Shown one piece after another: positions 1 through 64,000 of a stretch of 64,000 bases of DNA. This DNA is from Blastococcus sp. VKM Ac-2987. GTDB lineage: Bacteria > Actinomycetota > Actinomycetes > Mycobacteriales > Geodermatophilaceae. The stretch spans positions 1,364,047 through 1,428,046 of the forward strand of contig NZ_JAPVBG010000001.1 of the NCBI RefSeq assembly GCF_026967805.1, in the 5' to 3' direction. The position numbers were made by a program, and so were the translations under genes. Position 1 is the stretch's first letter. Every line of letters begins with the position of its first letter. The notes below the pieces were generated by a model that ran no database searches, was not told where the DNA came from, and saw only the letters and a program-made list of their open reading frames with translations.

Positions 1-1
1 G

Positions 2-436
2 TACCACGACGTCGTCTACGACCCACGGCGCGCGGACAACGAGCAGGTCAGCGCCGACCGCGCCCGCGCCGGTCTGCGCGGGCTGGTCCCCGACGAGCGG
101 GTCGACGAGGTGGTGCGGCTGGTGCTGCTCACCGCCGGGCACGACGCCGCACCGGGCGACGCGAACGGCGCCGCCCTCTGCGACGCCGACCTCGCGGTGC
201 TGGCCAGCCCGCCGGCGGCCTACGCCGGCTACGCGTCGGCGGTCCGCGCCGAGTACGGGCACCTGGACGACGAGACGTTCACCGCCGGGCGGATCGCCGT
301 CCTGGAGCAGCTGCTGGCGCTGCCCCGGCTCTACCGGCTGCCCGCCGCGGAGGAGTGGGAGCCGCTGGCCCGCGCCAACCTCGGCGCGGAGCTCACCCTG
401 CTGAGGCAGCGGGCCGGCGGGGCTTCCGGAGCCTGA
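2..436 (+). CDS. HD-domain metal-dependent phosphohydrolase, 5'-truncated
   Basis: The frame is already open at the window edge, so the N-terminus is missing. The first visible residues read YHDVVYDPR, the HD signature of the COG4339-type predicted HD phosphohydrolases, followed by an NEQ motif and, about 65 residues in, an LCDADLAVL segment that fits the later metal-binding Asp of this group. About 144 residues to the stop are visible. The substrate is unknown. Its last 44 bases overlap the 3' end of the convergent DUF4031 gene. The family assignment rests on motif recognition; the biological role is open. Confidence 0.8.
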   Translation, partial: YHDVVYDPRRADNEQVSADRARAGLRGLVPDERVDEVVRLVLLTAGHDAAPGDANGAALCDADLAVLASPPAAYAGYASAVRAEYGHLDDETFTAGRIAVLEQLLALPRLYRLPAAEEWEPLARANLGAELTLLRQRAGGASGA

Positions 437-677
437 GCCCGGCGGCGAGCAGCCGCTGCAGCAGCTCCCGGCACTCGACCGGTTGGGCGCCGGCCGCCAC
501 CGCGACGTCGTAGAGGTCCTCGGGGACGTCGTAGTGGTCGCCCTGGAACGCCCGCCGCGGGATGCCCAGCTCGGCCGCCACGAAGGCGTGCAGCTCCGCG
601 TAGCTGACGTCGCTGACCAGGTGGGACCAGCGGCGGCCGCGCCACGGCCACACCGGGGAGTCGATCAGCACGGCCAC
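393..677 (-). CDS. DUF4031 domain protein
   Basis: A 94-residue protein with the characteristic DUF4031 pattern: N-terminal PVWPWRGRRWSHLVSD, then SYAELHAF, and GIPRRAFQGDHYDVPE. The whole product is one domain and its length is normal for the family. The start is a GTG at 677. The function is unknown; the conserved Trp, His and Asp residues look like a small enzymatic or binding fold, but that is inference. It is divergent from the oxidoreductase at 716 with only 38 bases between the starts. Its 3' end overlaps the HD-domain gene on the opposite strand. Confidence 0.85.
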   Translation of the reverse strand: MAVLIDSPVWPWRGRRWSHLVSDVSYAELHAFVAAELGIPRRAFQGDHYDVPEDLYDVAVAAGAQPVECRELLQRLLAAGLRLRKPRRPAASAG

Positions 678-702
678 GGGGAGCAGTCTGCCGCGCCCCG
701 AC

Positions 703-708
703 TAGCGT
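703..708 (+). promoter_or_regulatory. -10 element of a probable leaderless promoter
   Basis: TAGCGT lies seven bases before the GTG at 716. This is the spacing expected if transcription begins at the start codon, as in many actinobacterial genes. No Shine-Dalgarno sequence precedes this GTG, which supports both the start choice and leaderless initiation. Confidence 0.6.
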
Positions 709-715
709 CTGCCGG

Positions 716-1711
716 GTGAGCGCAGAGATCCGCTGGGGAGTCGTCGGTCCGGGCCGCATCGCCGAGAACGTGGTGCACGACTTCGCGCACGTGCCGAACG
801 CGCGGCCGGTGGCGGTCGCGTCGCGCTCGCAGGAGCGGGCCGACGCCTTCGCCTCCCGGCACGGGCTGGACCGGGCGCACGGCTCCTACGCGGCGATCAT
901 CGCGGATCCGGACGTCGACGTGCTGTACCTGGCCACCCCGCACCCGCAGCACCACGCGCTCGCGCTGGCCGCCCTCCGCGCGGGCAAGGCGCTGCTGGTG
1001 GAGAAATCGTTCACCGCCACCACCGCGGGCGCGGTCGAGGTGGTGGACCTGGCCCGGGAGACCGGCGTCTTCGTCATGGAGGCCATGTGGACGCGCTTCC
1101 AGCCGGCCGTCGTCGCGGTGCGCGAGCTCATCGCCGACGGCGCCATCGGCGAGATGCGCTCGGTGCAGGCAGACCTCGGCGTGGCCCGCGAGTACGACCC
1201 GGCCGACCGGCTCTTCGCCATGGCGCTCGGCGGTGGCGCGCTGCTGGACCTGGGCGTCTACGTCGTCTCCTTCGCCCAGATGCTGCTCGGCACGCCGCAG
1301 CGCGTCGTCGCCGCCGGTTCGCTGTTCCCGTCGGGGGTGGACGCCGACGCCTCGCTGCTCCTCGACTTCGGCGACGGCCGCACGGCCTCGCTCACCACCT
1401 CGCTGCGCAACGCCCTGCCCGGGCAGGCGCGGGTGTTCGGGACGACCGGCTGGATCGACGTCCTGCCCCGCTTCCACCACCCGGACACCATCGTGCTGCA
1501 CCGCGCCGGCGCCGAGCCGGAGACGATCACCCGCCCGCAGACCGGCACCGGGTACGCGCACGAGCTCGTCGAGGTCACCGAGTGCCTGCGCGCGGGCCGG
1601 AGCGAGAGCGCCGTCATGCCGCTGGCCGACACGCTCGTCGTGCAGGACGTGCTCGACCGGGCCGCGGAGCAGCTCGGCGTGCGGCACGCGGAGGCGGTCG
1701 ACGTCCTGTGA
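716..1711 (+). CDS. Gfo/Idh/MocA family oxidoreductase
   Basis: A 331-residue NAD(P)-dependent dehydrogenase. The N-terminal Rossmann fold opens with IRWGVVGPGRIA (GxGxxA), followed by ATPHPQHHA and the family signature EKSFTAT, in which Lys is the likely catalytic base. The C-terminal alpha/beta domain contains GGGALLDLGVY, the usual substrate-site region. Length is typical. The substrate (a sugar, polyol or dihydrodiol) cannot be deduced. The stop overlaps the GTG of the next gene (GTGA), so the two are probably translationally coupled. The promoter appears leaderless. Confidence 0.9.
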   Translation: MSAEIRWGVVGPGRIAENVVHDFAHVPNARPVAVASRSQERADAFASRHGLDRAHGSYAAIIADPDVDVLYLATPHPQHHALALAALRAGKALLVEKSFTATTAGAVEVVDLARETGVFVMEAMWTRFQPAVVAVRELIADGAIGEMRSVQADLGVAREYDPADRLFAMALGGGALLDLGVYVVSFAQMLLGTPQRVVAAGSLFPSGVDADASLLLDFGDGRTASLTTSLRNALPGQARVFGTTGWIDVLPRFHHPDTIVLHRAGAEPETITRPQTGTGYAHELVEVTECLRAGRSESAVMPLADTLVVQDVLDRAAEQLGVRHAEAVDVL

Positions 1712-2538
1712 TCGTCGTGACCGCCGCCGGCGGGGTCACCGGCACCGCCGTCGTCCGGACGCTGCTGTCCCGGGGCGAGGAGGTGCGCGCGGTCGTCCCG
1801 TCGAGCCGCCCGCGCCCCACTCTGGACGGGCTCGGCGCCGAGGTGGTCGTCGGGGACCTGACCGGCGACCTGTCCCCCGTCCTGGCCGGCGCCGACGCGC
1901 TGTACCTGATCTGGCCCAACTTCGACCCGGGCGAGGCGACCGGTGCACCGGAGGTCCTGGCGCAGGCGGCCCGGTCGGGGGTGCGCCGGCTGGTCTACCA
2001 CTCGGTGCTGCGACCCCAGGCCCGCGCGATGCCGCACCACGCGGCGAAGGACCGCGTCGAGGAGGCGCTCGACGGCGCGGTCGCCGGGACGGCGGCTCGG
2101 TGGCGGGTGCTGCAGCCCTGCGCCTACGCCGACAACCTCGACGGGCAGCTGGCCGCCGCCGTGCGGAGTGGCGAGCTGCGCAGCCCCTGGGGCCTGGAGC
2201 GGGCGCAGTCCTTCGTCGACCTGCGCGACGTCGCCGTGGCCGCGGCAGTGCTGCTCACCGCGGATGGCCTGGACAGCGGCACCTTCGAGGCCGTAGGCCC
2301 CGAGGAGCTGACCGCGCCCGACGTCGCCGCGCTGCTGTCCGCCCGCTCCGGGCGCCCGGTCACCGCCGTCGACGTCCGGGCCGACGACGACGGGACCTAC
2401 GCCGGCCGCTGCCGCACCACGATGTTCGACTGGTACCGCGCGCACGGGTTCACCGGCAGCCCGCGGGTGCTCACCGGCCTGCTCGGCCGGCCGCCGCGCA
2501 CGGTCGCCGAGCACCTGGCCGACCGCCCCACCGGCTGA
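1708..2538 (+). CDS. NmrA-like NAD(P)-binding protein (atypical SDR)
   Basis: A 276-residue protein starting with the GTG that overlaps the preceding TGA. The N-terminus VIVVTAAGGVTGTAVV is a glycine-rich dinucleotide-binding loop of the NmrA/atypical SDR type. YHSV and LQPCAYADN fit the family's central strand and substrate loop, but the classical SDR YxxxK pair is not evident. It could be a quinone reductase-like enzyme or a redox sensor. It forms a two-gene unit with the MocA-type oxidoreductase, so a shared substrate or redox role is likely but unproven. Confidence 0.85.
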   Translation: MIVVTAAGGVTGTAVVRTLLSRGEEVRAVVPSSRPRPTLDGLGAEVVVGDLTGDLSPVLAGADALYLIWPNFDPGEATGAPEVLAQAARSGVRRLVYHSVLRPQARAMPHHAAKDRVEEALDGAVAGTAARWRVLQPCAYADNLDGQLAAAVRSGELRSPWGLERAQSFVDLRDVAVAAAVLLTADGLDSGTFEAVGPEELTAPDVAALLSARSGRPVTAVDVRADDDGTYAGRCRTTMFDWYRAHGFTGSPRVLTGLLGRPPRTVAEHLADRPTG

Positions 2539-2646
2539 CCCCACGACCGGGTGATTCCACCCGTCCGGCTACAGCCGCCGCCGTCGGCTGCCGATATCCG
2601 TCCGAACAGGCCGCGCCCGCGGCCCACGGTTCGGGAGGACCCACCC

Positions 2647-3330
2647 ATGGCACTGCTCGAAGGACTCGCCGCCGTCGTCGCCAAGATCGCCGGTGCCGGC
2701 ACCGCGGCGCAGGTCGCCACCGGCCTGGGCATCGCGGCTGCCGGCGTGACCGGCGCCGGTGCCGCCGGCGCGCTCCCGGCCCCCGTGCAGGACGCCGTCT
2801 CGGCGACCGTGGAGTCGGTGACGTCGTTCGACATGGCCGGCTCCGACGACTCCACCGAGGTGGCGGTCGTCGAGACCGAGACCGAGTCCGAGACGGAGAC
2901 GGAGACCGAGACCGAGACCGAGTCGGAGACCGAGTCCGAGTCGGAGACCGAGACGGGAACCGAGACCGAGGAGCCCTCCGAGGAGGGCACCGAGGACGGC
3001 GCCGACGACAGCGACCTCCGCGGGCTGGACAACGCCGTCACCCACGCCGACGAGCACGCCCAGGACGCGCTGCAGGCCGCCCAGGCCCGCCAGGCGGCCC
3101 AGGACGCGGAGAAGGCCACCCGGGACGCCGCCAAGGAGGCCGAGAAGGCCGTCCGCGACGCCGCCAAGGAAGCCGAGAAGGCCGCCCGCGACGCCGCCAA
3201 GGCCCAGGAGCGGGCCGCGAAGGACGCCGAGAAGGCCGCCCACCAGGCCGCCGAGAAGACCGAGGAAGCTGCCGAGGAGGCCGCCGAGCAGGCCCGCGAG
3301 GACGCCGAGCGCGCCGCCGGCCGGAACTGA
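2647..3330 (+). CDS. Low-complexity Glu-Thr repeat and Ala/Lys/Glu coiled-coil protein
   Basis: A 227-residue product. The ATG at 2647 is chosen because of the GGAGGA sequence just upstream; an in-frame earlier start at 2551 would add an unlikely Arg/Pro-rich tail. Residues 1-50 are Ala/Gly-rich and hydrophobic, ending GALPAPVQDAV, a motif seen in small actinobacterial exported or membrane-associated proteins. Residues 75-110 are almost pure Glu-Thr/Glu-Ser repeats. Residues 120-227 are a highly charged helix with recurring RDAAKEAEKA units, likely a long coiled coil. No enzyme motif is present. A surface, envelope or DNA-associated role is possible; function is unknown. Confidence 0.75.
   Translation: MALLEGLAAVVAKIAGAGTAAQVATGLGIAAAGVTGAGAAGALPAPVQDAVSATVESVTSFDMAGSDDSTEVAVVETETESETETETETETESETESESETETGTETEEPSEEGTEDGADDSDLRGLDNAVTHADEHAQDALQAAQARQAAQDAEKATRDAAKEAEKAVRDAAKEAEKAARDAAKAQERAAKDAEKAAHQAAEKTEEAAEEAAEQAREDAERAAGRN
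2871..2970 (+). repeat. In-frame hexanucleotide repeat (GAGACC/GAGTCC type)
   Basis: About sixteen imperfect six-base units of GAGACC, GAGTCC and GAGACG encode the Glu-Thr/Glu-Ser tract of the surrounding gene. Unit changes are mostly synonymous or Thr/Ser swaps, so the acidic tract is conserved while the DNA remains slippage-prone. Any change in unit number stays in frame. Confidence 0.8.
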
Positions 3331-3338
3331 CGCCCGGA

Positions 3339-3367
3339 CGGCCGGGGCCCCGTGCGGGCCCCGGCCG
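3339..3367. terminator. Bidirectional terminator-like hairpin
   Basis: A perfect 12-base stem, CGGCCGGGGCCC with GGGCCCCGGCCG, closes a five-base loop. It lies between the stops of two convergent genes (3330 and 3377) and can serve both. There is no T-tract, as is usual in this GC range. Confidence 0.75.
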
Positions 3368-3376
3368 CCGCCGGTC

Positions 3377-4159
3377 TCAGGCCGACGCCCAGGCCAGCCC
3401 GGTCGCCTGGTCGGCCGTGGGCACGCGGGTCGGCGTCCCCCCTGCCCGGCGCACCGCGTCGGCGAACAGGCACGCGTCGATGACCGCGGCGCACCCCGGG
3501 TCGTTGTTGAAGTAGACGAGCACGTCGCCGCCCCCGTACGTGGCGGCCAGCCGGTCGGCCCACAGCCGGAGCGTCTCCGGCCGGTAGCGCCAGTTCTCCA
3601 GGCCGGTGTGGAAGCGCAGGTACCCCCAGTCGGCGGTGTGCCACAGCGGCGCGACCGGCTGCTCCATCCGGTCGGCCCAGCACAGCGCCGCCCCGTAGCG
3701 CTCCAGCAGCGCCCGGATCTCGTCGGTCCACCACGACTCGTGCCGCGGCTCGACGGCCACCCGCGTGCCGCCGGGGAACTGGGCCAGGCAGCTGCGCAGC
3801 AGCTCCGCATCGGCCTTCAGCGTGGGCGGCAGCTGCAGCAGGATCGCGTCCAGCTTCCCCTCCAGGCCCTCGGCGCGGCCCATCAGCCGGGCGACCGGCT
3901 CCTCCGGCTCGCGCAGCCGCTTGATGTGGGTGAGGAACCGGCTGGCCTTGACCGCCCACCGGAAGTCCGGCGGCGTCCGCTCGCGCCAGCGGACGAACGT
4001 CTCGCGCTCGGGCAGCCGGTAGAAGGCGTTGTTGCTCTCGACGGTGGCGAAGTGCTCGACGTAGTGCTCCAGCCAGAGCCGCTGGGCGAGCTTCTGCGGG
4101 TAGAAGGCACCGCGCCAGTCGCGGTACTGCCACCCCGACGTCCCGATGATCACCGTCAC
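3377..4159 (-). CDS. DUF72 (YecE-like) family protein
   Basis: A 260-residue TIM-barrel-type DUF72 protein. Visible family features are the N-terminal IGTSGWQYRDWRGAFYP, the TVESNNAFYRLP segment, FRWAVKASRFLTHIKRL, an FAVEPRH-like VAVEPRHESWW, and the late YFNNDPGCAAV. Length is typical. The start is the GTG at 4159; a TAGGCG element seven bases upstream resembles a leaderless -10. The biochemical role of DUF72 is not established. It is convergent with the repeat protein and shares a terminator with it. Confidence 0.9.
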   Translation of the reverse strand: MTVIIGTSGWQYRDWRGAFYPQKLAQRLWLEHYVEHFATVESNNAFYRLPERETFVRWRERTPPDFRWAVKASRFLTHIKRLREPEEPVARLMGRAEGLEGKLDAILLQLPPTLKADAELLRSCLAQFPGGTRVAVEPRHESWWTDEIRALLERYGAALCWADRMEQPVAPLWHTADWGYLRFHTGLENWRYRPETLRLWADRLAATYGGGDVLVYFNNDPGCAAVIDACLFADAVRRAGGTPTRVPTADQATGLAWASA

Positions 4160-4336
4160 GGTCAGCCGCCTACCCGGCGGGACCACGGGTGAACGTTCCC
4201 GGCGTCCGGAGCCGGCCCCTCCCCTTTTGGGGGGTCCCGGTACCCCACACCTCGGCTGCCTCCCCGCCGCTCCGCTCGACGACCGTGTGCACGTTCCCTC
4301 GATCGAGGCGACCGGACACGAACTGCGGAGAAGGCC

Positions 4337-6457
4337 ATGACCAGAACAGGACCGACCACCGGGCGTGGTCGCGGGAGAGGAGCCGGACCGGTGGCCACCT
4401 CCGCGACCGGACTGCTCCACGCCCCCAGCCGGAAGCGCCGCGCCGTGGCGGGAGGCCTCGCGGCCATCACCGCCACCGCCGGGCTCTTCGGAGTCGCCAC
4501 GAGCGCCTCTGCCGGCAACCCGCCGAGCGGGCCGGGCAACATCGAGGTCTTCCCCGACCGCGACATGATCGCCATCGAGGGCTACACCGCCCAGGCCGGC
4601 CAGACCGCGACCCTCACCGTCACCCGTGGCGGCCAGACCGTCGGCACCGCCACGGGGGTCGTCGACGACACCGGCTTCCGGGAGTGGAACCACGACTCCG
4701 CCAGCTGCTTCACCGGCGTCACGCCCGACCTCCGGGCCGGTGACGAGGTGTCGCTGTCGTTCAGCGGGTCCCCGCTGGTGGACGGCATGCGGGTCGGCTC
4801 GGCGGCGATCACGCAGGTCACCGCCAGCGACCCGGCCGAGGGGAACGTCAACTCCGTGACGTTCTCGGGCAGCTACGGCGCCGACGTGAACCTGGACCGG
4901 TTCGCCGTCGAGGTCGTCAACCCGGCGATGCGGGACGAGGGCGCCATCGGTGAGCGGGCGATCGGCTGGAGCCCCAACGAGGTGCCCGACGAGGTCCCGA
5001 CCGGCTACACGGTCTCGGGCACCGCGGCGAACGGCGAGTTCTCCGTGACGTTCGACGACCTGTCGCCGTCGGACCAGCAACTGGTGTTCGAGGGACAGGC
5101 GGTGGCGCTGAGCTGGATGGCCGAGGCCACCACCGTCGAGGCACAGCTCGGTCTGACCCTGGCCGAGTACGGGCTCGCCAGCGGTGGCGCACCCGGGTGC
5201 CCCCCCGGCCCGGACGGCGCCGAGCCCCCCGTCGGTGAGTACTCCACGGTGTGGAACGCCGACGGCACCGCAGCCACGGTCACCTGGGCGTCCGCGGCTC
5301 CGGTCGCGGGTGGGGCGCCGGTCACCGGTTACAGCGTCACCGCCATCGACCAGGCCACCCAGCGGCAGGAGGGCTACCGGGTGGGCGCGAGCACCACGCA
5401 GGTCGTCCTGGACGGCCTGACCGGCGGTGCCCTGTACACCATCGAGGTCCGCTCGATGGTCGGCAGCGAGATCGGCGCTCCGTTCGCCCTGGCCGGGACG
5501 ATCGCGCCGCCCAACGAGGACGGCTCGGGAGACACCACGGCTCCCGTGGTGACCACGACCCCCGAGCTGACCGGCACCACGGCGGTGGTGACCTCGTCCC
5601 TCACGCTGGCCGCCGACGAGGGGACTCTCTACTACACGACCGACGGCAGCCCGGTGACGACGGTGGAGGGCGGCAACGTCCCGTCGGCCACCGCGACGCT
5701 CTACACGGCGCCGATCCCCGTCACCACGGCCGACACCACCGTGAACTACGTCGCGATCGACGCGGCCGGCAACGCCACGCACGGCTCCGGTGTGGTGTCG
5801 CCGGCGCCCGCTGCCCCGGCCGTCGCGCCCACGGGTCTGGCGATCACCGGAACGGCCGGCGCCGGACCGGACCCGGCCGCGCCCCAGGGACGGGTCGACC
5901 TCGCGTGGAACCCGGTGCCGGACGCCACCGGCTACCGGGTCCGGGTGTTCCTGCGGACGGACGCGACGGCGACGGACGCGGCCACGGTCGTGCTCCAGCC
6001 CGACCGGGACGTGGTCGTGACCGGTACCACGGCCCAGGTCACCGGCCTGCCGAAGAGCGCCGACGGTCAGCGGTACGTCTTCCGGGTGCAGTCCCGGACC
6101 CCGGCCGCCACCGCGTACAGCACCCTGTCGGCGGGGGTCAACCACCGGGTCGTCGGTGACGACGTCGCGATCGGGCTGGCCCAGTTCCGGACCGGGGACG
6201 AGTTCCGCATCTCCGGATCCGGCACCGTGCCCGGGGCGACGATCACGGTGCACCGCACCAACGCCGCGGGCACCGGGCCGGTCGCGACCCCGCTCGCCGG
6301 CTACCCGACGGGTGTCGTCGGCGCCATCGAGGCCCCGGAGAACGTGGGCGCCTGGGAGATCACCGTCGACCCGGCACCCGCGACGGCACCGGCGGAGATC
6401 TGGATCAAGTCCAGCGAGGGCAGCGTCTCGGGGCCGTTCCCCGTCGAGGTCCGCTGA
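4337..6457 (+). CDS. Secreted fibronectin type III / chitobiase-C-type repeat protein
   Basis: A 706-residue exported protein. A basic N-terminal stretch ending SRKRRA precedes a hydrophobic segment and an Ala-rich cleavage site near residue 58 (ATSASA-GN), so it is a probable Sec substrate. Residues 60-300 are beta-rich and novel to me. Around 305-395 there is an Fn3 domain (ATVTWASAAPVAGG, then GALYTIEVRS). Residues 410-490 resemble the CHB_HEX_C domain (GTLYYTTDGSPVT, NYVAIDAAGN). A second Fn3 domain follows at about 500-600, then a beta C-terminus. No LPXTG or catalytic domain is visible. It likely acts in adhesion or cell-surface structure. Confidence 0.8.
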   Translation: MTRTGPTTGRGRGRGAGPVATSATGLLHAPSRKRRAVAGGLAAITATAGLFGVATSASAGNPPSGPGNIEVFPDRDMIAIEGYTAQAGQTATLTVTRGGQTVGTATGVVDDTGFREWNHDSASCFTGVTPDLRAGDEVSLSFSGSPLVDGMRVGSAAITQVTASDPAEGNVNSVTFSGSYGADVNLDRFAVEVVNPAMRDEGAIGERAIGWSPNEVPDEVPTGYTVSGTAANGEFSVTFDDLSPSDQQLVFEGQAVALSWMAEATTVEAQLGLTLAEYGLASGGAPGCPPGPDGAEPPVGEYSTVWNADGTAATVTWASAAPVAGGAPVTGYSVTAIDQATQRQEGYRVGASTTQVVLDGLTGGALYTIEVRSMVGSEIGAPFALAGTIAPPNEDGSGDTTAPVVTTTPELTGTTAVVTSSLTLAADEGTLYYTTDGSPVTTVEGGNVPSATATLYTAPIPVTTADTTVNYVAIDAAGNATHGSGVVSPAPAAPAVAPTGLAITGTAGAGPDPAAPQGRVDLAWNPVPDATGYRVRVFLRTDATATDAATVVLQPDRDVVVTGTTAQVTGLPKSADGQRYVFRVQSRTPAATAYSTLSAGVNHRVVGDDVAIGLAQFRTGDEFRISGSGTVPGATITVHRTNAAGTGPVATPLAGYPTGVVGAIEAPENVGAWEITVDPAPATAPAEIWIKSSEGSVSGPFPVEVR

Positions 6458-6467
6458 GCCCACCCGT

Positions 6468-6501
6468 CGAGGGCCCGTCACCACCCGGTGGCGGGCCCTC
6501 G
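6468..6501 (+). terminator. Rho-independent-type terminator of the Fn3 gene
   Basis: CGAGGGCCCG pairs with CGGGCCCTCG, and a smaller CCAC/GTGG helix forms inside. It begins 11 bases after the stop at 6457. Confidence 0.75.
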
Positions 6502-6530
6502 GTCTGCCCGGGATGTGGTGAGGTCGGGGC

Positions 6531-6899
6531 ATGGCCGACGCCCCCGCCCGCTTCAAGGACCTCTGCCTCGACGCCCGCGACCACCACGCGATGGCCGACT
6601 GGTGGTCCGCGGCGCTGGGCTACGTCCGCAAGGACGTGCTCGACGACGGCACCGTGCGCGAACGCGACTGGCCCGCGCTGATCGTCGACCCGTCGGGGGC
6701 CGGGCCCGACATCTGGTTCAACCCGGTGGTCGAGTCGAAGTGGGTGAAGAACCGCATGCACCTCGACGTCGTCGGCGACCGGGACGCACTGGTGGCAGCC
6801 GGCGCCCGGGTCGTGCGGACGCAGGGCGCCGACATCGACTGGCACGTGCTGGCCGACCCGGAGGGCAACGAGTTCTGCTGCTTCCCGCCGGAGGACTGA
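6531..6899 (+). CDS. VOC (glyoxalase/bleomycin-resistance) fold protein
   Basis: A 122-residue single-domain vicinal-oxygen-chelate protein. LCLDARDHHAMADWWSAALGY is divided between the first beta-alpha unit and the typical F/W-x-x-x-L-G-Y motif; NRMHLDV supplies the second-module His, and WHVLADPEGNEFCCF carries the final DPxGN-F signature. The glyoxalase-like subclass is common in actinobacteria and mostly of unknown substrate. Its start is an ATG after a GGTGAGG ribosome-binding site. It is convergent with groL and shares a terminator with it. Confidence 0.88.
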   Translation: MADAPARFKDLCLDARDHHAMADWWSAALGYVRKDVLDDGTVRERDWPALIVDPSGAGPDIWFNPVVESKWVKNRMHLDVVGDRDALVAAGARVVRTQGADIDWHVLADPEGNEFCCFPPED

Positions 6900-6914
6900 G
6901 GCCCCGCACGCCGA

Positions 6915-6946
6915 CAGGGGCGGCCCGCCGGAACGGACCGCCCCTG
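6915..6946. terminator. Bidirectional hairpin between the VOC gene and groL
   Basis: CAGGGGCGG pairs with CCGCCCCTG across a 14-base loop. It lies between convergent stops at 6899 and 6980. Confidence 0.7.
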
Positions 6947-6979
6947 CCGGGCAGTGCTGGTACTACGAAGGGGCTGGAC

Positions 6980-9056
<2,077 letters not shown>

Positions 9057-9083
9057 GTGTGCTCCCACGTTCGTGCGTGCGGA

Positions 9084-9106
9084 CGGCCCTCCGGATCGGA
9101 GGGCCG
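9084..9106 (-). other. Perfect hairpin in the cspA leader / thrC downstream region
   Basis: CGGCCCTCCG and CGGAGGGCCG flank a GAT loop. It sits in the 178-base gap between the thrC stop (9235) and cspA start (9056), 27 bases before the cspA GTG. It could end thrC transcription or form a structured cspA 5' leader. No other gene is visible in the gap. Confidence 0.6.
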
Positions 9107-9234
9107 GGTCCACCTCTTCCGCCCGTTCGAGCACGAACATGGAACTGGAACCGCGCGGGAAGGTACAGCAGCACCCGCCCTGTGCAGGCACTTCATCACC
9201 ACGGTGTCACCCGGATCGGGCGACGGACCACCCG

Positions 9235-10536
9235 TCAGCCGATGAGGCCGGCGGCCCGCACCGACTTCAGCGACGGCTCGACGCGGTGGGTCGGGCCGAC
9301 GACCGGCTCCAGCGGGTCGAGGGTCTTCAGCCCCTCGCCGGTGTTGAGGACGACGGTCTCCTTCGCCGGGTCCAGCCGCCCGTTCTCCACCAGCTGACGC
9401 AGGACGGCGACAGTGACGCCACCGGCGGTCTCGGCGAAGACACCCGTGGTCCGGGCGAGGTCGCGGATGCCCTGGACGATCTCGTCGTCACTCACGCGTC
9501 CCACGGCACCGCCGGTGCGCCGGATCGCGTCCAGCGCGTACGGGCCGTCGGCCGGGTTGCCGATGTTGAGCGACTTGGCGATCCCGGTTGGCTTCACCGG
9601 CTTGACGACGTCCCAGCCGTTGTCGAACGCGGTGGCGATCGGGTCGCAGCCGGCCGACTGGGCGCCGAAGATCGTCCACTCGGTGGCCTCGACGATGCCC
9701 GCGGCGGTGAGCTCGCGGAAGGCCTTGTCCACCTTCGTCAGCAGCGAACCCGAGGCCATCGGGATGACCACCTGGGCCGGGATGCGCCAGCCGAGCTGCT
9801 CGGCGATCTCGTAGCCCATCGTCTTGGAGCCCTCGGCGTAGTAGGGCCGGACGTTCTGGTTGACGAAGGCGGTGTCCTCGAACTCGTCGGTCTCGGCGAG
9901 CTCGCTGGTCAGCCGGTTGACGTCGTCGTAGGAACCGTCGACGGCGACCAGCGTCTGACCGTAGACCGCCGACTGCACGACCTTCCCCGGCTCGAGGTCG
10001 GCCGGGATGAAGACGAACGACGGCAGGCCCACGCGGGCGGCGTGCGCGGCCACGGAGTTGGCCAGGTTGCCGGTCGAGGCGGCGGCGATCTTCTTGTAGC
10101 CCAAGCCCTTGGCGGCGGTCGCCGCGAGGCTGACCACCCGGTCCTTGAACGAGTGGGTGGGGTTGGCCGAGTCGTCCTTGACCCAGAGCCCACCGGTCAG
10201 GCCCAGTTCGTCGGCCAGCCGGTCGGCGCGCACCAGCGGGGTCATGCCGGGGTCCAGGGAGACGCGCCCGGCGGGGTCCTGGCCCACCGGCAGCAGCGCC
10301 ACGTACCGCCAGATGTTCTGCGGGCCGGCCTCGATCTGCGCCCGCGTCACCGCGCGCATGAGCTCGGGGTCGTAGTCGACCTCGAGCGGGCCGAAGCACT
10401 CGGCGCAGGCGTGCTCGGCGATGAGGCCGAAGGTGGCGCCGCAGTTGCGGCAGACGAGCCCGCGGGCCGGACAGGGCGGGGTCGGGCCACCGGCGGACGA
10501 GTCGGCCTGTACGGAACCGGGAGCGGTGAGAGTCAT
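9235..10536 (-). CDS. thrC: Threonine synthase-type PLP enzyme with N-terminal zinc ribbon
   Basis: A 433-residue fold-type II PLP enzyme. A rubredoxin-like zinc ribbon sits at residues 29-47 (CRNC ... CAEC). The PLP lysine is in NPTHSFKDR, followed by AASTGNLANS for phosphate binding, and PMASGSLLTK. The closest well-known function is conversion of O-phosphohomoserine to threonine. It is not in a hom-thrB cluster here, and it is preceded by a SAM-sensing riboswitch. It may therefore be a paralogue working in sulfur amino-acid metabolism; that is inference. The ATG at 10536 follows GAGGAGG. Confidence 0.88.
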   Translation of the reverse strand: MTLTAPGSVQADSSAGGPTPPCPARGLVCRNCGATFGLIAEHACAECFGPLEVDYDPELMRAVTRAQIEAGPQNIWRYVALLPVGQDPAGRVSLDPGMTPLVRADRLADELGLTGGLWVKDDSANPTHSFKDRVVSLAATAAKGLGYKKIAAASTGNLANSVAAHAARVGLPSFVFIPADLEPGKVVQSAVYGQTLVAVDGSYDDVNRLTSELAETDEFEDTAFVNQNVRPYYAEGSKTMGYEIAEQLGWRIPAQVVIPMASGSLLTKVDKAFRELTAAGIVEATEWTIFGAQSAGCDPIATAFDNGWDVVKPVKPTGIAKSLNIGNPADGPYALDAIRRTGGAVGRVSDDEIVQGIRDLARTTGVFAETAGGVTVAVLRQLVENGRLDPAKETVVLNTGEGLKTLDPLEPVVGPTHRVEPSLKSVRAAGLIG

Positions 10537-10550
10537 GCGACGACTACCTC

Positions 10551-10676
10551 CTCATCTTCCCCGCAGCGGGCCGTCGAGCCGCGCGGGACGGAATTGGCAC
10601 CTCCCGCCGCGCTCTCGCGTCGGACGGCGGTTGCCGGGGCTTCATCGGGCCGTGTCCCTCTGCCCCTCTGGATGAG
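10551..10676 (-). promoter_or_regulatory. SAM riboswitch (S-box / SAM-I superfamily) upstream of thrC
   Basis: Read on the minus strand, the leader carries CAGAGGGGCAGAGGGAC, then GGCCCGATGAAGCCCCGGCA, and finally GGAGGTGCCAATTCC. These are the conserved blocks of the S-box core in the right order. The closing helix P1 pairs CTCATC (10676-10671) with GATGAG (10556-10551). The GATGAG strand overlaps the Shine-Dalgarno GAGGAGG (10553-10547), so ligand binding should hide the ribosome site: a translational OFF switch. The exact subclass (SAM-I or SAM-IV) needs a covariance search. Confidence 0.9.
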
Positions 10677-10735
10677 TGAACGAGCAAATCGTACCCGCGG
10701 GCGGTACCGGATCCGGAGGCGGACAGGATGGGCGC

Positions 10736-11557
10736 GTGGCAGCGCGCATCGTCTACACCGATCTCGACGGCACCATGGTCGGCCCGCGGGGCTCCTTCTG
10801 GCACACCGCCGGCCGGGAGCTGACCGACGGACCGGCCGGTGCCCTGCTCGACCTGCACCGCGCCGGGGTGGTCCTGGTGCTGGTCAGCGGCCGGACCTAC
10901 GAGCAGGTGGTGGAGGCCGCGCGGATCTTCGCCGCCGACGGCGCCATCGCCGAGCTCGGCGCCACCATCGGCTGGGGCTTCGGGCGGAACACCCACCGGC
11001 TGCGCGGCGAGCTGCCCGCCGGGTACGGCGAGCGGACGGCCATGGACGTGATGGCGGAGCTCCGCGTCGTCGAGGAGCTGGTCGCCGCCAACCCCGGCCG
11101 GCTCGAGTGGCACGCGCCCTGGCACGCGACCCACTCCACCGACGCGCTGCTCCGCGGCCGGGTGGACGCGCTCGCCGTCGACGCGTGGCTCGCCGAGCGG
11201 GAGCTGGGCTGGCTCACCCTCAAGGACAACGGGGCGATCCCGGCGGCGTCGTGGATGGGTCTGGACGCCGATCCGGCACCGCCGCGGGTCTACCACCTGA
11301 TGCCGCGCGGCATCTCCAAGGGCGCCGCGATCGCCTGGGACCTGGAGCGCCGGGGCCTGTCCCCCGAGGACGCCGTGGGGATCGGCGACAGCATCAGCGA
11401 CCTCGACATGGCGCCCGCCGTGGGCCGGCTGTGGATCACCGCGAACGGCGGGGCGGTGGACGGGATGGCCGCGGCGCTGGCCGCCGTCCCCAACGCCACC
11501 GTCACCGACGCCGCGATGGGCGAGGGCTGGGCCCAGGCGGTCCGCGCCAGCCTGTGA
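10736..11557 (+). CDS. HAD superfamily (type IIB) phosphatase
   Basis: A 273-residue hydrolase starting at the GTG at 10736 (an in-frame GTG at 10676 lies inside the riboswitch and is less likely). HAD motif I is YTDLDGTMV with the nucleophile Asp, motif II is LVSGRT, the motif III Lys is in ISKGAAIAW, and motif IV is GIGDSISDLDM. The cap placement and SGRTYEQV sequence fit the Cof/mannosyl-3-phosphoglycerate phosphatase-like branch. The physiological substrate is unknown. Its stop codon lies in the conserved end of repeat locus A. Confidence 0.85.
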   Translation: MAARIVYTDLDGTMVGPRGSFWHTAGRELTDGPAGALLDLHRAGVVLVLVSGRTYEQVVEAARIFAADGAIAELGATIGWGFGRNTHRLRGELPAGYGERTAMDVMAELRVVEELVAANPGRLEWHAPWHATHSTDALLRGRVDALAVDAWLAERELGWLTLKDNGAIPAASWMGLDADPAPPRVYHLMPRGISKGAAIAWDLERRGLSPEDAVGIGDSISDLDMAPAVGRLWITANGGAVDGMAAALAAVPNATVTDAAMGEGWAQAVRASL

Positions 11558-11693
11558 CATCGCGATCCTCCGGATCGCACCGCGGCCAGGTGCGACGGCA
11601 TCGTCATCCTCCGGATGACACCGCCGCCAGGTGCCCTCCTGCGGTCGCGCTGAGCGTGTCCAGTCAGACCTCCGGGACCCCTCCGGGGCCCAC
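11554..11693 (-). repeat. Stem-loop repeat family, locus A (two strong modules plus decayed ones)
   Basis: On the plus strand, module 1 is GTGACA, then GCGATCC-TCC-GGATCGC (11562-11578), then ACCGCGGCCAGGTGC (11579-11593). Module 2 has GTCATCC-TCC-GGATGAC (11603-11619) followed by ACCGCCGCCAGGTGC (11620-11634). Two weaker hairpins with TCC loops follow near 11668 and 11680. The loops and flanks are conserved while stem bases change in pairs. Reverse-complement relatives are at 34911-35009 and 56668-56889. The element starts inside the HAD stop codon and fills the convergent gap before the ABC permease. Confidence 0.8.
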
Positions 11694-11709
11694 TCGGCGC
11701 GGCATCAGC

Positions 11710-12597
11710 TCAACTCGTGACGTCGCGACGGGAGAAGTGGCGGAAGCCGAGCGCGGTGAAGATCGCGATGTAGACCAGCGACTGGATCACGCCGCGGAAC
11801 ATGTCGCCGGAGTCGACCGGCGTCTGCAGCAGGTCGGTCCAGGCGAACTCCTCCGCCGTCGGGAACCAGTCGCGGATCGAGCCCAGCTGCTCCACCTGGT
11901 CGAGGATCGCGAAGACGAACATGGTGAAGACCGCGCCGCCGACCGCCGCCAGCGGTGCGTCGGTGATCGTGGAGAACCAGAAGGCCAGCGCCCCGACGAC
12001 CAGCAGGTGCACCGCCAGGTAGCCGAGCATCCCGGCCAGCCGCAGCATCCCCTCGCCCTGGCCGATCGAGACCCCGACCGGCGTCTGGATGTCACCGAAC
12101 CCGAACGCGATGCCACCGGCCACGACGGCCACCGCCGCCAGGGTGAGCAGCGCGGCGACCGACAGCACCAGCGCGGCGAGCCACTTCTGCCGGAGCAGCC
12201 GCATCCGCGGCACCGGGGTGGCCAGCGCGTACCGCAGCGACCCCCACTGGGCCTCGACGGCCACGGTGTCGCCGAAGAGCAGCGCGTACACCACGACCAG
12301 GAAGAACCCGGTGGTCGCGAACAGCACGAAGAGGGTGAAGTTCAGCCCGCTCGCCGTCGCGACGTCGACCAGGTTGATCCGGGTGTTCTCCGCCGCCTCC
12401 TCGCTGGCGCCCAGCTGCAGCGCCGCGATGAGCAGCAGCGGCAGCGCGACCATGAGCGCGAAGACGCCGAGGGTGCGCCGGCGCTTGAACTGCCGGCGCA
12501 GCTCCACCGACAGCCGCAGCGTCCGCTCCGGCCGGTAGCCGGCGACCGCGCCGGTCGGCTGGACGTGCCCGGTGTCGCCCGCTCGCGTCGCGCTCAT
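11710..12597 (-). CDS. ABC-2 type transporter permease
   Basis: A 295-residue membrane protein. After a cytoplasmic, Arg-rich N-terminus (LRRQFKRRRT), about six hydrophobic segments are visible, starting with LGVFALMVALPLLLIAALQL and ending with FRGVIQSLVYIAIFTALGF. A long extracellular loop follows the first helix. This is the layout of ABC-2 exporters. Its ATG overlaps the TGA of the upstream gene (ATGA), so it is translationally coupled to the peptidase-ATPase fusion, which supplies the only ATPase in the operon. The exported substrate is unknown. Confidence 0.9.
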   Translation of the reverse strand: MSATRAGDTGHVQPTGAVAGYRPERTLRLSVELRRQFKRRRTLGVFALMVALPLLLIAALQLGASEEAAENTRINLVDVATASGLNFTLFVLFATTGFFLVVVYALLFGDTVAVEAQWGSLRYALATPVPRMRLLRQKWLAALVLSVAALLTLAAVAVVAGGIAFGFGDIQTPVGVSIGQGEGMLRLAGMLGYLAVHLLVVGALAFWFSTITDAPLAAVGGAVFTMFVFAILDQVEQLGSIRDWFPTAEEFAWTDLLQTPVDSGDMFRGVIQSLVYIAIFTALGFRHFSRRDVTS

Positions 12598-15482
12598 GAC
12601 TCCCCCACCAGCGCCAGGAAGGCGTCCTCGAGCCGACGTCGCGGCGTGAACTCGTCGACGGCGACCCCCGCGGCGACGAGCGCCTGCAGGGCATCGGCCC
12701 GGCGGGCACCGTCGAGCTCGGCCACCAGCCCCTCGTCGGTGCGCCCGGCCGTGACCCCCGGCAGCCCGGAGAGGACGGCGATCGCCCGGTCGGTGTCGGC
12801 GTCGTCGGCCAGGCCCACCAGGACCGAGCCACCGGTGCCGACGATCTCCTCGACCGTGCCCTGCGCGATCTTCTGCCCCTTGGCCATGACCACCACGTGG
12901 CTGCAGGTCTGCTCGATCTCGCTGAGCAGGTGGCTGGAGACGATCACGGTGCGCCCGGTGGCGGCGTAGGAGCGCAGCACGTCGCGCATCGCGTGGATCT
13001 GCGGCGGGTCGAGCCCGTTGGTGGGCTCGTCGAGGACCAGCAGGTCGGGCAGCCCGAGCATCGCCTGGGCGATCGCGACCCGCTGGCGCATCCCCTGGCT
13101 GTACCGGCGCACCGGGCGGTCGATGGCCGCCCCGAGGCCGGCGACCGCGATGGCCTCGTCCATGTGCGCGTCCTCGGCCGGCCGACCCGTGGCGGCCCAG
13201 TAGAGGGTGAGGTTGTCGCGCCCGGACAGGTGCGGCTGCAGACCGGTGCCCTCGACGAACGAGCCGAGCCGGGACAGCACCGGGGCACCCGGGCCTGCAG
13301 CGTGCCCGAAGACGCTGATCCGCCCCTCGGTCGGCCGGATCAGCCCCATCAGCATCCGCAGCGACGTCGTCTTGCCGGCACCGTTGGGGCCGAGCAGGCC
13401 CAGCACCTGCCCGCGCCGCACCTCGAAGGAGAGGTCCCGGACGGCGACGAAGCCGTCCTTGTAGGCCTTGGTCACGCCGGTGAACCGCAGCGGGACGTCC
13501 TCGCCGTCCGGCTCGACCTGGGAGATCTGCCGGCGCCTGCGGCCGCCCCACCAGCGGGCGGCCAGCCAGCCGAGCAGACCCAGCGCGGCGACGACGGCGA
13601 GCAGCACCCACCAGCGCGAGGTGCCGCCCGTGGACTCGCTCCGGCCGTCCACCACCGGCGCCGCCAGCTGGGTCGAGCCGGCAGCCGCCCCGTTGACCGC
13701 GCCCGCCTCTGCCAGGCCGACGGAGTACACGGCGGCCTCGTCGGGGAGCGCGTAGGCCTGGTCGGTGGAGGACACCACGAGCCGCAGGGTGTGGCCGGCC
13801 TCGAACCGGTGGACGATGCCCGGCAGCGTGGCGCTCACCCGGGTGGGCGTCGTCGGGTCGGTGGAGACGTCGGGGAGCGACAGCGGGGCGACGAGCCCGC
13901 CGGGCAGGGTCGTGCGACCGTCGGGCCCGACGTCGTACAGCTTGGCGAAGAGGGTGGCGGAGCCGCTGGGCGAGGCGACCACCAGGTCGACCGTCGACGC
14001 CCCGACGATCTCCACCGCGGCGTCGAGGGGCTCGCTCTCGAAGGCGGCGAACTGGCCCGGGATCTCGGCGGTGGTGCCGCCGAGGGCCGCGCTGAGGGCG
14101 CCGAGGCCCGGGACGGTGGTGAGCGCCGCGGGCGTGCCCCCGGCCGGGGTGACGACCGGCTGCACGGGGCCGGTCAGCGTCACGGGCCGCCGGTCGGCGG
14201 GCTCGGCCGCGGCCAGGCCTGGGTAGTCCTCGGCGACGACGGTCCGGCCGCCGCCCTGCACGCGGCCGACCGTGGCTCCCAGGCCGGTGGGCGCGGGGAA
14301 CTCGAAGCCGGTGCCGGGATCCTCGCCCACCCCCCGCAGGTGCCAGTCGAACCAGCCGGCGACCTGCTCGCGCAGTTCCTCGCGCTGCCGGTCCGACGCG
14401 GAGGCGTCGTGGCCGCCGTCGAACCAGACCACCTTGACCGGGGTCCCGTCGCCGGCGATCCCGCGCGCGTTGGCGTCGGCGTGGTCGAGGCCGAAGAGCG
14501 AGTCCCGCGTGCCCTGGACCAGCAGGGTCGGTGCCTCGATCCGGTCGACCACCCCGGCCGGGCTGCCGCGGTCGAGGACGGCGGCGACCTCCGGCGTCAG
14601 CAGGCCGGTGGACGCGGCCGACTGGTAGGCCGCGCAGACCTCCGGCCGGAACCGGCCGCAGGTGAGCAGCTGCTCCACCGCCTCCGGGTTCGCCGCCGCA
14701 CGTTCCAGCAGCTCCGGCGGGAGCGCCGCCGCGGCGCCCTGGGCTCCGGCCGGTCCCCCGCCCACCCCGTCGAGCAGGCTCCCCGCTGCCGAGCCGATCC
14801 CGAAGAACAGCCCGGCCCACAGCTGCTTGAAGACGCCGTCGTCCACGGTCGGCGGCACGGCGGCGACGGTGCCCGTCTCCAGGTCGCCGGTGTGGTCGGG
14901 GAACAGCGCGGTGGTCAGCGAGTGCCAGGTGATCTGGGGCGCGATCGCGTCGATGCGCTGGTCGTAGGCGGCGCCGAGCAGGGCCAGCGCCCCGCCGTAG
15001 GACCCACCGGCGACCCCGACGCGCGGGTCGCCGTCGGCGTCGAGCTCGACCTCCTCGCGCTCGGCCAGCAGGTCGAGCAGCGTGGAGAGGTCGGCGATCT
15101 CGTAGCGCGGGTCGTTGAGCCCGATCCGGCCGGTGCTCTCCCCGAAGCCGCGGGCCGAGTAGGTGAGGACGACGTAGCCGCGGTCGGCCAGATCGGCGGC
15201 ATCGTCGGCCACCGACCGCTTGCTGCCGCCGAAGCCGTGCGCCAGCACGACCGCGGGAGCCGGCTCGCCGGTGCCCGGGAGGTACAGCGTGGTGTCGAGC
15301 TCGACGGCCTCCTCGCCGGAGCCCGACGGCACCCGGGCGTCCTCCGTGCTCACCTCGGCGGCGCCCGCCGGAGGAGCGAGGACGAGCAGGCCGGTGGGCA
15401 GGGCGAGGGCGAGCAGGGCAGCGGCCGTCGCGCGCGCACCGGAGCGCGGGCGAGGACGCACGAGCCCGCGGAGGGAGCGCAC
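12594..15482 (-). CDS. Fusion: secreted S15-type alpha/beta hydrolase + membrane helix + ABC transporter ATPase
   Basis: A 962-residue protein from the GTG at 15482. Residues 1-42 are an export signal (basic, then AAALLALALPTGLLVLA). Residues 60-430 are an alpha/beta hydrolase of the CocE/Xaa-Pro peptidase S15 type: AHGFGG oxyanion region, nucleophile Ser161 in GGSYGG, VQGTRDSLFG with the acid, and GGHDAS with the His. Residues 430-620 fit the S15 C-terminal jelly-roll. A single helix at 622-645 (RWWVLLAVVAALGLLGWLA) and RRRR lead to a cytoplasmic ABC ATPase at 655-962: Walker A GPNGAGKT, signature YSQGMRQR, Walker B LLVLDEP, switch SSH. All ATPase motifs look intact. It is coupled to the permease downstream. 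Confidence 0.88.
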   Translation of the reverse strand: MRSLRGLVRPRPRSGARATAAALLALALPTGLLVLAPPAGAAEVSTEDARVPSGSGEEAVELDTTLYLPGTGEPAPAVVLAHGFGGSKRSVADDAADLADRGYVVLTYSARGFGESTGRIGLNDPRYEIADLSTLLDLLAEREEVELDADGDPRVGVAGGSYGGALALLGAAYDQRIDAIAPQITWHSLTTALFPDHTGDLETGTVAAVPPTVDDGVFKQLWAGLFFGIGSAAGSLLDGVGGGPAGAQGAAAALPPELLERAAANPEAVEQLLTCGRFRPEVCAAYQSAASTGLLTPEVAAVLDRGSPAGVVDRIEAPTLLVQGTRDSLFGLDHADANARGIAGDGTPVKVVWFDGGHDASASDRQREELREQVAGWFDWHLRGVGEDPGTGFEFPAPTGLGATVGRVQGGGRTVVAEDYPGLAAAEPADRRPVTLTGPVQPVVTPAGGTPAALTTVPGLGALSAALGGTTAEIPGQFAAFESEPLDAAVEIVGASTVDLVVASPSGSATLFAKLYDVGPDGRTTLPGGLVAPLSLPDVSTDPTTPTRVSATLPGIVHRFEAGHTLRLVVSSTDQAYALPDEAAVYSVGLAEAGAVNGAAAGSTQLAAPVVDGRSESTGGTSRWWVLLAVVAALGLLGWLAARWWGGRRRRQISQVEPDGEDVPLRFTGVTKAYKDGFVAVRDLSFEVRRGQVLGLLGPNGAGKTTSLRMLMGLIRPTEGRISVFGHAAGPGAPVLSRLGSFVEGTGLQPHLSGRDNLTLYWAATGRPAEDAHMDEAIAVAGLGAAIDRPVRRYSQGMRQRVAIAQAMLGLPDLLVLDEPTNGLDPPQIHAMRDVLRSYAATGRTVIVSSHLLSEIEQTCSHVVVMAKGQKIAQGTVEEIVGTGGSVLVGLADDADTDRAIAVLSGLPGVTAGRTDEGLVAELDGARRADALQALVAAGVAVDEFTPRRRLEDAFLALVGES

Positions 15483-15538
15483 GAAGCGCCCAACGGCCGG
15501 GCGCCCGTTCGTGTTCCGGACGGCTGCGGGAGCCGGGG

Positions 15539-16993
15539 TCAGGGCTGCCAGTTGCCCGTGGCGACGACGACCAGGCCGGGTGCCGGGACATCGGTGACCT
15601 CGAAGAAGCGCGGCGCGGGGCCGGCGAGCTCGGGGAACTGGTCGATCAGCTGCAGCGCCGCCTGGCGCTGCTGCTCGTCGCCCTCGGTGAAGAACACCGT
15701 GGTGGCGGCGACGTCGGTGCCCGGGTAGGCGCCGACGCCGGGCGACTCCCAGCCCCCGGCGACGACGGCCCCGGAGATCTTGCCCGCCAGACCGGTCACG
15801 CTGGTCGCGTTGAGCACGGTGACGGGAACCCGGACGGGTGTGGTGACCGCCGGCTCCACGGGCACCGGCTCGAGGGTCAGCGGTGGGAGGGCGGCGCTCG
15901 GCGGGGCCACGGTCGGCGTGCTGACCGGGGCCGGCGCCGACTGGGCAGCGGCGGCTTCCTCCGGCGCGGGGGCGGTGACCTGGTAGACGCCGAGGACGGC
16001 TCCGGCGACGACGGCCATGGCCACCAGGCCCTTGAGCACGCGCCGGGGCTTGCGCTCCGGCTCGTCGTCGAAGAGGACCTCGGGGGTGCCGTTGCGCTTG
16101 GCGGCCTTGCGCCGCGCGGCGTCGGCGGCCTGGCGCTCGGCGCGGTAGGCGGCCCGGCCGCCCTTGACCGGACCGGTCCCGGAGAGGTTGTCGTCGGTCG
16201 CGCGGTCGTCGGGGTCGCCGTACGCGGCGTCGAGGTCGTCCTCGGGCGCCGGCGCCTCGTCGCGGCGGGTGGTCGTGCCCCGCTCCGGGATGGCGGTGGT
16301 GGCCGGGGCCAGGGGCGTGCGCAGCACGTCCACCACGGCGTCGGCTGCGATGCGCGAACGGCCGGTGTCCTCGGTGCGGGAGGGCTTGGTCCAGTCCCCG
16401 TAGGACGACGGCGGCGCACTCGACGGTGCGGTCTGGCGCGGGACCCGCGGCACCCGGGGGACGCGCGGGGCCGCAGTGCGCCCGCCGAGGCCGCTCGGGC
16501 CGGTGGTGACCAGGGGGCCGTCGTCGACCAGCACCGAGGACGCGGGCCGGCCCGTGGCACCGGCGGGCGCGCCGAACAGCGCGTCGCCGGCGGCAGGAGC
16601 GAGGACGTCCGCGCCGCGGGCCGGTGCCGCGCTCTCCTCCCGCGGCTCGGGGTGGGGCACCGCGAGGAACGGGGCGGCACTGGTCTGCGGCGCGAGGGCG
16701 GGGGCCGGACGGGGCGCGGGGGCACCGCCGGCCGGACGGGCCCCGACGGGGACCGGGGGCAGCGGGAGCCGGGAGCGCGACACCTGACGGCCGCCGTCGC
16801 CGGCGGAGGCGTCGAGCAGGACGTCGCGGCGGCGCTCGGCGCGCTCGCGGCCGGGTGCCGTGGGGTGGTCGCTCAGCTGCGCGGCTCCACCGGACCACGA
16901 ACGGTCGGGGGCATCGGTCCTGCGCCGCCCCGCGGTCGCAGACCCGTTCCCCTGACCCAGCTCGTCACTGCCTGACGCGGCGTGCCTGCCCAC
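15539..16993 (-). CDS. LytR C-terminal domain membrane protein
   Basis: A 484-residue protein: a long disordered, Pro/Arg-rich cytoplasmic N-terminus (1-315), one membrane helix at about 320-338 (GLVAMAVVAGAVLGVYQV), a Pro/Ala linker, and a LytR_C domain at about 388-480 (VTVLNATSVTGLAGKISGAV). LytR_C domains occur in cell-wall-associated proteins; the enzymatic LCP domain is absent, so an adaptor role at the envelope is likely. It follows the DUF3263 gene by 11 bases, an arrangement also seen in mycobacteria. The start is GTG. Confidence 0.88.
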   Translation of the reverse strand: MGRHAASGSDELGQGNGSATAGRRRTDAPDRSWSGGAAQLSDHPTAPGRERAERRRDVLLDASAGDGGRQVSRSRLPLPPVPVGARPAGGAPAPRPAPALAPQTSAAPFLAVPHPEPREESAAPARGADVLAPAAGDALFGAPAGATGRPASSVLVDDGPLVTTGPSGLGGRTAAPRVPRVPRVPRQTAPSSAPPSSYGDWTKPSRTEDTGRSRIAADAVVDVLRTPLAPATTAIPERGTTTRRDEAPAPEDDLDAAYGDPDDRATDDNLSGTGPVKGGRAAYRAERQAADAARRKAAKRNGTPEVLFDDEPERKPRRVLKGLVAMAVVAGAVLGVYQVTAPAPEEAAAAQSAPAPVSTPTVAPPSAALPPLTLEPVPVEPAVTTPVRVPVTVLNATSVTGLAGKISGAVVAGGWESPGVGAYPGTDVAATTVFFTEGDEQQRQAALQLIDQFPELAGPAPRFFEVTDVPAPGLVVVATGNWQP

Positions 16994-17004
16994 GGTGACT
17001 GAAT

Positions 17005-17343
17005 CTAATCCATGTCATTCGCCTTGCCCAGGATCTGCGACGAACGGGTTCGCTGCCGCGCCGTGCGCAGCCGGCGGAGGCGCCGGACCACCAGCGGATC
17101 GGCGGCCATGGCCTCGGGACGGTCGACCAGGGCGTTGAGCGCCTGGTAGTACCGGGTCGGCGTCGTGCCGAACAGGTCGCGGATCGCCGTCTCCTTGGCG
17201 CCGGCCCGCCGCCACCACTGCCGCTCGAAGCCGAGCATGTCGTGCTCGCGCCGGGACAGCCCGGCGCCGCCGACCTGCACGGTTCCCTCCCCTGACCCGT
17301 CGGCCCGGGGTGGGGAGACCACGGGGGTTGGGTCGCTGCTCAT
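17005..17343 (-). CDS. DUF3263 family protein
   Basis: A 112-residue protein with an acidic/Pro-rich leader and the DUF3263 core: LSRREHDMLGFERQWWRRAG, then AIRDLFGTTPTRYYQALN, and a basic tail. The core reads like a helix-turn-helix; DNA binding is plausible but not shown. The ATG at 17343 is preceded by GGAG at good distance. It is cotranscribed with the LytR_C gene (11-base gap). Confidence 0.9.
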   Translation of the reverse strand: MSSDPTPVVSPPRADGSGEGTVQVGGAGLSRREHDMLGFERQWWRRAGAKETAIRDLFGTTPTRYYQALNALVDRPEAMAADPLVVRRLRRLRTARQRTRSSQILGKANDMD

Positions 17344-17459
17344 GTCGGTCCATCTCCTGCCACGCTCTGCCCCCCGGGGACCCCCGGGAGGCTCGGGCCC
17401 GACCGTAGCGCCGGGCACCGACGTTTCCGGCCGCGCGCCGCGCCGGGTCGTACCGGCGC

Positions 17460-18377
17460 TCAGGGAGTGGGAACCACGACGTCCTGGCTCGCCTTCCGAG
17501 CGCCGGCCCGGGCGTGTCGCAGGGTGTCGGCGGTGAAGACCGCGAGGGCGATCCAGACGATCACGAAACCGGCCAGCCGGGCGGGCGGCATCGGCTCGTC
17601 GTAGACGAAGACGCCGATCGCCAGCTGCATCAGCGGGGTCAGGTACTGCAGCAGCCCCACGGTCGACAGCGGGATCCGCCGGGCGGCCGCCGCGAAGAGC
17701 AGCAGCGGGACCGCCGTCGCCACCCCCGCGCTGGCCAGGAGCAGGGCGTGGCCGATCCCGGCGTTGGCGAAGGTCCCGTCCCCACCGGTGTGCAGGACGG
17801 CCAGGACGACGCCGGCCGGCACGGCGACCAGCGCCGTCTCCAGGAACAGCCCCGGCGCCGCCTCGACCCGCACGACCTTCTTCATCAGGCCGTACGTGCC
17901 GAAGCTGAGGGCCAGTCCCAGCGCGATCCACGGCGGGCGCCCGTAGTCGACGGTCAGGACGACCACGGCGACCGTGGCGATGCCGACGGCCACCCACTGC
18001 AGCGGGCGCAGCCGCTCGGCGAAGACCACGACCCCGAGCAGGACGCTGACCAACGGGTTGATGAAGTAGCCGAGCGAGGTCTCCACGACCTGGCCGGAGT
18101 TGACGCCGTAGACGTAGATCAGCCAGTTCACCGAGATGAGCACCGCGGCACCGGCCAGCACCAGGAGCGTGCGCCGGCTGCGGATCGCCGCGCGCACGAG
18201 CCCCCAGCGGCGGACGACGGTCAGCAGCAGCGCCACGAACACCAGCGACCACAGCACCCGGTGCGCGACGATCTCGAGGCCGCCGGCGGGCTCGAGGAGG
18301 GGGAAGTAGAGCGGGAAGACACCCCAGAGCGCGTAGGCGCCGAGCCCGGAGACCACCCCCAGGCGACGCTCGTCCAC
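17460..18377 (-). CDS. rarD: RarD/EamA family drug-metabolite transporter
   Basis: A 305-residue membrane protein with ten predicted helices in two EamA halves. Family features include GLGAYALWGVFPLYFPLL, IVAHRVLWSL, SVNWLIYVYGVN, LGYFINPLVSVLLG and the C-terminal LLQYLTPLMQLAIGVF. The RarD branch is linked historically to chloramphenicol sensitivity; the real substrate is unknown. A TACCGT element six bases before the GTG suggests leaderless transcription. Confidence 0.92.
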   Translation of the reverse strand: MDERRLGVVSGLGAYALWGVFPLYFPLLEPAGGLEIVAHRVLWSLVFVALLLTVVRRWGLVRAAIRSRRTLLVLAGAAVLISVNWLIYVYGVNSGQVVETSLGYFINPLVSVLLGVVVFAERLRPLQWVAVGIATVAVVVLTVDYGRPPWIALGLALSFGTYGLMKKVVRVEAAPGLFLETALVAVPAGVVLAVLHTGGDGTFANAGIGHALLLASAGVATAVPLLLFAAAARRIPLSTVGLLQYLTPLMQLAIGVFVYDEPMPPARLAGFVIVWIALAVFTADTLRHARAGARKASQDVVVPTP

Positions 18378-18383
18378 GGGCGC

Positions 18384-18389
18384 ACGGTA
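18384..18389 (-). promoter_or_regulatory. -10 element of rarD (leaderless type)
   Basis: TACCGT on the minus strand, six bases before the GTG at 18377. Confidence 0.5.
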
Positions 18390-18439
18390 CGCCCGGGCTC
18401 CGCGGCTCCCGCACGGCGTCACCGCACGCCTCGGCGGCC

Positions 18440-18445
18440 TACCGT
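18440..18445 (+). promoter_or_regulatory. -10 element of the DUF5313 gene (leaderless type)
   Basis: TACCGT, six bases before the GTG at 18452. It lies in the 74-base divergent gap opposite the rarD -10. Confidence 0.5.
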
Positions 18446-18451
18446 CGAGGC

Positions 18452-18850
18452 GTGCGCAGACAGCGGCCCACCCCCCTGCAATGGGTCTGGTACGCCCTCG
18501 GTGGCGGGCTCCCCCGGGAACTGGCGCCGTGGGTGCTGGCCGACACCACGCGGAGCACCTGGGTGTGGCGGCACCTGGCGCGGGCGCTCGTGCAGCTGCT
18601 GCCGCTGGTCGTCGTCTGCCTGCTGCTGGTGCCCGTCCCGCTGGCGTACCGGATCAGCGCGGCGGGCGGCGGCCTGCTGCTGGGCCTGCTGTTCTCCCTC
18701 GCCTACATGGTCGAGACCATCGAGCACCGCGTGGCGAAGGCCGGCTACGAGCCGGGGACGGCGGCCCGGCTGCGCGCCGAGCGGGTCGAGCGCACCCGGG
18801 TCGAGCGGCTGGGGCGCTACCGGCGCGACGGCGCGGGCAGCTTCGACTGA
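18452..18850 (+). CDS. DUF5313 membrane protein
   Basis: A 132-residue protein with the DUF5313 layout: N-terminal PTPLQWVWYALGGGLP, a short WVWRHLARA segment, two adjacent hydrophobic helices (about 45-85), and a basic cytoplasmic tail RLRAERVERTRVERLGRY. Function is unknown. Its TGA abuts tRNA-Thr on the other strand (its final A is the tRNA discriminator position). Confidence 0.85.
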   Translation: MRRQRPTPLQWVWYALGGGLPRELAPWVLADTTRSTWVWRHLARALVQLLPLVVVCLLLVPVPLAYRISAAGGGLLLGLLFSLAYMVETIEHRVAKAGYEPGTAARLRAERVERTRVERLGRYRRDGAGSFD

Positions 18851-18922
18851 GCCGACGAGGGGACTCGAACCCCTAACCGCCCGATTACAAGTCGGGTGCG
18901 CTACCAATTGCGCCACGCCGGC
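18850..18922 (-). tRNA. tRNA-Thr (anticodon UGU)
   Basis: On the minus strand, GCCGGCG pairs with CGTCGGC as acceptor stem, the anticodon arm is CCCGA-CTTGTAA-TCGGG with UGU, and the T arm is AGGGG-TTCGAGT-CCCCT. It is 73 bases with a T discriminator. CCA is not encoded. It decodes ACA and probably other ACN codons. Confidence 0.96.
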
Positions 18923-19015
18923 GGGACCTGGGGACGAGTCCCGGGTCAAGGATAGGGACAACGCACGGGCGAGCTCCGCGCCCGGGCTCACGGCGTCGCC
19001 CCCGTCCGGGGACCG

Positions 19016-20200
19016 TCAGGCAGCCGGCCGGGCGAACCGGGGCCGCAGCAGCACCATCGGGATGACCAGCGCCGCGTCGACAGCGAACATGAGGGGCAGT
19101 CCGTAGGCCTCGGCGTAGCCGCCGAGCAGGGAGAGCCCGGCGATCGCGCCGAGGGCCAGGGCGCACAGCGCGGCGCTGAAACCGGTGGCCGGCCGTTCCG
19201 GGAACACCTCGCCCGACCAGATCACCAGCAGTGCCGAGAGCACCATGAAGCTCGAGCCGAAGAGCACCGCGGAGGTCGTCACCAGCGGCCAGGACGGCGG
19301 TAGGACCAGCAGCGCGGAGGCCATGCCGAGAGCCATCGAGGAGACCGCAAAGGTCCGCCGAAGCCCTCCGGTGGCCACCAGGTAGCCGGTGGCGGTGCCC
19401 ACGATCCCGCTGCCGCCGACGAGCAGCCAGAACACCGGCGCCGCGACGTCCGGCAGGTCCGGTGCGCTCGCGACCCGGTCGACGGCATAGGTCCAGTACA
19501 CGGTGCTGGTGAGTCCGAACCCAGCGCTGCCGAGGAAGAGGGGGGCGCTGCCTGTGCGCCGCATCCAGTGCCACGGCGAGGTGCCTACCGACGTGTCGGT
19601 GCGCTGCGGGTCGGGTCCGCCGGCCAGCAGCAGCGTGTTCCAGACCGCCGCCCCCAGGGCGAGGACGGCGAAGGCGGCCCACGCGAGGCGCCAGGTGGAG
19701 CCCTCAGTGGTCAGCCAGGCCGCCGGGGCGGAGACGAGCACGCCGAACGTCGTCCCGGACGTGATCACCGCAAGCGTGCGGTGCCTCCGGTCACGAGGCA
19801 CCTGCCGGGCGACGGCGTCGGAGAAGGGCGCCCAACACCAACCCGGGCTCGTCGCGGCGACGAAGACCCCGATCGCGAGCACCACCGTGTTCGGCGCCAC
19901 GGCGATCACGGCCGCACCCAGGGTCGCCGCCGACGTGCCGATCAGGACGAGGAGGCGCGGTCCTGTCCGGGCGACCAGCACTCCGGTGGCCAGCAACGCC
20001 AGCAGGTAGCCGGCATAGCCGCCGGCGGCGAGCAGTCCCGCGGTGTCGGTGGACAAGCCGAAGGTCTCTCGGAACTGCGGCAGGAAGAGCCCGTACCCGT
20101 ACCGGGCGAAGGCGAACGACACCGCGATCGCCGTGAGGCCGGCCGCCGCAAGATGACCGGGGGACGCGGCGACCCTCACGGCTGGTCGTTCGTTCGCCAT
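19016..20200 (-). CDS. MFS transporter (YbfB/YjiJ-like)
   Basis: A 394-residue twelve-helix transporter. The beginning, AVSFAFARYGYGLFLPQFRE, is the hallmark of the YbfB/YjiJ MFS branch; the loop after helix 2 has VARTGPRLLV and a mid-loop links the halves near residue 200. The substrate is unknown (efflux is likely). The ATG at 20200 is preceded by GAGGAGG, itself directly after a strong hairpin. Inverted repeats 118 bases upstream may be an operator, but no regulator gene adjoins. Confidence 0.9.
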   Translation of the reverse strand: MANERPAVRVAASPGHLAAAGLTAIAVSFAFARYGYGLFLPQFRETFGLSTDTAGLLAAGGYAGYLLALLATGVLVARTGPRLLVLIGTSAATLGAAVIAVAPNTVVLAIGVFVAATSPGWCWAPFSDAVARQVPRDRRHRTLAVITSGTTFGVLVSAPAAWLTTEGSTWRLAWAAFAVLALGAAVWNTLLLAGGPDPQRTDTSVGTSPWHWMRRTGSAPLFLGSAGFGLTSTVYWTYAVDRVASAPDLPDVAAPVFWLLVGGSGIVGTATGYLVATGGLRRTFAVSSMALGMASALLVLPPSWPLVTTSAVLFGSSFMVLSALLVIWSGEVFPERPATGFSAALCALALGAIAGLSLLGGYAEAYGLPLMFAVDAALVIPMVLLRPRFARPAA

Positions 20201-20218
20201 ACGCTGCCAGCCTCCTCT

Positions 20219-20254
20219 GCCGGTTCACGGGCACGCGACGCCCCGTGGACCGGC
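20219..20254 (-). promoter_or_regulatory. Hairpin immediately before the MFS ribosome-binding site
   Basis: GCCGGTTCACGGG and CCCGTGGACCGGC form a 13-base stem with one wobble around a 10-base loop. In the mRNA it ends one base before GAGGAGG of the MFS gene. It could be an attenuator or an mRNA-stabilising leader. Confidence 0.55.
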
Positions 20255-20317
20255 TCCCCCAACGATCCGGCACGTCGGTGATCAGGGCCTACCCAGGGGT
20301 GGTCGGGGGCGGTGCTA

Positions 20318-20349
20318 CGTGACCGACAGGTCACGCGTGGCGTTCCACG
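20318..20349. promoter_or_regulatory. Two adjacent inverted repeats, candidate operator
   Basis: CGTGACC-GACA-GGTCACG (20318-20335) is followed with no gap by CGTGG-CGTT-CCACG (20336-20349). Both are perfect with four-base centres. They lie in the 353-base gap 20201-20553, which holds no convincing gene, and on the promoter side of the MFS gene. A dimeric regulator site is plausible. Confidence 0.5.
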
Positions 20350-20553
20350 ACACCGTGACTCCCATGCCGCGATCGGCTCGTCCGCGTTCCCGCACCCACC
20401 CTGGCAATCAGCAGCGGGCACCCGGAAGGCGCCGGTCACCCGGGCTGTCCCCCCACGCCACGCCGGCCGGACGTGCGACAGGGCCCGGGTTGAGTCCAGT
20501 GACACCGAGGAGGACGGCCCGGCGGCACCGGTGAGTGGCCGCGCCCCGGCCCG

Positions 20554-21234
20554 TCAGGCGGCTTCGGTCTCGGTGCTCGGGTCGGCGCACGGCGGGTCGC
20601 TGCGGACGAAGCCGGCCGGGTCCCCGCCGTGCAGCGGCCCGGCGGCGAGCCAGCGGGCGAAGCCGGCCGGGTCGCGCCGCTCCAGCTCGTCGAGCACCTG
20701 GGCTCGCCGGGAGACGATCCGCTGCCGCGCCGCGGGAGGCAGCGAGCCCTGCAACGCGGTCCCGGTGCGCAGCCACTCCTCGCCGAGCGCCGTCGTGGGC
20801 AGCCCGGTGACGGCCGGGGACGGCGGCGGTGCCCAGCCGCCCGCGACGGCGTGGATGCCCGCCGCGGTCGCCGGGCGGGCGGCGGCCTCCCGGCGGTCGC
20901 GGGCCCAGCGCGCCACGGCCCAGGCGGCGACGCCGGCACCGACGAGCAGCAGGGCCGCCGCGCCACCGGCGAGCACGGCCGTGCCGCTGACGACGAGCAG
21001 CGCCCCGACGGTCACCGCCGCGGCCTGACCGGCCGCCTCGACGGCGGAGCGGCGCGCGGGCGAGGGGTCCTCGCGGGCCACCCCCGCGGCCACGCACCCG
21101 GCCAGCGCGCCGGACAGGCAGACGGCGACCAGCCCGGGGCCGCGCAGCGCGATGCCCCCGACGACGGCCACCACGGCGGCGCACACCAGACCGAGACCGA
21201 TCAGGAAGCGGAGGAAGGGACCACGGACGGGCAC
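20554..21234 (-). CDS. Uncharacterised membrane protein
   Basis: A 226-residue protein from the GTG at 21234, which has GGAG seven bases upstream; an earlier in-frame start would add a non-conserved stretch. Four hydrophobic segments lie in residues 5-115 (FLRFLIGLGLVCAAVVAVVG, then VAVCLSGALAGCVAAGVA and two more). The soluble C-terminal half includes a conserved-looking GEEWLRTGTALQGSLPPAAR region and RRAQVLDELERRDPAGFARWL. I do not recognise a family. The WLAAG...DPAGF segment is repeated loosely near the C-terminus. Confidence 0.65.
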   Translation of the reverse strand: MPVRGPFLRFLIGLGLVCAAVVAVVGGIALRGPGLVAVCLSGALAGCVAAGVAREDPSPARRSAVEAAGQAAAVTVGALLVVSGTAVLAGGAAALLLVGAGVAAWAVARWARDRREAAARPATAAGIHAVAGGWAPPPSPAVTGLPTTALGEEWLRTGTALQGSLPPAARQRIVSRRAQVLDELERRDPAGFARWLAAGPLHGGDPAGFVRSDPPCADPSTETEAA

Positions 21235-21534
21235 GGGCAGTCTCCACGGCGCGAGAGAGCGGGGCTGACGACGGGGAGCACCCGCCGTCGCCAGCGCCAC
21301 TACCCCGCCGCGGGCGCCTATGCACACGCAGTCGCGGATCGATCACCCGCTCCGCCGGGCCCCTCCCGCTGGGCTCCCCCGGCGCGCTGCCCCGGCCGGC
21401 CGGCACCGCGCTCCGGGTCGCCGGCGGTGCCGCACCCAGGAAGCTCACAGGGTCCCTCCAGCGTTGCACCAGCGGGGAGTCGGACAGTGGGTACCGACGC
21501 AGCAGCCGGACGGCTGCGAGGAGAGGACGTAGCA
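21235..21534. other. Divergent intergenic region with no gene
   Basis: 300 bases between the membrane protein and the HtrA gene, with no convincing coding sequence. GCAGCCG-GA-CGGCTGC (about 21503-21518) is a short hairpin just before the HtrA ribosome site GAGGAGAGGA. AGCTCACAGGG and CTCCAGCG about 90 bases before htrA resemble, weakly, envelope-stress response half-sites. Confidence 0.4.
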
Positions 21535-22791
21535 GTGAGCGAGCACCAGCAGCAGCACCCCGGCGCGGGCCACCAGTTCGCCTGGCAGCCGCCGCAGCAG
21601 CCGACGACCCCGCAGCCCGTGGCGCCCTCGACCTACCCCGGCTACGGCGGCCTGCCCTCGCTCGCGGCGCCCGCTCCGGAGCAGCCGGCCCGGCGCAGCG
21701 GCCGGCTCCGCATCGGGCTCGTCGGCCTGGTCGCCGGCGCGCTCATCGGCGGCGGCGCGGGCGCCGGCGTCACCACCCTGCTCGACGAGCCGGCCGGCCC
21801 GGCGGGTTCCTCGACGTCCGCCCAGAGCGTGACCATCGAGAACCCGGAGCGGGCCACCACAGCCACGGCCGCCGCGGCGAAGGCCGCCCCCAGCGTCGTC
21901 ACCGTCTACGTGTCCACGGGCACCAGCGCGGGCAGCGGCTCCGGCGTCGTCCTGACCGCAGACGGCTTCGTGCTGACCAACAACCACGTCGTCGCCGCCG
22001 AGGGCGCGAGCTCCGGCTCCGTGCAGGTGCGGACCGCCGACGGCACCCTCTACGACGCCGAGATCGTCGGCACCGACCCCGCCTTCGACCTCGCCGTGCT
22101 GCGCCTGGACGGCGCCGAAGACCTCTCACCGGCCACCTTCGCCGACTCCGACGCGGTGCAGATCGGTGACATCGCCGTCGCGATCGGCGCCCCGCTCGGC
22201 CTGTCCAACACGGTCACCGACGGCATCATCAGCGCGACCGGGCGGGCCGTGGCCACCGGTTCCACGCAGGACGACGCGACCGTGCTCGACGCCATCCAGA
22301 CCGACGCCGCGATCAACCCCGGCAACTCCGGTGGCGCCCTGGTCGACGGCGCCGGCGAGGTCATCGGCATCAACACCGCCATCGCCACCGTCGCCTCCGG
22401 CGTCCCCGGCGGACAGGCGCAGAGCGGCAACATCGGCGTCGGCTTCGCCATCCCGGGCAACACCGCGCAGCGCGTCGCCCAGGAGATCATCCGGACCGGC
22501 GCCGCGAGCCGCGCCTTCCTCGGGGTGACCGCGAGCACCGCCGCCGACGGCCAGAACCGCGAGGTCGGCAGGGGCGCGCAGGTGGCCACCGTCGAGCCGG
22601 GCAGCGCGGCCGAGGAGGCGGGGCTGCAGGCCGGCGACGTCGTCACCGCCGTCGGTCAGCGCCCGGTCACCACGTCCACGGAGCTCACCGCGGCGATCCG
22701 CAGCCAGGCTCCCGGCGAGACGGTCGAGCTGACCGTCCGCCGCGGCTCGGACACCCGCTCCGTCGACGTCACCCTGGGCCAGACCAACTGA
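21535..22791 (+). CDS. Trypsin-like serine protease HtrA/DegP (S1C) with PDZ domain
   Basis: A 418-residue membrane-anchored protease. A Gln/Pro-rich cytoplasmic N-terminus (1-55) and one helix (about 58-82) put the catalytic domain outside. The triad is His151 in TNNHVV, Asp185 in AFDLAVL and Ser265 in NPGNSGGAL. A PDZ domain covers about 325-415 (AFLGV ... VEPGSAAEEAGLQAGDVV). The GTG at 21535 follows GAGGAGAGGA. It acts in envelope protein quality control. Regulation by an envelope-stress two-component system is known for the family but no clear site is visible here. Confidence 0.95.
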   Translation: MSEHQQQHPGAGHQFAWQPPQQPTTPQPVAPSTYPGYGGLPSLAAPAPEQPARRSGRLRIGLVGLVAGALIGGGAGAGVTTLLDEPAGPAGSSTSAQSVTIENPERATTATAAAAKAAPSVVTVYVSTGTSAGSGSGVVLTADGFVLTNNHVVAAEGASSGSVQVRTADGTLYDAEIVGTDPAFDLAVLRLDGAEDLSPATFADSDAVQIGDIAVAIGAPLGLSNTVTDGIISATGRAVATGSTQDDATVLDAIQTDAAINPGNSGGALVDGAGEVIGINTAIATVASGVPGGQAQSGNIGVGFAIPGNTAQRVAQEIIRTGAASRAFLGVTASTAADGQNREVGRGAQVATVEPGSAAEEAGLQAGDVVTAVGQRPVTTSTELTAAIRSQAPGETVELTVRRGSDTRSVDVTLGQTN

Positions 22792-22821
22792 TCCCCGGGC
22801 GGCCACCCCGGGCCCGGTCCC

Positions 22822-22827
22822 TAGGCT
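22822..22827 (+). promoter_or_regulatory. -10 element of the DUF445 gene (leaderless type)
   Basis: TAGGCT, seven bases before the GTG at 22835. Confidence 0.5.
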
Positions 22828-22834
22828 GGGCCGG

Positions 22835-24115
22835 GTGGCCGCTCCCCGACTGACCGCGCCCCTCCCCGGGTCGCTGGACGACCCGGCCCGGGCCCGTGAC
22901 CTGGCCCGGATGAAGCGGCTGGCGACCGGGTTGTTCCTGCTGGCCGCCGTGGTCTTCCTGGCGTGCGTGCTGGTGGGCGAGGACGCCGGCGCCTGGGTCG
23001 GATACGTCCGGGCGACGGCGGAGGCCTCCATGGTGGGCGCGCTCGCCGACTGGTTCGCCGTCACCGCCCTCTTCCGGCACCCGCTGCGGCTGCCGATCCC
23101 GCACACCGCGATCATCCCGCGCAAGAAGGACCAGATCGGCGAGAGCCTCGGCGCCTTCGTCCAGGAGAACTTCCTGACCCGCGCCGTGGTCGAGGAGAAG
23201 CTCACCACGATCGACGTCCCCGGTCGCCTGGGCGGGCTGCTCGCCGCACCGGGGCGGGCGGAGCGGCTGGCCGGGGACGCCGCGGCCGCCGTCACGGCGC
23301 TGACCGAGCTGCTGCGGGACGAGGACCTCGAGCCGGCGGTCGCCGGCCTGGTGGACCGCAAGCTGCACGAGACCCCCGCGGCGCCGGCCCTCGCCCGGGT
23401 CCTGGAGCTGGTGGTCGACGGCGACCGGCACCAGGAGGTGCTCTCGGCCGCGCTGCGCCTGACGGCCCGCTTCCTGCACGAGAACCGGCTGGTGTTCCGG
23501 GCGCAGCTGGGCGACGCCTCCCCCGCCTGGGTGCCCGACTGGGTCGACGACCGCGTCTTCGACCGGGTCTTCGCCGGCCTCCAGGGCTTCTTCGACGAGG
23601 TGGGCGCCGACCCGCGGCACGAGTTGCGGCGGTCCTACGATGCCCGCCTGCGCGCCTACGTCCACGCGCTCCGGACCGATCCCGCCACCGCCGCCCGCGT
23701 CGAGGAGCTGAAGCGGGAGGTCCTCGAGCACCCCGCCGTCCGTACATGGTCGGGCTCGCTGTGGACCAACGCCAAGAACGCGGTGCTCTCGGCCGCCGCC
23801 GACCCCGACTCGGAGCTGCGCACCCGGCTCACGGCGCTGATCCTCGACGGCGCCACGATGCTCCGCACCGACCCGACCGTGCGCGAGCTGGTGCAGCGGC
23901 ACGCGCACGGCGTCGCGGGCTACCTGGTCGAGCGGTTCTCCGGCGATCTGGCCGAGCTGGTCAGCAGCACCGTCGCGCGCTGGGACACCGACGAGACCAG
24001 CCGCCGGATCGAGCTCCAGGTGGGCCGCGACCTGCAGTGGATCCGGGTCAACGGCACCGTCGTCGGCGGCCTCGCCGGCCTGGTCATCTACACGGTCGCG
24101 CAGCTGCTCGGCTGA
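22835..24115 (+). CDS. DUF445 (YjiN-like) membrane protein
   Basis: A 426-residue protein. An N-terminal helix (RLATGLFLLAAVVFLACVLV) is followed by the family core, AEASMVGALADWFAVTALFR and PHTAIIPRKKDQIGESLGAF, a long helical region (about 130-395), and a C-terminal membrane helix (VVGGLAGLVIYTVAQLLG). DUF445 proteins are widespread and of unknown function, probably envelope-associated. It begins 43 bases after htrA but probably has its own leaderless promoter. Confidence 0.9.
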   Translation: MAAPRLTAPLPGSLDDPARARDLARMKRLATGLFLLAAVVFLACVLVGEDAGAWVGYVRATAEASMVGALADWFAVTALFRHPLRLPIPHTAIIPRKKDQIGESLGAFVQENFLTRAVVEEKLTTIDVPGRLGGLLAAPGRAERLAGDAAAAVTALTELLRDEDLEPAVAGLVDRKLHETPAAPALARVLELVVDGDRHQEVLSAALRLTARFLHENRLVFRAQLGDASPAWVPDWVDDRVFDRVFAGLQGFFDEVGADPRHELRRSYDARLRAYVHALRTDPATAARVEELKREVLEHPAVRTWSGSLWTNAKNAVLSAAADPDSELRTRLTALILDGATMLRTDPTVRELVQRHAHGVAGYLVERFSGDLAELVSSTVARWDTDETSRRIELQVGRDLQWIRVNGTVVGGLAGLVIYTVAQLLG

Positions 24116-24127
24116 GCCCCTGCGCCG

Positions 24128-24559
24128 TCAGGACGTCTGGATGTAGTCGACGAGCTGCTGGCGCTCGGCCTCCAGCTCGTCCAACCGCGCCTTGACGACG
24201 TCGCCGATCGAGACGATGCCCACCAGGGCGCCGTCGGCGACGACGGGGACGTGCCGGACCCGGTGGTCGGTCATCGTCCGCGCGAGGCCGTCCACGCTGG
24301 CATCGGGTGGGCAGACGTGCACCTGGGTCGTCATCACGCTGGAGACCGGGTCCGCGAGGAGGTTGGTCCCCCGCTCGTGGAGCCCGCGAGCGACGTCCCG
24401 CTCGGAGATGATGCCGTCGATCCGGCGCCCGTCGGACGACACGACGAGCGCACCGATCCCCTTCTCCGCCAGCAGCTGGAGAGCGGAGCGGATGCTGACC
24501 GACCCGTCGACGGTGACGACCTCGCGTCCCTTGTGGCGGAGCAGTTGGCTGATGTGCAC
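24128..24559 (-). CDS. Tandem CBS-domain protein
   Basis: A 143-residue protein formed by two CBS motifs: residues 12-65 (VTVDGSVSIRSALQLLAEKG ... GIISERDVARGL) and 75-130 (CPPDASVDGLARTM ... VGIVSIGDVV). The GTG at 24559 is chosen because GAGGAGG lies six bases before it; it starts HISQLLRHKG, typical of stand-alone CBS pairs. Such pairs bind adenine nucleotides (AMP/ATP, sometimes c-di-AMP in other architectures). No partner domain is present. Convergent with the DUF445 gene (12-base gap). Confidence 0.92.
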   Translation of the reverse strand: MHISQLLRHKGREVVTVDGSVSIRSALQLLAEKGIGALVVSSDGRRIDGIISERDVARGLHERGTNLLADPVSSVMTTQVHVCPPDASVDGLARTMTDHRVRHVPVVADGALVGIVSIGDVVKARLDELEAERQQLVDYIQTS

Positions 24560-24635
24560 GCTGACCTCCTCGGGAGGGGTGACGGGAGTGTGCACCTCCT
24601 CCGGCCCGGGGGGCAACGGTCAGCTCGGCGGGCCG

Positions 24636-25613
24636 CTACCCGGCCGCGTTCGCGCTGCGGAGCAGCGCGGTCTGGTAGAGCGCGATGCCGGCGGCGACGC
24701 TGACGTTGAGGGACTCGGTGTCGCGGTCGATCGGGATGCGCACGACGACGTCGCACTTCTCCCGCACCAGCCGCGACAGCCCGGTGCCCTCGGCGCCCAC
24801 GACGAGCGCCACCGGGTCGGTGAAGCCGTCGTGGTCGTGCAGGTCGACGTCGCCGTCGCCGGCCAGCCCGACCGTCTGCAGCCCGGCGTCCTGGTAGCCG
24901 GCCAGCGCCCGCGGGAGGTTCACCGCGCGCGCCACCCGGAGGCGCGCCGCCGCACCAGCGCTGGTCCGCCAGGCCGACGCCGTCATGCCGACGGCGCGAC
25001 GCTGCGGGACGACGACCCCGTGCGCGCCGAACGCGGCCGCCGAGCGCACGACGGCGCCCAGGTTGCGCGGGTCGGTCACGCCGTCCAGGGCCACCACCAG
25101 CGGCGGGCGACCGGAGTCCCGCGCGATGTCCAGCAGGTCCTCGGGGTGCGCGTAGTCGTAGGGCGGGACCTGCAGGCCGATGCCCTGGTGCAGGGCGCCC
25201 TGCGACATCCGGTCGAACTCGCCCTTGCCGACCTCGAGCAGCGGCAGCCCGCGGTCGGCGGCAAGCGCGAGGGCCTCGGCGATCCGCTCGTCGGTGCCGC
25301 CGCGCGTGGTGTCGCCGGTGACGACGTACAGCGCCGTCGCGGGGATCTGCGCGCGCAGCGCCTCCACGACCGGGTTGCGGCCGAGCAGCAGCTCCGGCGT
25401 CTCCTCGGCGCGCTGGCGGGCACGGGCCCGGTCGGCCCGCGCCTTCGCGTCGGCGGCCGCCCGGCGCTGGGCCGGGTGGCCGGGCCGCGCCTCGGCCGGC
25501 GGGGTGGCACCCCGGCCGGCGAGGGAGCGGCGGTTCTTGCCGCCGGTGCCGGCGGTGGCGCGCTTCTTGCCCGCCCCGTCGCTCCGGCCGCGGCGCTGGC
25601 TGTTGCCGGCCAT
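24636..25613 (-). CDS. rlmB: 23S rRNA 2'-O-ribose methyltransferase RlmB-type (SpoU)
   Basis: A 325-residue enzyme. Residues 1-75 are a Lys/Arg-rich RNA-binding extension; 80-155 is the SpoU substrate-binding domain starting [14 protein letters not shown]; 170-320 is the knotted SPOUT domain with [30 protein letters not shown] and [13 protein letters not shown], the SAM-binding knot motifs. It methylates 23S rRNA (G2251 in E. coli numbering, by family). The ATG at 25613 shares one base with the cysS TGA (TGATG). Confidence 0.93.
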
Positions 25614-27019
25614 CAGTGGGTCAGCTCCCATCGGGGTCCCTGCGGGGTGTCCTCGACGGTGACGCCGAGGGCGGCGAGCTGGTCGCGGATCGCGTCCGCC
25701 GCCGCGAAGTCCTTGCGTGCCCGAGCGGCCTGGCGCTGCTCGAGGGCGAGGGCGACCAGTCCGTCGGTCGCCCGGGCCAGCTGCCGGTCACCGGAGCCGC
25801 CGGCCGCCCACCCCGGGTCCAGCGGGTCGAGGCCGAGCACGCCCAGCATGGCGCGCACCGAACCCAGCGTGCCGGCGACGGCGGCATCGTTCCCGTCGGC
25901 GAGGGCGGTGTTGCCCTCCCGCACCGTCTCGTGGATCGCGGCCACGGCGGCGGGGGTGCCGAGGTCGTCGTCGAGCGCAGCGCTGAAGTCGGCGCAGAGC
26001 ACCGGCGCCCCGGCCTCGGCGCCGACCCGCTCGGCGGCGCGCTTCACGAACGACTCGATCCGGCGGTAGGCCGACGCGGCCTCCTCCAGCGCGGAGTCGG
26101 TGAACTCGATGGTCGAGCGGTAGTGCGGCGCCACCAGGTAGTAGCGCAGCTCGACCGGCCGCACCCGCTGCACGACCTCGTCGACCAGGGCGGTGTTGCC
26201 CAGCGACTTGCTCATCTTCTCGCCGCCGAGGGTGACCCAGCCGTTGTGCAGCCAGTACTGCGCGAAACCGTCGCCGGCCGCACGCGACTGGGCCTGCTCG
26301 TTCTCGTGGTGCGGGAAGCGCAGGTCGAGCCCGCCGCCGTGGATGTCGAACTCCGCCCCGAGGTAGCGCTCGGCCATCGCCGAGCACTCGAGGTGCCACC
26401 CCGGCCGGCCGCGTCCCCACGGCGTCGGCCACGAGGCGGTCGCCGGCTCACCGGGCTTGGCGGCCTTCCACAGCGCGAAGTCGCGCGGGTCCCGCTTGCG
26501 CTCGTCGGTCTCGGTGTCGGCCGCGGGCTCGAGGGCGTCCAGCCGCTGGCCGGTCAGCGCGCCGTACTCCGGGAACGACCGGACGTCGAAGTAGACGTCG
26601 CCGTCGACGGCGTAGGCGTGGCCGCGCTCGATCAGGCGACCCATGAGCTCCACCATGTCGGGCACGTGCCCGGTCGCGCGCGGCTCGTAGGTGGGCGGTA
26701 GGACACCGAGGACGTCGTAGGCGCGGGTGCAGGCACGCTCGTTCCGGTAGGCCCAGGCCCACCACGGAACGCCGTTCGCGTCGGCCTTCGCCAGGATCTT
26801 GTCGTCGATGTCGGTGACGTTGCGGACGTAGGTGACGTCCAGCCCCTGCGCGGTCAGCCAGCGGCGCAGCACGTCGAAGGCGAGAGCGGCGCGCACGTGC
26901 CCCACATGGGGCGGGCCCTGGACGGTGAGCCCGCAGACGTAGACCGACGCCTCTCCCGGACGCAGGGGCACGAAGTCCCGGACCGCACGGGCGGCGGTGT
27001 CGAAGAGGCGGAGGCTCAC
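25613..27019 (-). CDS. cysS: Cysteinyl-tRNA synthetase
   Basis: A 468-residue class I synthetase. The HIGH motif is GPPHVGHVR; zinc ligands include Cys29 in VYVCGLTVQ and the ECSAM and HHENE motifs ([25 protein letters not shown]); KMSKS appears intact in [11 protein letters not shown]. The order carD-ispD-ispF-cysS-rlmB is conserved in actinobacteria. A TAGACT element seven bases before the GTG suggests an internal, leaderless promoter in addition to readthrough from ispF. Confidence 0.97.
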
Positions 27020-27026
27020 TGCGCCG

Positions 27027-27032
27027 AGTCTA
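27027..27032 (-). promoter_or_regulatory. -10 element of cysS (leaderless type)
   Basis: TAGACT on the minus strand, seven bases before the GTG at 27019, in the 25-base gap after ispF. Confidence 0.6.
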
Positions 27033-27044
27033 CGGAGACCCCGG

Positions 27045-27557
27045 TCAGGGCTGCGCCGCCCGCACCGCCGGCTCCCCCGTCCGGACCACGAGGGCCGTGG
27101 CCACCGCGGCCCGCCCCTCCCCGCGGCCGGTGAGGCCGAGCCCGTCGGTGGTGGTGGCGGTCACGCTCACCGGGGCGCCGAGGGCCGCGGTGAGCACCGC
27201 CTCGGCCTCGGCTCGCCGCGGCCCCAGCTTCGGCGTCGTGGACACCAGCTGCACCGCGGCGTTGCCCACCCGCCAGCCCGCCGCGTCGAGCACCTCGCGG
27301 ACGTGCGCGAGGACGTCGGCGCCGCGTGCGCCGGCCCAGCGGGGGTCGTCGGTGCCCAGCAGCCCGCCGATGTCCCCGAGCCCGGCGGCGGAGAGGACGG
27401 CGTCGGTGAGGGCGTGCGCCACGACGTCGCCGTCCGAGTGCCCGGCGCAGCCGTCGGCACCGGGCCACTCCAGCCCGGCCAGCCAGCAGGACCGGCCCGG
27501 CTCGATCGGGTGGACGTCGGTGCCGATGCCGACGCGCGGCAGCTCCGAGGCGGTCAT
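27045..27557 (-). CDS. ispF: 2-C-methyl-D-erythritol 2,4-cyclodiphosphate synthase
   Basis: A 170-residue MEP-pathway enzyme. [13 protein letters not shown] supplies the zinc-binding Asp and His, [15 protein letters not shown] the third metal ligand and the active-site loop, and [14 protein letters not shown] the C-terminal substrate motif. It makes the cyclic diphosphate from CDP-ME-2-phosphate. The ATG overlaps the ispD TGA (ATGA), so the two are coupled. Confidence 0.96.
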
Positions 27558-28243
27558 CGCGCCACCTGCAGGTCGGCGAGCTGCAGCCCCGCCAGCGCCA
27601 GGTCGTGCGGAACGGTGATCTTGGCGGCCCGCTCGTCCCCCGGGACGGTGCCCACCGGGATGCCGGCCGAGCGGACGACGGCGGCGTCGTCGGTGAGCTC
27701 GGCCGCGTCGTCCAGGGCGGCGTACGCGGCGACGAGGGTGGCCCGGTCGAAGCCCTGCGGCGTCTGCACCCGGCGCAGCGGGGCACGGGGCACGGCCGCG
27801 GTGACCACGCCGTCGTCGTCGACCACGACCGTGGTGTCGACGACGGGGAGGACCGGCACGACCGCCTGCGCACCGGCGGCCAGGGCGGCGAGGACCCGGG
27901 CCACGGCCTCGGGCGGCGTCAGCGGCCGCGCGGCGTCGTGGACCAGGACGACGTCGGGTGCGGTGCGGCCGGGGCCGGTCAGGGCGGCCAGCCCGGCGCG
28001 GACCGACGCGGTGCGGGTGGGACCGCCGTCGACCAGCCGGATCGTCCCGGGCAGCGCGGCCGCGAAGGCGGCGCGCTCGGCGGCCGGCACCGTCACGACG
28101 ACCTCGGCGACCCCGCCGGCCAGCAGGCCCTCGACCGCCCAGGCGACCAGCGGGCGCCCGGCGAGCGGGACCAGCGCCTTGGGCCGGTCGGCGCCCAGAC
28201 GCGAACCGCTCCCGGCCGCTGCGACGATGGCGGCAGCGTGCAC
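27554..28243 (-). CDS. ispD: 2-C-methyl-D-erythritol 4-phosphate cytidylyltransferase
   Basis: A 229-residue enzyme of the MEP pathway. The CTP-binding loop is [18 protein letters not shown] with catalytic Arg and Lys; [13 protein letters not shown] is the second family motif, and [13 protein letters not shown] the third. The start is the GTG at 28243 immediately before HAAAIV. It is 38 bases after carD and four bases overlap ispF. Confidence 0.96.
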
Positions 28244-28281
28244 GGGAGCGGTTCGGTTCGTTCCGGGATGGCGCGGAGTGC

Positions 28282-28764
28282 TCAGCTGGCGAGGACCTCG
28301 TCGAGCAGGATCTCGGCCTTGTCCTCGTTGGTGCCCTCGGCGAGCGCGAGCTCGCTCACCAGGATCTGGCGGGCCTTGGACAGCATCCGCTTCTCGCCCG
28401 CGGAGAGACCGCGGTCCTTGTCGCGACGCCACAGGTCGCGGACGACCTCGGCGACCTTGTTGACATCGCCCGAGGCGAGCTTCTCCAGGTTGGCCTTGTA
28501 CCGACGCGACCAGTTGGTCGGCTCCTCGGTGTGGGGCGCCCGCAGGACCTCGAAGACCCGGTTGAGGCCCTCCTGACCGACGACGTCGCGGACGCCGACG
28601 ATCTCCGCGTTGTCAGCCGGCACGCGCACGGTCAGGTCGCCCTGGGCGACCTTCAGCACGAGGTAGGCCTTCTCTTCGCCCTTGATGACCCGCTTCTCGA
28701 TCGCCTCGATGAGCGCGGCACCGTGATGCGGGTAGACGACGGTCTCGCCGACAGTGAAGCCCAT
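28282..28764 (-). CDS. carD: CarD transcriptional regulator
   Basis: A 160-residue CarD/CdnL-type protein. Residues 1-58 are the Tudor-like RNAP-interacting domain ([20 protein letters not shown]); the DNA-binding C-terminal helical domain includes the minor-groove Trp in [15 protein letters not shown]. It stabilises RNA polymerase open complexes, notably at rRNA promoters in actinobacteria. It heads the ispD-ispF-cysS-rlmB set. The ATG is supported by GAAAGGGG upstream. Confidence 0.97.
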
Positions 28765-28843
28765 GTGGATGTGACCCCTTTCGCTCCCCCAAGGTTAGCA
28801 CGGCACACTGACCAACGGATCGGCCCCGGGCAGTAAATATGCA

Positions 28844-28859
28844 GGTCAGGGGCCTGACC
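28844..28859. promoter_or_regulatory. Inverted repeat beside an AT-rich patch, carD/UbiA divergent region
   Basis: GGTCAGG-GG-CCTGACC, perfect 7-base arms. It sits four bases from TAAATAT (28834-28840), the only AT-rich tract of the 121-base divergent gap and a candidate -10 on either strand. Confidence 0.45.
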
Positions 28860-28885
28860 CGAGAAGTCGGAGGGGTTGACACAGC

Positions 28886-29746
28886 GTGATTCATGTGCCT
28901 GCGGGGGCCGCGCGACCGGGGGCGACGGCCCGCGCCCTGGTCCTCGCCACCCACCCCGCACCGGCGGTGGCGGTCACCGCCGTGGCGACGCTCCTGGCGG
29001 TCGCCGCCGACGTCCCGGCCGGTCGGGCCGCCCTGCTCTGCGCCGCCGTCCTCGCAGGTCAGGCCTCCATCGGCTGGAGCAACGACTGGCTCGACGCCGA
29101 CCGCGACCGGGCCGTCGCGCGGGCCGACAAGCCGGTCGTGCAGGGGGACGTGACGCCCCGGCTGCTGCGCCGGGCAGCGCTGCTGGCGGCCGGGATCGCC
29201 GTCGTCCTCTCCCTCCTCCTCGGCCTCGTGCCCGGCCTGCTGCTGCTGCTCCTGGTCGCCAGCGGCTGGGCCTACAACGCGGGTCTCAAGCGCACCGTGT
29301 GGTCCGTCGCCGGCTACGTCGTCGGTTTCGGCGCCCTGCCCGCGGGCGTGGTCGCCGCCGCGCCCGGCGACGCGACCGCCCCGTGGTGGCTGGTCGCCGC
29401 GGGCGCCGCCCTGGGCGCCGCCGCCCACCTGGCGAACGTCGCCCCCGACCTGGAGGACGACCTGGCCACCGGGGTCCGGGGGCTCCCCCACCGGCTCGGT
29501 GCGCGGGTGTCGGCCGCCGCCGGGGCGCTGCTGCTCGCGGGTGCGTCGCTCGTGCTCGTCCTCGGCCCTCCGGGCCGCCCCACGACCGCCGGCTGGGCCG
29601 CGCTCGCGCTGGCCGCGCCCGCCGCCGTCGTGGCCGCCCTGTCCGGCGGCGCACCGCGCTTCCGCCGGCTGGCCTTCCCCGCCGTCCTGCTGCTGACCGT
29701 CCTCGACGTGCTCCTGCTGCTCAGCGGCGGGGCGACCCTCGCCTGA
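28886..29746 (+). CDS. UbiA-family prenyltransferase-like membrane protein
   Basis: A 286-residue polytopic protein. The first Asp-rich motif is WSNDWLDADRDRAVARADKP, and the second is NVAPDLEDDLATGVRGLPHRLG, both as in UbiA enzymes that bind Mg-prenyl diphosphate. Eight or nine hydrophobic segments are visible. The acceptor is unknown. It resembles the SCO6045-type branch. The start is the GTG at 28886 after GGAGGGG; an internal GTG at 28895 is an alternative. Confidence 0.88.
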   Translation: MIHVPAGAARPGATARALVLATHPAPAVAVTAVATLLAVAADVPAGRAALLCAAVLAGQASIGWSNDWLDADRDRAVARADKPVVQGDVTPRLLRRAALLAAGIAVVLSLLLGLVPGLLLLLLVASGWAYNAGLKRTVWSVAGYVVGFGALPAGVVAAAPGDATAPWWLVAAGAALGAAAHLANVAPDLEDDLATGVRGLPHRLGARVSAAAGALLLAGASLVLVLGPPGRPTTAGWAALALAAPAAVVAALSGGAPRFRRLAFPAVLLLTVLDVLLLLSGGATLA

Positions 29747-29895
29747 GGCCCCGGTCCAGCGGGGCCCCGGAACCCGGGACGCGCGGCTCCGACGGCTCCC
29801 TCCGGGCGGGGCGCGGGGGCGACCGATACGCTCCTGGGGTCTTCGTGCCACCGATCCCGCGGTGGCCGGCCCGGTCCTGCTGGAGGTCGACGGCT

Positions 29896-30531
29896 GTGAA
29901 TCGCGCTCTGCGCGCCGCCACGATGGGCGTTCTGCTCCTCTCCCCGCTCGCGCTCTCCGCGTGCAGCGCGGGGCAGGTGACGCAGACCGCCTCCCAGCAG
30001 CGTGACAAGGTCGGCGCGATGGCCGAGGTCGGCGACATCACGCTGCGCGCCGTGGCGGTCAACTCCCCCGAGGGCGGCGGCGCCTACGAGGCCGGTGACG
30101 ACGCCACGGTGCGGATGGCCGTCGTCAACAGCGGCAACGAGGACGACACGCTGACCGGCGTCAGCGGCGAGGGCTTCGACGAGGCCGTCATGACGCCCGC
30201 CGGGGAGACCGCCTCCGACTCGACGGCCGGCTCCGGCGAGCTGGAGATCCCGGCCCGCTCGACGGTGTTCGTCGGCGCCGAGGGCGGCCCGGAGATCACC
30301 CTGTCCGGGCTGGACGAGGCGCTGACCACCGGCCAGAGCGTCGAGCTGGTCCTCACCTTCGAGAACGCCGGGGAGGTCACCGTGGGCACCCCGGTGGCGA
30401 CCCCGGAGGAGTTCATCGAGCGCGAGGAGGCCTTCGACTTCCACCACGAGGAGGAAGAGGGCGAGTCCGGCGCCGAGGAAGCCAACCGCGAGGACACCGA
30501 GTCCGCCGGCGGCGGGAACCCGGGGAACTGA
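29896..30531 (+). CDS. lpqE: LpqE-like lipoprotein
   Basis: A 211-residue exported lipoprotein. Signal peptide with lipobox LSAC (Cys near residue 23), then a beta-sandwich with GDITLRAVAVNSPEGGGAYE, VRMAVVNSGNEDDTL and ELVLTFENAGEV, resembling the copper-chaperone PCuAC/Ig-like fold but without a clear Met/His copper set. The C-terminus is very acidic. The mycobacterial gene lpqE has the same neighbours (carD, radA, disA), which supports the name. Start GTG with GGAGG. Followed by a strong terminator. Confidence 0.8.
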   Translation: MNRALRAATMGVLLLSPLALSACSAGQVTQTASQQRDKVGAMAEVGDITLRAVAVNSPEGGGAYEAGDDATVRMAVVNSGNEDDTLTGVSGEGFDEAVMTPAGETASDSTAGSGELEIPARSTVFVGAEGGPEITLSGLDEALTTGQSVELVLTFENAGEVTVGTPVATPEEFIEREEAFDFHHEEEEGESGAEEANREDTESAGGGNPGN

Positions 30532-30553
30532 CCTCCGCACCTGATCCACCCGC

Positions 30554-30585
30554 CGACGGCGGCTCCCGACCGGGAGCCGCCGTCG
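30554..30585 (+). terminator. Terminator after the lpqE-like gene
   Basis: A 14-base perfect stem CGACGGCGGCTCCC / GGGAGCCGCCGTCG with a GACC loop. It separates lpqE from radA. Confidence 0.85.
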
Positions 30586-30617
30586 CGCGTTTGCGGGGAA
30601 GTGTCGGAACCGGCGGT

Positions 30618-30623
30618 TAGCGT
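30618..30623 (+). promoter_or_regulatory. -10 element of radA (leaderless type)
   Basis: TAGCGT, seven bases before the GTG at 30631. It decides the radA start, since neither this GTG nor an in-frame GTG at 30601 has a Shine-Dalgarno. Confidence 0.6.
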
Positions 30624-30630
30624 CGGCGGC

Positions 30631-31998
30631 GTGCCCGCCCCCGGAGTGAAGTCCGCTCGCCCCGCCCACCGCTGCACCGAGTGCGGTCACGCCTCGGCCA
30701 AGTGGGTCGGCCGCTGCCCCGAGTGCCAGGCCTGGGGCACGCTGCAGGAGACCGGAGCGCCGGCGAGCGGTCTCCGCGCCGTCTCCGCCGGGCAGGTGAG
30801 CGCCCCCGCCCGGCCGATCGCCCAGGTCGAGCTGGCCGGGGCCCGCGCGGTCCCCACGGGCATCGCGGAGTTCGACCGCGTGCTCGGCGGCGGGCTGGTG
30901 CCCGGCGCCGTGCTGCTCGTCGCGGGCGAGCCGGGGGTCGGCAAGTCCACCCTGCTGCTGGAGGTCGCCCAGCGCGTCGCCGCCGCCAACGGTCCGGCGC
31001 TGGTCGTCTCCGGTGAGGAGTCAGCCGGGCAGGTGCGGCTGCGGGCCGAGCGGATCGGCGCCCTGCACGACCAGCTCTACCTGGCCGCCGAGACGGAGCT
31101 CTCCGCGGTCCTCGCCCACGTCGAGGCGGTCAACCCCTCGCTCCTGGTGCTCGACAGCATCCAGACCGTCCGTTCCCCCGCCGTCGAGGGCACCGACGGC
31201 GGGTCCACCCAGGTGCGCGCAGTGGCCTCCGCGCTGACCGGCGTGGCGAAGACCCGGGGGATGACGACGATCCTCGTCGGCCACGTGACCAAGGACGGCG
31301 CCATCGCCGGCCCGCGCACCCTCGAGCACCTCGTCGACGTCGTCGTCTCCTTCGACGGCGAGCGGCACTCCACGCTGCGCATGGTGCGGGCCACCAAGAA
31401 CCGGTTCGGCCCCGCCGACGAGATCGGCTGCTTCGAGATCGGGGACGCCGGCGTCGTCGGCGTCCCCGACCCGTCGGCCCTCTTCGTGTCCCGGCGGGCC
31501 GACCCGGTACCCGGCAGCTGCGTCACCGTCACGCTGGAGGGCAGCCGCCCGCTGCTCGCCGAGGTGCAGGCCCTGGTGGCGAGCACCAGTGGCGGCGGAT
31601 CGCCCCGCCGCGCGGTCAGCGGGCTGGACTCCCAGCGGGTGGCCATGGTCAACGCCGTGGTGGAACGGCGCGGGCGCGTGAAGCTCGCCGACGCGGACGT
31701 GTTCGCGGCCTCGGTCGGTGGAGTGCGCATCGCCGAGCCGGCCGCCGACCTGGCGCTGGCGCTGGCGATCGCCTCGGCCGCCAAGGACACCCCGCTGCCC
31801 GCCGGGACGGTCGCCCTGGGCGAGGTCGGGCTCTCCGGTGAGATCCGCCGGGTGGGCGGCACCGGGCGCCGGCTCGCCGAGGCCGCCCGCCAGGGGTACC
31901 GGGTCGCCCTGGTCCCCCCGGACGCCGGCTCCGCCCCGGCCGGCATGCGGCTGATCGAGGTCCCCGATCTCGGGGCGGCCTTCCACCGGATGTTCTGA
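30631..31998 (+). CDS. radA: DNA repair protein RadA
   Basis: A 455-residue protein. An N-terminal C4 zinc finger (CTECGH ... CPECQ), a RecA-like ATPase with Walker A GEPGVGKST and Walker B LLVLDSIQT, the RadA-specific RATKNRFG motif, and a C-terminal Lon-protease-like domain (GLDSQRVAMVNAVVERR ... TVALGEVGLSGEIR). It promotes branch migration in recombination. The next gene, disA, interacts functionally with RadA in other bacteria. Confidence 0.95.
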   Translation: MPAPGVKSARPAHRCTECGHASAKWVGRCPECQAWGTLQETGAPASGLRAVSAGQVSAPARPIAQVELAGARAVPTGIAEFDRVLGGGLVPGAVLLVAGEPGVGKSTLLLEVAQRVAAANGPALVVSGEESAGQVRLRAERIGALHDQLYLAAETELSAVLAHVEAVNPSLLVLDSIQTVRSPAVEGTDGGSTQVRAVASALTGVAKTRGMTTILVGHVTKDGAIAGPRTLEHLVDVVVSFDGERHSTLRMVRATKNRFGPADEIGCFEIGDAGVVGVPDPSALFVSRRADPVPGSCVTVTLEGSRPLLAEVQALVASTSGGGSPRRAVSGLDSQRVAMVNAVVERRGRVKLADADVFAASVGGVRIAEPAADLALALAIASAAKDTPLPAGTVALGEVGLSGEIRRVGGTGRRLAEAARQGYRVALVPPDAGSAPAGMRLIEVPDLGAAFHRMF

Positions 31999-32050
31999 GC
32001 CAATAGGGTCTCGTATCGGGAGGCGCCCACGTCGGGGGCCACCCCGAGCA

Positions 32051-32080
32051 TGCCCGGGCCCTCCTCCGGGCACGTAGACT
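32051..32080 (+). promoter_or_regulatory. Hairpin and -10 element before disA
   Basis: TGCCCGG and CCGGGCA form a hairpin (32051-32072), possibly the radA terminator, immediately followed by TAGACT (32075-32080), a -10 that would give a 5' leader of about 28 bases before disA. Confidence 0.5.
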
Positions 32081-32114
32081 CAGCCGCCGTACCACTCGAC
32101 CGTCAGGAGCGCTC

Positions 32115-33200
32115 GTGCCCGCCGCTGTGGACCCCGAGATCGCCCTGCGCGAACTCCTCGGCCGCATCGCCCCTGGCACGGCGCTGCGCGACGGCCTCGA
32201 GCGCATCCTCGCGGGCCGCACCGGCGCCCTGATCGTGCTCGGCTACGACCGCGTGGTCGAGTCGCTGTGCACCGGCGGGTTCGCGCTCGACGTGGCCCTC
32301 TCCGCCACCCGGCTCCGCGAGCTGGCGAAGATGGACGGCGCGGTGATCGTCTCCTACGACGGCACCCGCATCGTGCGCGCCGGCGTGCACCTGATGCCCG
32401 ACCCGACCGTGCCCACGGAGGAGTCGGGCACCCGCCACCGCACCGCGGAGCGGGTCGCCGTGCAGACCGGTTTCCCGGTCATCTCGGTGAGCCAGTCGAT
32501 GCACATCATCAGCGTCTACGTCGCCGGCCGGCGGTACACCCTCGAGCACCCCACGACGATCCTGGCCCGCGCGAACCAGGCCCTGGCGGCCCTGGAGCGC
32601 TACAAGCTGCGCCTCGACGAGGTCGCCAGCACCCTCTCCGCGCTGGAGATCGAGGACCTCGTCACGGTGCGCGACGCGATGAGCGTCAGCCAGCGGCTGG
32701 AGATGGTCCGGCGCATCGCCGACGAGATCGAGGGCTTCGTCGTCGAGCTCGGCACCGACGGGCGGCTGCTCGCCCTCCAGCTGGACGAGATGCTCGCCGG
32801 CGTCGAGGAGGACCGTGGGCTCCTGGTGCGCGACTACCTCCCGCCCAGCGGCCGCCGCCCCCGCACGATCGACCAGGTCCTCACCGACCTGCGCGCCCTG
32901 ACTGCGACCGAGCTCCTCGACCTCTCCGCCGTCGCCCGGTGCTACGGGCTGCCCACCTCCCCGGACGCGCTGGACTCCCCCGTCAGCCCGCGCGGCTACC
33001 GGCTGCTGGCCCGGGTGCCCCGGCTGCCCGCCGGCATCATCGACCGGCTCGTGGACCACTTCGGCGGCCTGCAGAAGCTGCTGGCGGCCACCATCGAGGA
33101 CCTGCTGGCCGTCGAGGGCGTCGGGGAGGCCCGGGCCCGCGGCATCCGCGAGGGGCTGTCCCGGCTGGCCGAGACGTCGATCCTCGACCGCTACAGCTGA
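32115..33200 (+). CDS. disA: DNA integrity scanning diadenylate cyclase DisA
   Basis: A 361-residue c-di-AMP synthase. The DAC domain (1-145) carries the DGA motif in [12 protein letters not shown] and the RHR motif in [10 protein letters not shown]; the linker (150-290) is helical; the C-terminal HhH domain ([20 protein letters not shown]) binds branched DNA. It joins two ATP into c-di-AMP and pauses on recombination intermediates. The start is GTG after CAGGAG. Confidence 0.97.
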
Positions 33201-33230
33201 CGCCTCGTCCCGGCGACGACGCGGAGCCCG

Positions 33231-33914
33231 TCAGCCGAGGGTGAGCGGGGCGTCGCCGGAGACCAGGGTGTCGAGCCGGCCGCGCAGCACGTAGCTGCCC
33301 GGCGGCGGCGTCACCCGCGCGGCGGCGCAGCCCGGCTCGCTGGTCAGCCCGCCCCAGACCACGGGGAAGACCACCGTCTCCCCCGGCGCGAGGGTGCGCT
33401 GGTCGCTGCTGCTCTCCGGGAAGCAGTCGTTGCTGCCCCAGACCCGGGCGCCGGCGGCGTCGACCATCACCAGCTCCTGCAGCTGCTTGTCCAGCGCCCG
33501 GACGCAGGGCACCGTCGAGGTGTTGGTCACCGCCAGCTCGAACGTCGGCTTGCTGCCCACCGCCGCCTGCCCGGGGGTGCGCACCTCCAGCCGGAGCATG
33601 TCGCCGGTGCACGGGCCGCCCGGAGTGGGCCCGGCCGGCACCTCCGGGGCGGGCGGGGGTGGGGGCGGCGGGGCGGTCAACCGCTCGGTCGACGGCGGCC
33701 GGACCTGCGCGAATGAGGGGACGACCTGCTCGAGCGCGGGCTGCTCCACCGGCTCGGTGGCCGCGGTCGGCGTCGTGGCGGTCCCCTCGTCGTCCTGCAC
33801 GAGGCTCACGACCAGCCAGGTCAGGAGTGCCAGGACGGCCAGCAGGACGGCCAGCACGGTCAGCCGGCGCCGCCAGTAGACGGCGGCGGGCAGCGGACCG
33901 ACCGGGTGCAGCAC
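33231..33914 (-). CDS. Uncharacterised membrane-anchored protein next to disA
   Basis: A 227-residue protein with a short cytoplasmic tail, one helix (VLAVLLAVLALLTWLVVSLV), a Pro-rich linker (PPPPPPPAPEVPAG) and an extracytoplasmic Ig-like beta domain (120-227) with two Cys pairs suggested by GPCTGDML, TVPCVRALD, NDCFPES and PGCAAAR. A protein of similar layout lies beside disA in mycobacteria (Rv3587c type). No enzyme motif. TACCGT seven bases before the GTG implies leaderless expression. Confidence 0.75.
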   Translation of the reverse strand: MLHPVGPLPAAVYWRRRLTVLAVLLAVLALLTWLVVSLVQDDEGTATTPTAATEPVEQPALEQVVPSFAQVRPPSTERLTAPPPPPPPAPEVPAGPTPGGPCTGDMLRLEVRTPGQAAVGSKPTFELAVTNTSTVPCVRALDKQLQELVMVDAAGARVWGSNDCFPESSSDQRTLAPGETVVFPVVWGGLTSEPGCAAARVTPPPGSYVLRGRLDTLVSGDAPLTLG

Positions 33915-33991
33915 GCCGGGAACGGTAGTGCGCCCGGTCGGGACTGGTCCGCTCGCCGCGCCGCGCCGCCCGCACGGCACACTGGACACCC

Positions 33992-34885
33992 GTGACCGGT
34001 CAGTCCTCCACCGCCGGCTCCGCACCGGCCGGCGAGTCGATCGTCGACTGGTACGCGGCGGCTGCCCGCGACCTCCCGTGGCGCACCGAGGGCATCGATC
34101 CCTGGGCCGTGCTGGTCAGCGAGGTGATGCTCCAGCAGACCCCGGTCGCGCGCGTGGAGCCCGTCTGGCGCTCGTGGATGCAGCGGTGGCCCACCCCCGC
34201 CGATCTGGCGGCCACGCCGCCGGCGGAGGTCATCCGGGCCTGGGGGAAGCTCGGCTACCCGCGCCGGGCGCTGCGGCTGCGCGAGGCGGCGATCGCGGTC
34301 GCCGAGCGGCACGACGGCGTCGTCCCGGCGGACGTCGCCGCGCTCGAGGCGCTCCCGGGCGTCGGGACGTACACCGCCCGGGCGGTGGCCTGCTTCGGCT
34401 ACGGCCGTCGCCAGCCCGTGGTCGACACCAACGTCCGGCGGGTGGTGGCCCGGCTGGTGCACGGTCGTGCGGAGGCCGGGAACGCCCGCGCCGCCGACCT
34501 GGCGGACATCGCGGCCCTCGCCCCGGAGGACGACGCCCGCGCCGTGCGGTTCTCCGTCGCCGTGATGGAGCTCGGGGCGCTGGTGTGCGTCGCCGGCACC
34601 CCGCGGTGCGGTGCGTGCCCGGTGCGCGACCGCTGCGCCTGGCGGCTGGCCGGCTCGCCGGCGCACGACGGGCCACCCCGCCGGGTGCAGAAGTTCGCCG
34701 GCACCGACCGGCAGGTGCGCGGCCGCCTGCTCGACGTGCTGCGCGCCGCGGAGGAACCGGTGGACCCCGCCGCCCTGGAACCGGCCTGGGACGACGCGGC
34801 CCAGCGCAGCCGCTGCCTGGACTCCCTGCTCGCCGACGGCCTGGTCGAGCAGACACCGGATGGAAGTTTCACCCTTCCGACGTGA
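33992..34885 (+). CDS. mutY: A/G-specific adenine glycosylase MutY
   Basis: A 297-residue base-excision enzyme. The helix-hairpin-helix is LPGVGTYTARAVACF, the catalytic Asp is in VVDTNVRRV, and the 4Fe-4S ligands are C-x6-C-x2-C-x5-C (CVAGTPRCGACPVRDRC). LVSEVMLQQTPVARV is the N-terminal signature. It removes A mispaired with 8-oxoG. The C-terminal MutT-like domain is short, as usual in actinobacteria. It is divergent from the membrane-anchored gene. Confidence 0.94.
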   Translation: MTGQSSTAGSAPAGESIVDWYAAAARDLPWRTEGIDPWAVLVSEVMLQQTPVARVEPVWRSWMQRWPTPADLAATPPAEVIRAWGKLGYPRRALRLREAAIAVAERHDGVVPADVAALEALPGVGTYTARAVACFGYGRRQPVVDTNVRRVVARLVHGRAEAGNARAADLADIAALAPEDDARAVRFSVAVMELGALVCVAGTPRCGACPVRDRCAWRLAGSPAHDGPPRRVQKFAGTDRQVRGRLLDVLRAAEEPVDPAALEPAWDDAAQRSRCLDSLLADGLVEQTPDGSFTLPT

Positions 34886-34910
34886 GGCGCCCTGCGAGGG
34901 TCGGCCTGCG

Positions 34911-35009
34911 GGGTGGGGCCGGAGGCTTCCACGCGGGTCGACGAAAGGGCTCGTCGCAGCAGGGGTACGGCAATTGGCCGCGGTGCGATCCGGAGGATCG
35001 CCATGTCAC
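34911..35009 (+). repeat. Stem-loop repeat family, locus B
   Basis: GGGGCC-GGA-GGCTTCC at 34915-34930, GGCAATTGGCCGCGGT at 34969-34984, the stem-loop GCGATCC-GGA-GGATCGC at 34985-35001, and TGTCAC at 35004-35009. The order and spacing match the reverse complement of locus A and the plus strand of locus C. It fills the convergent gap between mutY and clpC, just ahead of their shared terminator. Confidence 0.8.
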
Positions 35010-35015
35010 GACACA

Positions 35016-35059
35016 CGACAGGGGCCGCCCCCACCTCGCGGTGGGAGCGGCCCCTGTCG
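35016..35059. terminator. Strong bidirectional terminator, mutY/clpC
   Basis: CGACAGGGGCCGC pairs with GCGGCCCCTGTCG, with a further CCCACC/GGTGGG helix inside. It lies 12 bases after the clpC stop. Confidence 0.85.
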
Positions 35060-35071
35060 GTGCTGCGCTCG

Positions 35072-37609
<2,538 letters not shown>

Positions 37610-37847
37610 CTGCTGCTTCTCCTCTGACCGGCTGGTCCGGCACTGCCCTCCCCGTTCTGGGAAGGAGCACCCGACGTCCGTCGGCGCGCGGGGGCACCGG
37701 TCTTTCCACTGTAGTCGCGGACCACGTCACCCCGTCGTCGTGCGACGGTGCGGTGGATGGCTGCTCGGTGCAACGGCCCCCGCGCAGGTGGTGTTCCGCC
37801 CCCGTTACGCCGTGAGCGGACGACGGCGTGCCGCCCCCGTGGACGCC

Positions 37848-37883
37848 GACGGCCCGGTTCCCCGCGTGGGGAACCGGGCCGTC
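37848..37883 (-). terminator. Terminator of lsr2
   Basis: A perfect 16-base stem, GACGGCCCGGTTCCCC / GGGGAACCGGGCCGTC, with a GCGT loop, 23 bases after the lsr2 stop. The rest of the 296-base gap 37610-37905 holds clpC promoter sequence and no gene. Confidence 0.88.
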
Positions 37884-37905
37884 GCCGGACGTGCGGAGGC
37901 CGTCG

Positions 37906-38259
37906 TCAGTGCGCGGCCTCGTAGGCCTCGACGACGCTGGCCGGGATGCGACCGCGGTCGCTGACCGCGTGGCCGTTCTTGCGGGCCCAGTCGCGGATGG
38001 CGCCGGCCTGCTCGCGGTCCATGCGGCCGCCGCCACCGGTGGCCCGGGACCGGCCGCCGCCGGAGGCCCGGCCGGCACCGCGGCCGACCTTCCGGGCCGC
38101 GGAGACGTACCGGGCGAAGGCGTCACGCATCTCCGAGGCGTTCTGCTCCGCCAGATCGATCTCGTACGAGGTGCCGTCGAGCGAGAAGCTCACGGTCTCG
38201 TCGGCCGGGAGATTCTCGTCGAGATCGTCGCTCAGGATGACCTGGACCTTGCGCGCCAT
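37906..38259 (-). CDS. lsr2: Nucleoid-associated protein Lsr2
   Basis: A 117-residue xenogeneic silencer. The N-terminal dimerisation domain begins [13 protein letters not shown] and includes [14 protein letters not shown]; a Gly/Arg linker follows; the C-terminal DNA-binding domain is [20 protein letters not shown], whose RGR motif inserts in the AT-rich minor groove. The ATG at 38259 follows GAGGA. Its upstream region (38260-38400) is clearly more AT-rich than the rest of the window, as expected for an autoregulated Lsr2 promoter. Confidence 0.96.
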
Positions 38260-38400
38260 TCGTTCCTCGCTTTTCGCTGCGGCCCGGGAGCCGGACGGAA
38301 ATAGCACCCAGCGGGTGCGGGGTCCATTGAAGCACGAGTAACTGCTTTTCCGTAATGGCGGAGGCGATGGCGCCCATTCGGATGACACCGGGGATACGGG

Positions 38401-39927
38401 CTATACGGAACTGATTGGGCGGACCAACGGGAACAGGATCGTCTCGCGTATTCCGAGACCGGTCAGCGTCATCATGAGCCGGTCCATCCCCATGCCCATA
38501 CCGCCGGTCGGCGGCATTCCGTACTCGAGCGCCTCCAGGAAGTCCTCGTCGAGCGCCATCGCCTCCGGGTCGCCGGCGGCGGCCAGCGCGGTCTGGGCGG
38601 TGAAGCGCTCCCGCTGCACCACCGGGTCGACCAGCTCCGAGTAGGCGGTGGCCCGCTCGATCCCCCCGATGTAGAGGTCCCACTTCTCGGCCACGCCCGG
38701 CGTCGAGCGGTGCGCCCTGGTGAGCGGCGAGGTGTCCACCGGGTAGTCGACGACGAAGGTCGGCGCCTCCAGCGTGTGCTGGACCAGTGCCTCGAAGATC
38801 TCCTCGACCAGCTTGCCGTGGATCCACGCCGGGTCGACGCCGACGTCGTGCTGCTCGGCCAGCTGCCGGAGCCGCTCGATCGGCGTCTCCGGGGAGATCT
38901 CCTCGCCCAGCGCGTCGGACACCGCCGTGTACAGCGGGATCTGCGGCCATTCCCCGGACAGGTCCACCTCGGTGCCGTCGTGGTGGCGGGCCACGTGGTC
39001 ACCGAAAAGTGCTGCGGAGCACTCCTGGATCAGCTCCCGGGTGACGGTCGCCATCACCTGGTAATCGGCGTAGGCCTGATAGGCCTCGAGCATCGCGAAC
39101 TCCGGCGAGTGCGAGCTGTCGGCGCCTTCGTTGCGGAAGTTGCGGTTGATCTCGAACACCCGGTCCAGGCCGCCGACGATGCACCGCTTGAGGAACAGCT
39201 CGGGTGCGATGCGCAGGTAGAGGTCGAGGTCGAAGGCGTTCATCCGGGTGCGGAACGGCCGGGCAGCCGCTCCCCCGTGCACCGTCTGCAGCATCGGCGT
39301 CTCGACCTCGAGGTAGCCGCGGGAGCCCAGCCCGGCGCGCAGGGTCGACATGACGGTCGCGCGCTGGCGCACGGTGCGCCGGGCCTCGTCGCGCACGATG
39401 AGGTCGACGTAGCGACGGCGGACCCGCAGCTCCTCGCTCATCGGCTTGTGCGCCACCGGGAGGGGGCGCAGCGCCTTGGCGGTCAGCTGCCAGGAGTCGG
39501 CGAACACCGAGAGCTCGCCGCGGCGGGAGGTCCCGATCTCGCCGTCGACGAAGACGTGGTCACCGAGGTCGACGTCGGACTTCCAGGCGGCCAGCGACTC
39601 CTCGCCGACGCGGTCGCGGGAGAGCATCACCTGCAGCTCGGCGTCGCCCTCGCGCAGGGTGGCGAAGCAGAGCTTGCCGGTGTTGCGGACGAAGATCACC
39701 CGGCCGGTCACGCCGGCCCGCTCGCCGGTCATGGTGTCCGGCTCCAGCTCGGGGTGGGCGGCGCGGACCCCGGCGAGGGTGGTGGTGCGCGGCACGCTGA
39801 CCGGGTAGGGGTCGACGCCCGCATCGCGCAGCCGGTCGAGCTTGGCGCGGCGGACCCGCATCTGCTCCGGCAGCTCCTCGGCGCCGGTGTCGTCGCTGCC
39901 TGGCCCGTTCGGTCCTACGTCCGTCAC
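38401..39927 (-). CDS. lysS: Lysyl-tRNA synthetase, class II
   Basis: A 508-residue enzyme. The OB-fold anticodon-binding domain spans 70-175 ([20 protein letters not shown]); class II motif 1 is [11 protein letters not shown], motif 2 is [13 protein letters not shown], and motif 3 is [15 protein letters not shown]. It is located after coaX as in other actinobacteria. A TAGGCT element eight bases before the GTG overlaps the coaX stop, pointing to its own leaderless promoter. Confidence 0.95.
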
Positions 39928-39935
39928 GGGGGCCG

Positions 39936-39941
39936 AGCCTA
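39936..39941 (-). promoter_or_regulatory. -10 element of lysS overlapping the coaX stop
   Basis: TAGGCT on the minus strand; its first three bases are the coaX TAG stop (39941-39939). Eight bases separate it from the lysS GTG. Confidence 0.6.
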
Positions 39942-40745
39942 CGGGGCCCCCGCCCGCCGCTCGGCGGCCTGCTGCCGCTGGAAGGCCAGCCGCAGCCCGT
40001 GCACGGTCAGGTCCGGTTCGCGCGCCTGGATCGACCGGCAGCTGTCGACCAGCAGCGGGGCCAGCCCGCCGGTGGCGACGACCACCGGCGCGGTGCCGAA
40101 CTGGCCGACGATCTCCGCCGCGATCCGGGCGACCAGCCCGTCCACCAGGCCGGCGAAGCCGAGCACCAGCCCGGACTGGAGGGCGGCGACGGTGTTCTTG
40201 CCGATCGCCTGCGGCGGGCAGGTCAGCTCGACCGAGCGCAGCTGCGCGGCCCGGCTGGCCAGCGCGTCCCGGCTCACCTCCACGCCCGGGGCCAGGGCGC
40301 CGCCGAGGAACTGGCCGTCGGGGCCGACGGCGTCGACGTTGGTGGAGGTGCCGAAGTCGACGACGACCACCGGGCGACGGCCGCCGTCCGGCGCGCGGCC
40401 GAACAGCTCGGCGGCCGCCAGGGCGGTGACGACCCGGTCGGCGCCCACCTCGCGGGGGTTGTCCACGTGCAGCGGGACGCCGGTGCGCACGCCGGGGCCG
40501 ATCAGCACCACCGGCACCTCGAGGGAGTCCAGCAGCTGCCGCAGGGCCGGCAGCAGCGCGGGCACCGTGGAGCAGGCGGCGACGCCGGTGACCTCGGTGT
40601 CACGCAGCAGCCCGCGCCAGAGCATGCGCAGCTCGTCGGCGGTGGCCCGCGGCGCGGTGGTCACCCGCCAGGAGCCGACCCGCCGGTCGCCGTCGAAGGT
40701 GGCGAGGACGGTCTGGCTGTTGCCGACGTCGACGGTCAGCAGCAC
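39939..40745 (-). CDS. coaX: Type III pantothenate kinase
   Basis: A 268-residue enzyme of the ASKHA fold. The phosphate loop is [11 protein letters not shown], the adenosine site is [11 protein letters not shown], and the pantothenate loop is [11 protein letters not shown]. It phosphorylates pantothenate, the first CoA step. It lies directly after panD and panC, so this cluster runs from pantoate to 4'-phosphopantothenate. Confidence 0.96.
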
Positions 40746-40761
40746 GGGAGCACCCGCCCGG

Positions 40762-41187
40762 TCACCGGACCGGCACGCCGAGGTCGCTGCGCCGCTGGTC
40801 CGGAGCGCCCGGCACCGGGGCCGACGGGTCCCCGCCGAGCTCGACGACGCGGTTGGCGCCGTCGACGTGCACCACCTTGGGGATGTAGCTCTTGGCCTCG
40901 GTCTCGTCCATCAGGCCGTAGCTGATCAGGATGACCATGTCGCCGGGGTGCACCAGGTGCGCGGCCGCGCCGTTGATGCCGATCACGCCGGTGCCCCGCT
41001 CACCGGGGATGACGTAGGTCTCCAGCCGGGCGCCGTTGGTGATGTCGACGATCGCGACCTGCTCACCGGGCAGCAGGTCCGCGGCGTCGAGGAGGTCCTC
41101 GTCGACGGTCACCGAACCCACGTAGTGCAGGTCGGCCTGGGTGACCGTGGCGCGGTGGATCTTGGACTTGAGCATCGTGCGCATCAT
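40762..41187 (-). CDS. panD: Aspartate 1-decarboxylase (pyruvoyl-dependent)
   Basis: A 141-residue proenzyme. The self-cleavage site is Gly-Ser in [10 protein letters not shown], leaving the pyruvoyl group on the Ser-derived residue; [16 protein letters not shown] is the N-terminal signature. It makes beta-alanine. The ATG overlaps the panC TGA (ATGA); a second ATG follows immediately. Confidence 0.96.
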
Positions 41188-42065
41188 CGGGGCTCTCCCA
41201 GCTGGACGGCGGTGTTGTCGAGGAGTCGGGTGCTGCCGGCGCGGACGGCGACCAGCAGGCGGGCGGGACCGGCGGCGGGCGACGGCCCCAGGTCGGTATC
41301 GGTGAGTTCGAGGTAGTCCTGAACCAGCTGCGGCGCCTCGGCGAGCACGGTCCGGGCGGCGGCGAGGACGGCGCCGGGCCCCTGCGGACCGGCGGCGGCG
41401 CCGGCCCGCAGCGCCCGGTTCACCACCGCCGCCGTGCGGCGCTGCTCCGGGTCGAGGTACCGGTTGCGGCTGGACAGCGCCATCCCGTCGTCCTCGCGGA
41501 CGGTCGGCACGCCGACGACCTCCACCCCCAGCGCCAGCTCCCGGGCCAACGCCCTGATCAGGGTCAGCTGCTGGTAGTCCTTCTCGCCGAACAGCGCGAG
41601 GTCGGGGCGGACCAGGCCGAAGAGCTTGGCGACGACGGTGAGCACGCCGGCGAAGTGCCCCGGGCGGACCGCACCCTCCAGCACCGAGCCGAGCGGACCG
41701 GGGTCGACGGTGACGCCCACGGCGCCGGGCGGGTAGACCTCCGCCACCGGCGGGTGGAAGACCACGTCCGCGCCCTCCTCGGCCAGCGCCGCGAGGTCGG
41801 CGTCCCAGGTGCGGGGGTAGCGGTCGAAGTCCTCACCGGGCCCGAACTGGGTGGGGTTGACGAACACGGAGACGACGACGCTGCCGGCGCGCGCCCGGGC
41901 GTGCCGGACCAGGGTGCGGTGCCCCTCGTGCAGCGCGCCCATGGTCGGCACCAGGGCGACCGGGCCGGGTAGCCCGGCCACCACGCGGCGTAGCTCGGCG
42001 ACCGACTCGGCGACGGCGGGGGCGGTGGCGGGGCGGGCCGGCGGCTGCGTGCCGACGACGCTCAT
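41184..42065 (-). CDS. panC: Pantoate-beta-alanine ligase
   Basis: A 293-residue enzyme. [11 protein letters not shown] is the HIGH-type nucleotide motif; [18 protein letters not shown] binds pantoate and [13 protein letters not shown] and [10 protein letters not shown] complete the active site. It condenses pantoate and beta-alanine with ATP. The 5' end overlaps the DUF2520 gene (ATGA). Confidence 0.97.
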
Positions 42066-43021
42066 CGGAGGGGGGTCCCGTGCCGGGCTGCGGCCAGGGC
42101 CTCGAGCACCGGCGCGGCCTCGTGCGGCTTCAGCCGGCCGGCGGCGAGCGTCCGCTCCGCGGTGCGCCGGGCCATCGCGACGTAGGCGGCCACCGAGTCC
42201 GGGGCGCGCTCGGCGAGGGTCGCCAGGTGGTGGGCGACGGTGCCGGCGTCGCCCCGGCTGACCGGCCCGGTGAGCCCGCGGTCGCCCCGGCGCAGGCCGT
42301 TGTCGAGGGCGGCGCCGAGCAGCGGGGCCAGCACCCGGGCCGGCTCGGTGACGCCGGCGGTGCGCAGTAGCGCGGCGGCCTCGGCGACCAGGGTGACCAG
42401 GTGGTTGGCGCCGGTGACCAGCGCCGCGTGGTACAGCGCGCGGTCGCCCTCGGCGACGAAGAACGGCTCGCCACCCATCTCCAGGACCAGCGTCTCGGCC
42501 ACGGGGCGGTGCTCCGGGCGGCTGGTGACGCCGAAGGGGGCGAGGGTGAGGCGGTCGGCGTCCTCGGGTGCGCCGGTGAAGGTCATCGCCGGGTGCAGCG
42601 CGAGCGGGAGCACCCCGGCCTGCTCGGCGGGCGCGAGGACGGCCAGCCCGTGGGCGCCGGAGGTGTGGAAGGCCAGCTGACCGGCCCGCCAGGCACCGGT
42701 CTCGGCGAGGCCGGCGACGAGGCCGGGGAGGGTGTCGTCCGGCACGGCGAGGACCACCAGGTCGGCGGCGGCGACCACCGCGTCGGCCGGGAGCAGCGGG
42801 ACCCCGGGCAGCAGCCGGGCGGCGCGCTCGGCGGAGGCGGCGGAGAGACCGGAGGCGGCGACGACGTCGTGGCCGGCGGCGGCGAGCGCGCCGCCGAGGA
42901 CGGCGCCGACGCGGCCGGCGCCGATGACGCCCACGCGGAGGCGGGCGGGCGCGTCGGAGGGGCGGGCGGGCGCGGGGGCCGGGCCCCGCACCGGACGGGC
43001 GGTCCTGCGAGCAGCAGGCAT
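42062..43021 (-). CDS. Rossmann-fold/DUF2520 dehydrogenase-like protein upstream of panC
   Basis: A 319-residue protein. A basic N-terminal extension precedes [17 protein letters not shown], a dinucleotide-binding loop; [15 protein letters not shown] is the core strand. The C-terminal DUF2520 domain includes HPAMTFTG and [17 protein letters not shown]. This fold relates to ketopantoate reductase and pyrroline-carboxylate reductase. Because it heads panC-panD-coaX, a ketopantoate reductase-like role is plausible; it is not shown. Start ATG after GAGAGG. Confidence 0.85.
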
Positions 43022-43305
43022 CGGTGCACCTCTCGTTCCAGTCCCTGGCGGGTACCGGACGTCGGGCGCGATCTCCGCGGTCGGGGATCGCGGTCGTGCT
43101 GGTGGTGCCGGTCGTGCCGGCCGGCGTCCGCTGCAACCGTCTGTGTCACGCGGGCGACCTGCCGGTGGCGAGTCTCTGTCCAGTGTGCGCCCGTCGCAAC
43201 GCCTGACTGCTGTGTCGTGGCTCACGCCCCTCGGGAGCCCCCGGCGGGCGGCGGGCGCACCCGTCCCCCTACCGTGACGGCCGGCACATCGGCGAAGGAG
43301 GCAGC

Positions 43306-44058
43306 GTGCACACGTTCGAGGGACGCACCGCACTGGTCACCGGCGGCAGCCGGGGCATCGGCCTGGGCATCGCCCGGAGCCTGGTCGACCGCGGGGCGAA
43401 GGTGGTGCTCACCGCCCGCAAGCCGGACGCGCTGGCCGAGGCGGTCGAGGCGCTGGGCGGCCCGGAGGTGGCCGTGGCGGTGGCCGGCAACGCCGGCGAC
43501 CCGGAGCACCGGGCGACCGCCGTCCGCACGGCGGTGGAGACGTTCGGCAGCCTCGACGTGCTGGTCGGCAACGTCGGCATCAACCCGGCCTACGGGCCGC
43601 TCATGGACCTGGATCTCGACGCCTGCCGGAAGATCCTCGACACCAACGTGGTCGGGGCACTGGGCCTCGTGCAGGAGGCCTGGCGGGCCTGGATGTCCGA
43701 GCACGGCGGGTCGGTGCTGTTCGTCGCCTCCGTGGCGGGGCTCCGGTCCTCGCAGGAGATCGGCGCCTACGGCGTGAGCAAGGCGGCGCTGATCAACCTG
43801 ACCACCCAGCTGGCCGTGGAGCTCGCGCCGAAGGTGCGGGTGAACGCGGTGGCGCCGGCGGTGGTGAAGACCCGGTTCGCCGGGGCCCTGTACGAGGGCC
43901 GCGAGGCGGAGGCCGCGAAGGTCTACCCGATGGCCCGGCTGGGCACCCCCGAGGACATCGGCGAGGCCGCGGCCTACCTCCTGGGCGACGGCGCCGGCTG
44001 GGTCACCGGCCAGACCCTGGTGATCGACGGCGGCGGGCTCTCGCGCGGCCCGCGCTGA
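43306..44058 (+). CDS. Short-chain dehydrogenase/reductase
   Basis: A 250-residue classical SDR. NAD(P)-binding TGGSRGIGLGIA, NNAG-like LVGNVGIN, catalytic Ser in FVASVAG, and YGVSK with the Tyr-Lys pair. C-terminal WVTGQTLVIDGGG is standard. GGAGG precedes the GTG at 43306. TACCGT (about 43270) may be its -10. Substrate unknown. Confidence 0.9.
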   Translation: MHTFEGRTALVTGGSRGIGLGIARSLVDRGAKVVLTARKPDALAEAVEALGGPEVAVAVAGNAGDPEHRATAVRTAVETFGSLDVLVGNVGINPAYGPLMDLDLDACRKILDTNVVGALGLVQEAWRAWMSEHGGSVLFVASVAGLRSSQEIGAYGVSKAALINLTTQLAVELAPKVRVNAVAPAVVKTRFAGALYEGREAEAAKVYPMARLGTPEDIGEAAAYLLGDGAGWVTGQTLVIDGGGLSRGPR

Positions 44059-44064
44059 CCCGGC

Positions 44065-45513
44065 TCAGCGCCCGAGCACCCGGGCCAGGACGTCGTCGGA
44101 CTCGTCGTCGTCGCGGTAGCGCCGCCGGCGGCGACCGCCCGAGGCGGCGCTGACGCCGTTCTCCGCGAGGATCTGCGCGAGCCGGTCCGGCGCGTCCGGA
44201 CCGGGCACGCCGTCCGCCTGCGGCTGCGGCGCCGCCCAGTGCGGCGTCACCGCCGGGTGCTGGGTCGTGGCCGCCGCCGCACCGGGCAGCGGGGGCGCGG
44301 AGTCGTCGGTGCGCCGGCGGCGGGGGGCGTCGTCGGCCGGGACGTCGATCAGCGATCGGGCGGCCAGCCACTCCAGCGGGGACGGCGGGGGGTCGGCCGG
44401 CGGCGGGCCCCCGGCCGCGTGCCGCGACCGGCGGGAGCCGAGGTGCGGGTCGTCCTCGTGCGCCGCGGAGCGGTCGTGCCGGCCGAACTCCGGTGCCGGC
44501 ACCGGCGGTGCCGAGGCGGTGGCCGGGGGGACGGCGGTGGCCGGGGGCGCCGGACGGCGGGTGGCGGCCGGCACCGGGGGGCGCGGCACGGACGGCGGTG
44601 GCGCGGCGGCCGGCACCCGGGCGGGCGGGGTCGGCGCCGGGAAGGACGTGGTCGCCGGCGACGGCGCCGCGGACCACGTGCTGGTGCGGACCTGCTCGAA
44701 CTGCTGGGTGGGGCGCGGCTCGTCCAGCCGGATCGCCGGCCAGCCACCGGTCAGCTCGCGGGGCGGCGCCTCGTCGCTCCACGTCGCCCCGCCGTCGAGG
44801 GTGCGGGCCGGTCCGTCGAGCCGGGTGGCCTCCCCCGGCAGCCGGCCGGCCTGCGTGCGCATGACGATCCGCTCGACCAGCATCTCGCTGGACAGCTGCT
44901 CGCTCAGCTCCACGCGCAGCCGGCCCATGTCCTCGCGCAGCGCGGCCAGCTGGCCCAGCTCGCCCCGCAGACCGGTCAGGGCGGCGACGTCGTCGCGGAG
45001 CCCGGCCACCCGGGCCACCTCGTCGCGGAGCGCGGCCACCCGGGCCACCTCGTCGCGCAGCCCGCCGAGCGCGGCGAGGTCGCCCCGCATGCCGGCCACC
45101 CGCGCCACCTCGTCGCGCAGGCCGCTCAGGGCCGCGATGTCCCCGCGCAGCGCGTCGAGCTCCTCGCGCATCGACTCCTCGGTCTCGCGGCGCAACTCGT
45201 TCTCGAGCTCCAGCTCGTACTCCCGGCGGGCGGCGACCTCGCGCTCCAGCTCCAGCTCGTAGGCGCGGCGCAGGTCGGCCTCGCGGGCCGCGGCGCGCAC
45301 CTGGTCGGCACCGCGCCGCCCCGCGGCGAACGTCGCGAGCACGAACGCCCAGGCCACGGCCACGACGGCGATCCGCAGCAGCTGGGCGTCGTCGGTCAGG
45401 AAGACCGCCAGCGTGGCCCCCGCGGCGAGCACGAAGCCGCCGGCCTGGAGCAGCGTCCGGGAACCGGGCTGCGCGGGGCCGCGGGCGACGTCGTCGTCCT
45501 CGCGAGCAGGCAT
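44065..45513 (-). CDS. DUF6779-type membrane coiled-coil protein
   Basis: A 482-residue protein. Two short helices near residues 22-60 (LLQAGGFVLAAGATLAVFL, then IAVVAVAWAFVLATFAAG) anchor it; residues 70-225 form a coiled coil built of repeated LRDEVARVA/LRDDVAAL units; residues 240-430 are disordered and Pro-rich; the last segment RLAQILAENGVSAASGGRRRRR is conserved-looking. It is likely an actinobacterial envelope or division-related scaffold; function unknown. Leaderless type start: TACGCT six bases before the ATG. Stop seven bases from the SDR stop. Confidence 0.8.
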   Translation of the reverse strand: MPAREDDDVARGPAQPGSRTLLQAGGFVLAAGATLAVFLTDDAQLLRIAVVAVAWAFVLATFAAGRRGADQVRAAAREADLRRAYELELEREVAARREYELELENELRRETEESMREELDALRGDIAALSGLRDEVARVAGMRGDLAALGGLRDEVARVAALRDEVARVAGLRDDVAALTGLRGELGQLAALREDMGRLRVELSEQLSSEMLVERIVMRTQAGRLPGEATRLDGPARTLDGGATWSDEAPPRELTGGWPAIRLDEPRPTQQFEQVRTSTWSAAPSPATTSFPAPTPPARVPAAAPPPSVPRPPVPAATRRPAPPATAVPPATASAPPVPAPEFGRHDRSAAHEDDPHLGSRRSRHAAGGPPPADPPPSPLEWLAARSLIDVPADDAPRRRRTDDSAPPLPGAAAATTQHPAVTPHWAAPQPQADGVPGPDAPDRLAQILAENGVSAASGGRRRRRYRDDDESDDVLARVLGR

Positions 45514-45595
45514 GCGCTCAGCGTAGCGACGTGCGGCGTTCACGGGGAGGAGCCGCTCCCGTGCCGACCGTGGTCGGAAGTGCCAGAGTGCTGCG

Positions 45596-46204
45596 GTGAC
45601 CCTCTCACTGCTGGACTGGCGCCGCCGGGTGGCCGCGCTGCACGCCGCCGTCCGGACCACCGATCCGGAGGACGGCTGGCAGCGGTGGCGCGCCGGGCGG
45701 GACGAGCTGTTCGCCGGCCACCCCCAGTCGCCGCTCGACGCGGCCGCCCGGGCGGCGTTCACCGGCCTGCCGGTGGCCCCGTACGACCCGGCACTGCGGT
45801 TCGAGCCGGCGCTGGAGCCCGCCGCGCCGCTGCGGCTGGAGGTGCCCACGGCCGCCGACGGGGTGGTCCCGCTGGACCGGATCGGCGCGGTGACGCTGCC
45901 CGGCGTGGGCCGGCTCGACGTCTGGTGGGTGGCGCTCTACGGCGGCGGCGTGTTCCTGCCGCTGCGCGACGGCAGCGCCGGTGACACGACCTACGGCGGC
46001 GGGCGCTACCTGCTCGACACCGTCAAGGGGGCCGACCTCGGTGGCGACGGCGACCGGCTGGTGGTCGACCTCAACTTCGCCTACCACCCGTCCTGCGCCT
46101 ACGACCCGCGCTGGTCCTGCCCGCTGGCCCCGGAGGGCAACCGGATCGCGACGCCCGTGGCCGCCGGGGAGCTGCTGCCCCCCGGCGGCTGGCACCCGGA
46201 ATGA
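45596..46204 (+). CDS. DUF1684 family protein
   Basis: A 202-residue protein of the DUF1684 family. Typical features: N-terminal LDWRRRVAALHAAVRT, DELFAGHPQSPL, the middle WWVALYGGGVFLPLRD, TYGGGRYLLDTVKGAD, and DLNFAYHPSCAYDPRWSCPL with Cys/His residues that could bind metal. No known reaction. CAGAGT six bases before the GTG may be its -10. Its stop lies within a 35-base palindrome. Confidence 0.85.
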   Translation: MTLSLLDWRRRVAALHAAVRTTDPEDGWQRWRAGRDELFAGHPQSPLDAAARAAFTGLPVAPYDPALRFEPALEPAAPLRLEVPTAADGVVPLDRIGAVTLPGVGRLDVWWVALYGGGVFLPLRDGSAGDTTYGGGRYLLDTVKGADLGGDGDRLVVDLNFAYHPSCAYDPRWSCPLAPEGNRIATPVAAGELLPPGGWHPE

Positions 46205-46228
46205 TCAGGTGACCTGATCATTCCGGGT
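46194..46228. repeat. 35-base perfect palindrome over the DUF1684 stop
   Basis: ACCCGGAATGATCAGGT (46194-46210), one G, ACCTGATCATTCCGGGT (46212-46228). The arms are exact complements. The last codons and TGA of the upstream gene are inside the left arm. It can form a 17-base-pair stem. Confidence 0.9.
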
Positions 46229-46278
46229 CCTGGCTCAGCATCGACGGTGAGCCAGGACCCCGAACGGTGAGCCAGGAC
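46228..46278. terminator. Hairpin and direct repeat after the palindrome
   Basis: TCCTGGCTCA (46228-46237) pairs with TGAGCCAGGA (46248-46257). CGGTGAGCCAGGAC occurs at 46245-46258 and again at 46265-46278. It is 10 bases from the stop of the substrate-binding gene on the minus strand, so it may be that gene's terminator. Confidence 0.65.
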
Positions 46279-46287
46279 GGACGTCCC

Positions 46288-47298
46288 CTACTGCTGGGCG
46301 AGGGCGCCGTCGGAGCTGAAGACCAGGCCGATGGAGACCTCGCCCTGCTGGATGGCGGCCTTGGTCAGCGGGCCACCGGCGTCGTACTCCTCGAAGCTCG
46401 CGAAGTCGAGGCCGTAGGTCTCCTCCAGCCCCGGCTGGCAGGCCGGGCGCGTCGGGCACTCGCCCGGCCCGCCGAGCACCAGGGACCCGTCGCCGCACGC
46501 GTCGGCCAGCTCGGAGAGGGTGGTCACGCCGACCTGGTCGGCGAACTCCTGGGTGACGGCGAAGGCGTTCTGGTCGGCCGCCTCGGCCGGCTCGCCGAAC
46601 ACCAGGCCGTAGCCCTCGGCCAGCGGCGTCAGCGCCTCCACCGTGGCCTCCACGTCGCCGGAGGCGACCTCGGTGGCGTCGTCGCCCTCGATGAACTCGG
46701 TGACGGTGGCGAGGTACTCGGGGAATGCCTGGATCTCGCCGCGCTGCAGGGCGGGCAGGTACAGCTCGCGGTTGCCCACCGTCTGGACGCTCGCGTCGAA
46801 GCCGGCCGCGGTGAGCACGTCGGCGTACACGGTGGCCAGGACCTGCGACTCGGTGAAGTCGGCGGCGCCGACGACGATCGAGCCGCTCCCGCCGCTGACC
46901 CCGGAGTCCAGCCCCTGCTCGGTGACGTAGGCGGCCGCCACCTCGTCCACGGCCTGCCGCTGGACGTCGACGGCGGCGTTCATCTCGATCAGGTCGTCGG
47001 TGGTCAGCACCGCGGAGATGCTGTTCAGCGTCTCGAGCAGCGCCGGGTTGGCCTCGGCCGCCGCGGCGTTGACCGCTGGGATGATGTTGTCGGCGTTCTG
47101 CAGCTGCTGGTCGTCCTCGAGCACGACCAGCTGGTCACCGGCGACGGGGGCGCAGGCCTCACCCGACGCCTGGGCGTCACCACCGGCGGCGCTGCCGTCG
47201 GCGGCACCGCCGGTGCCGGAGGAGCCGGACTCGCCGCAGGCAGCGGTGAGGGCCGCGGCCATGGCGAGGGGGACGAAATACCGGGTACGTGCGCGCAT
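46288..47298 (-). CDS. Osmoprotectant ABC transporter substrate-binding lipoprotein, circularly permuted OpuAC fold
   Basis: A 336-residue lipoprotein; lipobox LTAAC, Cys21. Its OpuAC-type halves are in swapped order. Residues 57-131 (LVVLEDDQQLQNADNIIPAV ... LTTDDLIEMNAAVDV) match the usual C-terminal end of ProX/OpuAC proteins; residues 141-336 begin IVVGAADFTESQVL, the usual N-terminus, and end VSIGLVFSSDGALAQQ, which normally runs directly into LVVLED. It binds glycine betaine-like compounds by family and works with the two permeases upstream and the divergent ATPase. Confidence 0.88.
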   Translation of the reverse strand: MRARTRYFVPLAMAAALTAACGESGSSGTGGAADGSAAGGDAQASGEACAPVAGDQLVVLEDDQQLQNADNIIPAVNAAAAEANPALLETLNSISAVLTTDDLIEMNAAVDVQRQAVDEVAAAYVTEQGLDSGVSGGSGSIVVGAADFTESQVLATVYADVLTAAGFDASVQTVGNRELYLPALQRGEIQAFPEYLATVTEFIEGDDATEVASGDVEATVEALTPLAEGYGLVFGEPAEAADQNAFAVTQEFADQVGVTTLSELADACGDGSLVLGGPGECPTRPACQPGLEETYGLDFASFEEYDAGGPLTKAAIQQGEVSIGLVFSSDGALAQQ

Positions 47299-47349
47299 GA
47301 GCCCGCCTTCTGTGTCCCGTGGCCGCCGTGTTGCAGCCACGCGTGTCTG

Positions 47350-47396
47350 GCGGGAGGACTCCCGCGGCACCATCGAACCGCTCTGTTGCACGCAAC
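47350..47396. promoter_or_regulatory. Two inverted repeats before the binding lipoprotein
   Basis: GCGGGAG-GA-CTCCCGC (47350-47365) and GTTGC-AC-GCAAC (47385-47396) lie in the 142-base gap between the permease stop and the lipoprotein start. The first can be an intraoperon processing or attenuation hairpin. The second resembles a small operator. Confidence 0.45.
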
Positions 47397-47440
47397 GCAA
47401 TCGAGATGACCGCCTGCGGGATTCCGTTACCGACGCGTGA

Positions 47441-48169
47441 TCAGAGCGGGACACCCGCGGAGGTCGGCTCGGGCACCGCGGTGGCCCGCCGGGCGCGGAG
47501 GAAGGGCAGCCGCTTCTCCCCCGGGGTGAGCACCCACGACACGGCCACCAGCAGCAGCTCGGTGAGCACCGCGAGGACGGCGACCAGGATCGCGCCGGCG
47601 ACGACGGCGCCGTAGTCCTGCTGGCGGAAGCCCAGCGTGATGATGCTGCCGAGCCCGCCGCCGGCCACCAGGGCGGCGAGCGTCGCGGTGGCCACGACCT
47701 GGACGGCGGCGGTGCGCACGCCGGTCATCAGGAGCGGAGCGGCCAGCGGCAGCTCCACCCGCATCGCCACCTGTGGCCCCGAGAGGCCCATGCCCCGCGC
47801 GGCCTCGACGACGTCCCGGTCCACCCCCCGGAAGCCGACGTAGGTGTTCGTGAGGATCGGGGGGACGGCGAAGACGCCCAGGGCGATGGTCGTCGCCGTC
47901 GGCCCGAAGCCGATCGGGGTGACCGCGAAGATGGTGAGCAGCGCCAGCGTCGGGACGGCGCGGGAGACGTTGGACAGCGCCACGGTGAACGCGCCCCCGC
48001 GGCCGGTGTGCCCCAGCAGGACCCCCGCCGGGAGGGCCACGAGCATCGCGGCCAGCACGGCGAGGACCGAGATCCGGAGGTGCTCGGCGAGCAGGTCGAG
48101 GATGCCCCCGGCCCGGCTCCAGTTGAACGGGTCGTTGAGGTAGACGAGCGCGTCGCCGATCCGGTTCAC
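47441..48169 (-). CDS. Osmoprotectant ABC transporter permease (OpuB/ProW-type) 2
   Basis: A 242-residue permease with about six helices. The EAA loop is VEAARGMGLSGPQVAMRVELPLAAPL, characteristic of betaine/choline importers; SRAVPTLALLTIF precedes it. The GTG overlaps the TGA of the upstream permease (GTGA). It forms the transmembrane channel with the next protein. Confidence 0.92.
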   Translation of the reverse strand: MNRIGDALVYLNDPFNWSRAGGILDLLAEHLRISVLAVLAAMLVALPAGVLLGHTGRGGAFTVALSNVSRAVPTLALLTIFAVTPIGFGPTATTIALGVFAVPPILTNTYVGFRGVDRDVVEAARGMGLSGPQVAMRVELPLAAPLLMTGVRTAAVQVVATATLAALVAGGGLGSIITLGFRQQDYGAVVAGAILVAVLAVLTELLLVAVSWVLTPGEKRLPFLRARRATAVPEPTSAGVPL

Positions 48170-48873
48170 GCCCGCGTCCCCCGGGCCCAGGGGGTGAGCA
48201 GGCGCTCCGCGCCCGCCAGGAGCAGGTCGGCGAGCAGGGCGAGCAGGACGCAGCCCACGGCGCCGGTCACGATCTGCGCGCGGTAGAAGTTCGCCGCGAA
48301 CCCGCCGGTGATCAGCTGGCCGAGCCCACCGTGGCCGACGATGACACCCACGGTGACCAGCGCGACCGTCGACACGGTGGCGACCCGGATGCCGGCCATG
48401 AACGCCGGCAGCGCCAGGGGCAGCTCGACCTGCCAGAAGAGCCGGACCGGCCCGTAGCCCATGCCCCGCGCTGCCTCCCGCACGTCGGCGGGCACCGCCT
48501 GCAGGCCGGCGAGGAAGTTGCGGACCAGGATCACCAGCGAGTACAGGACCAGGCCGATGAGCACGGTGGTCGCGGTGATGCCGGTGATCGGCGCGACGAA
48601 GGCGAACATCGCCAGCGACGGGATCGTGTAGATCAGCGTGGACAGGCCGAGCACCGGCCCGGCCAGCCACCCGCTGCGACGGGCCAGCAGCGCCAGCGGC
48701 AGCGCGATCAGCGCGCCGAGCACGACCGCGGCGACGGTGAGCCGCACGTGCTCGCCCAGGTAGCCCACAATGGTGTCCCAGTTGGACGTCACGTAGGACG
48801 GGTCGAACCAGGGATTCGGCGCCGCATCGACCGCGAGCACTTCGGCGCTCGCCGCGCTCAGCACCGTGCGCAT
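48166..48873 (-). CDS. Osmoprotectant ABC transporter permease (OpuB/ProW-type) 1
   Basis: A 235-residue permease. Six predicted helices; the EAA loop reads REAARGMGYGPVRLFWQVELP; YTIPSLAMFAFV is the family mid-motif. It begins the minus-strand unit permease-permease-lipoprotein. Its ATG is only 17 bases from the divergent ATPase start. Confidence 0.92.
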   Translation of the reverse strand: MRTVLSAASAEVLAVDAAPNPWFDPSYVTSNWDTIVGYLGEHVRLTVAAVVLGALIALPLALLARRSGWLAGPVLGLSTLIYTIPSLAMFAFVAPITGITATTVLIGLVLYSLVILVRNFLAGLQAVPADVREAARGMGYGPVRLFWQVELPLALPAFMAGIRVATVSTVALVTVGVIVGHGGLGQLITGGFAANFYRAQIVTGAVGCVLLALLADLLLAGAERLLTPWARGTRA

Positions 48874-48890
48874 CCCAGGAGGGTCACCCC

Positions 48891-50096
48891 GTGGACGCTA
48901 CTTCGTCGACCAGCCCGCCGTCTCCTGCCGCCGCCCCGGCGGGAGCCGGCAGCGCCGAGGAGATCCGCCTCGAGGGGGTGAGCAAGGTCTACGCCGACGG
49001 GACCGTCGGCGTGCAGGAGCTGGACCTGACCTTCGCCGCCGGCGAGCTCACCGTCCTGGTCGGCCCCTCGGGCTGCGGCAAGACCACCACGATGAAGATG
49101 ATCAACCGGATCATCGAGCCGTCGACCGGACGCATCCTGCTCGGCGGGGAGGACGTCACGGGCGCCGACCCGGTGCAGCTGCGCCGGCGCATCGGCTACG
49201 TCATCCAGAACGTCGGCCTCTTCCCGCACCAGACCGTGCGGGTCAACGTGGGGACCGTGCCGCGGCTGCTGGGCTGGGACAAGCGGCGCATCCGCGCCCG
49301 CGTCGACGAGCTGCTCGACGTCGTGGGGCTCGATCCCGCCGTCCACGGCGACCGCTATCCCCACCAGCTCTCCGGCGGCCAGCGGCAGCGGGCCGGTGTG
49401 GCCCGCGCGCTGGCCGCCGACCCCGGCGTGCTGCTCATGGACGAGCCGTTCTCGGCGGTGGACCCCATCGTGCGCGAGCGGCTGCAGTCGGAGTTCCTCC
49501 GGCTGCAGGAGACCGTCCGCAAGACGATCGTCTTCGTCACCCACGACATCGAGGAGGCGGTCCGGATCGGTGACCGGATCGCCGTCATGAGCGAGGGCGG
49601 CCGGGTGGAGCAGTACGCCTCCCCCGCCGAGATCCTGGGCCGGCCGGCGAACGACTTCGTGGCCGACTTCGTGGGCGCCGACCGCGGGCTCAAGCGGCTG
49701 GCGGTGACCGGCATCGACGCCGCCGACCTCGAGCAGCCACCGGTGGTGCACGTGGCCGACGGGCTGGCGGACGCGCGGTCGGCGCTGCGCGACTCCGGTG
49801 CCCGCTGGGCCGTCGTCCTCGACGACGCCGGGAACCTGCACGGCTGGCTGCCCCTGGAGCGGGCCGAGGGGGCCGGCACGGTCGGCTCGGCGGCCCGGCG
49901 CATGGACGCGTGGGTGCCGCGGGATGCCTCGCTGAAGACGGCGTTCGCCACGATGCTCCAGCAGGAGGCCGGCTGGGTCGCCGTGCTCGACGGCGACCGG
50001 TTCCTCGGCGTCCTCACCCCGGAGTCGTTGCACTCGGCCCTGCGCCGATCGGTGGAGGGCCGGATCCCGGAGACCGCCGGCACCGCCTCCGCCTAG
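48891..50096 (+). CDS. Osmoprotectant ABC transporter ATPase with CBS-type domain (OpuCA/ProV-type)
   Basis: A 401-residue ATPase. Walker A is VGPSGCGKTTTMKM, signature LSGGQRQRAGVARAL, Walker B VLLMDEPFSAVDP, switch His in FVTHDIEEA. The C-terminal part (275-395) has CBS-like halves (GARWAVVLDDAGNLHGWL, EAGWVAVLDGDRFLGVL), which in this family sense ionic strength or bind c-di-AMP. GGAGGG precedes the GTG. Its TAG overlaps the stop of the reductase-like gene on the other strand. Confidence 0.95.
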   Translation: MDATSSTSPPSPAAAPAGAGSAEEIRLEGVSKVYADGTVGVQELDLTFAAGELTVLVGPSGCGKTTTMKMINRIIEPSTGRILLGGEDVTGADPVQLRRRIGYVIQNVGLFPHQTVRVNVGTVPRLLGWDKRRIRARVDELLDVVGLDPAVHGDRYPHQLSGGQRQRAGVARALAADPGVLLMDEPFSAVDPIVRERLQSEFLRLQETVRKTIVFVTHDIEEAVRIGDRIAVMSEGGRVEQYASPAEILGRPANDFVADFVGADRGLKRLAVTGIDAADLEQPPVVHVADGLADARSALRDSGARWAVVLDDAGNLHGWLPLERAEGAGTVGSAARRMDAWVPRDASLKTAFATMLQQEAGWVAVLDGDRFLGVLTPESLHSALRRSVEGRIPETAGTASA

Positions 50097-50644
50097 CGGA
50101 CCCGGTCCTCCAGCAGCGGGCCGGCCACGCGGTAGCGGGCGCTGACGAACGACCCGTTGGCGGCGGCCTCGACGAGCTCCAGGTCCAACCGCCGCGGGAG
50201 CAGCGGCCGCCCCGCGCCGAGCGTCACCGGCGCGACGGAGACGACGACCTCGTCGAGCAGCCCCGCCTCGGCGAACTGGCCGGCCAGGTCACCTCCGCCG
50301 ACCAGCCAGAGACCCTTGGTCCCCGCCGCCGCGGTCATCGCCTCGTGCACCGCGCGGACGTCGCCGGAGGCGAACCGGACGTCGCCCTCGGCGGCGGGGA
50401 GCTCCCGGCTGGTCATCACCCAGGTCGGCAGCGTGAAGGGCCACCCGTTCCCCGCGGCGGCCTCGTGGTCGAGCACCCACTGGTAGGTCGTGCGGCCCAT
50501 GACGAGAGCGCCGACGCCGGCCATGAACTCGTCGTACCCGAAGCCCGGGACGTCGCCCTGCTTCTGCCGGAAGAGCCACTCCAGGGAGTCGTCGGGGTCG
50601 GCGATGAAGCCGTCGAGGGTGGTGGCGGTGTAGTAGGTCAGCAC
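50093..50644 (-). CDS. Dihydrofolate reductase-like (RibD C-terminal domain) protein
   Basis: A 183-residue protein with YTATTLDGFIADPDDSLEWL, GALVMGRTTYQWV, and WLVGGGDLAGQFAEAGLLDEV, the pattern of the RibD_C/DHFR-like family (YyaP/YwjB type). It probably reduces a folate- or deazaflavin-like substrate, or acts in resistance; not known. Start GTG after GAGGA; overlaps the upstream AraC-type gene by seven bases. Confidence 0.88.
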   Translation of the reverse strand: MLTYYTATTLDGFIADPDDSLEWLFRQKQGDVPGFGYDEFMAGVGALVMGRTTYQWVLDHEAAAGNGWPFTLPTWVMTSRELPAAEGDVRFASGDVRAVHEAMTAAAGTKGLWLVGGGDLAGQFAEAGLLDEVVVSVAPVTLGAGRPLLPRRLDLELVEAAANGSFVSARYRVAGPLLEDRVR

Positions 50645-51564
50645 GGGGTTCCTCCTGGGGTCTCGCCGCGGCGGGCGCGGAGCCATTCGATGGGGTCGCC
50701 GTCGTCGACGGGGTGGCCCGCCGTCCGCAGCAGGTGCCGGAGCAGCTGGCGCCGGGAGGCGGAGTAGGTGAGCACGTGGGCGACGACGCTGCTCAGGACG
50801 AAGCTCTCGGGCGGCTCGCAGAGCGCGTCGACCAGCCGGTCGTCCCAGCCGCCCCGCCGGTCGACGTCGCGGACCGTGGCCAGCCACCGCGGGGCCACCG
50901 CGTCGTGCCGGTCCAGCAGCGCGGCGGGGTCCGGGTCCGCGGCCCGCGCGGGCAGGTCGCGCCCCTCGATGGAGGCCAGCCAGATCTCCAGGGTGTGCAC
51001 CTGGTGGTCCAGCAGCGCCAGCACCGACTCCTCCGGCCCGTCCCACGACAGGAGGACGAGCCCGGGCAGCCGCGGGGCGCGGAACTCCTCGTCGGGCAGG
51101 CCCTTCGCGACCTCGATCAAATACCGGGTGTCGTCGAGCCCGTGCGCCACCAGCTGCTCGGTGAGCGGGTTCATGGCGTGCTCCGTGCTCTGCACCCACA
51201 GCGAGGTGGGCGGGTGGAAGTGGATGCCGTTGGGCGCCGGCAACCAGTGGCCGGCGCCGGCGTCCACCGCGCTCGGTGGCCGGCCGTAGGCACGGGCGAA
51301 GGCGCGGCTGAACCCCTCGACCGACTCGTACCCGGCGGCCCAGGCGGCGTCGGTGACGCTGCTGCCCTGCTGCAGCTGCCAGGCCGCGCGCTCCAGCATC
51401 ACCCGCCGCCGCATCGCCACGGGCGCCTCGCCGGCGTCCCGCGACAGCGTGCGGCTGAAGTGGAACGGCGAGGCGTACGCGTCACCGGCCATCTCGGCGA
51501 GGGTGTGGTTCTCCTCGTCCAGCACCGCGTCGAGCAGTTCGCGGAGCCGGTCACGTCCGGTCAT
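50638..51564 (-). CDS. AraC-family regulator fused to a DinB-like domain
   Basis: A 308-residue protein. Residues 1-105 are an AraC HTH pair (SPFHFSRTLSRDAGEAP and DAAWAAGYESVEGFSRAFAR). Residues 125-300 resemble DinB/DUF664 helical-bundle proteins (LTEQLVAHGLDDTRYLIEVA ... HVLTYSASRRQLLRHLLR), with His residues suited to metal binding. The HTH normally sits at the C-terminus in AraC members, here it leads. It is coupled to the reductase-like gene and may regulate it. Confidence 0.85.
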   Translation of the reverse strand: MTGRDRLRELLDAVLDEENHTLAEMAGDAYASPFHFSRTLSRDAGEAPVAMRRRVMLERAAWQLQQGSSVTDAAWAAGYESVEGFSRAFARAYGRPPSAVDAGAGHWLPAPNGIHFHPPTSLWVQSTEHAMNPLTEQLVAHGLDDTRYLIEVAKGLPDEEFRAPRLPGLVLLSWDGPEESVLALLDHQVHTLEIWLASIEGRDLPARAADPDPAALLDRHDAVAPRWLATVRDVDRRGGWDDRLVDALCEPPESFVLSSVVAHVLTYSASRRQLLRHLLRTAGHPVDDGDPIEWLRARRGETPGGTPC

Positions 51565-51628
51565 GCGTACAGGGTGATGGCTCGGCCGGCGGCGGTGCTT
51601 GACCGTTCTTGCGCGGCTCCGGTCCGGG

Positions 51629-52144
51629 CTAGGCGCGGACCCCGGGAGCCGGCTCGTCGTCGGTCGAGCCGGGCGGGACGCGGCAGGCCGACTCGAGCCA
51701 TAGCGCCGCGGCGATCAGGGCGAGCGAGGCCAGCAGGCCCAGCAGCGCGGTCACCGTGTCGCTCCCGGCCGCCTGCAGCCGGTCCACCGCGGGGCCGGTG
51801 TAGGCCAGCACGCCGAGCCACACCCCGGTGAACACGGCGCCCACGTAGGCGCTGGCCTGGGCCAGCACCGCGAGCCGCGCGACCAGCATCGGCTCGACCG
51901 GGCGGACGCCGGCGGCGTCGCGCCCGGCGGGGCCGCGCCCGGCCCGGGCCTCGCGCAGCGCCCGCAGCCGGGTGCGCAGCACCCGCGCCCCCAGCGCCTC
52001 GCCGAGGGCCAGGACGGCCAGCGGCGCCGGCAGCCACCAGCGCAGCGGCGGCAGATCGCCGTACCAGGCACGCACCAGCAGCCACGCGGCCACGGTGAGC
52101 CCGAGGACGAGCACGGCGAGGTCGCGGCGGCGGACGGGGGTCAC
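51629..52144 (-). CDS. DUF3180 membrane protein
   Basis: A 171-residue protein with four helices: LAVLVLGLTVAAWLLVRAW, a second near LPAPLAVLALGEAL, a third near MLVARLAVLAQASAYVGAVF and a fourth at the C-terminus. DUF3180 genes follow folK in many actinobacteria. Start GTG, seven bases after the folK stop; function unknown. Confidence 0.9.
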   Translation of the reverse strand: MTPVRRRDLAVLVLGLTVAAWLLVRAWYGDLPPLRWWLPAPLAVLALGEALGARVLRTRLRALREARAGRGPAGRDAAGVRPVEPMLVARLAVLAQASAYVGAVFTGVWLGVLAYTGPAVDRLQAAGSDTVTALLGLLASLALIAAALWLESACRVPPGSTDDEPAPGVRA

Positions 52145-52151
52145 GGCCGGC

Positions 52152-52655
52152 TCAGTGGAGGTGGTCCCAGCGCACGACCGCCGCGACGTCCGCGGGGTCG
52201 AGGGCTGCCAGCAGGTTGGTGACCCTCCCGCGCCCGGGGAGGACGGCGGCCGGGTCGAGGGTCAGCCAGGGGACCAGCACGAACGCCCGCTCGTGCGCCC
52301 GCGGGTGCGGCAGGGTGAGCTCGGGGTCGTCGGAGAGCACGGGAGCGCCGTCGTCCCCGGTCACGGTGACCACGTCGACGTCGAGGGTGCGGGCGCCCCA
52401 CCGCACCTCGCGGGTGCGGCCGGCCGCCTGCTCCAGCTCGTGCGCCAGGGTCAGCCAGCCGCGCGCGTCCCGGTCGCCGCGGACGACGACGACCGCGTTG
52501 AGGTACGGCGGCTGCTCGACCGGCCCCCACGGCGGCGTCTCGTACAGCGTGGTGCGGGCGACCAGCCCGTGCTCCTTGAGCGCCGTCAGCGCCCCGCGGA
52601 GCGTGCCGGCCCGGTCGCCGAGGTTGGCCCCCAGCGACAGGACGGCGCGGGTCAC
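52152..52655 (-). CDS. folK: HPPK, 6-hydroxymethyl-7,8-dihydropterin pyrophosphokinase
   Basis: A 167-residue enzyme. LSLGANLGDRAGTLR at the N-terminus, TTLYETPPWGPVEQPPYLNA in the pterin loop, and RWGARTLDVDVVTV with the two Mg-binding Asp residues, then LPHPRAHERAFVLVPW. It transfers pyrophosphate from ATP. The GTG overlaps the folB stop (GTGA). Confidence 0.96.
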   Translation of the reverse strand: MTRAVLSLGANLGDRAGTLRGALTALKEHGLVARTTLYETPPWGPVEQPPYLNAVVVVRGDRDARGWLTLAHELEQAAGRTREVRWGARTLDVDVVTVTGDDGAPVLSDDPELTLPHPRAHERAFVLVPWLTLDPAAVLPGRGRVTNLLAALDPADVAAVVRWDHLH

Positions 52656-53029
52656 CGGCGCTCTCGCCGGATGGTGACCGTGACGTCGTCGAACGGGACG
52701 CCCAGCTCTGCCTCCGGCTTGTGCACCGTGATCTCGACCGCGTCGACGAGCTCGTTGGCCAGGCAGACGTCGGCCAGCCGCTGGGCCAGGGTCTCGATCA
52801 GGTTGACCGGGTCCCCGTTAAGCACCGCGTGCAGCTGCTGGGCGAGGTCGGCGTAGTCCACGGTGCGGTCGAGGTCGTCGCCGGCGGCCGCGGCGGAGGT
52901 GTCGAGTTCCAGGACGGCGTCGGCGCGGAACATCTGGCCGCGATCGCGCTCGAAGGCGTACACCCCGTGGTGGGCGTGGGCCCGGATGCCGCGGACGGCG
53001 ATCCGGTCGGGGGTGCGGTGGTCAACCAC
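52652..53029 (-). CDS. folB: Dihydroneopterin aldolase
   Basis: A 125-residue enzyme. IRAHAHHGVYAFERDRGQMF is the N-terminal substrate motif; VDYADLAQQL and LIETLAQRLADVCL carry the usual catalytic region; VHKPEAELGVPF carries the conserved Lys-Pro. It cleaves 7,8-dihydroneopterin. It overlaps folP by eight bases. Confidence 0.95.
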   Translation of the reverse strand: MVDHRTPDRIAVRGIRAHAHHGVYAFERDRGQMFRADAVLELDTSAAAAGDDLDRTVDYADLAQQLHAVLNGDPVNLIETLAQRLADVCLANELVDAVEITVHKPEAELGVPFDDVTVTIRRERR

Positions 53030-53876
53030 GGCCGGCTCCCTTCACGGCTCGGACGGCCTCGAGGGTGCGCAGCGCGTCGACCGACGCCGCGGCGTCGTGC
53101 ACCCGCACGCCCCAGGCCCCAGCCTCGGCGGCAAGCACCGTGGTGGCAAGTGTCGCGGCGTCGCGGTCCTCCGCGGGCCGGACCGTACCGTCGGGTCCGG
53201 CGAGCAGCCGGCCCAGGAACGTCTTGCGGGAGGCGCCGACGAGCACCGGCAGCCCCAGGGCCACGAGCCGGTCGAGCCCGGCCAGCAGCGCCCAGTTGTG
53301 CTCGGCGCGCTTGGCGAAGCCGAGCCCGGGGTCGAGCACGAGCTGCTCGGGCCGCACCCCCGCGGCGACGACGTCCTCCACCCGTGCGGTGAGCTCGGCG
53401 CACACCTCGGTGACGACGTCCCCGTACTGCGCCGCCGCGTACATCTCCCGGCTGTGCCCCCGCCAGTGCATGAGCACCCAGGGCGTGCCGGCGTCGGCCA
53501 CCAGCTTGGCCATGCCCTCGTCGGCCAGGCCGCCGCTGACGTCGTTGACCAGGACGGCGCCGGCGTCCAGCGCGGCCTCGGCGACCTCGGCGCGGGTGGT
53601 GTCCACGCTGGTGCGCACCCCGGCGGCCGACAGCTCGCCGATCACCGGCAGCACCCGGCGGCACTCCTCGGTGGCGTCGACGCGCTCGGCACCGGGCCGG
53701 GTGGACTCCCCGCCGACGTCCACGTAGTCGGCGCCGGCCGCGTGCATCGCCAGCCCGTGCGCGATCGCGGTCGCGGGATCGGCGAAGCAGCCGCCGTCGG
53801 AGAACGAGTCGGGGGTGACGTTCAGGACGCCCATGACCAGGCAGCGGCCCGGTCGCGGCAGGAGGCCGGTGCTCAT
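53022..53876 (-). CDS. folP: Dihydropteroate synthase
   Basis: A 284-residue TIM-barrel enzyme. MGVLNVTPDSFSDGG and DVGGESTRPGAE form the two pterin/phosphate loops; LVLDPGLGFAKRAEHN and VGASRKTFLG complete the active site. It is the sulfonamide target. ATG start, 13 bases after folE. Confidence 0.97.
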   Translation of the reverse strand: MSTGLLPRPGRCLVMGVLNVTPDSFSDGGCFADPATAIAHGLAMHAAGADYVDVGGESTRPGAERVDATEECRRVLPVIGELSAAGVRTSVDTTRAEVAEAALDAGAVLVNDVSGGLADEGMAKLVADAGTPWVLMHWRGHSREMYAAAQYGDVVTEVCAELTARVEDVVAAGVRPEQLVLDPGLGFAKRAEHNWALLAGLDRLVALGLPVLVGASRKTFLGRLLAGPDGTVRPAEDRDAATLATTVLAAEAGAWGVRVHDAAASVDALRTLEAVRAVKGAGRG

Positions 53877-53889
53877 CGCCGCGGGCCTC

Positions 53890-54507
53890 CTACCGGCCGA
53901 GCACGAGGCTCATCGCCTCGGCGCGCGTGGCCGCGTTGTCCCGGAAGATGCCCCGCACCGCCGACGTGACGGTGGAGGAGCCGGGCTTGCGAACGCCGCG
54001 CATCGCCATGCACAGGTGCTCCGCCTGGACCACGACCAGCACGCCGCGCGGCTTGAGGGCGTCGGCGAGCGCGTCGGCGATCTGCCGCGTCAGCCGCTCC
54101 TGCACCTGCGGGCGGCGGGCGTAGACCTCCACCAGGCGGGCGAGCTTGGACAGCCCGGTGACCCGGCCGTCCTCCCCCGGGATGTAGGCGACGTGCGCGA
54201 CCCCGTGGAAGGGCACGAGGTGGTGCTCGCAGGTCGAGTACATCGGGATGTCCTTGACCAGCACCAGCTCGTCGTGGTCCTCGTCGAACGTCGTCGCGAG
54301 GATGTCGTACGGGTCCTGCCACAGGCCGGCGAAGGTCTCCGCGTAGGAGCGGGCGACCCGCGCCGGGGTGTCCTGCAGGCCGGGCCGGTCCGGGTCCTCC
54401 CCGACGGCGATCAGCAGCTCGCGGACCGCCGCCGCGACCCGCTCCTGGTCGACCCCGGGGGCCGGCCCCAGCAGCTGGTCCTCCGGCTCCGCCGGGATCT
54501 CACTCAT
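53890..54507 (-). CDS. folE: GTP cyclohydrolase I
   Basis: A 205-residue enzyme. [15 protein letters not shown] and [15 protein letters not shown] contain the zinc ligands Cys, His and Cys; [20 protein letters not shown] is the family core. It starts folate synthesis from GTP. The ATG overlaps the ftsH TGA (ATGA). Confidence 0.97.
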
Positions 54508-56480
54508 CGCTGGGCGGGGGCCCCGACGTCCCCGACGGGCGTGGTGTCGGGCACGGACCCGTTGTACCCGGCCCGCTCGGCCGGCGTGAGCACCGGCGGC
54601 TGGGTGGACGGGGTGCGCTTGCCGAAGCCGTTGTACGGGGCGAGGGAGGGCCGCTTGACGACCGGCGCGCAGATGCGCGCCATGTCCTCCTTGGACAGCG
54701 TCTCCTTCTCCATCAGCTCGAGCACCAGCTGGTCGAGGACGTCGCGGTACTCGACCAGGATCTCCCAGGCTTCGTCGTGCGCGGCCTCGATCAGCGCCCG
54801 GATCTCGGCGTCGATGTCGCCGGCCACGGCCTCGGAGTAGTCCGGGCGGGAGCCCATGTCCCGGCCCATGAACGGCTCGGAGTCGGTGCTGCCGTACTTC
54901 ACCGCGCCCAGCTTGGCGCTCATGCCGTACTGGGTGACCATCGCCCGGGCCATGGAGGTGGCCTTCTCGATGTCGTTGCCCGCGCCGGTGGTCGGCTCGT
55001 GGAAGACCAGCTCCTCGGCCGCGCGCCCGCCGAGGGCGTAGGCGAGCGTGTCGATCATCTCCGAGCGCGTCTGGGTGTACTTGTCCTCGGTGGGGAGGAC
55101 CAGCGTGTGCCCCAGCGAGCGGCCGCGCGGGAGGATCGTCACCTTGTGCACCGGGTCCAGGTTGGGCAACGCGTGCGCCACCAGGGCGTGGCCGCCCTCG
55201 TGGTAGGCGGTGACCTTCTTCTCCTTCTCGCTCATCGCCCGGGTCTTGCGCTCGGGGCCGGCGATGACCCGGTCGATCGCCTCCTCGAGGGTGCTGTCGG
55301 TGATCAGCGAGCCGTTGTTGCGGGCGGTCAGCAGCGCGCCCTCGTTGAGCACGTTGGCGAGGTCGGCGCCGGTGAAGCCCGGGGTGCGGCGGGCCACGGT
55401 CTCGAGGTCGACGTCGGGCGCGAGCGGCTTGCCCTTGGCGTGCACCTCCAGGATCCGCTTGCGGCCCAGGAGGTCGGGCCGGTCGACGGCGATCTGGCGG
55501 TCGAAGCGGCCCGGGCGCAGCAGCGCCGGGTCGAGGACGTCCGGCCGGTTGGTCGCGGCGATCAGGATGACCCCGCCCTTGACGTCGAAGCCGTCCATCT
55601 CGACGAGCATCTGGTTGAGCGTCTGCTCGCGCTCGTCGTGGCCGCCGCCCATGCCGGCGCCGCGCTGCCGGCCGACGGCGTCGATCTCGTCGACGAAGAT
55701 GATCGCGGGGGCGTTCTCCTTCGCCTGCGTGAACAGGTCGCGGACCCGGCTGGCACCCACACCGACGAACATCTCGACGAAGTCCGAGCCGGAGATGGAG
55801 AAGAACGGGACGCCGGCCTCACCGGCGACGGCGCGGGCGAGCAGCGTCTTGCCGGTCCCGGGCGGGCCGAACAGCAGGACGCCCTTGGGGATCTTGGCGC
55901 CGACGGCCTGGAACTTGACCGGGTTCTGCAGGAAGTCCTTGATCTCGTGCAGTTCCTCGATCGCCTCGTCGGCGCCGGCGACGTCGCCGAACGTCGTCTT
56001 CGGCATGTCCTTGGTCAGCTGCTTGGCCTTGGACTTGCCGAAGGCCATGACGCCGCGGCCGCCACCCTGCATGGAGTTGAACAGCCAGAAGAGCAGGAGC
56101 AGGAGGATGAGGAACGGCAGGAAGCTGATCAGCAGGCTGGTCAGCAGGCTGTCCTGGGTGACGTTGGTGTCGAACTCGGTGGAGTCGCCGCCCTCGTCGC
56201 GCAGCAGGCCGACGATCTGGTCCTCGACCGCCACGGGGTAGGACGTCACGACCTCGGTGCTGCCCTCGACCTCGTCGGCCAGGTCCAGCTCGAGCGTCTG
56301 CTCCCGCGTGTTGAGCGTCGCCGACTCGACGTTGCCGTTCTCGATCTGCTCGAGGGCCGTCGAGGTGGTGATCTCCTGGCGGCCGTCCTCACCGCTGAAC
56401 AGCGACGAGACGGTCAGGGCCAGCAGGATGACCAGGACGACCCAGAACCAGACGGAGCGGAAGATCTTCTTGCGTTCCAT
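54504..56480 (-). CDS. ftsH: ATP-dependent zinc metalloprotease FtsH
   Basis: A 658-residue membrane AAA protease. Helices at about 7-25 and 112-132 flank an external domain; Walker [11 protein letters not shown], Walker [16 protein letters not shown] in [20 protein letters not shown]; the zinc site is [12 protein letters not shown]. The C-terminal tail is short. The ATG at 56480 gives a normal N-terminus ([16 protein letters not shown]). It degrades membrane and some soluble proteins. It heads the folate operon. Confidence 0.97.
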
Positions 56481-56667
56481 ACACCGATGCCGGGCACCGG
56501 CGTACCGGCCTGCCCGTCGACCCTCCTGATCGTCCCAGGACACCACCAACGGCCCGGGTACGGACCCCGGCGCTCGGTGCAGCGTCGTCGGCATCGACGG
56601 TACACCGGCGAACCTGCCCGACTCCGGCGTACGACCTGGGAACCCCACCCGGCCGAGCTAGGGGGTC

Positions 56668-56889
56668 GGTGCGCCGAGCGGGCGGCCGGAGGCTGCCCCG
56701 AGGCGCACCGAGGACACGCCGGACGCCACGGGGGCACGGCACGTGGTCGCGACACCTGGAGCGAGCCGCTCCGCGAGACCGGTGCGCCGAGCGGGGGCCG
56801 GAGGCTCCCCGAGGCGTACGGGAAACGGCTCAGCGCACGCCGGGGACGGCACCTGGCCGCGGTCGTCGTCCGGAGGACGACAGTGTCAC
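56668..56889 (+). repeat. Stem-loop repeat family, locus C (two tandem copies)
   Basis: GGTGCGCCGAGCGGG followed by a GGAGGCT hairpin at 56668 recurs at 56781 (offset 113). The second copy continues to GGCACCTGGCCGCGGT (56848-56863), the stem-loop GTCGTCC-GGA-GGACGAC (56865-56881) and TGTCAC (56884-56889), in which lies the hpt stop. The first copy has a decayed version of this end. It fills most of the 405-base gap between hpt and ftsH; the remainder (56481-56667) is the ftsH upstream region without a gene. Confidence 0.8.
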
Positions 56890-57470
56890 TGGTACACCTC
56901 GGGCTTGAGCGTCCCGATGTAGGGCAGGTCGCGGTAGCGCTCGGCGTAGTCGAGGCCGTAGCCGATGACGAACTCGTTCGGGATGTCGAAGCCGATGTAC
57001 TTGACCGGCACCTGGACCTTGACGGCGTCGGGCTTGCGCAGCAGGGCGCAGACCTCGAGGGACGCGGGCGCGCGGCCGCCGAGGTTCTTCAGCAGCCAGG
57101 ACAGCGTCAGCCCGGAGTCGATGATGTCCTCGAGCACGAGCACGTGCTTGTCCGTGATGTCCCGGTCGAGGTCCTTGAGGATGCGCACGACACCCGAGGA
57201 GCTGGTGGACGACCCGTAGGACGACACCGCCATGAACTCCATCTGGGTGGGCAGCTGCAGCGCGCGGGCGAAGTCGCTCATGAACAGCACCGCGCCCTTG
57301 AGCACGCCGACGAGCAGGACCTCCTTGCCCGCGTAGTCGGCGGCGACCTGGGCGGCGAGCTCGGCGATCTTCTCCCGGATCTGCTCCTCGCTGAGCAGGA
57401 CGTGGTCGATGTCCGGTCCGTAACCGTGGTCGGGACCGAGCGCCCCGGGAGTGCTGGCAGGCTCCGTCAC
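56886..57470 (-). CDS. hpt: Hypoxanthine-guanine phosphoribosyltransferase
   Basis: A 194-residue enzyme. PRPP-binding [31 protein letters not shown] and the flexible loop [15 protein letters not shown]-terminal [20 protein letters not shown]. Salvages purine bases with PRPP. The GTG overlaps the tilS TGA. Its own stop is inside repeat locus C. Confidence 0.96.
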
Positions 57471-58495
57471 GGAAGGGGCTCCTCATCGGGTGCGGGTCCG
57501 GGGGTGCTGCCTCGGGCGCCCGGCGGCAGCACCACCAGACTGCCAGACGACCGGCGGACCCCTGCGCCGCCGGGTAGGTCGACGACGCCCTGCCCCCGCC
57601 ACCGCGTGACGAGGCTCTCGACCGCGCGCAGGTGGACCGCCTGCAGGTCGGGGACGCCGGCCGCGCGCAGCCAGCCCCGCAGCACCCGGCGGCGCAGCGC
57701 GGCGGGCAGCGGCTCCAACCGCCGGGCGGGCAGGCCGCCGTCGCCGGACTCCGCCGCCAGCCGGGTCAGCTCGGCCGCGGCGAGGGCGTCGAGGGCGTCG
57801 AGGTCCTCGCGCAGCAGCTCGGCGGTGCGGGCGAGGGCGGGTGCCACGCCACCCCCGAGGACCTCCTCCAGCAGCGGCAGGACCCCGGTGCGCAGCCGCA
57901 CCCGGGTGTAGGCCGGGTCGGTGTTCCACGGGTCGTCCCACACGGGCAGCCCCTGGTCGGCGCACGCCTGGCGGGTCGTCGCGCGACGGACGCCCAGCAG
58001 CGGCCGCCACCAGGAGCCGGCCCCGTCGTCCCGCTCGGGCACCATGCCGGCGACCGAGCGCGGCCCGGAGCCGCGGCCCAGCCCGAGGAGCACCGTCTCC
58101 GCCTGGTCGTCGAGGGTGTGCCCGAGGGCGACGCGGGCGCCGTGCCCGGTTGCCGCGGCGGCGAGCGCCGCGTAGCGGGCGGTGCGGGCGGCGGCCTCGG
58201 GGCCGCCGTCCTCGCCCACCCGGACGGTCAGCACGAGGACCGGGTCGAGGCCGAGGTCGCGCAGCACCGCGGCGGTCCGGCGGGCGCGCTGGTCGGAGCC
58301 CGGCTGCAGGCCGTGGTCGACGGTCACCCCGCCGACCCGCACGCCCGCGGCCCGCGCCTCGAAGGCCAGCGCGGCGGCCAGCGCCACCGAGTCCGCTCCC
58401 CCGCTGCAGGCGGCGAGCACCGGACGGTCGCTGCCGCGCAGCCCGGCCCGCACGGCGTGCCGCAGGACCGCGACCGCGCGGGGGGGCCCGCTCAC
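57467..58495 (-). CDS. tilS: tRNA(Ile)-lysidine synthase
   Basis: A 342-residue PP-loop ATPase, motif [24 protein letters not shown] and [14 protein letters not shown] are the family hallmarks; [16 protein letters not shown] precedes the C-terminal specificity domain. It modifies C34 of tRNA-Ile(CAU). The start is the GTG at 58495, eight bases after the metalloprotease gene. Confidence 0.95.
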
Positions 58496-58503
58496 GCCGT
58501 CGG

Positions 58504-59592
58504 TCAGGCGGGCAGGGCCGGGCGGCCGAGCACCCGCTCGACCCAGAGCCGCGGTGCGGTCAGCTCCTCGACCAGCGGCAGGTTCGCCGGCCCCTCCCAG
58601 ACCCGGTTGAAGCCCTCCATGCCGGCGAGCTCGATCACGCCACCGACGAAGTGCCGGCCGTCGGCGTACTGCTTCATCTTCTGCTCCAGGCCGAGCAGCC
58701 GGCGCATCACGCGGTCGAGCGGGCCGCGTCCCTTGCGCCGCTGGGCGAACCGCTTGCGCAGCGTCCGCACCGACGGCACCACGTCCGGCCCGACGCCGTC
58801 CATGACGTACTCGGCGTGCCCCTCGACGAGGCTCATCACCGCGGTGACCCGGTCGAGCACCGCCCGCTGGCGGGGGTCGCGCACCAGCGCCATCAGCCCC
58901 TCGGGCCGGCCGTCGCCGCTGCCGCCGCGCACCGCGTCGGCGACGCTGCGCAGCACGTCCTGCAGGCGCTCGCGCAGCACGTCGGGCGCGAGGTCGGTGG
59001 CGGCCACGAACTCCGCGACCTGCTCCTCGAGGTAGCCGCCCAGCCACGGCACCCCGGTGAACTGGAGCTGGTGGGTCACCTCGTGCAGGCAGACCCAGAG
59101 CCGGAAGTCCGACGGGTCGACGCCGAGCTTCCGCTCGGCCGCCACGATGTTCGGGGCCACCAGGAGCAGCCGGCCGCCGGTGCCGAAGACCTCGTACTGC
59201 CCGAGCACCCGGGAGGACAGGAAGGCGAGCAGCCCGCCGGCCTGCATGCCGGTGGCGCGGGAGCCGATGGCCGTGGCCAGGGCGCCCGGCCGGGCCCCCT
59301 GGCGCTCGGCGAGCTTGTCGACCAGCGGGTCCAGCAGGGCGGCCATGCCGCGGGCGTTGGCGTCGGCCCAGCCGGGCCGGTCGACGACCGCCACCTCGGG
59401 AACCGCTCCGCCGGGGACCGGCCGCAGGCCGGTGAGGGCCTCGACGTGCGCCACTGCGGTGGCGGCGGCCCGGTGCAGCTCGGCGACGACGGCGGCGGCC
59501 TCCTCGCGCGTCGTCTGCGGGCCCGAGTTCACCAGGCGGCGGGCCGTGCGTCCGGCGAGCTCCCAGTCGACCATGGAGGAAGCGCTGCTCAT
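58504..59592 (-). CDS. Zinc-dependent metalloprotease, DUF2342 family
   Basis: A 362-residue protein. HEVTHQLQF carries HExxH, and EGHAEYVMD is the probable third-ligand region; MAALLDPLVDKLAERQ is the N-terminal family feature. Annotated in places as an F420-biosynthesis-associated protein; actual substrate unknown. The dacB-DUF2342-tilS-hpt order is conserved in actinobacteria. TACGGT six bases before the ATG suggests leaderless expression. Confidence 0.9.
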   Translation of the reverse strand: MSSASSMVDWELAGRTARRLVNSGPQTTREEAAAVVAELHRAAATAVAHVEALTGLRPVPGGAVPEVAVVDRPGWADANARGMAALLDPLVDKLAERQGARPGALATAIGSRATGMQAGGLLAFLSSRVLGQYEVFGTGGRLLLVAPNIVAAERKLGVDPSDFRLWVCLHEVTHQLQFTGVPWLGGYLEEQVAEFVAATDLAPDVLRERLQDVLRSVADAVRGGSGDGRPEGLMALVRDPRQRAVLDRVTAVMSLVEGHAEYVMDGVGPDVVPSVRTLRKRFAQRRKGRGPLDRVMRRLLGLEQKMKQYADGRHFVGGVIELAGMEGFNRVWEGPANLPLVEELTAPRLWVERVLGRPALPA

Positions 59593-59598
59593 CGCCTC

Positions 59599-59604
59599 AC
59601 CGTA
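59599..59604 (-). promoter_or_regulatory. -10 element of the DUF2342 metalloprotease (leaderless type)
   Basis: TACGGT on the minus strand, six bases before the ATG at 59592. Confidence 0.5.
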
Positions 59605-59640
59605 CGCGGCGGCCGAGCACCGGGACGGCCGCGGAGCAGG

Positions 59641-61068
59641 TCAGCGGCAGCCGCAGGCGGCGAGCGTGGCGGCGAACGCGTCCAGCGCCGCCTCCGCCGC
59701 CGCCTCGCTGCCGGTGGCCTCGTCGGCGACGACGGCGAAGGCCAGCAGCCGCCCCTCGGCGGTCACCACGGTGCCGGCGAGGGCGTGCACGCCCAGCAGG
59801 GTGCCGGTCTTGGCGCGCACGGTGCCGGGCGCGGTGGCCGGGTCGTCGTCCCCGCGGTCGGCGAGCGTGCCGTCGTACCCGGCGACCGGCAGGCCGGCGA
59901 GCAGCCCGGAGGCCTGGTCCAGGCTGCCGTCGGCCACGCCGCGCATCAGGGCGGTGAGCACCTCGGCGGTCACGCTGTCCTCCCGCGAGAGGCCGCTGCC
60001 GTCGGCGAGGGTGACGCCCGAGACGTCGAGCCCGGCCTCCTCGAGGGCGTCGACGACGGCCCGCGCGGCACCCTCGAAGGAGGCCGGCTGGTTCCGGGCC
60101 AGCGCCACCTGCCGGGCGAGCGCCTCGGCGAGCACGTTGTCGGACATGGACAGCGCCTGCTCCACCAGCCGGGACACCGGTGCCGACTGCACGGTGCCCA
60201 GCGTCGTGGCACCGGCCGGCGCCTGGCCGAGGACGACCGCCGCGCCGGGAGCGCCGAGCGCGTCGGCGAGCGCGGCACCGGCGTCGATGCCGGGCTGACC
60301 GCTGCGGGCCGTCGCCCCGGGGCCGACGCGGGCGCCGTCGACCGCGGTCGCGGTGACCGGGGCGGCGTAGCTGGACGGGGCGTCGCCGGCTCCCCAGCCG
60401 CTGGCGGTGAGCGGGCCGGTGAACAGCGAGCTGTCCACGACCACGCGGGTCACGGGGGTGCCGGCGGGCAGCGCGCCGACCACCTGGGTGGCGAGGTCGG
60501 CCATGGTGGCCGCGCCCGGGTAGGTCTGGGACGGCTCGGTGCGGGAGAGCGTCGGGTCGCCCCCGCCGACGAGCACCACCTCGCCGGGCGCGGCGCCGCT
60601 GACGACCCGGGTCTCCAGGGTCTCGGCGGGATCGACGGTGGTGAGCACCGCCGCGGCGGTGAGCAGCTTCGCGGTGGACGCCGGCGTGAGGGGCGCGGCG
60701 GCGTCCTGGTCGAACAGCACCTCGCCGGTGGCGACGTCGACCACCTGGGCGGTGGTGCCGGGACCGAGCGCCGGCCCGGTGGTCAGCGGCCCGAGCGTCG
60801 CCGAGAGGACGCCGGCGTCGGGGACGGGGGCGTCGGCGGACAGCGCGGCGAGGACGGGGTCGGCGGCACCCAGGTCGGGCAGCTGCGCGTCCGGCACGGC
60901 GACGGCGTCGCCCTCGGGTCCGGCGTCGGTGCCCAGCAGGACACCGAGCCCGATGCCGCCGCCGGCGAGCACCAGGACGAGCGCCACGATGCCCGTCGCC
61001 ATGCGTCGGCGGAAGCGCCCGTAGTTCGCCGTGACGACCGTCGACCCGCTCGACGAAATGGTGTCCAC
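59641..61068 (-). CDS. dacB: D-alanyl-D-alanine carboxypeptidase/endopeptidase (PBP4, DacB)
   Basis: A 475-residue exported penicillin-binding protein. Helix 22-46 ([20 protein letters not shown]) anchors it. Active site: SxxK is STAK in [11 protein letters not shown], SxN is SDN in [13 protein letters not shown] is KTGT. The inserted domain between the first two motifs is typical of class C PBPs. It trims peptidoglycan peptides. Start GTG; divergent from ppa. Confidence 0.95.
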
Positions 61069-61124
61069 CCCCCAGGAGGGGGCCTGCGACGACCGGATCC
61101 GCCCCCGTGGGCCACACTACGGTC

Positions 61125-61619
61125 GTGCAGTTCGACGTGACGGTAGAAATCCCCAAGGGCCAGCGGAACAAGTACGAGCTGGACCATGAGACCGGACGCA
61201 TCCGCTTGGACCGGATGCTGTTCACCTCCACCCGCTACCCGGCGGACTACGGCTACATCGAGAACACCCTGGGCATGGACAGCGATCCGCTCGACGCCCT
61301 GGTGATCCTCGAGGAGCCGACGTTCCCCGGGTGCCTGGTCACGTGCCGGGCCATCGGCATGTTCCGCATGACCGACGAGGCCGGAGGGGACGACAAGGTC
61401 CTCTGCGTGCCGGCGACGGACCCGCGGGTGGCGCACCTCAAGGAGATCGAGGACGTGTCGGAGTTCGACCGCCTCGAGATCCAGCACTTCTTCGAGACCT
61501 ACAAGGACCTCGAGCCGGGCAAGTCGGTCGAGGGCGCCGAGTGGGTCGGCCGCGAGGCCGCCGAGGCCGAGATCCTGGCCTCGATCCAGCGCGCCAAGGA
61601 CAACTCAACGCACCACTGA
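61125..61619 (+). CDS. ppa: Inorganic pyrophosphatase
   Basis: A 164-residue soluble family I enzyme. [20 protein letters not shown] at the N-terminus, [20 protein letters not shown] with the metal-binding Asp residues, and [12 protein letters not shown]. The GTG at 61125 is chosen over 61107 because [11 protein letters not shown] is the normal start. It drives biosynthetic reactions by hydrolysing PPi. Confidence 0.97.
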
Positions 61620-61658
61620 CCTCCTGCCCGGCCTCCGGGACCGGGCGGCGAGCGCACC

Positions 61659-61692
61659 GACGGCGGCACGACCCACGGGACGTGCCGCCGTC
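61659..61692 (+). terminator. Terminator of ppa
   Basis: GACGGCGGCACG / CGTGCCGCCGTC, perfect 12-base stem, 10-base loop, 40 bases after the stop. Confidence 0.8.
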
Positions 61693-61741
61693 AGCCGTGC
61701 CCGCGTGGGGCCCGGCAGCTGCGCTCCGCCTGCCCCCGGAA

Positions 61742-61783
61742 CGACGCAGCGGGCCCGTCCTGGTGGACGGGCCCGCTGCGTCG
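61742..61783. terminator. Strong hairpin between ppa and tRNA-Thr
   Basis: A 19-base perfect stem, CGACGCAGCGGGCCCGTCC / GGACGGGCCCGCTGCGTCG, TGGT loop. It sits six bases after the tRNA 3' end (minus strand) and likely terminates that tRNA. Confidence 0.88.
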
Positions 61784-61788
61784 CGCTG

Positions 61789-61861
61789 AGCCGCCTGTCG
61801 GAATCGAACCGACGACCTTCTCATTACGAGTGAGATGCTCTACCGACTGAGCTAAGGCGGC
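61789..61861 (-). tRNA. tRNA-Thr (anticodon CGU)
   Basis: Acceptor GCCGCCT / AGGCGGC; D arm GCTC...GAGC; anticodon arm TCTCA-CTCGTAA-TGAGA with CGU; T arm GTCGG-TTCGATT-CCGAC. It is 73 bases with a T discriminator and no encoded CCA. It reads ACG. Confidence 0.96.
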
Positions 61862-61917
61862 GAACTGCCCGCACAGCCTACGACACCGCTCCCCCGGCTC
61901 CGCGCAGGGGCGGGGTG

Positions 61918-63099
61918 TCAGGCGGGCAGGCGCAGGGCGACGGTCAGCGCCTCCAGCGCCACCTGCGGCTTCACGTTCTGCTCCAGCGCGACCCGGCAGG
62001 CCAGTATCGCGTCGATGCGGCGCAGCGCGCCGTCGGCGCCGATCCGGCGGCCCAGCTCCTCGGCGTCGGCCCGGCGGTCGGGGTGGTTGAGCTGCAGCGC
62101 GGCCCCGGGCGCGGCGTCGAGCACGAGCGCGTCGCGGTAGAGGCCGGCGAGGTCGACCAGCGCCCGGTCCAGCGAGTCGCGTCCCAGGCGGGTGGCCCGC
62201 GACTTCTGCCGCTTCTCCAGCTCCTTGAGCTGCCCGGCGCCCCGGCTCGCGGCGGCCACGCCAGGGCCGCGGGCACCGACGCCGAGGCTGGCCTTGACCG
62301 CCTCGGTCTCCGCCCCGTCCAGCGCTGCGGAGGCCTCGTCGGCCTCCTCCTTCGCCGCGCCCACCAGGTCGTCGGCGGCGTCGAGGCAGGCGGCCAGCGA
62401 GACCAGCCGCAGGGGCACGTCCAGCACCGCCTTGCGGGACATCCGGGCCTCCTCGTCGCGCGCCAGCCGGCGGGCGCGGCCGACGTGCCCACCGGAGGCG
62501 GCGGCCGACCAGGCCGCCATGGCCGGGTCGACGCCGTCCCGCCGGACGAGGACGTCGGCGATGGCGTCGGCGGGGGGCGTGCGCAGGCTGACCAGCCGGC
62601 AGCGCGACCGGATGGTCACCATGACGTCGTCCGGGTGCAGGCTCGGGACGCAGAGCATCACCACGGTGCGCGGTGGCGGCTCCTCGATCATCTTGAGCAC
62701 CGCGTTCGCCGCGTGCTCGGTCATCCGGTCGGCGTCCTCCACCACGATGATCTGCCAGCGGCCCTGCGACGGCGCCCGGCTGGCGCCGGTCACGATCTCC
62801 CGCGCCTCCTTGGCACCGATCGACAGGCCGTCCGGGACGATGAGCTTCACGTCCGCGTGGGTGCCGGCCAGCGCGGTGCGGCAGGCGTGGCAGGTGCCGT
62901 CCCCGCCCGCGGGGCACTGCAGCGCGGCGGCGAACGCCCGCGCCGCGACCGACCGGCCCGAGCCGGGCGGGCCGGTGAACAGCCAGGCGTGGGTCATCGC
63001 CGCAGGATGGGTGACGGCGGCGCGCAGCTCGGCCACCACCCCCGGCTGCCCGACCACCTGGTCCCACACGCCGCCCGGCGCGGTGTCCACGGCGGTCAC
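61918..63099 (-). CDS. holB: DNA polymerase III delta' subunit
   Basis: A 393-residue clamp-loader subunit. VVGQPGVVAELRAAV, a degenerate P-loop GPPGSGRSV, a zinc module CPAGGDGTCHACR, DADRMTEHAANAVLKMIEEP and SRCRLV sensor-type motif. The Lys of Walker A is Arg, as befits a non-hydrolysing delta'. The C-terminal collar domain is Ala-rich. GTG overlaps the tmk TGA. Confidence 0.92.
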   Translation of the reverse strand: MTAVDTAPGGVWDQVVGQPGVVAELRAAVTHPAAMTHAWLFTGPPGSGRSVAARAFAAALQCPAGGDGTCHACRTALAGTHADVKLIVPDGLSIGAKEAREIVTGASRAPSQGRWQIIVVEDADRMTEHAANAVLKMIEEPPPRTVVMLCVPSLHPDDVMVTIRSRCRLVSLRTPPADAIADVLVRRDGVDPAMAAWSAAASGGHVGRARRLARDEEARMSRKAVLDVPLRLVSLAACLDAADDLVGAAKEEADEASAALDGAETEAVKASLGVGARGPGVAAASRGAGQLKELEKRQKSRATRLGRDSLDRALVDLAGLYRDALVLDAAPGAALQLNHPDRRADAEELGRRIGADGALRRIDAILACRVALEQNVKPQVALEALTVALRLPA

Positions 63100-64000
63100 G
63101 GGTGCAGCCGGGTGGTCGAACCGGTCTGCGCGTGCGGGCGGTGGTGCGCCGGCACCGCGTCCCCGTCGTGCCGGGTGGCGGGATCGGCCCGGGCCTCCGC
63201 GACCGGCTGGGCGAGCGTCTGCAGCGGGAGCCCGGACAGCAGCTCGGCGACCCGGACGCGGATGGCGGCGGCGATCTCGTCGGGCGACTTCCGGGCGTCG
63301 AGCACCAGGTAGCGGTCGGGGTCGGACTCGGCCAGCGCGCAGAACGTCTGGCGCACCCGCAGGTGGAAGTCCAGCGACTCCGACTCCAGCCGGTCGGCGG
63401 CCGCCCGGCCGCGGGCCCGCGCCAGACCCACCTCCGGGGGCAGGTCGAGCAGCACCGTCAGGTCCGGCCGCAGGCCCTGCGTCGCCCAGCGGGAGAGCAT
63501 GCGGACGTCGTCGAGCGGGATGGTGCGCCCGGCGCCCTGGTAGGCCAGCGAGCTGTCGGTGAACCGGTCGGTGAGGACGACCTCGCCGGCGTCCAGCGCC
63601 GGCCGCAGCACGTCCTGCACGTGCTGGGCGCGGTCGGCGGCGTAGAGGAGGGCCTCCGACCGCGGCGCGATGCCGGCGTTCGCCTTGTCGAGGACGATGG
63701 ACCGGATGCCGGCCCCTGACGGGGTCGCGCCGGGCTCGAACGAGGCGCGGCACACCAGCCCCTCGTCGGTGAGCCACTCCTGCAGCCGGCGCACCTGGGT
63801 GGACTTGCCGGCACCCTCGCCGCCCTCGAAGGCGATGAGGACCCCGCCCCCGGCCAGCCGCCGGCGGGCCGTGGTGTCCCGGCGCAGCGCCGTCACGACG
63901 TCGGCGAGCAGCGGCACGGGGCGGCCGTCGTCCATCTGCCGGTAGGCGACCACGCCCACACCGATCGCCAGCAGGCCGGCCGCGAAAAGCATGATCCGCT
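63096..64000 (-). CDS. tmk: Thymidylate kinase with an N-terminal membrane (MFS-type) segment, 5'-truncated
   Basis: The C-terminal part of a longer protein open to the window edge. The visible N-terminal 22 residues are a membrane helix (MLFAAGLLAIGVGVVAYRQM); a cytoplasmic linker leads to the kinase: P-loop IAFEGGEGAGKSTQ, substrate site DRFTDSSLAYQGAGR, and LID-region ARARGRAAADRLE. It phosphorylates dTMP. Actinobacterial bifunctional MFS transporter/dTMP kinases have this build; the MFS part would lie beyond 64000. Tail of 30 residues is disordered, rich in His. Confidence 0.9.
   Translation of the reverse strand, partial: RIMLFAAGLLAIGVGVVAYRQMDDGRPVPLLADVVTALRRDTTARRRLAGGGVLIAFEGGEGAGKSTQVRRLQEWLTDEGLVCRASFEPGATPSGAGIRSIVLDKANAGIAPRSEALLYAADRAQHVQDVLRPALDAGEVVLTDRFTDSSLAYQGAGRTIPLDDVRMLSRWATQGLRPDLTVLLDLPPEVGLARARGRAAADRLESESLDFHLRVRQTFCALAESDPDRYLVLDARKSPDEIAAAIRVRVAELLSGLPLQTLAQPVAEARADPATRHDGDAVPAHHRPHAQTGSTTRLHP

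Follow-up and report, generated by a model that had tools for sequence, protein, structure and literature searches.

A dispersed, structured repeat of about 112 nucleotides, often found behind stop codons in Geodermatophilaceae

We found a repeat of about 112 nt that is dispersed through genomes of the Geodermatophilaceae. Its copies form one family with a conserved structure and covarying stems, they tend to lie just behind stop codons, and their presence at orthologous sites is patchy. We conclude that this is a genuine lineage-specific structured repeat, of the small dispersed palindromic kind, and that it is apparently undescribed. (Among the matches listed in a full-text search, in which subscription papers were not covered, no title or abstract start describes it.) The nature of the repeat is well supported; its mode of spread and its effect on the host are what we infer. 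Our best explanation is that it is non-autonomous and that its copies spread as passengers, and we think that this account is probably right.

The window is the 64-kb stretch of DNA from Blastococcus sp. VKM Ac-2987 that we analysed. With a covariance model of the repeat, we identified three full elements in the window, along with one solitary unit comprising the helices P1 and P2 and one weak, degenerate copy. (Ten other matches in the window, with E values of 0.04-0.99, were treated as chance.) The elements and the genes around them are:

10676..11557, + strand, HAD-like hydrolase gene, whose stop codon lies ahead of the solitary unit
11562..11593, + strand, solitary P1-P2 unit (22.8 bits, model positions 9-43), with the stem GCGATCC/GGATCGC and the loop TCC
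11595..11706, + strand, full element (71.3 bits), with P1 at 11603-11619 (GTCATCC/GGATGAC), then P2, a linker with GAGC, and P3
33992..34885, + strand, convergent gene for an HhH-GPD DNA glycosylase-like protein, separated by 11 nt from the next element on its P3 side
34897..35009, - strand, full element (88.3 bits) in the interval between clpC and the HhH-GPD gene, with P1 at 34985-35001
35017..35058, - strand, separate G+C-rich terminator-like hairpin (identified by eye) in the interval between clpC and the element
35072..37609, - strand, ClpC-like AAA+ gene, upstream of the element and 62 nt from it
54504..56648, - strand, FtsH-like gene, downstream of the 56778..56889 element and in the same direction
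56665..56765, - strand, weak degenerate tandem copy with most of P1 missing (21.8 bits, E = 0.0025)
56778..56889, - strand, full element (80.2 bits), with P1 at 56865-56881
56886..57470, - strand, phosphoribosyltransferase (hpt-like) gene, whose last codon is the element's TGA

The solitary unit starts four nucleotides after the stop codon of the HAD-like gene (TGA, 11555-11557). At the hpt-like gene, the element's own TGA (56888-56886) doubles as the stop codon.

The sequence-only reading had described four stem-loops in this window as complete members of a family. We confirmed all four at the positions given, each with the described stem around TCC; those at 34985 and 56865 are on the minus strand. 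But the stem-loop is just the first third of the conserved element, which has further helices. It had also placed GTGACA ahead of all four stem-loops; this is correct for three of them (at 11554-11559 for the solitary unit), while the unit at 11603 has ACGGCA instead. The core pattern has three matches in the window with up to 3 mismatches, as compared to none in 100 shuffled sequences. Across the whole genome of Blastococcus sp. VKM Ac-2987, the same pattern has 32 matches (16 per strand) and its reverse has none.

The extent of the element was apparent from an alignment of 28 copies from this genome (alignment A1), in which conservation continues far past the stretch noted earlier, to about 112 nt. 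(These 28 elements come from 30 loci; L022 was omitted because of masked bases and L004 overlaps L012.) The element consists of [D]TGACA, the P1 hairpin with its TCC loop, ACCGCGGCCANNNGCCGT (P2), a linker with GAGC, and P3, which includes a second hairpin with a TCC loop. We then compared copies from across the family. We extracted 203 copies by searching for the P1-P2 pattern, and 135 of these have a recognisable P3 end; from this pool, 78 copies were aligned (alignment A2), hand-picked among 110 of 122 non-redundant references. The consensus of A2 is [A/G]TGACA[C/T], P1 (7 base pairs around TCC), ACC, P2, CCCC, the GAGC-bearing linker, and P3, and [A/G]TGACA is the most common sequence ahead of P1. 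P2 has 5 base pairs (GCGGC-CANNN-GCCGT) and is nearly invariant. P3 has an outer stem around the second hairpin, and TCC is at the apex in 55 of the 60 copies whose apex is paired. Because the copies were fetched by their P1-P2 pattern, the constancy of the P1 loop and of P2 is partly built in; the constancy of P3 is free of this effect, except for its CACTCGGC-like end.

The sequence-only reading had also proposed that changes in the stems are compensated, and this is upheld across the 78 aligned copies. Standard pairs make up 86.2% of the 2,087 cells in A2, as compared to 76.4% after shuffling, and both sides of the pair have changed in 202 cells (70.2 after shuffling). The covariation score is 0.239, versus 0.096 for shuffled columns and at most 0.074 if the partners are slid by 1-3 columns. 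A caveat is that the helices were named from the same alignment that was then used to score them. The proportion of paired cells is 96.0% for P1, 98.7% for P2, 75.7% for the outer part of P3, and 79.3% for the inner part of P3. Five pairs of columns exceed every value from a tree-based null (8 simulations with a custom script), and four of these five belong to the structure: three are in P1 and one is in P3, while the fifth is a cross pair within P1. Overall, P1 and P3 covary beyond the shuffled, slid, and tree-based nulls. Because P2 hardly varies, its support consists of constant arms around a variable loop.

No Rfam family accounts for the element. At the gathering score, the only matches in the window are two tRNAs and a SAM riboswitch, and at the four loci with strong elements there was one sub-threshold match (E = 0.39), which was located elsewhere. 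The SAM (S-box) riboswitch, at 10549-10678 on the minus strand, is directly upstream of a gene for a PLP-dependent enzyme (9235-10536, minus strand), which is divergent from the HAD-like gene.

The structure also bears on how the loops might act. The sequence-only reading had suggested that the TCC loop with its flanking CC resembles an exposed anti-Shine-Dalgarno sequence (or a Shine-Dalgarno sequence on the other strand). One rival explanation is that the element is a decoy of this kind. CCTCC/GGAGG is indeed found at the apical part of both P1 and P3. However, in P1 the CC beside the loop forms base pairs in 77-78 of the 78 copies, which leaves only three loop bases exposed. P3 has this loop too, with flanks that are C-G pairs in 60-70 of the 78 copies. 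We consider a decoy scarcely credible.

The covariance model finds 48 copies in the genome of Blastococcus sp. VKM Ac-2987 at E ≤ 0.001 and 56 at E ≤ 0.1. Among the 23 genomes of the genus, one (G003) has no copies, G012 has at least 100 (a lower bound, since all 100 of the scored candidates matched), and the others have from 6 (in G004) to 73. (G003 lies inside the genus tree, and its nearest genomes on a two-gene tree have 16-33 copies.) The two outcomes that would have told against the sequence-only reading did not arise: a covariance-model search of the family turns up further copies, in 32 of 37 genomes, and the stems covary in the larger set. The genomes without the element are G003, G027, G030, G032, and G189. 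Beyond the family, the filters were stricter and only a few candidates were scored in each genome: 39 of 249 genomes from the order had matches, of which 38 are in the family and one, G181, is outside it, and the matches among 396 genomes from the phylum were in our own genome and in G324 only. The match in G324 (40 bits) lacks the conserved P3 and we judged it to be due to chance. A pattern match in G059 was not confirmed by the covariance model. Of the named stretches obtained from a scan of a genome collection (at least 118), two were outside the family by name (from Kitasatospora and from a Myxococcales bin), and both score at chance levels, so we do not consider them to be relatives. Overall, the element is nearly confined to the Geodermatophilaceae, and it could serve as a typing marker for this family.

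Two other records deserve mention. G181, from another family of the order, contains a full element (L269:1500-1612); this draft genome is 86% complete and 4% contaminated, and the element is possibly contamination or transfer. A third stretch from the collection, in the record for "Bacillus sp. AZ43" (L081), which is marked as unverified, also contains a genuine element; most probably, this genome belongs to the Geodermatophilaceae and was mislabelled.

We then examined where the copies lie relative to genes. We inferred the coding strand with a custom rule, from the G+C content by codon position (no gene caller was used), which left some copies undecided. The strand could be decided for 185 of the 203 copies. 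The gene ahead of P1 has the same orientation as the element in 159 of these and the opposite orientation in 26, although this set contains some non-elements. Of the 166 copies for which a stop codon was found, 116 have it 6-24 nt ahead of CCTCCGG. The most common offset is exactly 12 nt (44 of 166), which is the place of the element's own TGA, and at this offset P1 begins four nucleotides past the stop. The stop codon is TGA at 83 of 88 gene ends with an element and at 542 of 644 without. A convergent gene follows P3 at 51 of the 63 element-bearing gene ends that could be decided (25 could not); where there is no element, the next gene is convergent at 181 of 517 (127 could not be decided). 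P3 lies at widely varying distances from the convergent stop codon. As exceptions, a few copies are near start codons or have a reversed neighbor.

G+C-rich hairpins behind stop codons could be ordinary intrinsic terminators that resemble each other by chance. But unpaired sequence is conserved across the 78 copies, which come from several genera, and one species has no element at all. Also, no U-tract (TTTT, or five T within 8 nt) follows P3 on the plus strand or P1 on the minus strand in any of the 78 copies. At the two places we examined (clpC in the window, and behind a triple copy in G012), distinct terminator-like hairpins adjoin the element. Given the covariance-model and U-tract results, chance resemblance among terminators is very unlikely.

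Alternatively, the repeat might be a 3'-UTR RNA element that is selected by the host. It would block read-through or 3' exonucleases from either of two convergent genes, and P1 would slow the release of the ribosome; spread by recombination would be incidental. The narrow spacing from the stop codon, the preference for convergent neighbors, and the constancy of P2 and the loops while the stems covary all favor this possibility. On the other hand, G003 has no copies and G004 has only 6, even though G003 and the other species with empty sites do possess the hpt and HAD genes. In at least three species, a copy lies between the co-directional accD- and accE-like genes, where an insulator would be harmful, and the missing U-tract, on both strands, does not fit either. 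We regard a host-selected element as possible but unlikely.

A related issue is which strand folds. P1 and P3 contain 126 A.C cells, which would be G.U pairs on the minus strand, as compared to 27 G.U cells. Plain mutation bias does not explain this excess, because on the plus strand C-to-T changes are more frequent than G-to-A changes (0.061 vs. 0.034 at unpaired positions and 0.060 vs. 0.044 at paired positions). However, just two pairs in P3 supply 78 of the 126 A.C cells, and P2 shows the opposite pattern (76 G.U and 1 A.C on the plus strand). With RNA energies, the minus strand folds better relative to shuffled sequence (lower z) in 61 of the 78 copies (mean z = -2.37 vs. -1.39 for the plus strand), which would also suit a 3'-UTR element. 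With DNA energies, the strands hardly separate (mean z = -1.63 for minus and -1.49 for plus, with minus lower in 43 of 78). Despite these contrary points, the wobble asymmetry and the RNA folding lean towards a folded minus-strand RNA, with its GGA loops.

If this RNA were the functional form, its hairpins could bind a protein such as CsrA, which is known to bind GGA loops, and the copies would act as dispersed binding sites or sponges. The A.C excess and the lower RNA energies of the minus strand are consistent with this. A CsrA gene is found in all 23 genomes of this actinobacterial genus, including G003, which has no elements. CsrA sites have ANGGA within a hairpin loop of a transcribed RNA, and the minus-strand GGA sits instead in a tight triloop after a paired C. 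Because G003 has CsrA without the element and because the triloop is unlike the usual CsrA loop, this remains a minor rival, and we consider it quite improbable.

We also compared orthologous sites across 22 species. A copy is present at the hpt site in 11 species (inverted in one) and at the HAD site in 5 (inverted in one and truncated in another), and each site requires five parsimony changes on the two-gene tree. G015 and G016 are sister genomes, yet neither site is in the same state in the two. The empty hpt site in G015 resembles the scar of a deletion, which means that some of the patchiness reflects loss and not insertion. Some copies look inherited: at the HAD site, G000 and G015 share an identical double-P1 layout, and at the hpt site, P1 is followed by one additional base in several species alike. 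When we compared occupied and empty sites, no terminal inverted repeats or target duplications were visible, but the flanks have diverged, and several of these pairs have additional sequence differences at the junction. The element has also multiplied in tandem. There are four P1 units in a row in L014 and three in L207, and L267:1480-1890 has three whole elements in a row behind one gene, with the third beginning within the P3 arm of a broken copy.

What might move the repeat? A REP driven by a RAYT was rejected for this genus because none of its 23 genomes encodes a member of the REP-transposase family (PF01797); as a control, the same search was positive in 5 of 14 known genomes. Reverse transcriptases (PF00078) are found in 4 of the 23 genomes and IS110-type transposases (PF02371) in 13. 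Neither can be necessary, as Blastococcus sp. VKM Ac-2987 has neither family, and PF02371 is also missing from G012 despite its 100 or more copies. A phage or plasmid origin was rejected as well: the one element that we compared to phage and plasmid collections had no match, and there was no exact match to the pattern in viral contigs. Nor does the repeat appear to encode protein, since the reading frame is open in 151 of 209 copies (72%), as compared to 67% of mononucleotide shuffles, and a different frame is uninterrupted in 166 of the 209. A longer autonomous element with its own gene may be the source; we checked for this among open reading frames near neighboring copies, in five stretches from our own genome and one from G012, using the starts of their translations only.

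We propose that the copies spread as passengers, probably via a single-stranded folded form that would be recognised by a cellular or foreign enzyme. Copies would persist mainly at the 3' ends of genes, and most of all where two genes converge, since at such places they disrupt no coding sequence or operon and can supply the stop codon. Once a copy is inserted, mRNAs would carry P1 and P3 as hairpins at their 3' ends. By analogy with REPs, P1 at four nucleotides behind the stop codon would likely have some effect on the host's translation, which would be secondary. Several points stand against this account: we found no mobiliser in the three protein families searched and no clean target duplication, some copies look inherited and some empty sites may reflect loss, 26 of the 185 decided copies have an opposite-strand gene ahead of P1, and the tight spacing from the stop codon and the constancy of P2 exceed what a pure passenger would need.

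The sequence-only reading had called the element REP/MITE-like or a structured RNA. This is broadly right: copies are scattered and structured, their stems covary, and sites have gained and lost them patchily. But the element fails tests that define REPs. MITEs are a general class of non-autonomous intergenic elements of around 100 bp. Our repeat is likewise non-autonomous, about 100 bp, and intergenic, but neither inverted repeats at its ends nor a clean target duplication were visible in the site pairs compared, with their diverged flanks.

The resemblance to REPs is closer. As described in the text available to us, REPs of the GTAG and CGTC types are short palindromic stem-loops that occur in many copies, are extragenic and near genes, and form clusters, with variant stems that preserve pairing (PMC3733652). 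They are found near stop codons and some supply the stop (PMC3733652, PMC12306157). Our repeat shares all of these features. GTAG REPs are tied to RAYT transposases, while CGTC REPs seem to lack a dedicated transposase (PMC3733652), as our repeat apparently does. REPs of any type are dispersed extragenic palindromes with a stem of 5-13 bp and a short loop, and P1, with its 7 bp, 3-nt loop, and 48 copies in our genome, qualifies as one. But our unit is about 112 nt with several helices, the GTAG tetranucleotide is not at its end, alignment A2 has no CGTC tag, and the genus lacks PF01797, so the repeat falls outside the strict definition of a REP. Also, Actinobacteria are not among the phyla named for GTAG or CGTC REPs in the available portion of PMC3733652. 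Putative REPs under the wide RepRanger definition have been tabulated for three Actinomycetota genomes (PMC12306157). That paper, citing earlier work, states that an E. coli REP lowers translation if it lies within 15 nt of a stop codon, and our hairpin is often within about 15 nt of the stop; but the available text of the paper names no Geodermatophilaceae.

MIRUs are another point of comparison. A MIRU inserts at a start codon and becomes coupled to the gene that follows (PMC12548453). Like MIRUs, as they are presented in the available parts of two papers, our repeat is actinobacterial, dispersed, and apparently mobile (PMC12548453, PMC4213456). MIRUs start at an overlapping stop/start DTGA, and part of our copies may do so as well: ATGA is at that position in 47 and GTGA in 38 of 213 extracted copies (a set that includes some non-elements due to loose matches; the rest differ), and three copies between accD and accE appear by eye to be in frame with accE. 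Unlike MIRUs, our repeat has covarying hairpins, sits mostly before convergent genes, and has a reading frame that is not clearly open above chance. Our best reading is that the repeat behaves like both REPs and MIRUs yet fails defining tests of each.

A bolder view is that it represents a new class of bacterial mobile repeat, aimed at stop codons, that spreads with no REP-type transposase and whose active form is the folded antisense strand, as RNA or DNA, bearing a GGA-loop hairpin at each end. We think that this is unlikely, and a little more so than selection by the host. Still, genomes in an actinobacterial family carry as many as a hundred or so structured copies, with no RAYT in the one genus tested, and this raises the question of how REP-like repeats spread without a dedicated transposase. 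It also raises the question of whether a hairpin placed immediately after a stop codon is a passenger that the host tolerates or a useful part of the 3' end.

Finally, we considered the copies between the accD- and accE-like genes (named by eye). At least three of them (L030, L076, and L082) begin with an ATG that overlaps the stop codon, and by eye this frame continues into accE. In Candidatus Blastococcus massiliensis, the accD-accE junction is short. As compared to L150, the copy in these three loci seems, again by eye, to give accE a new start codon and an in-frame N-terminal extension that is derived from the repeat.
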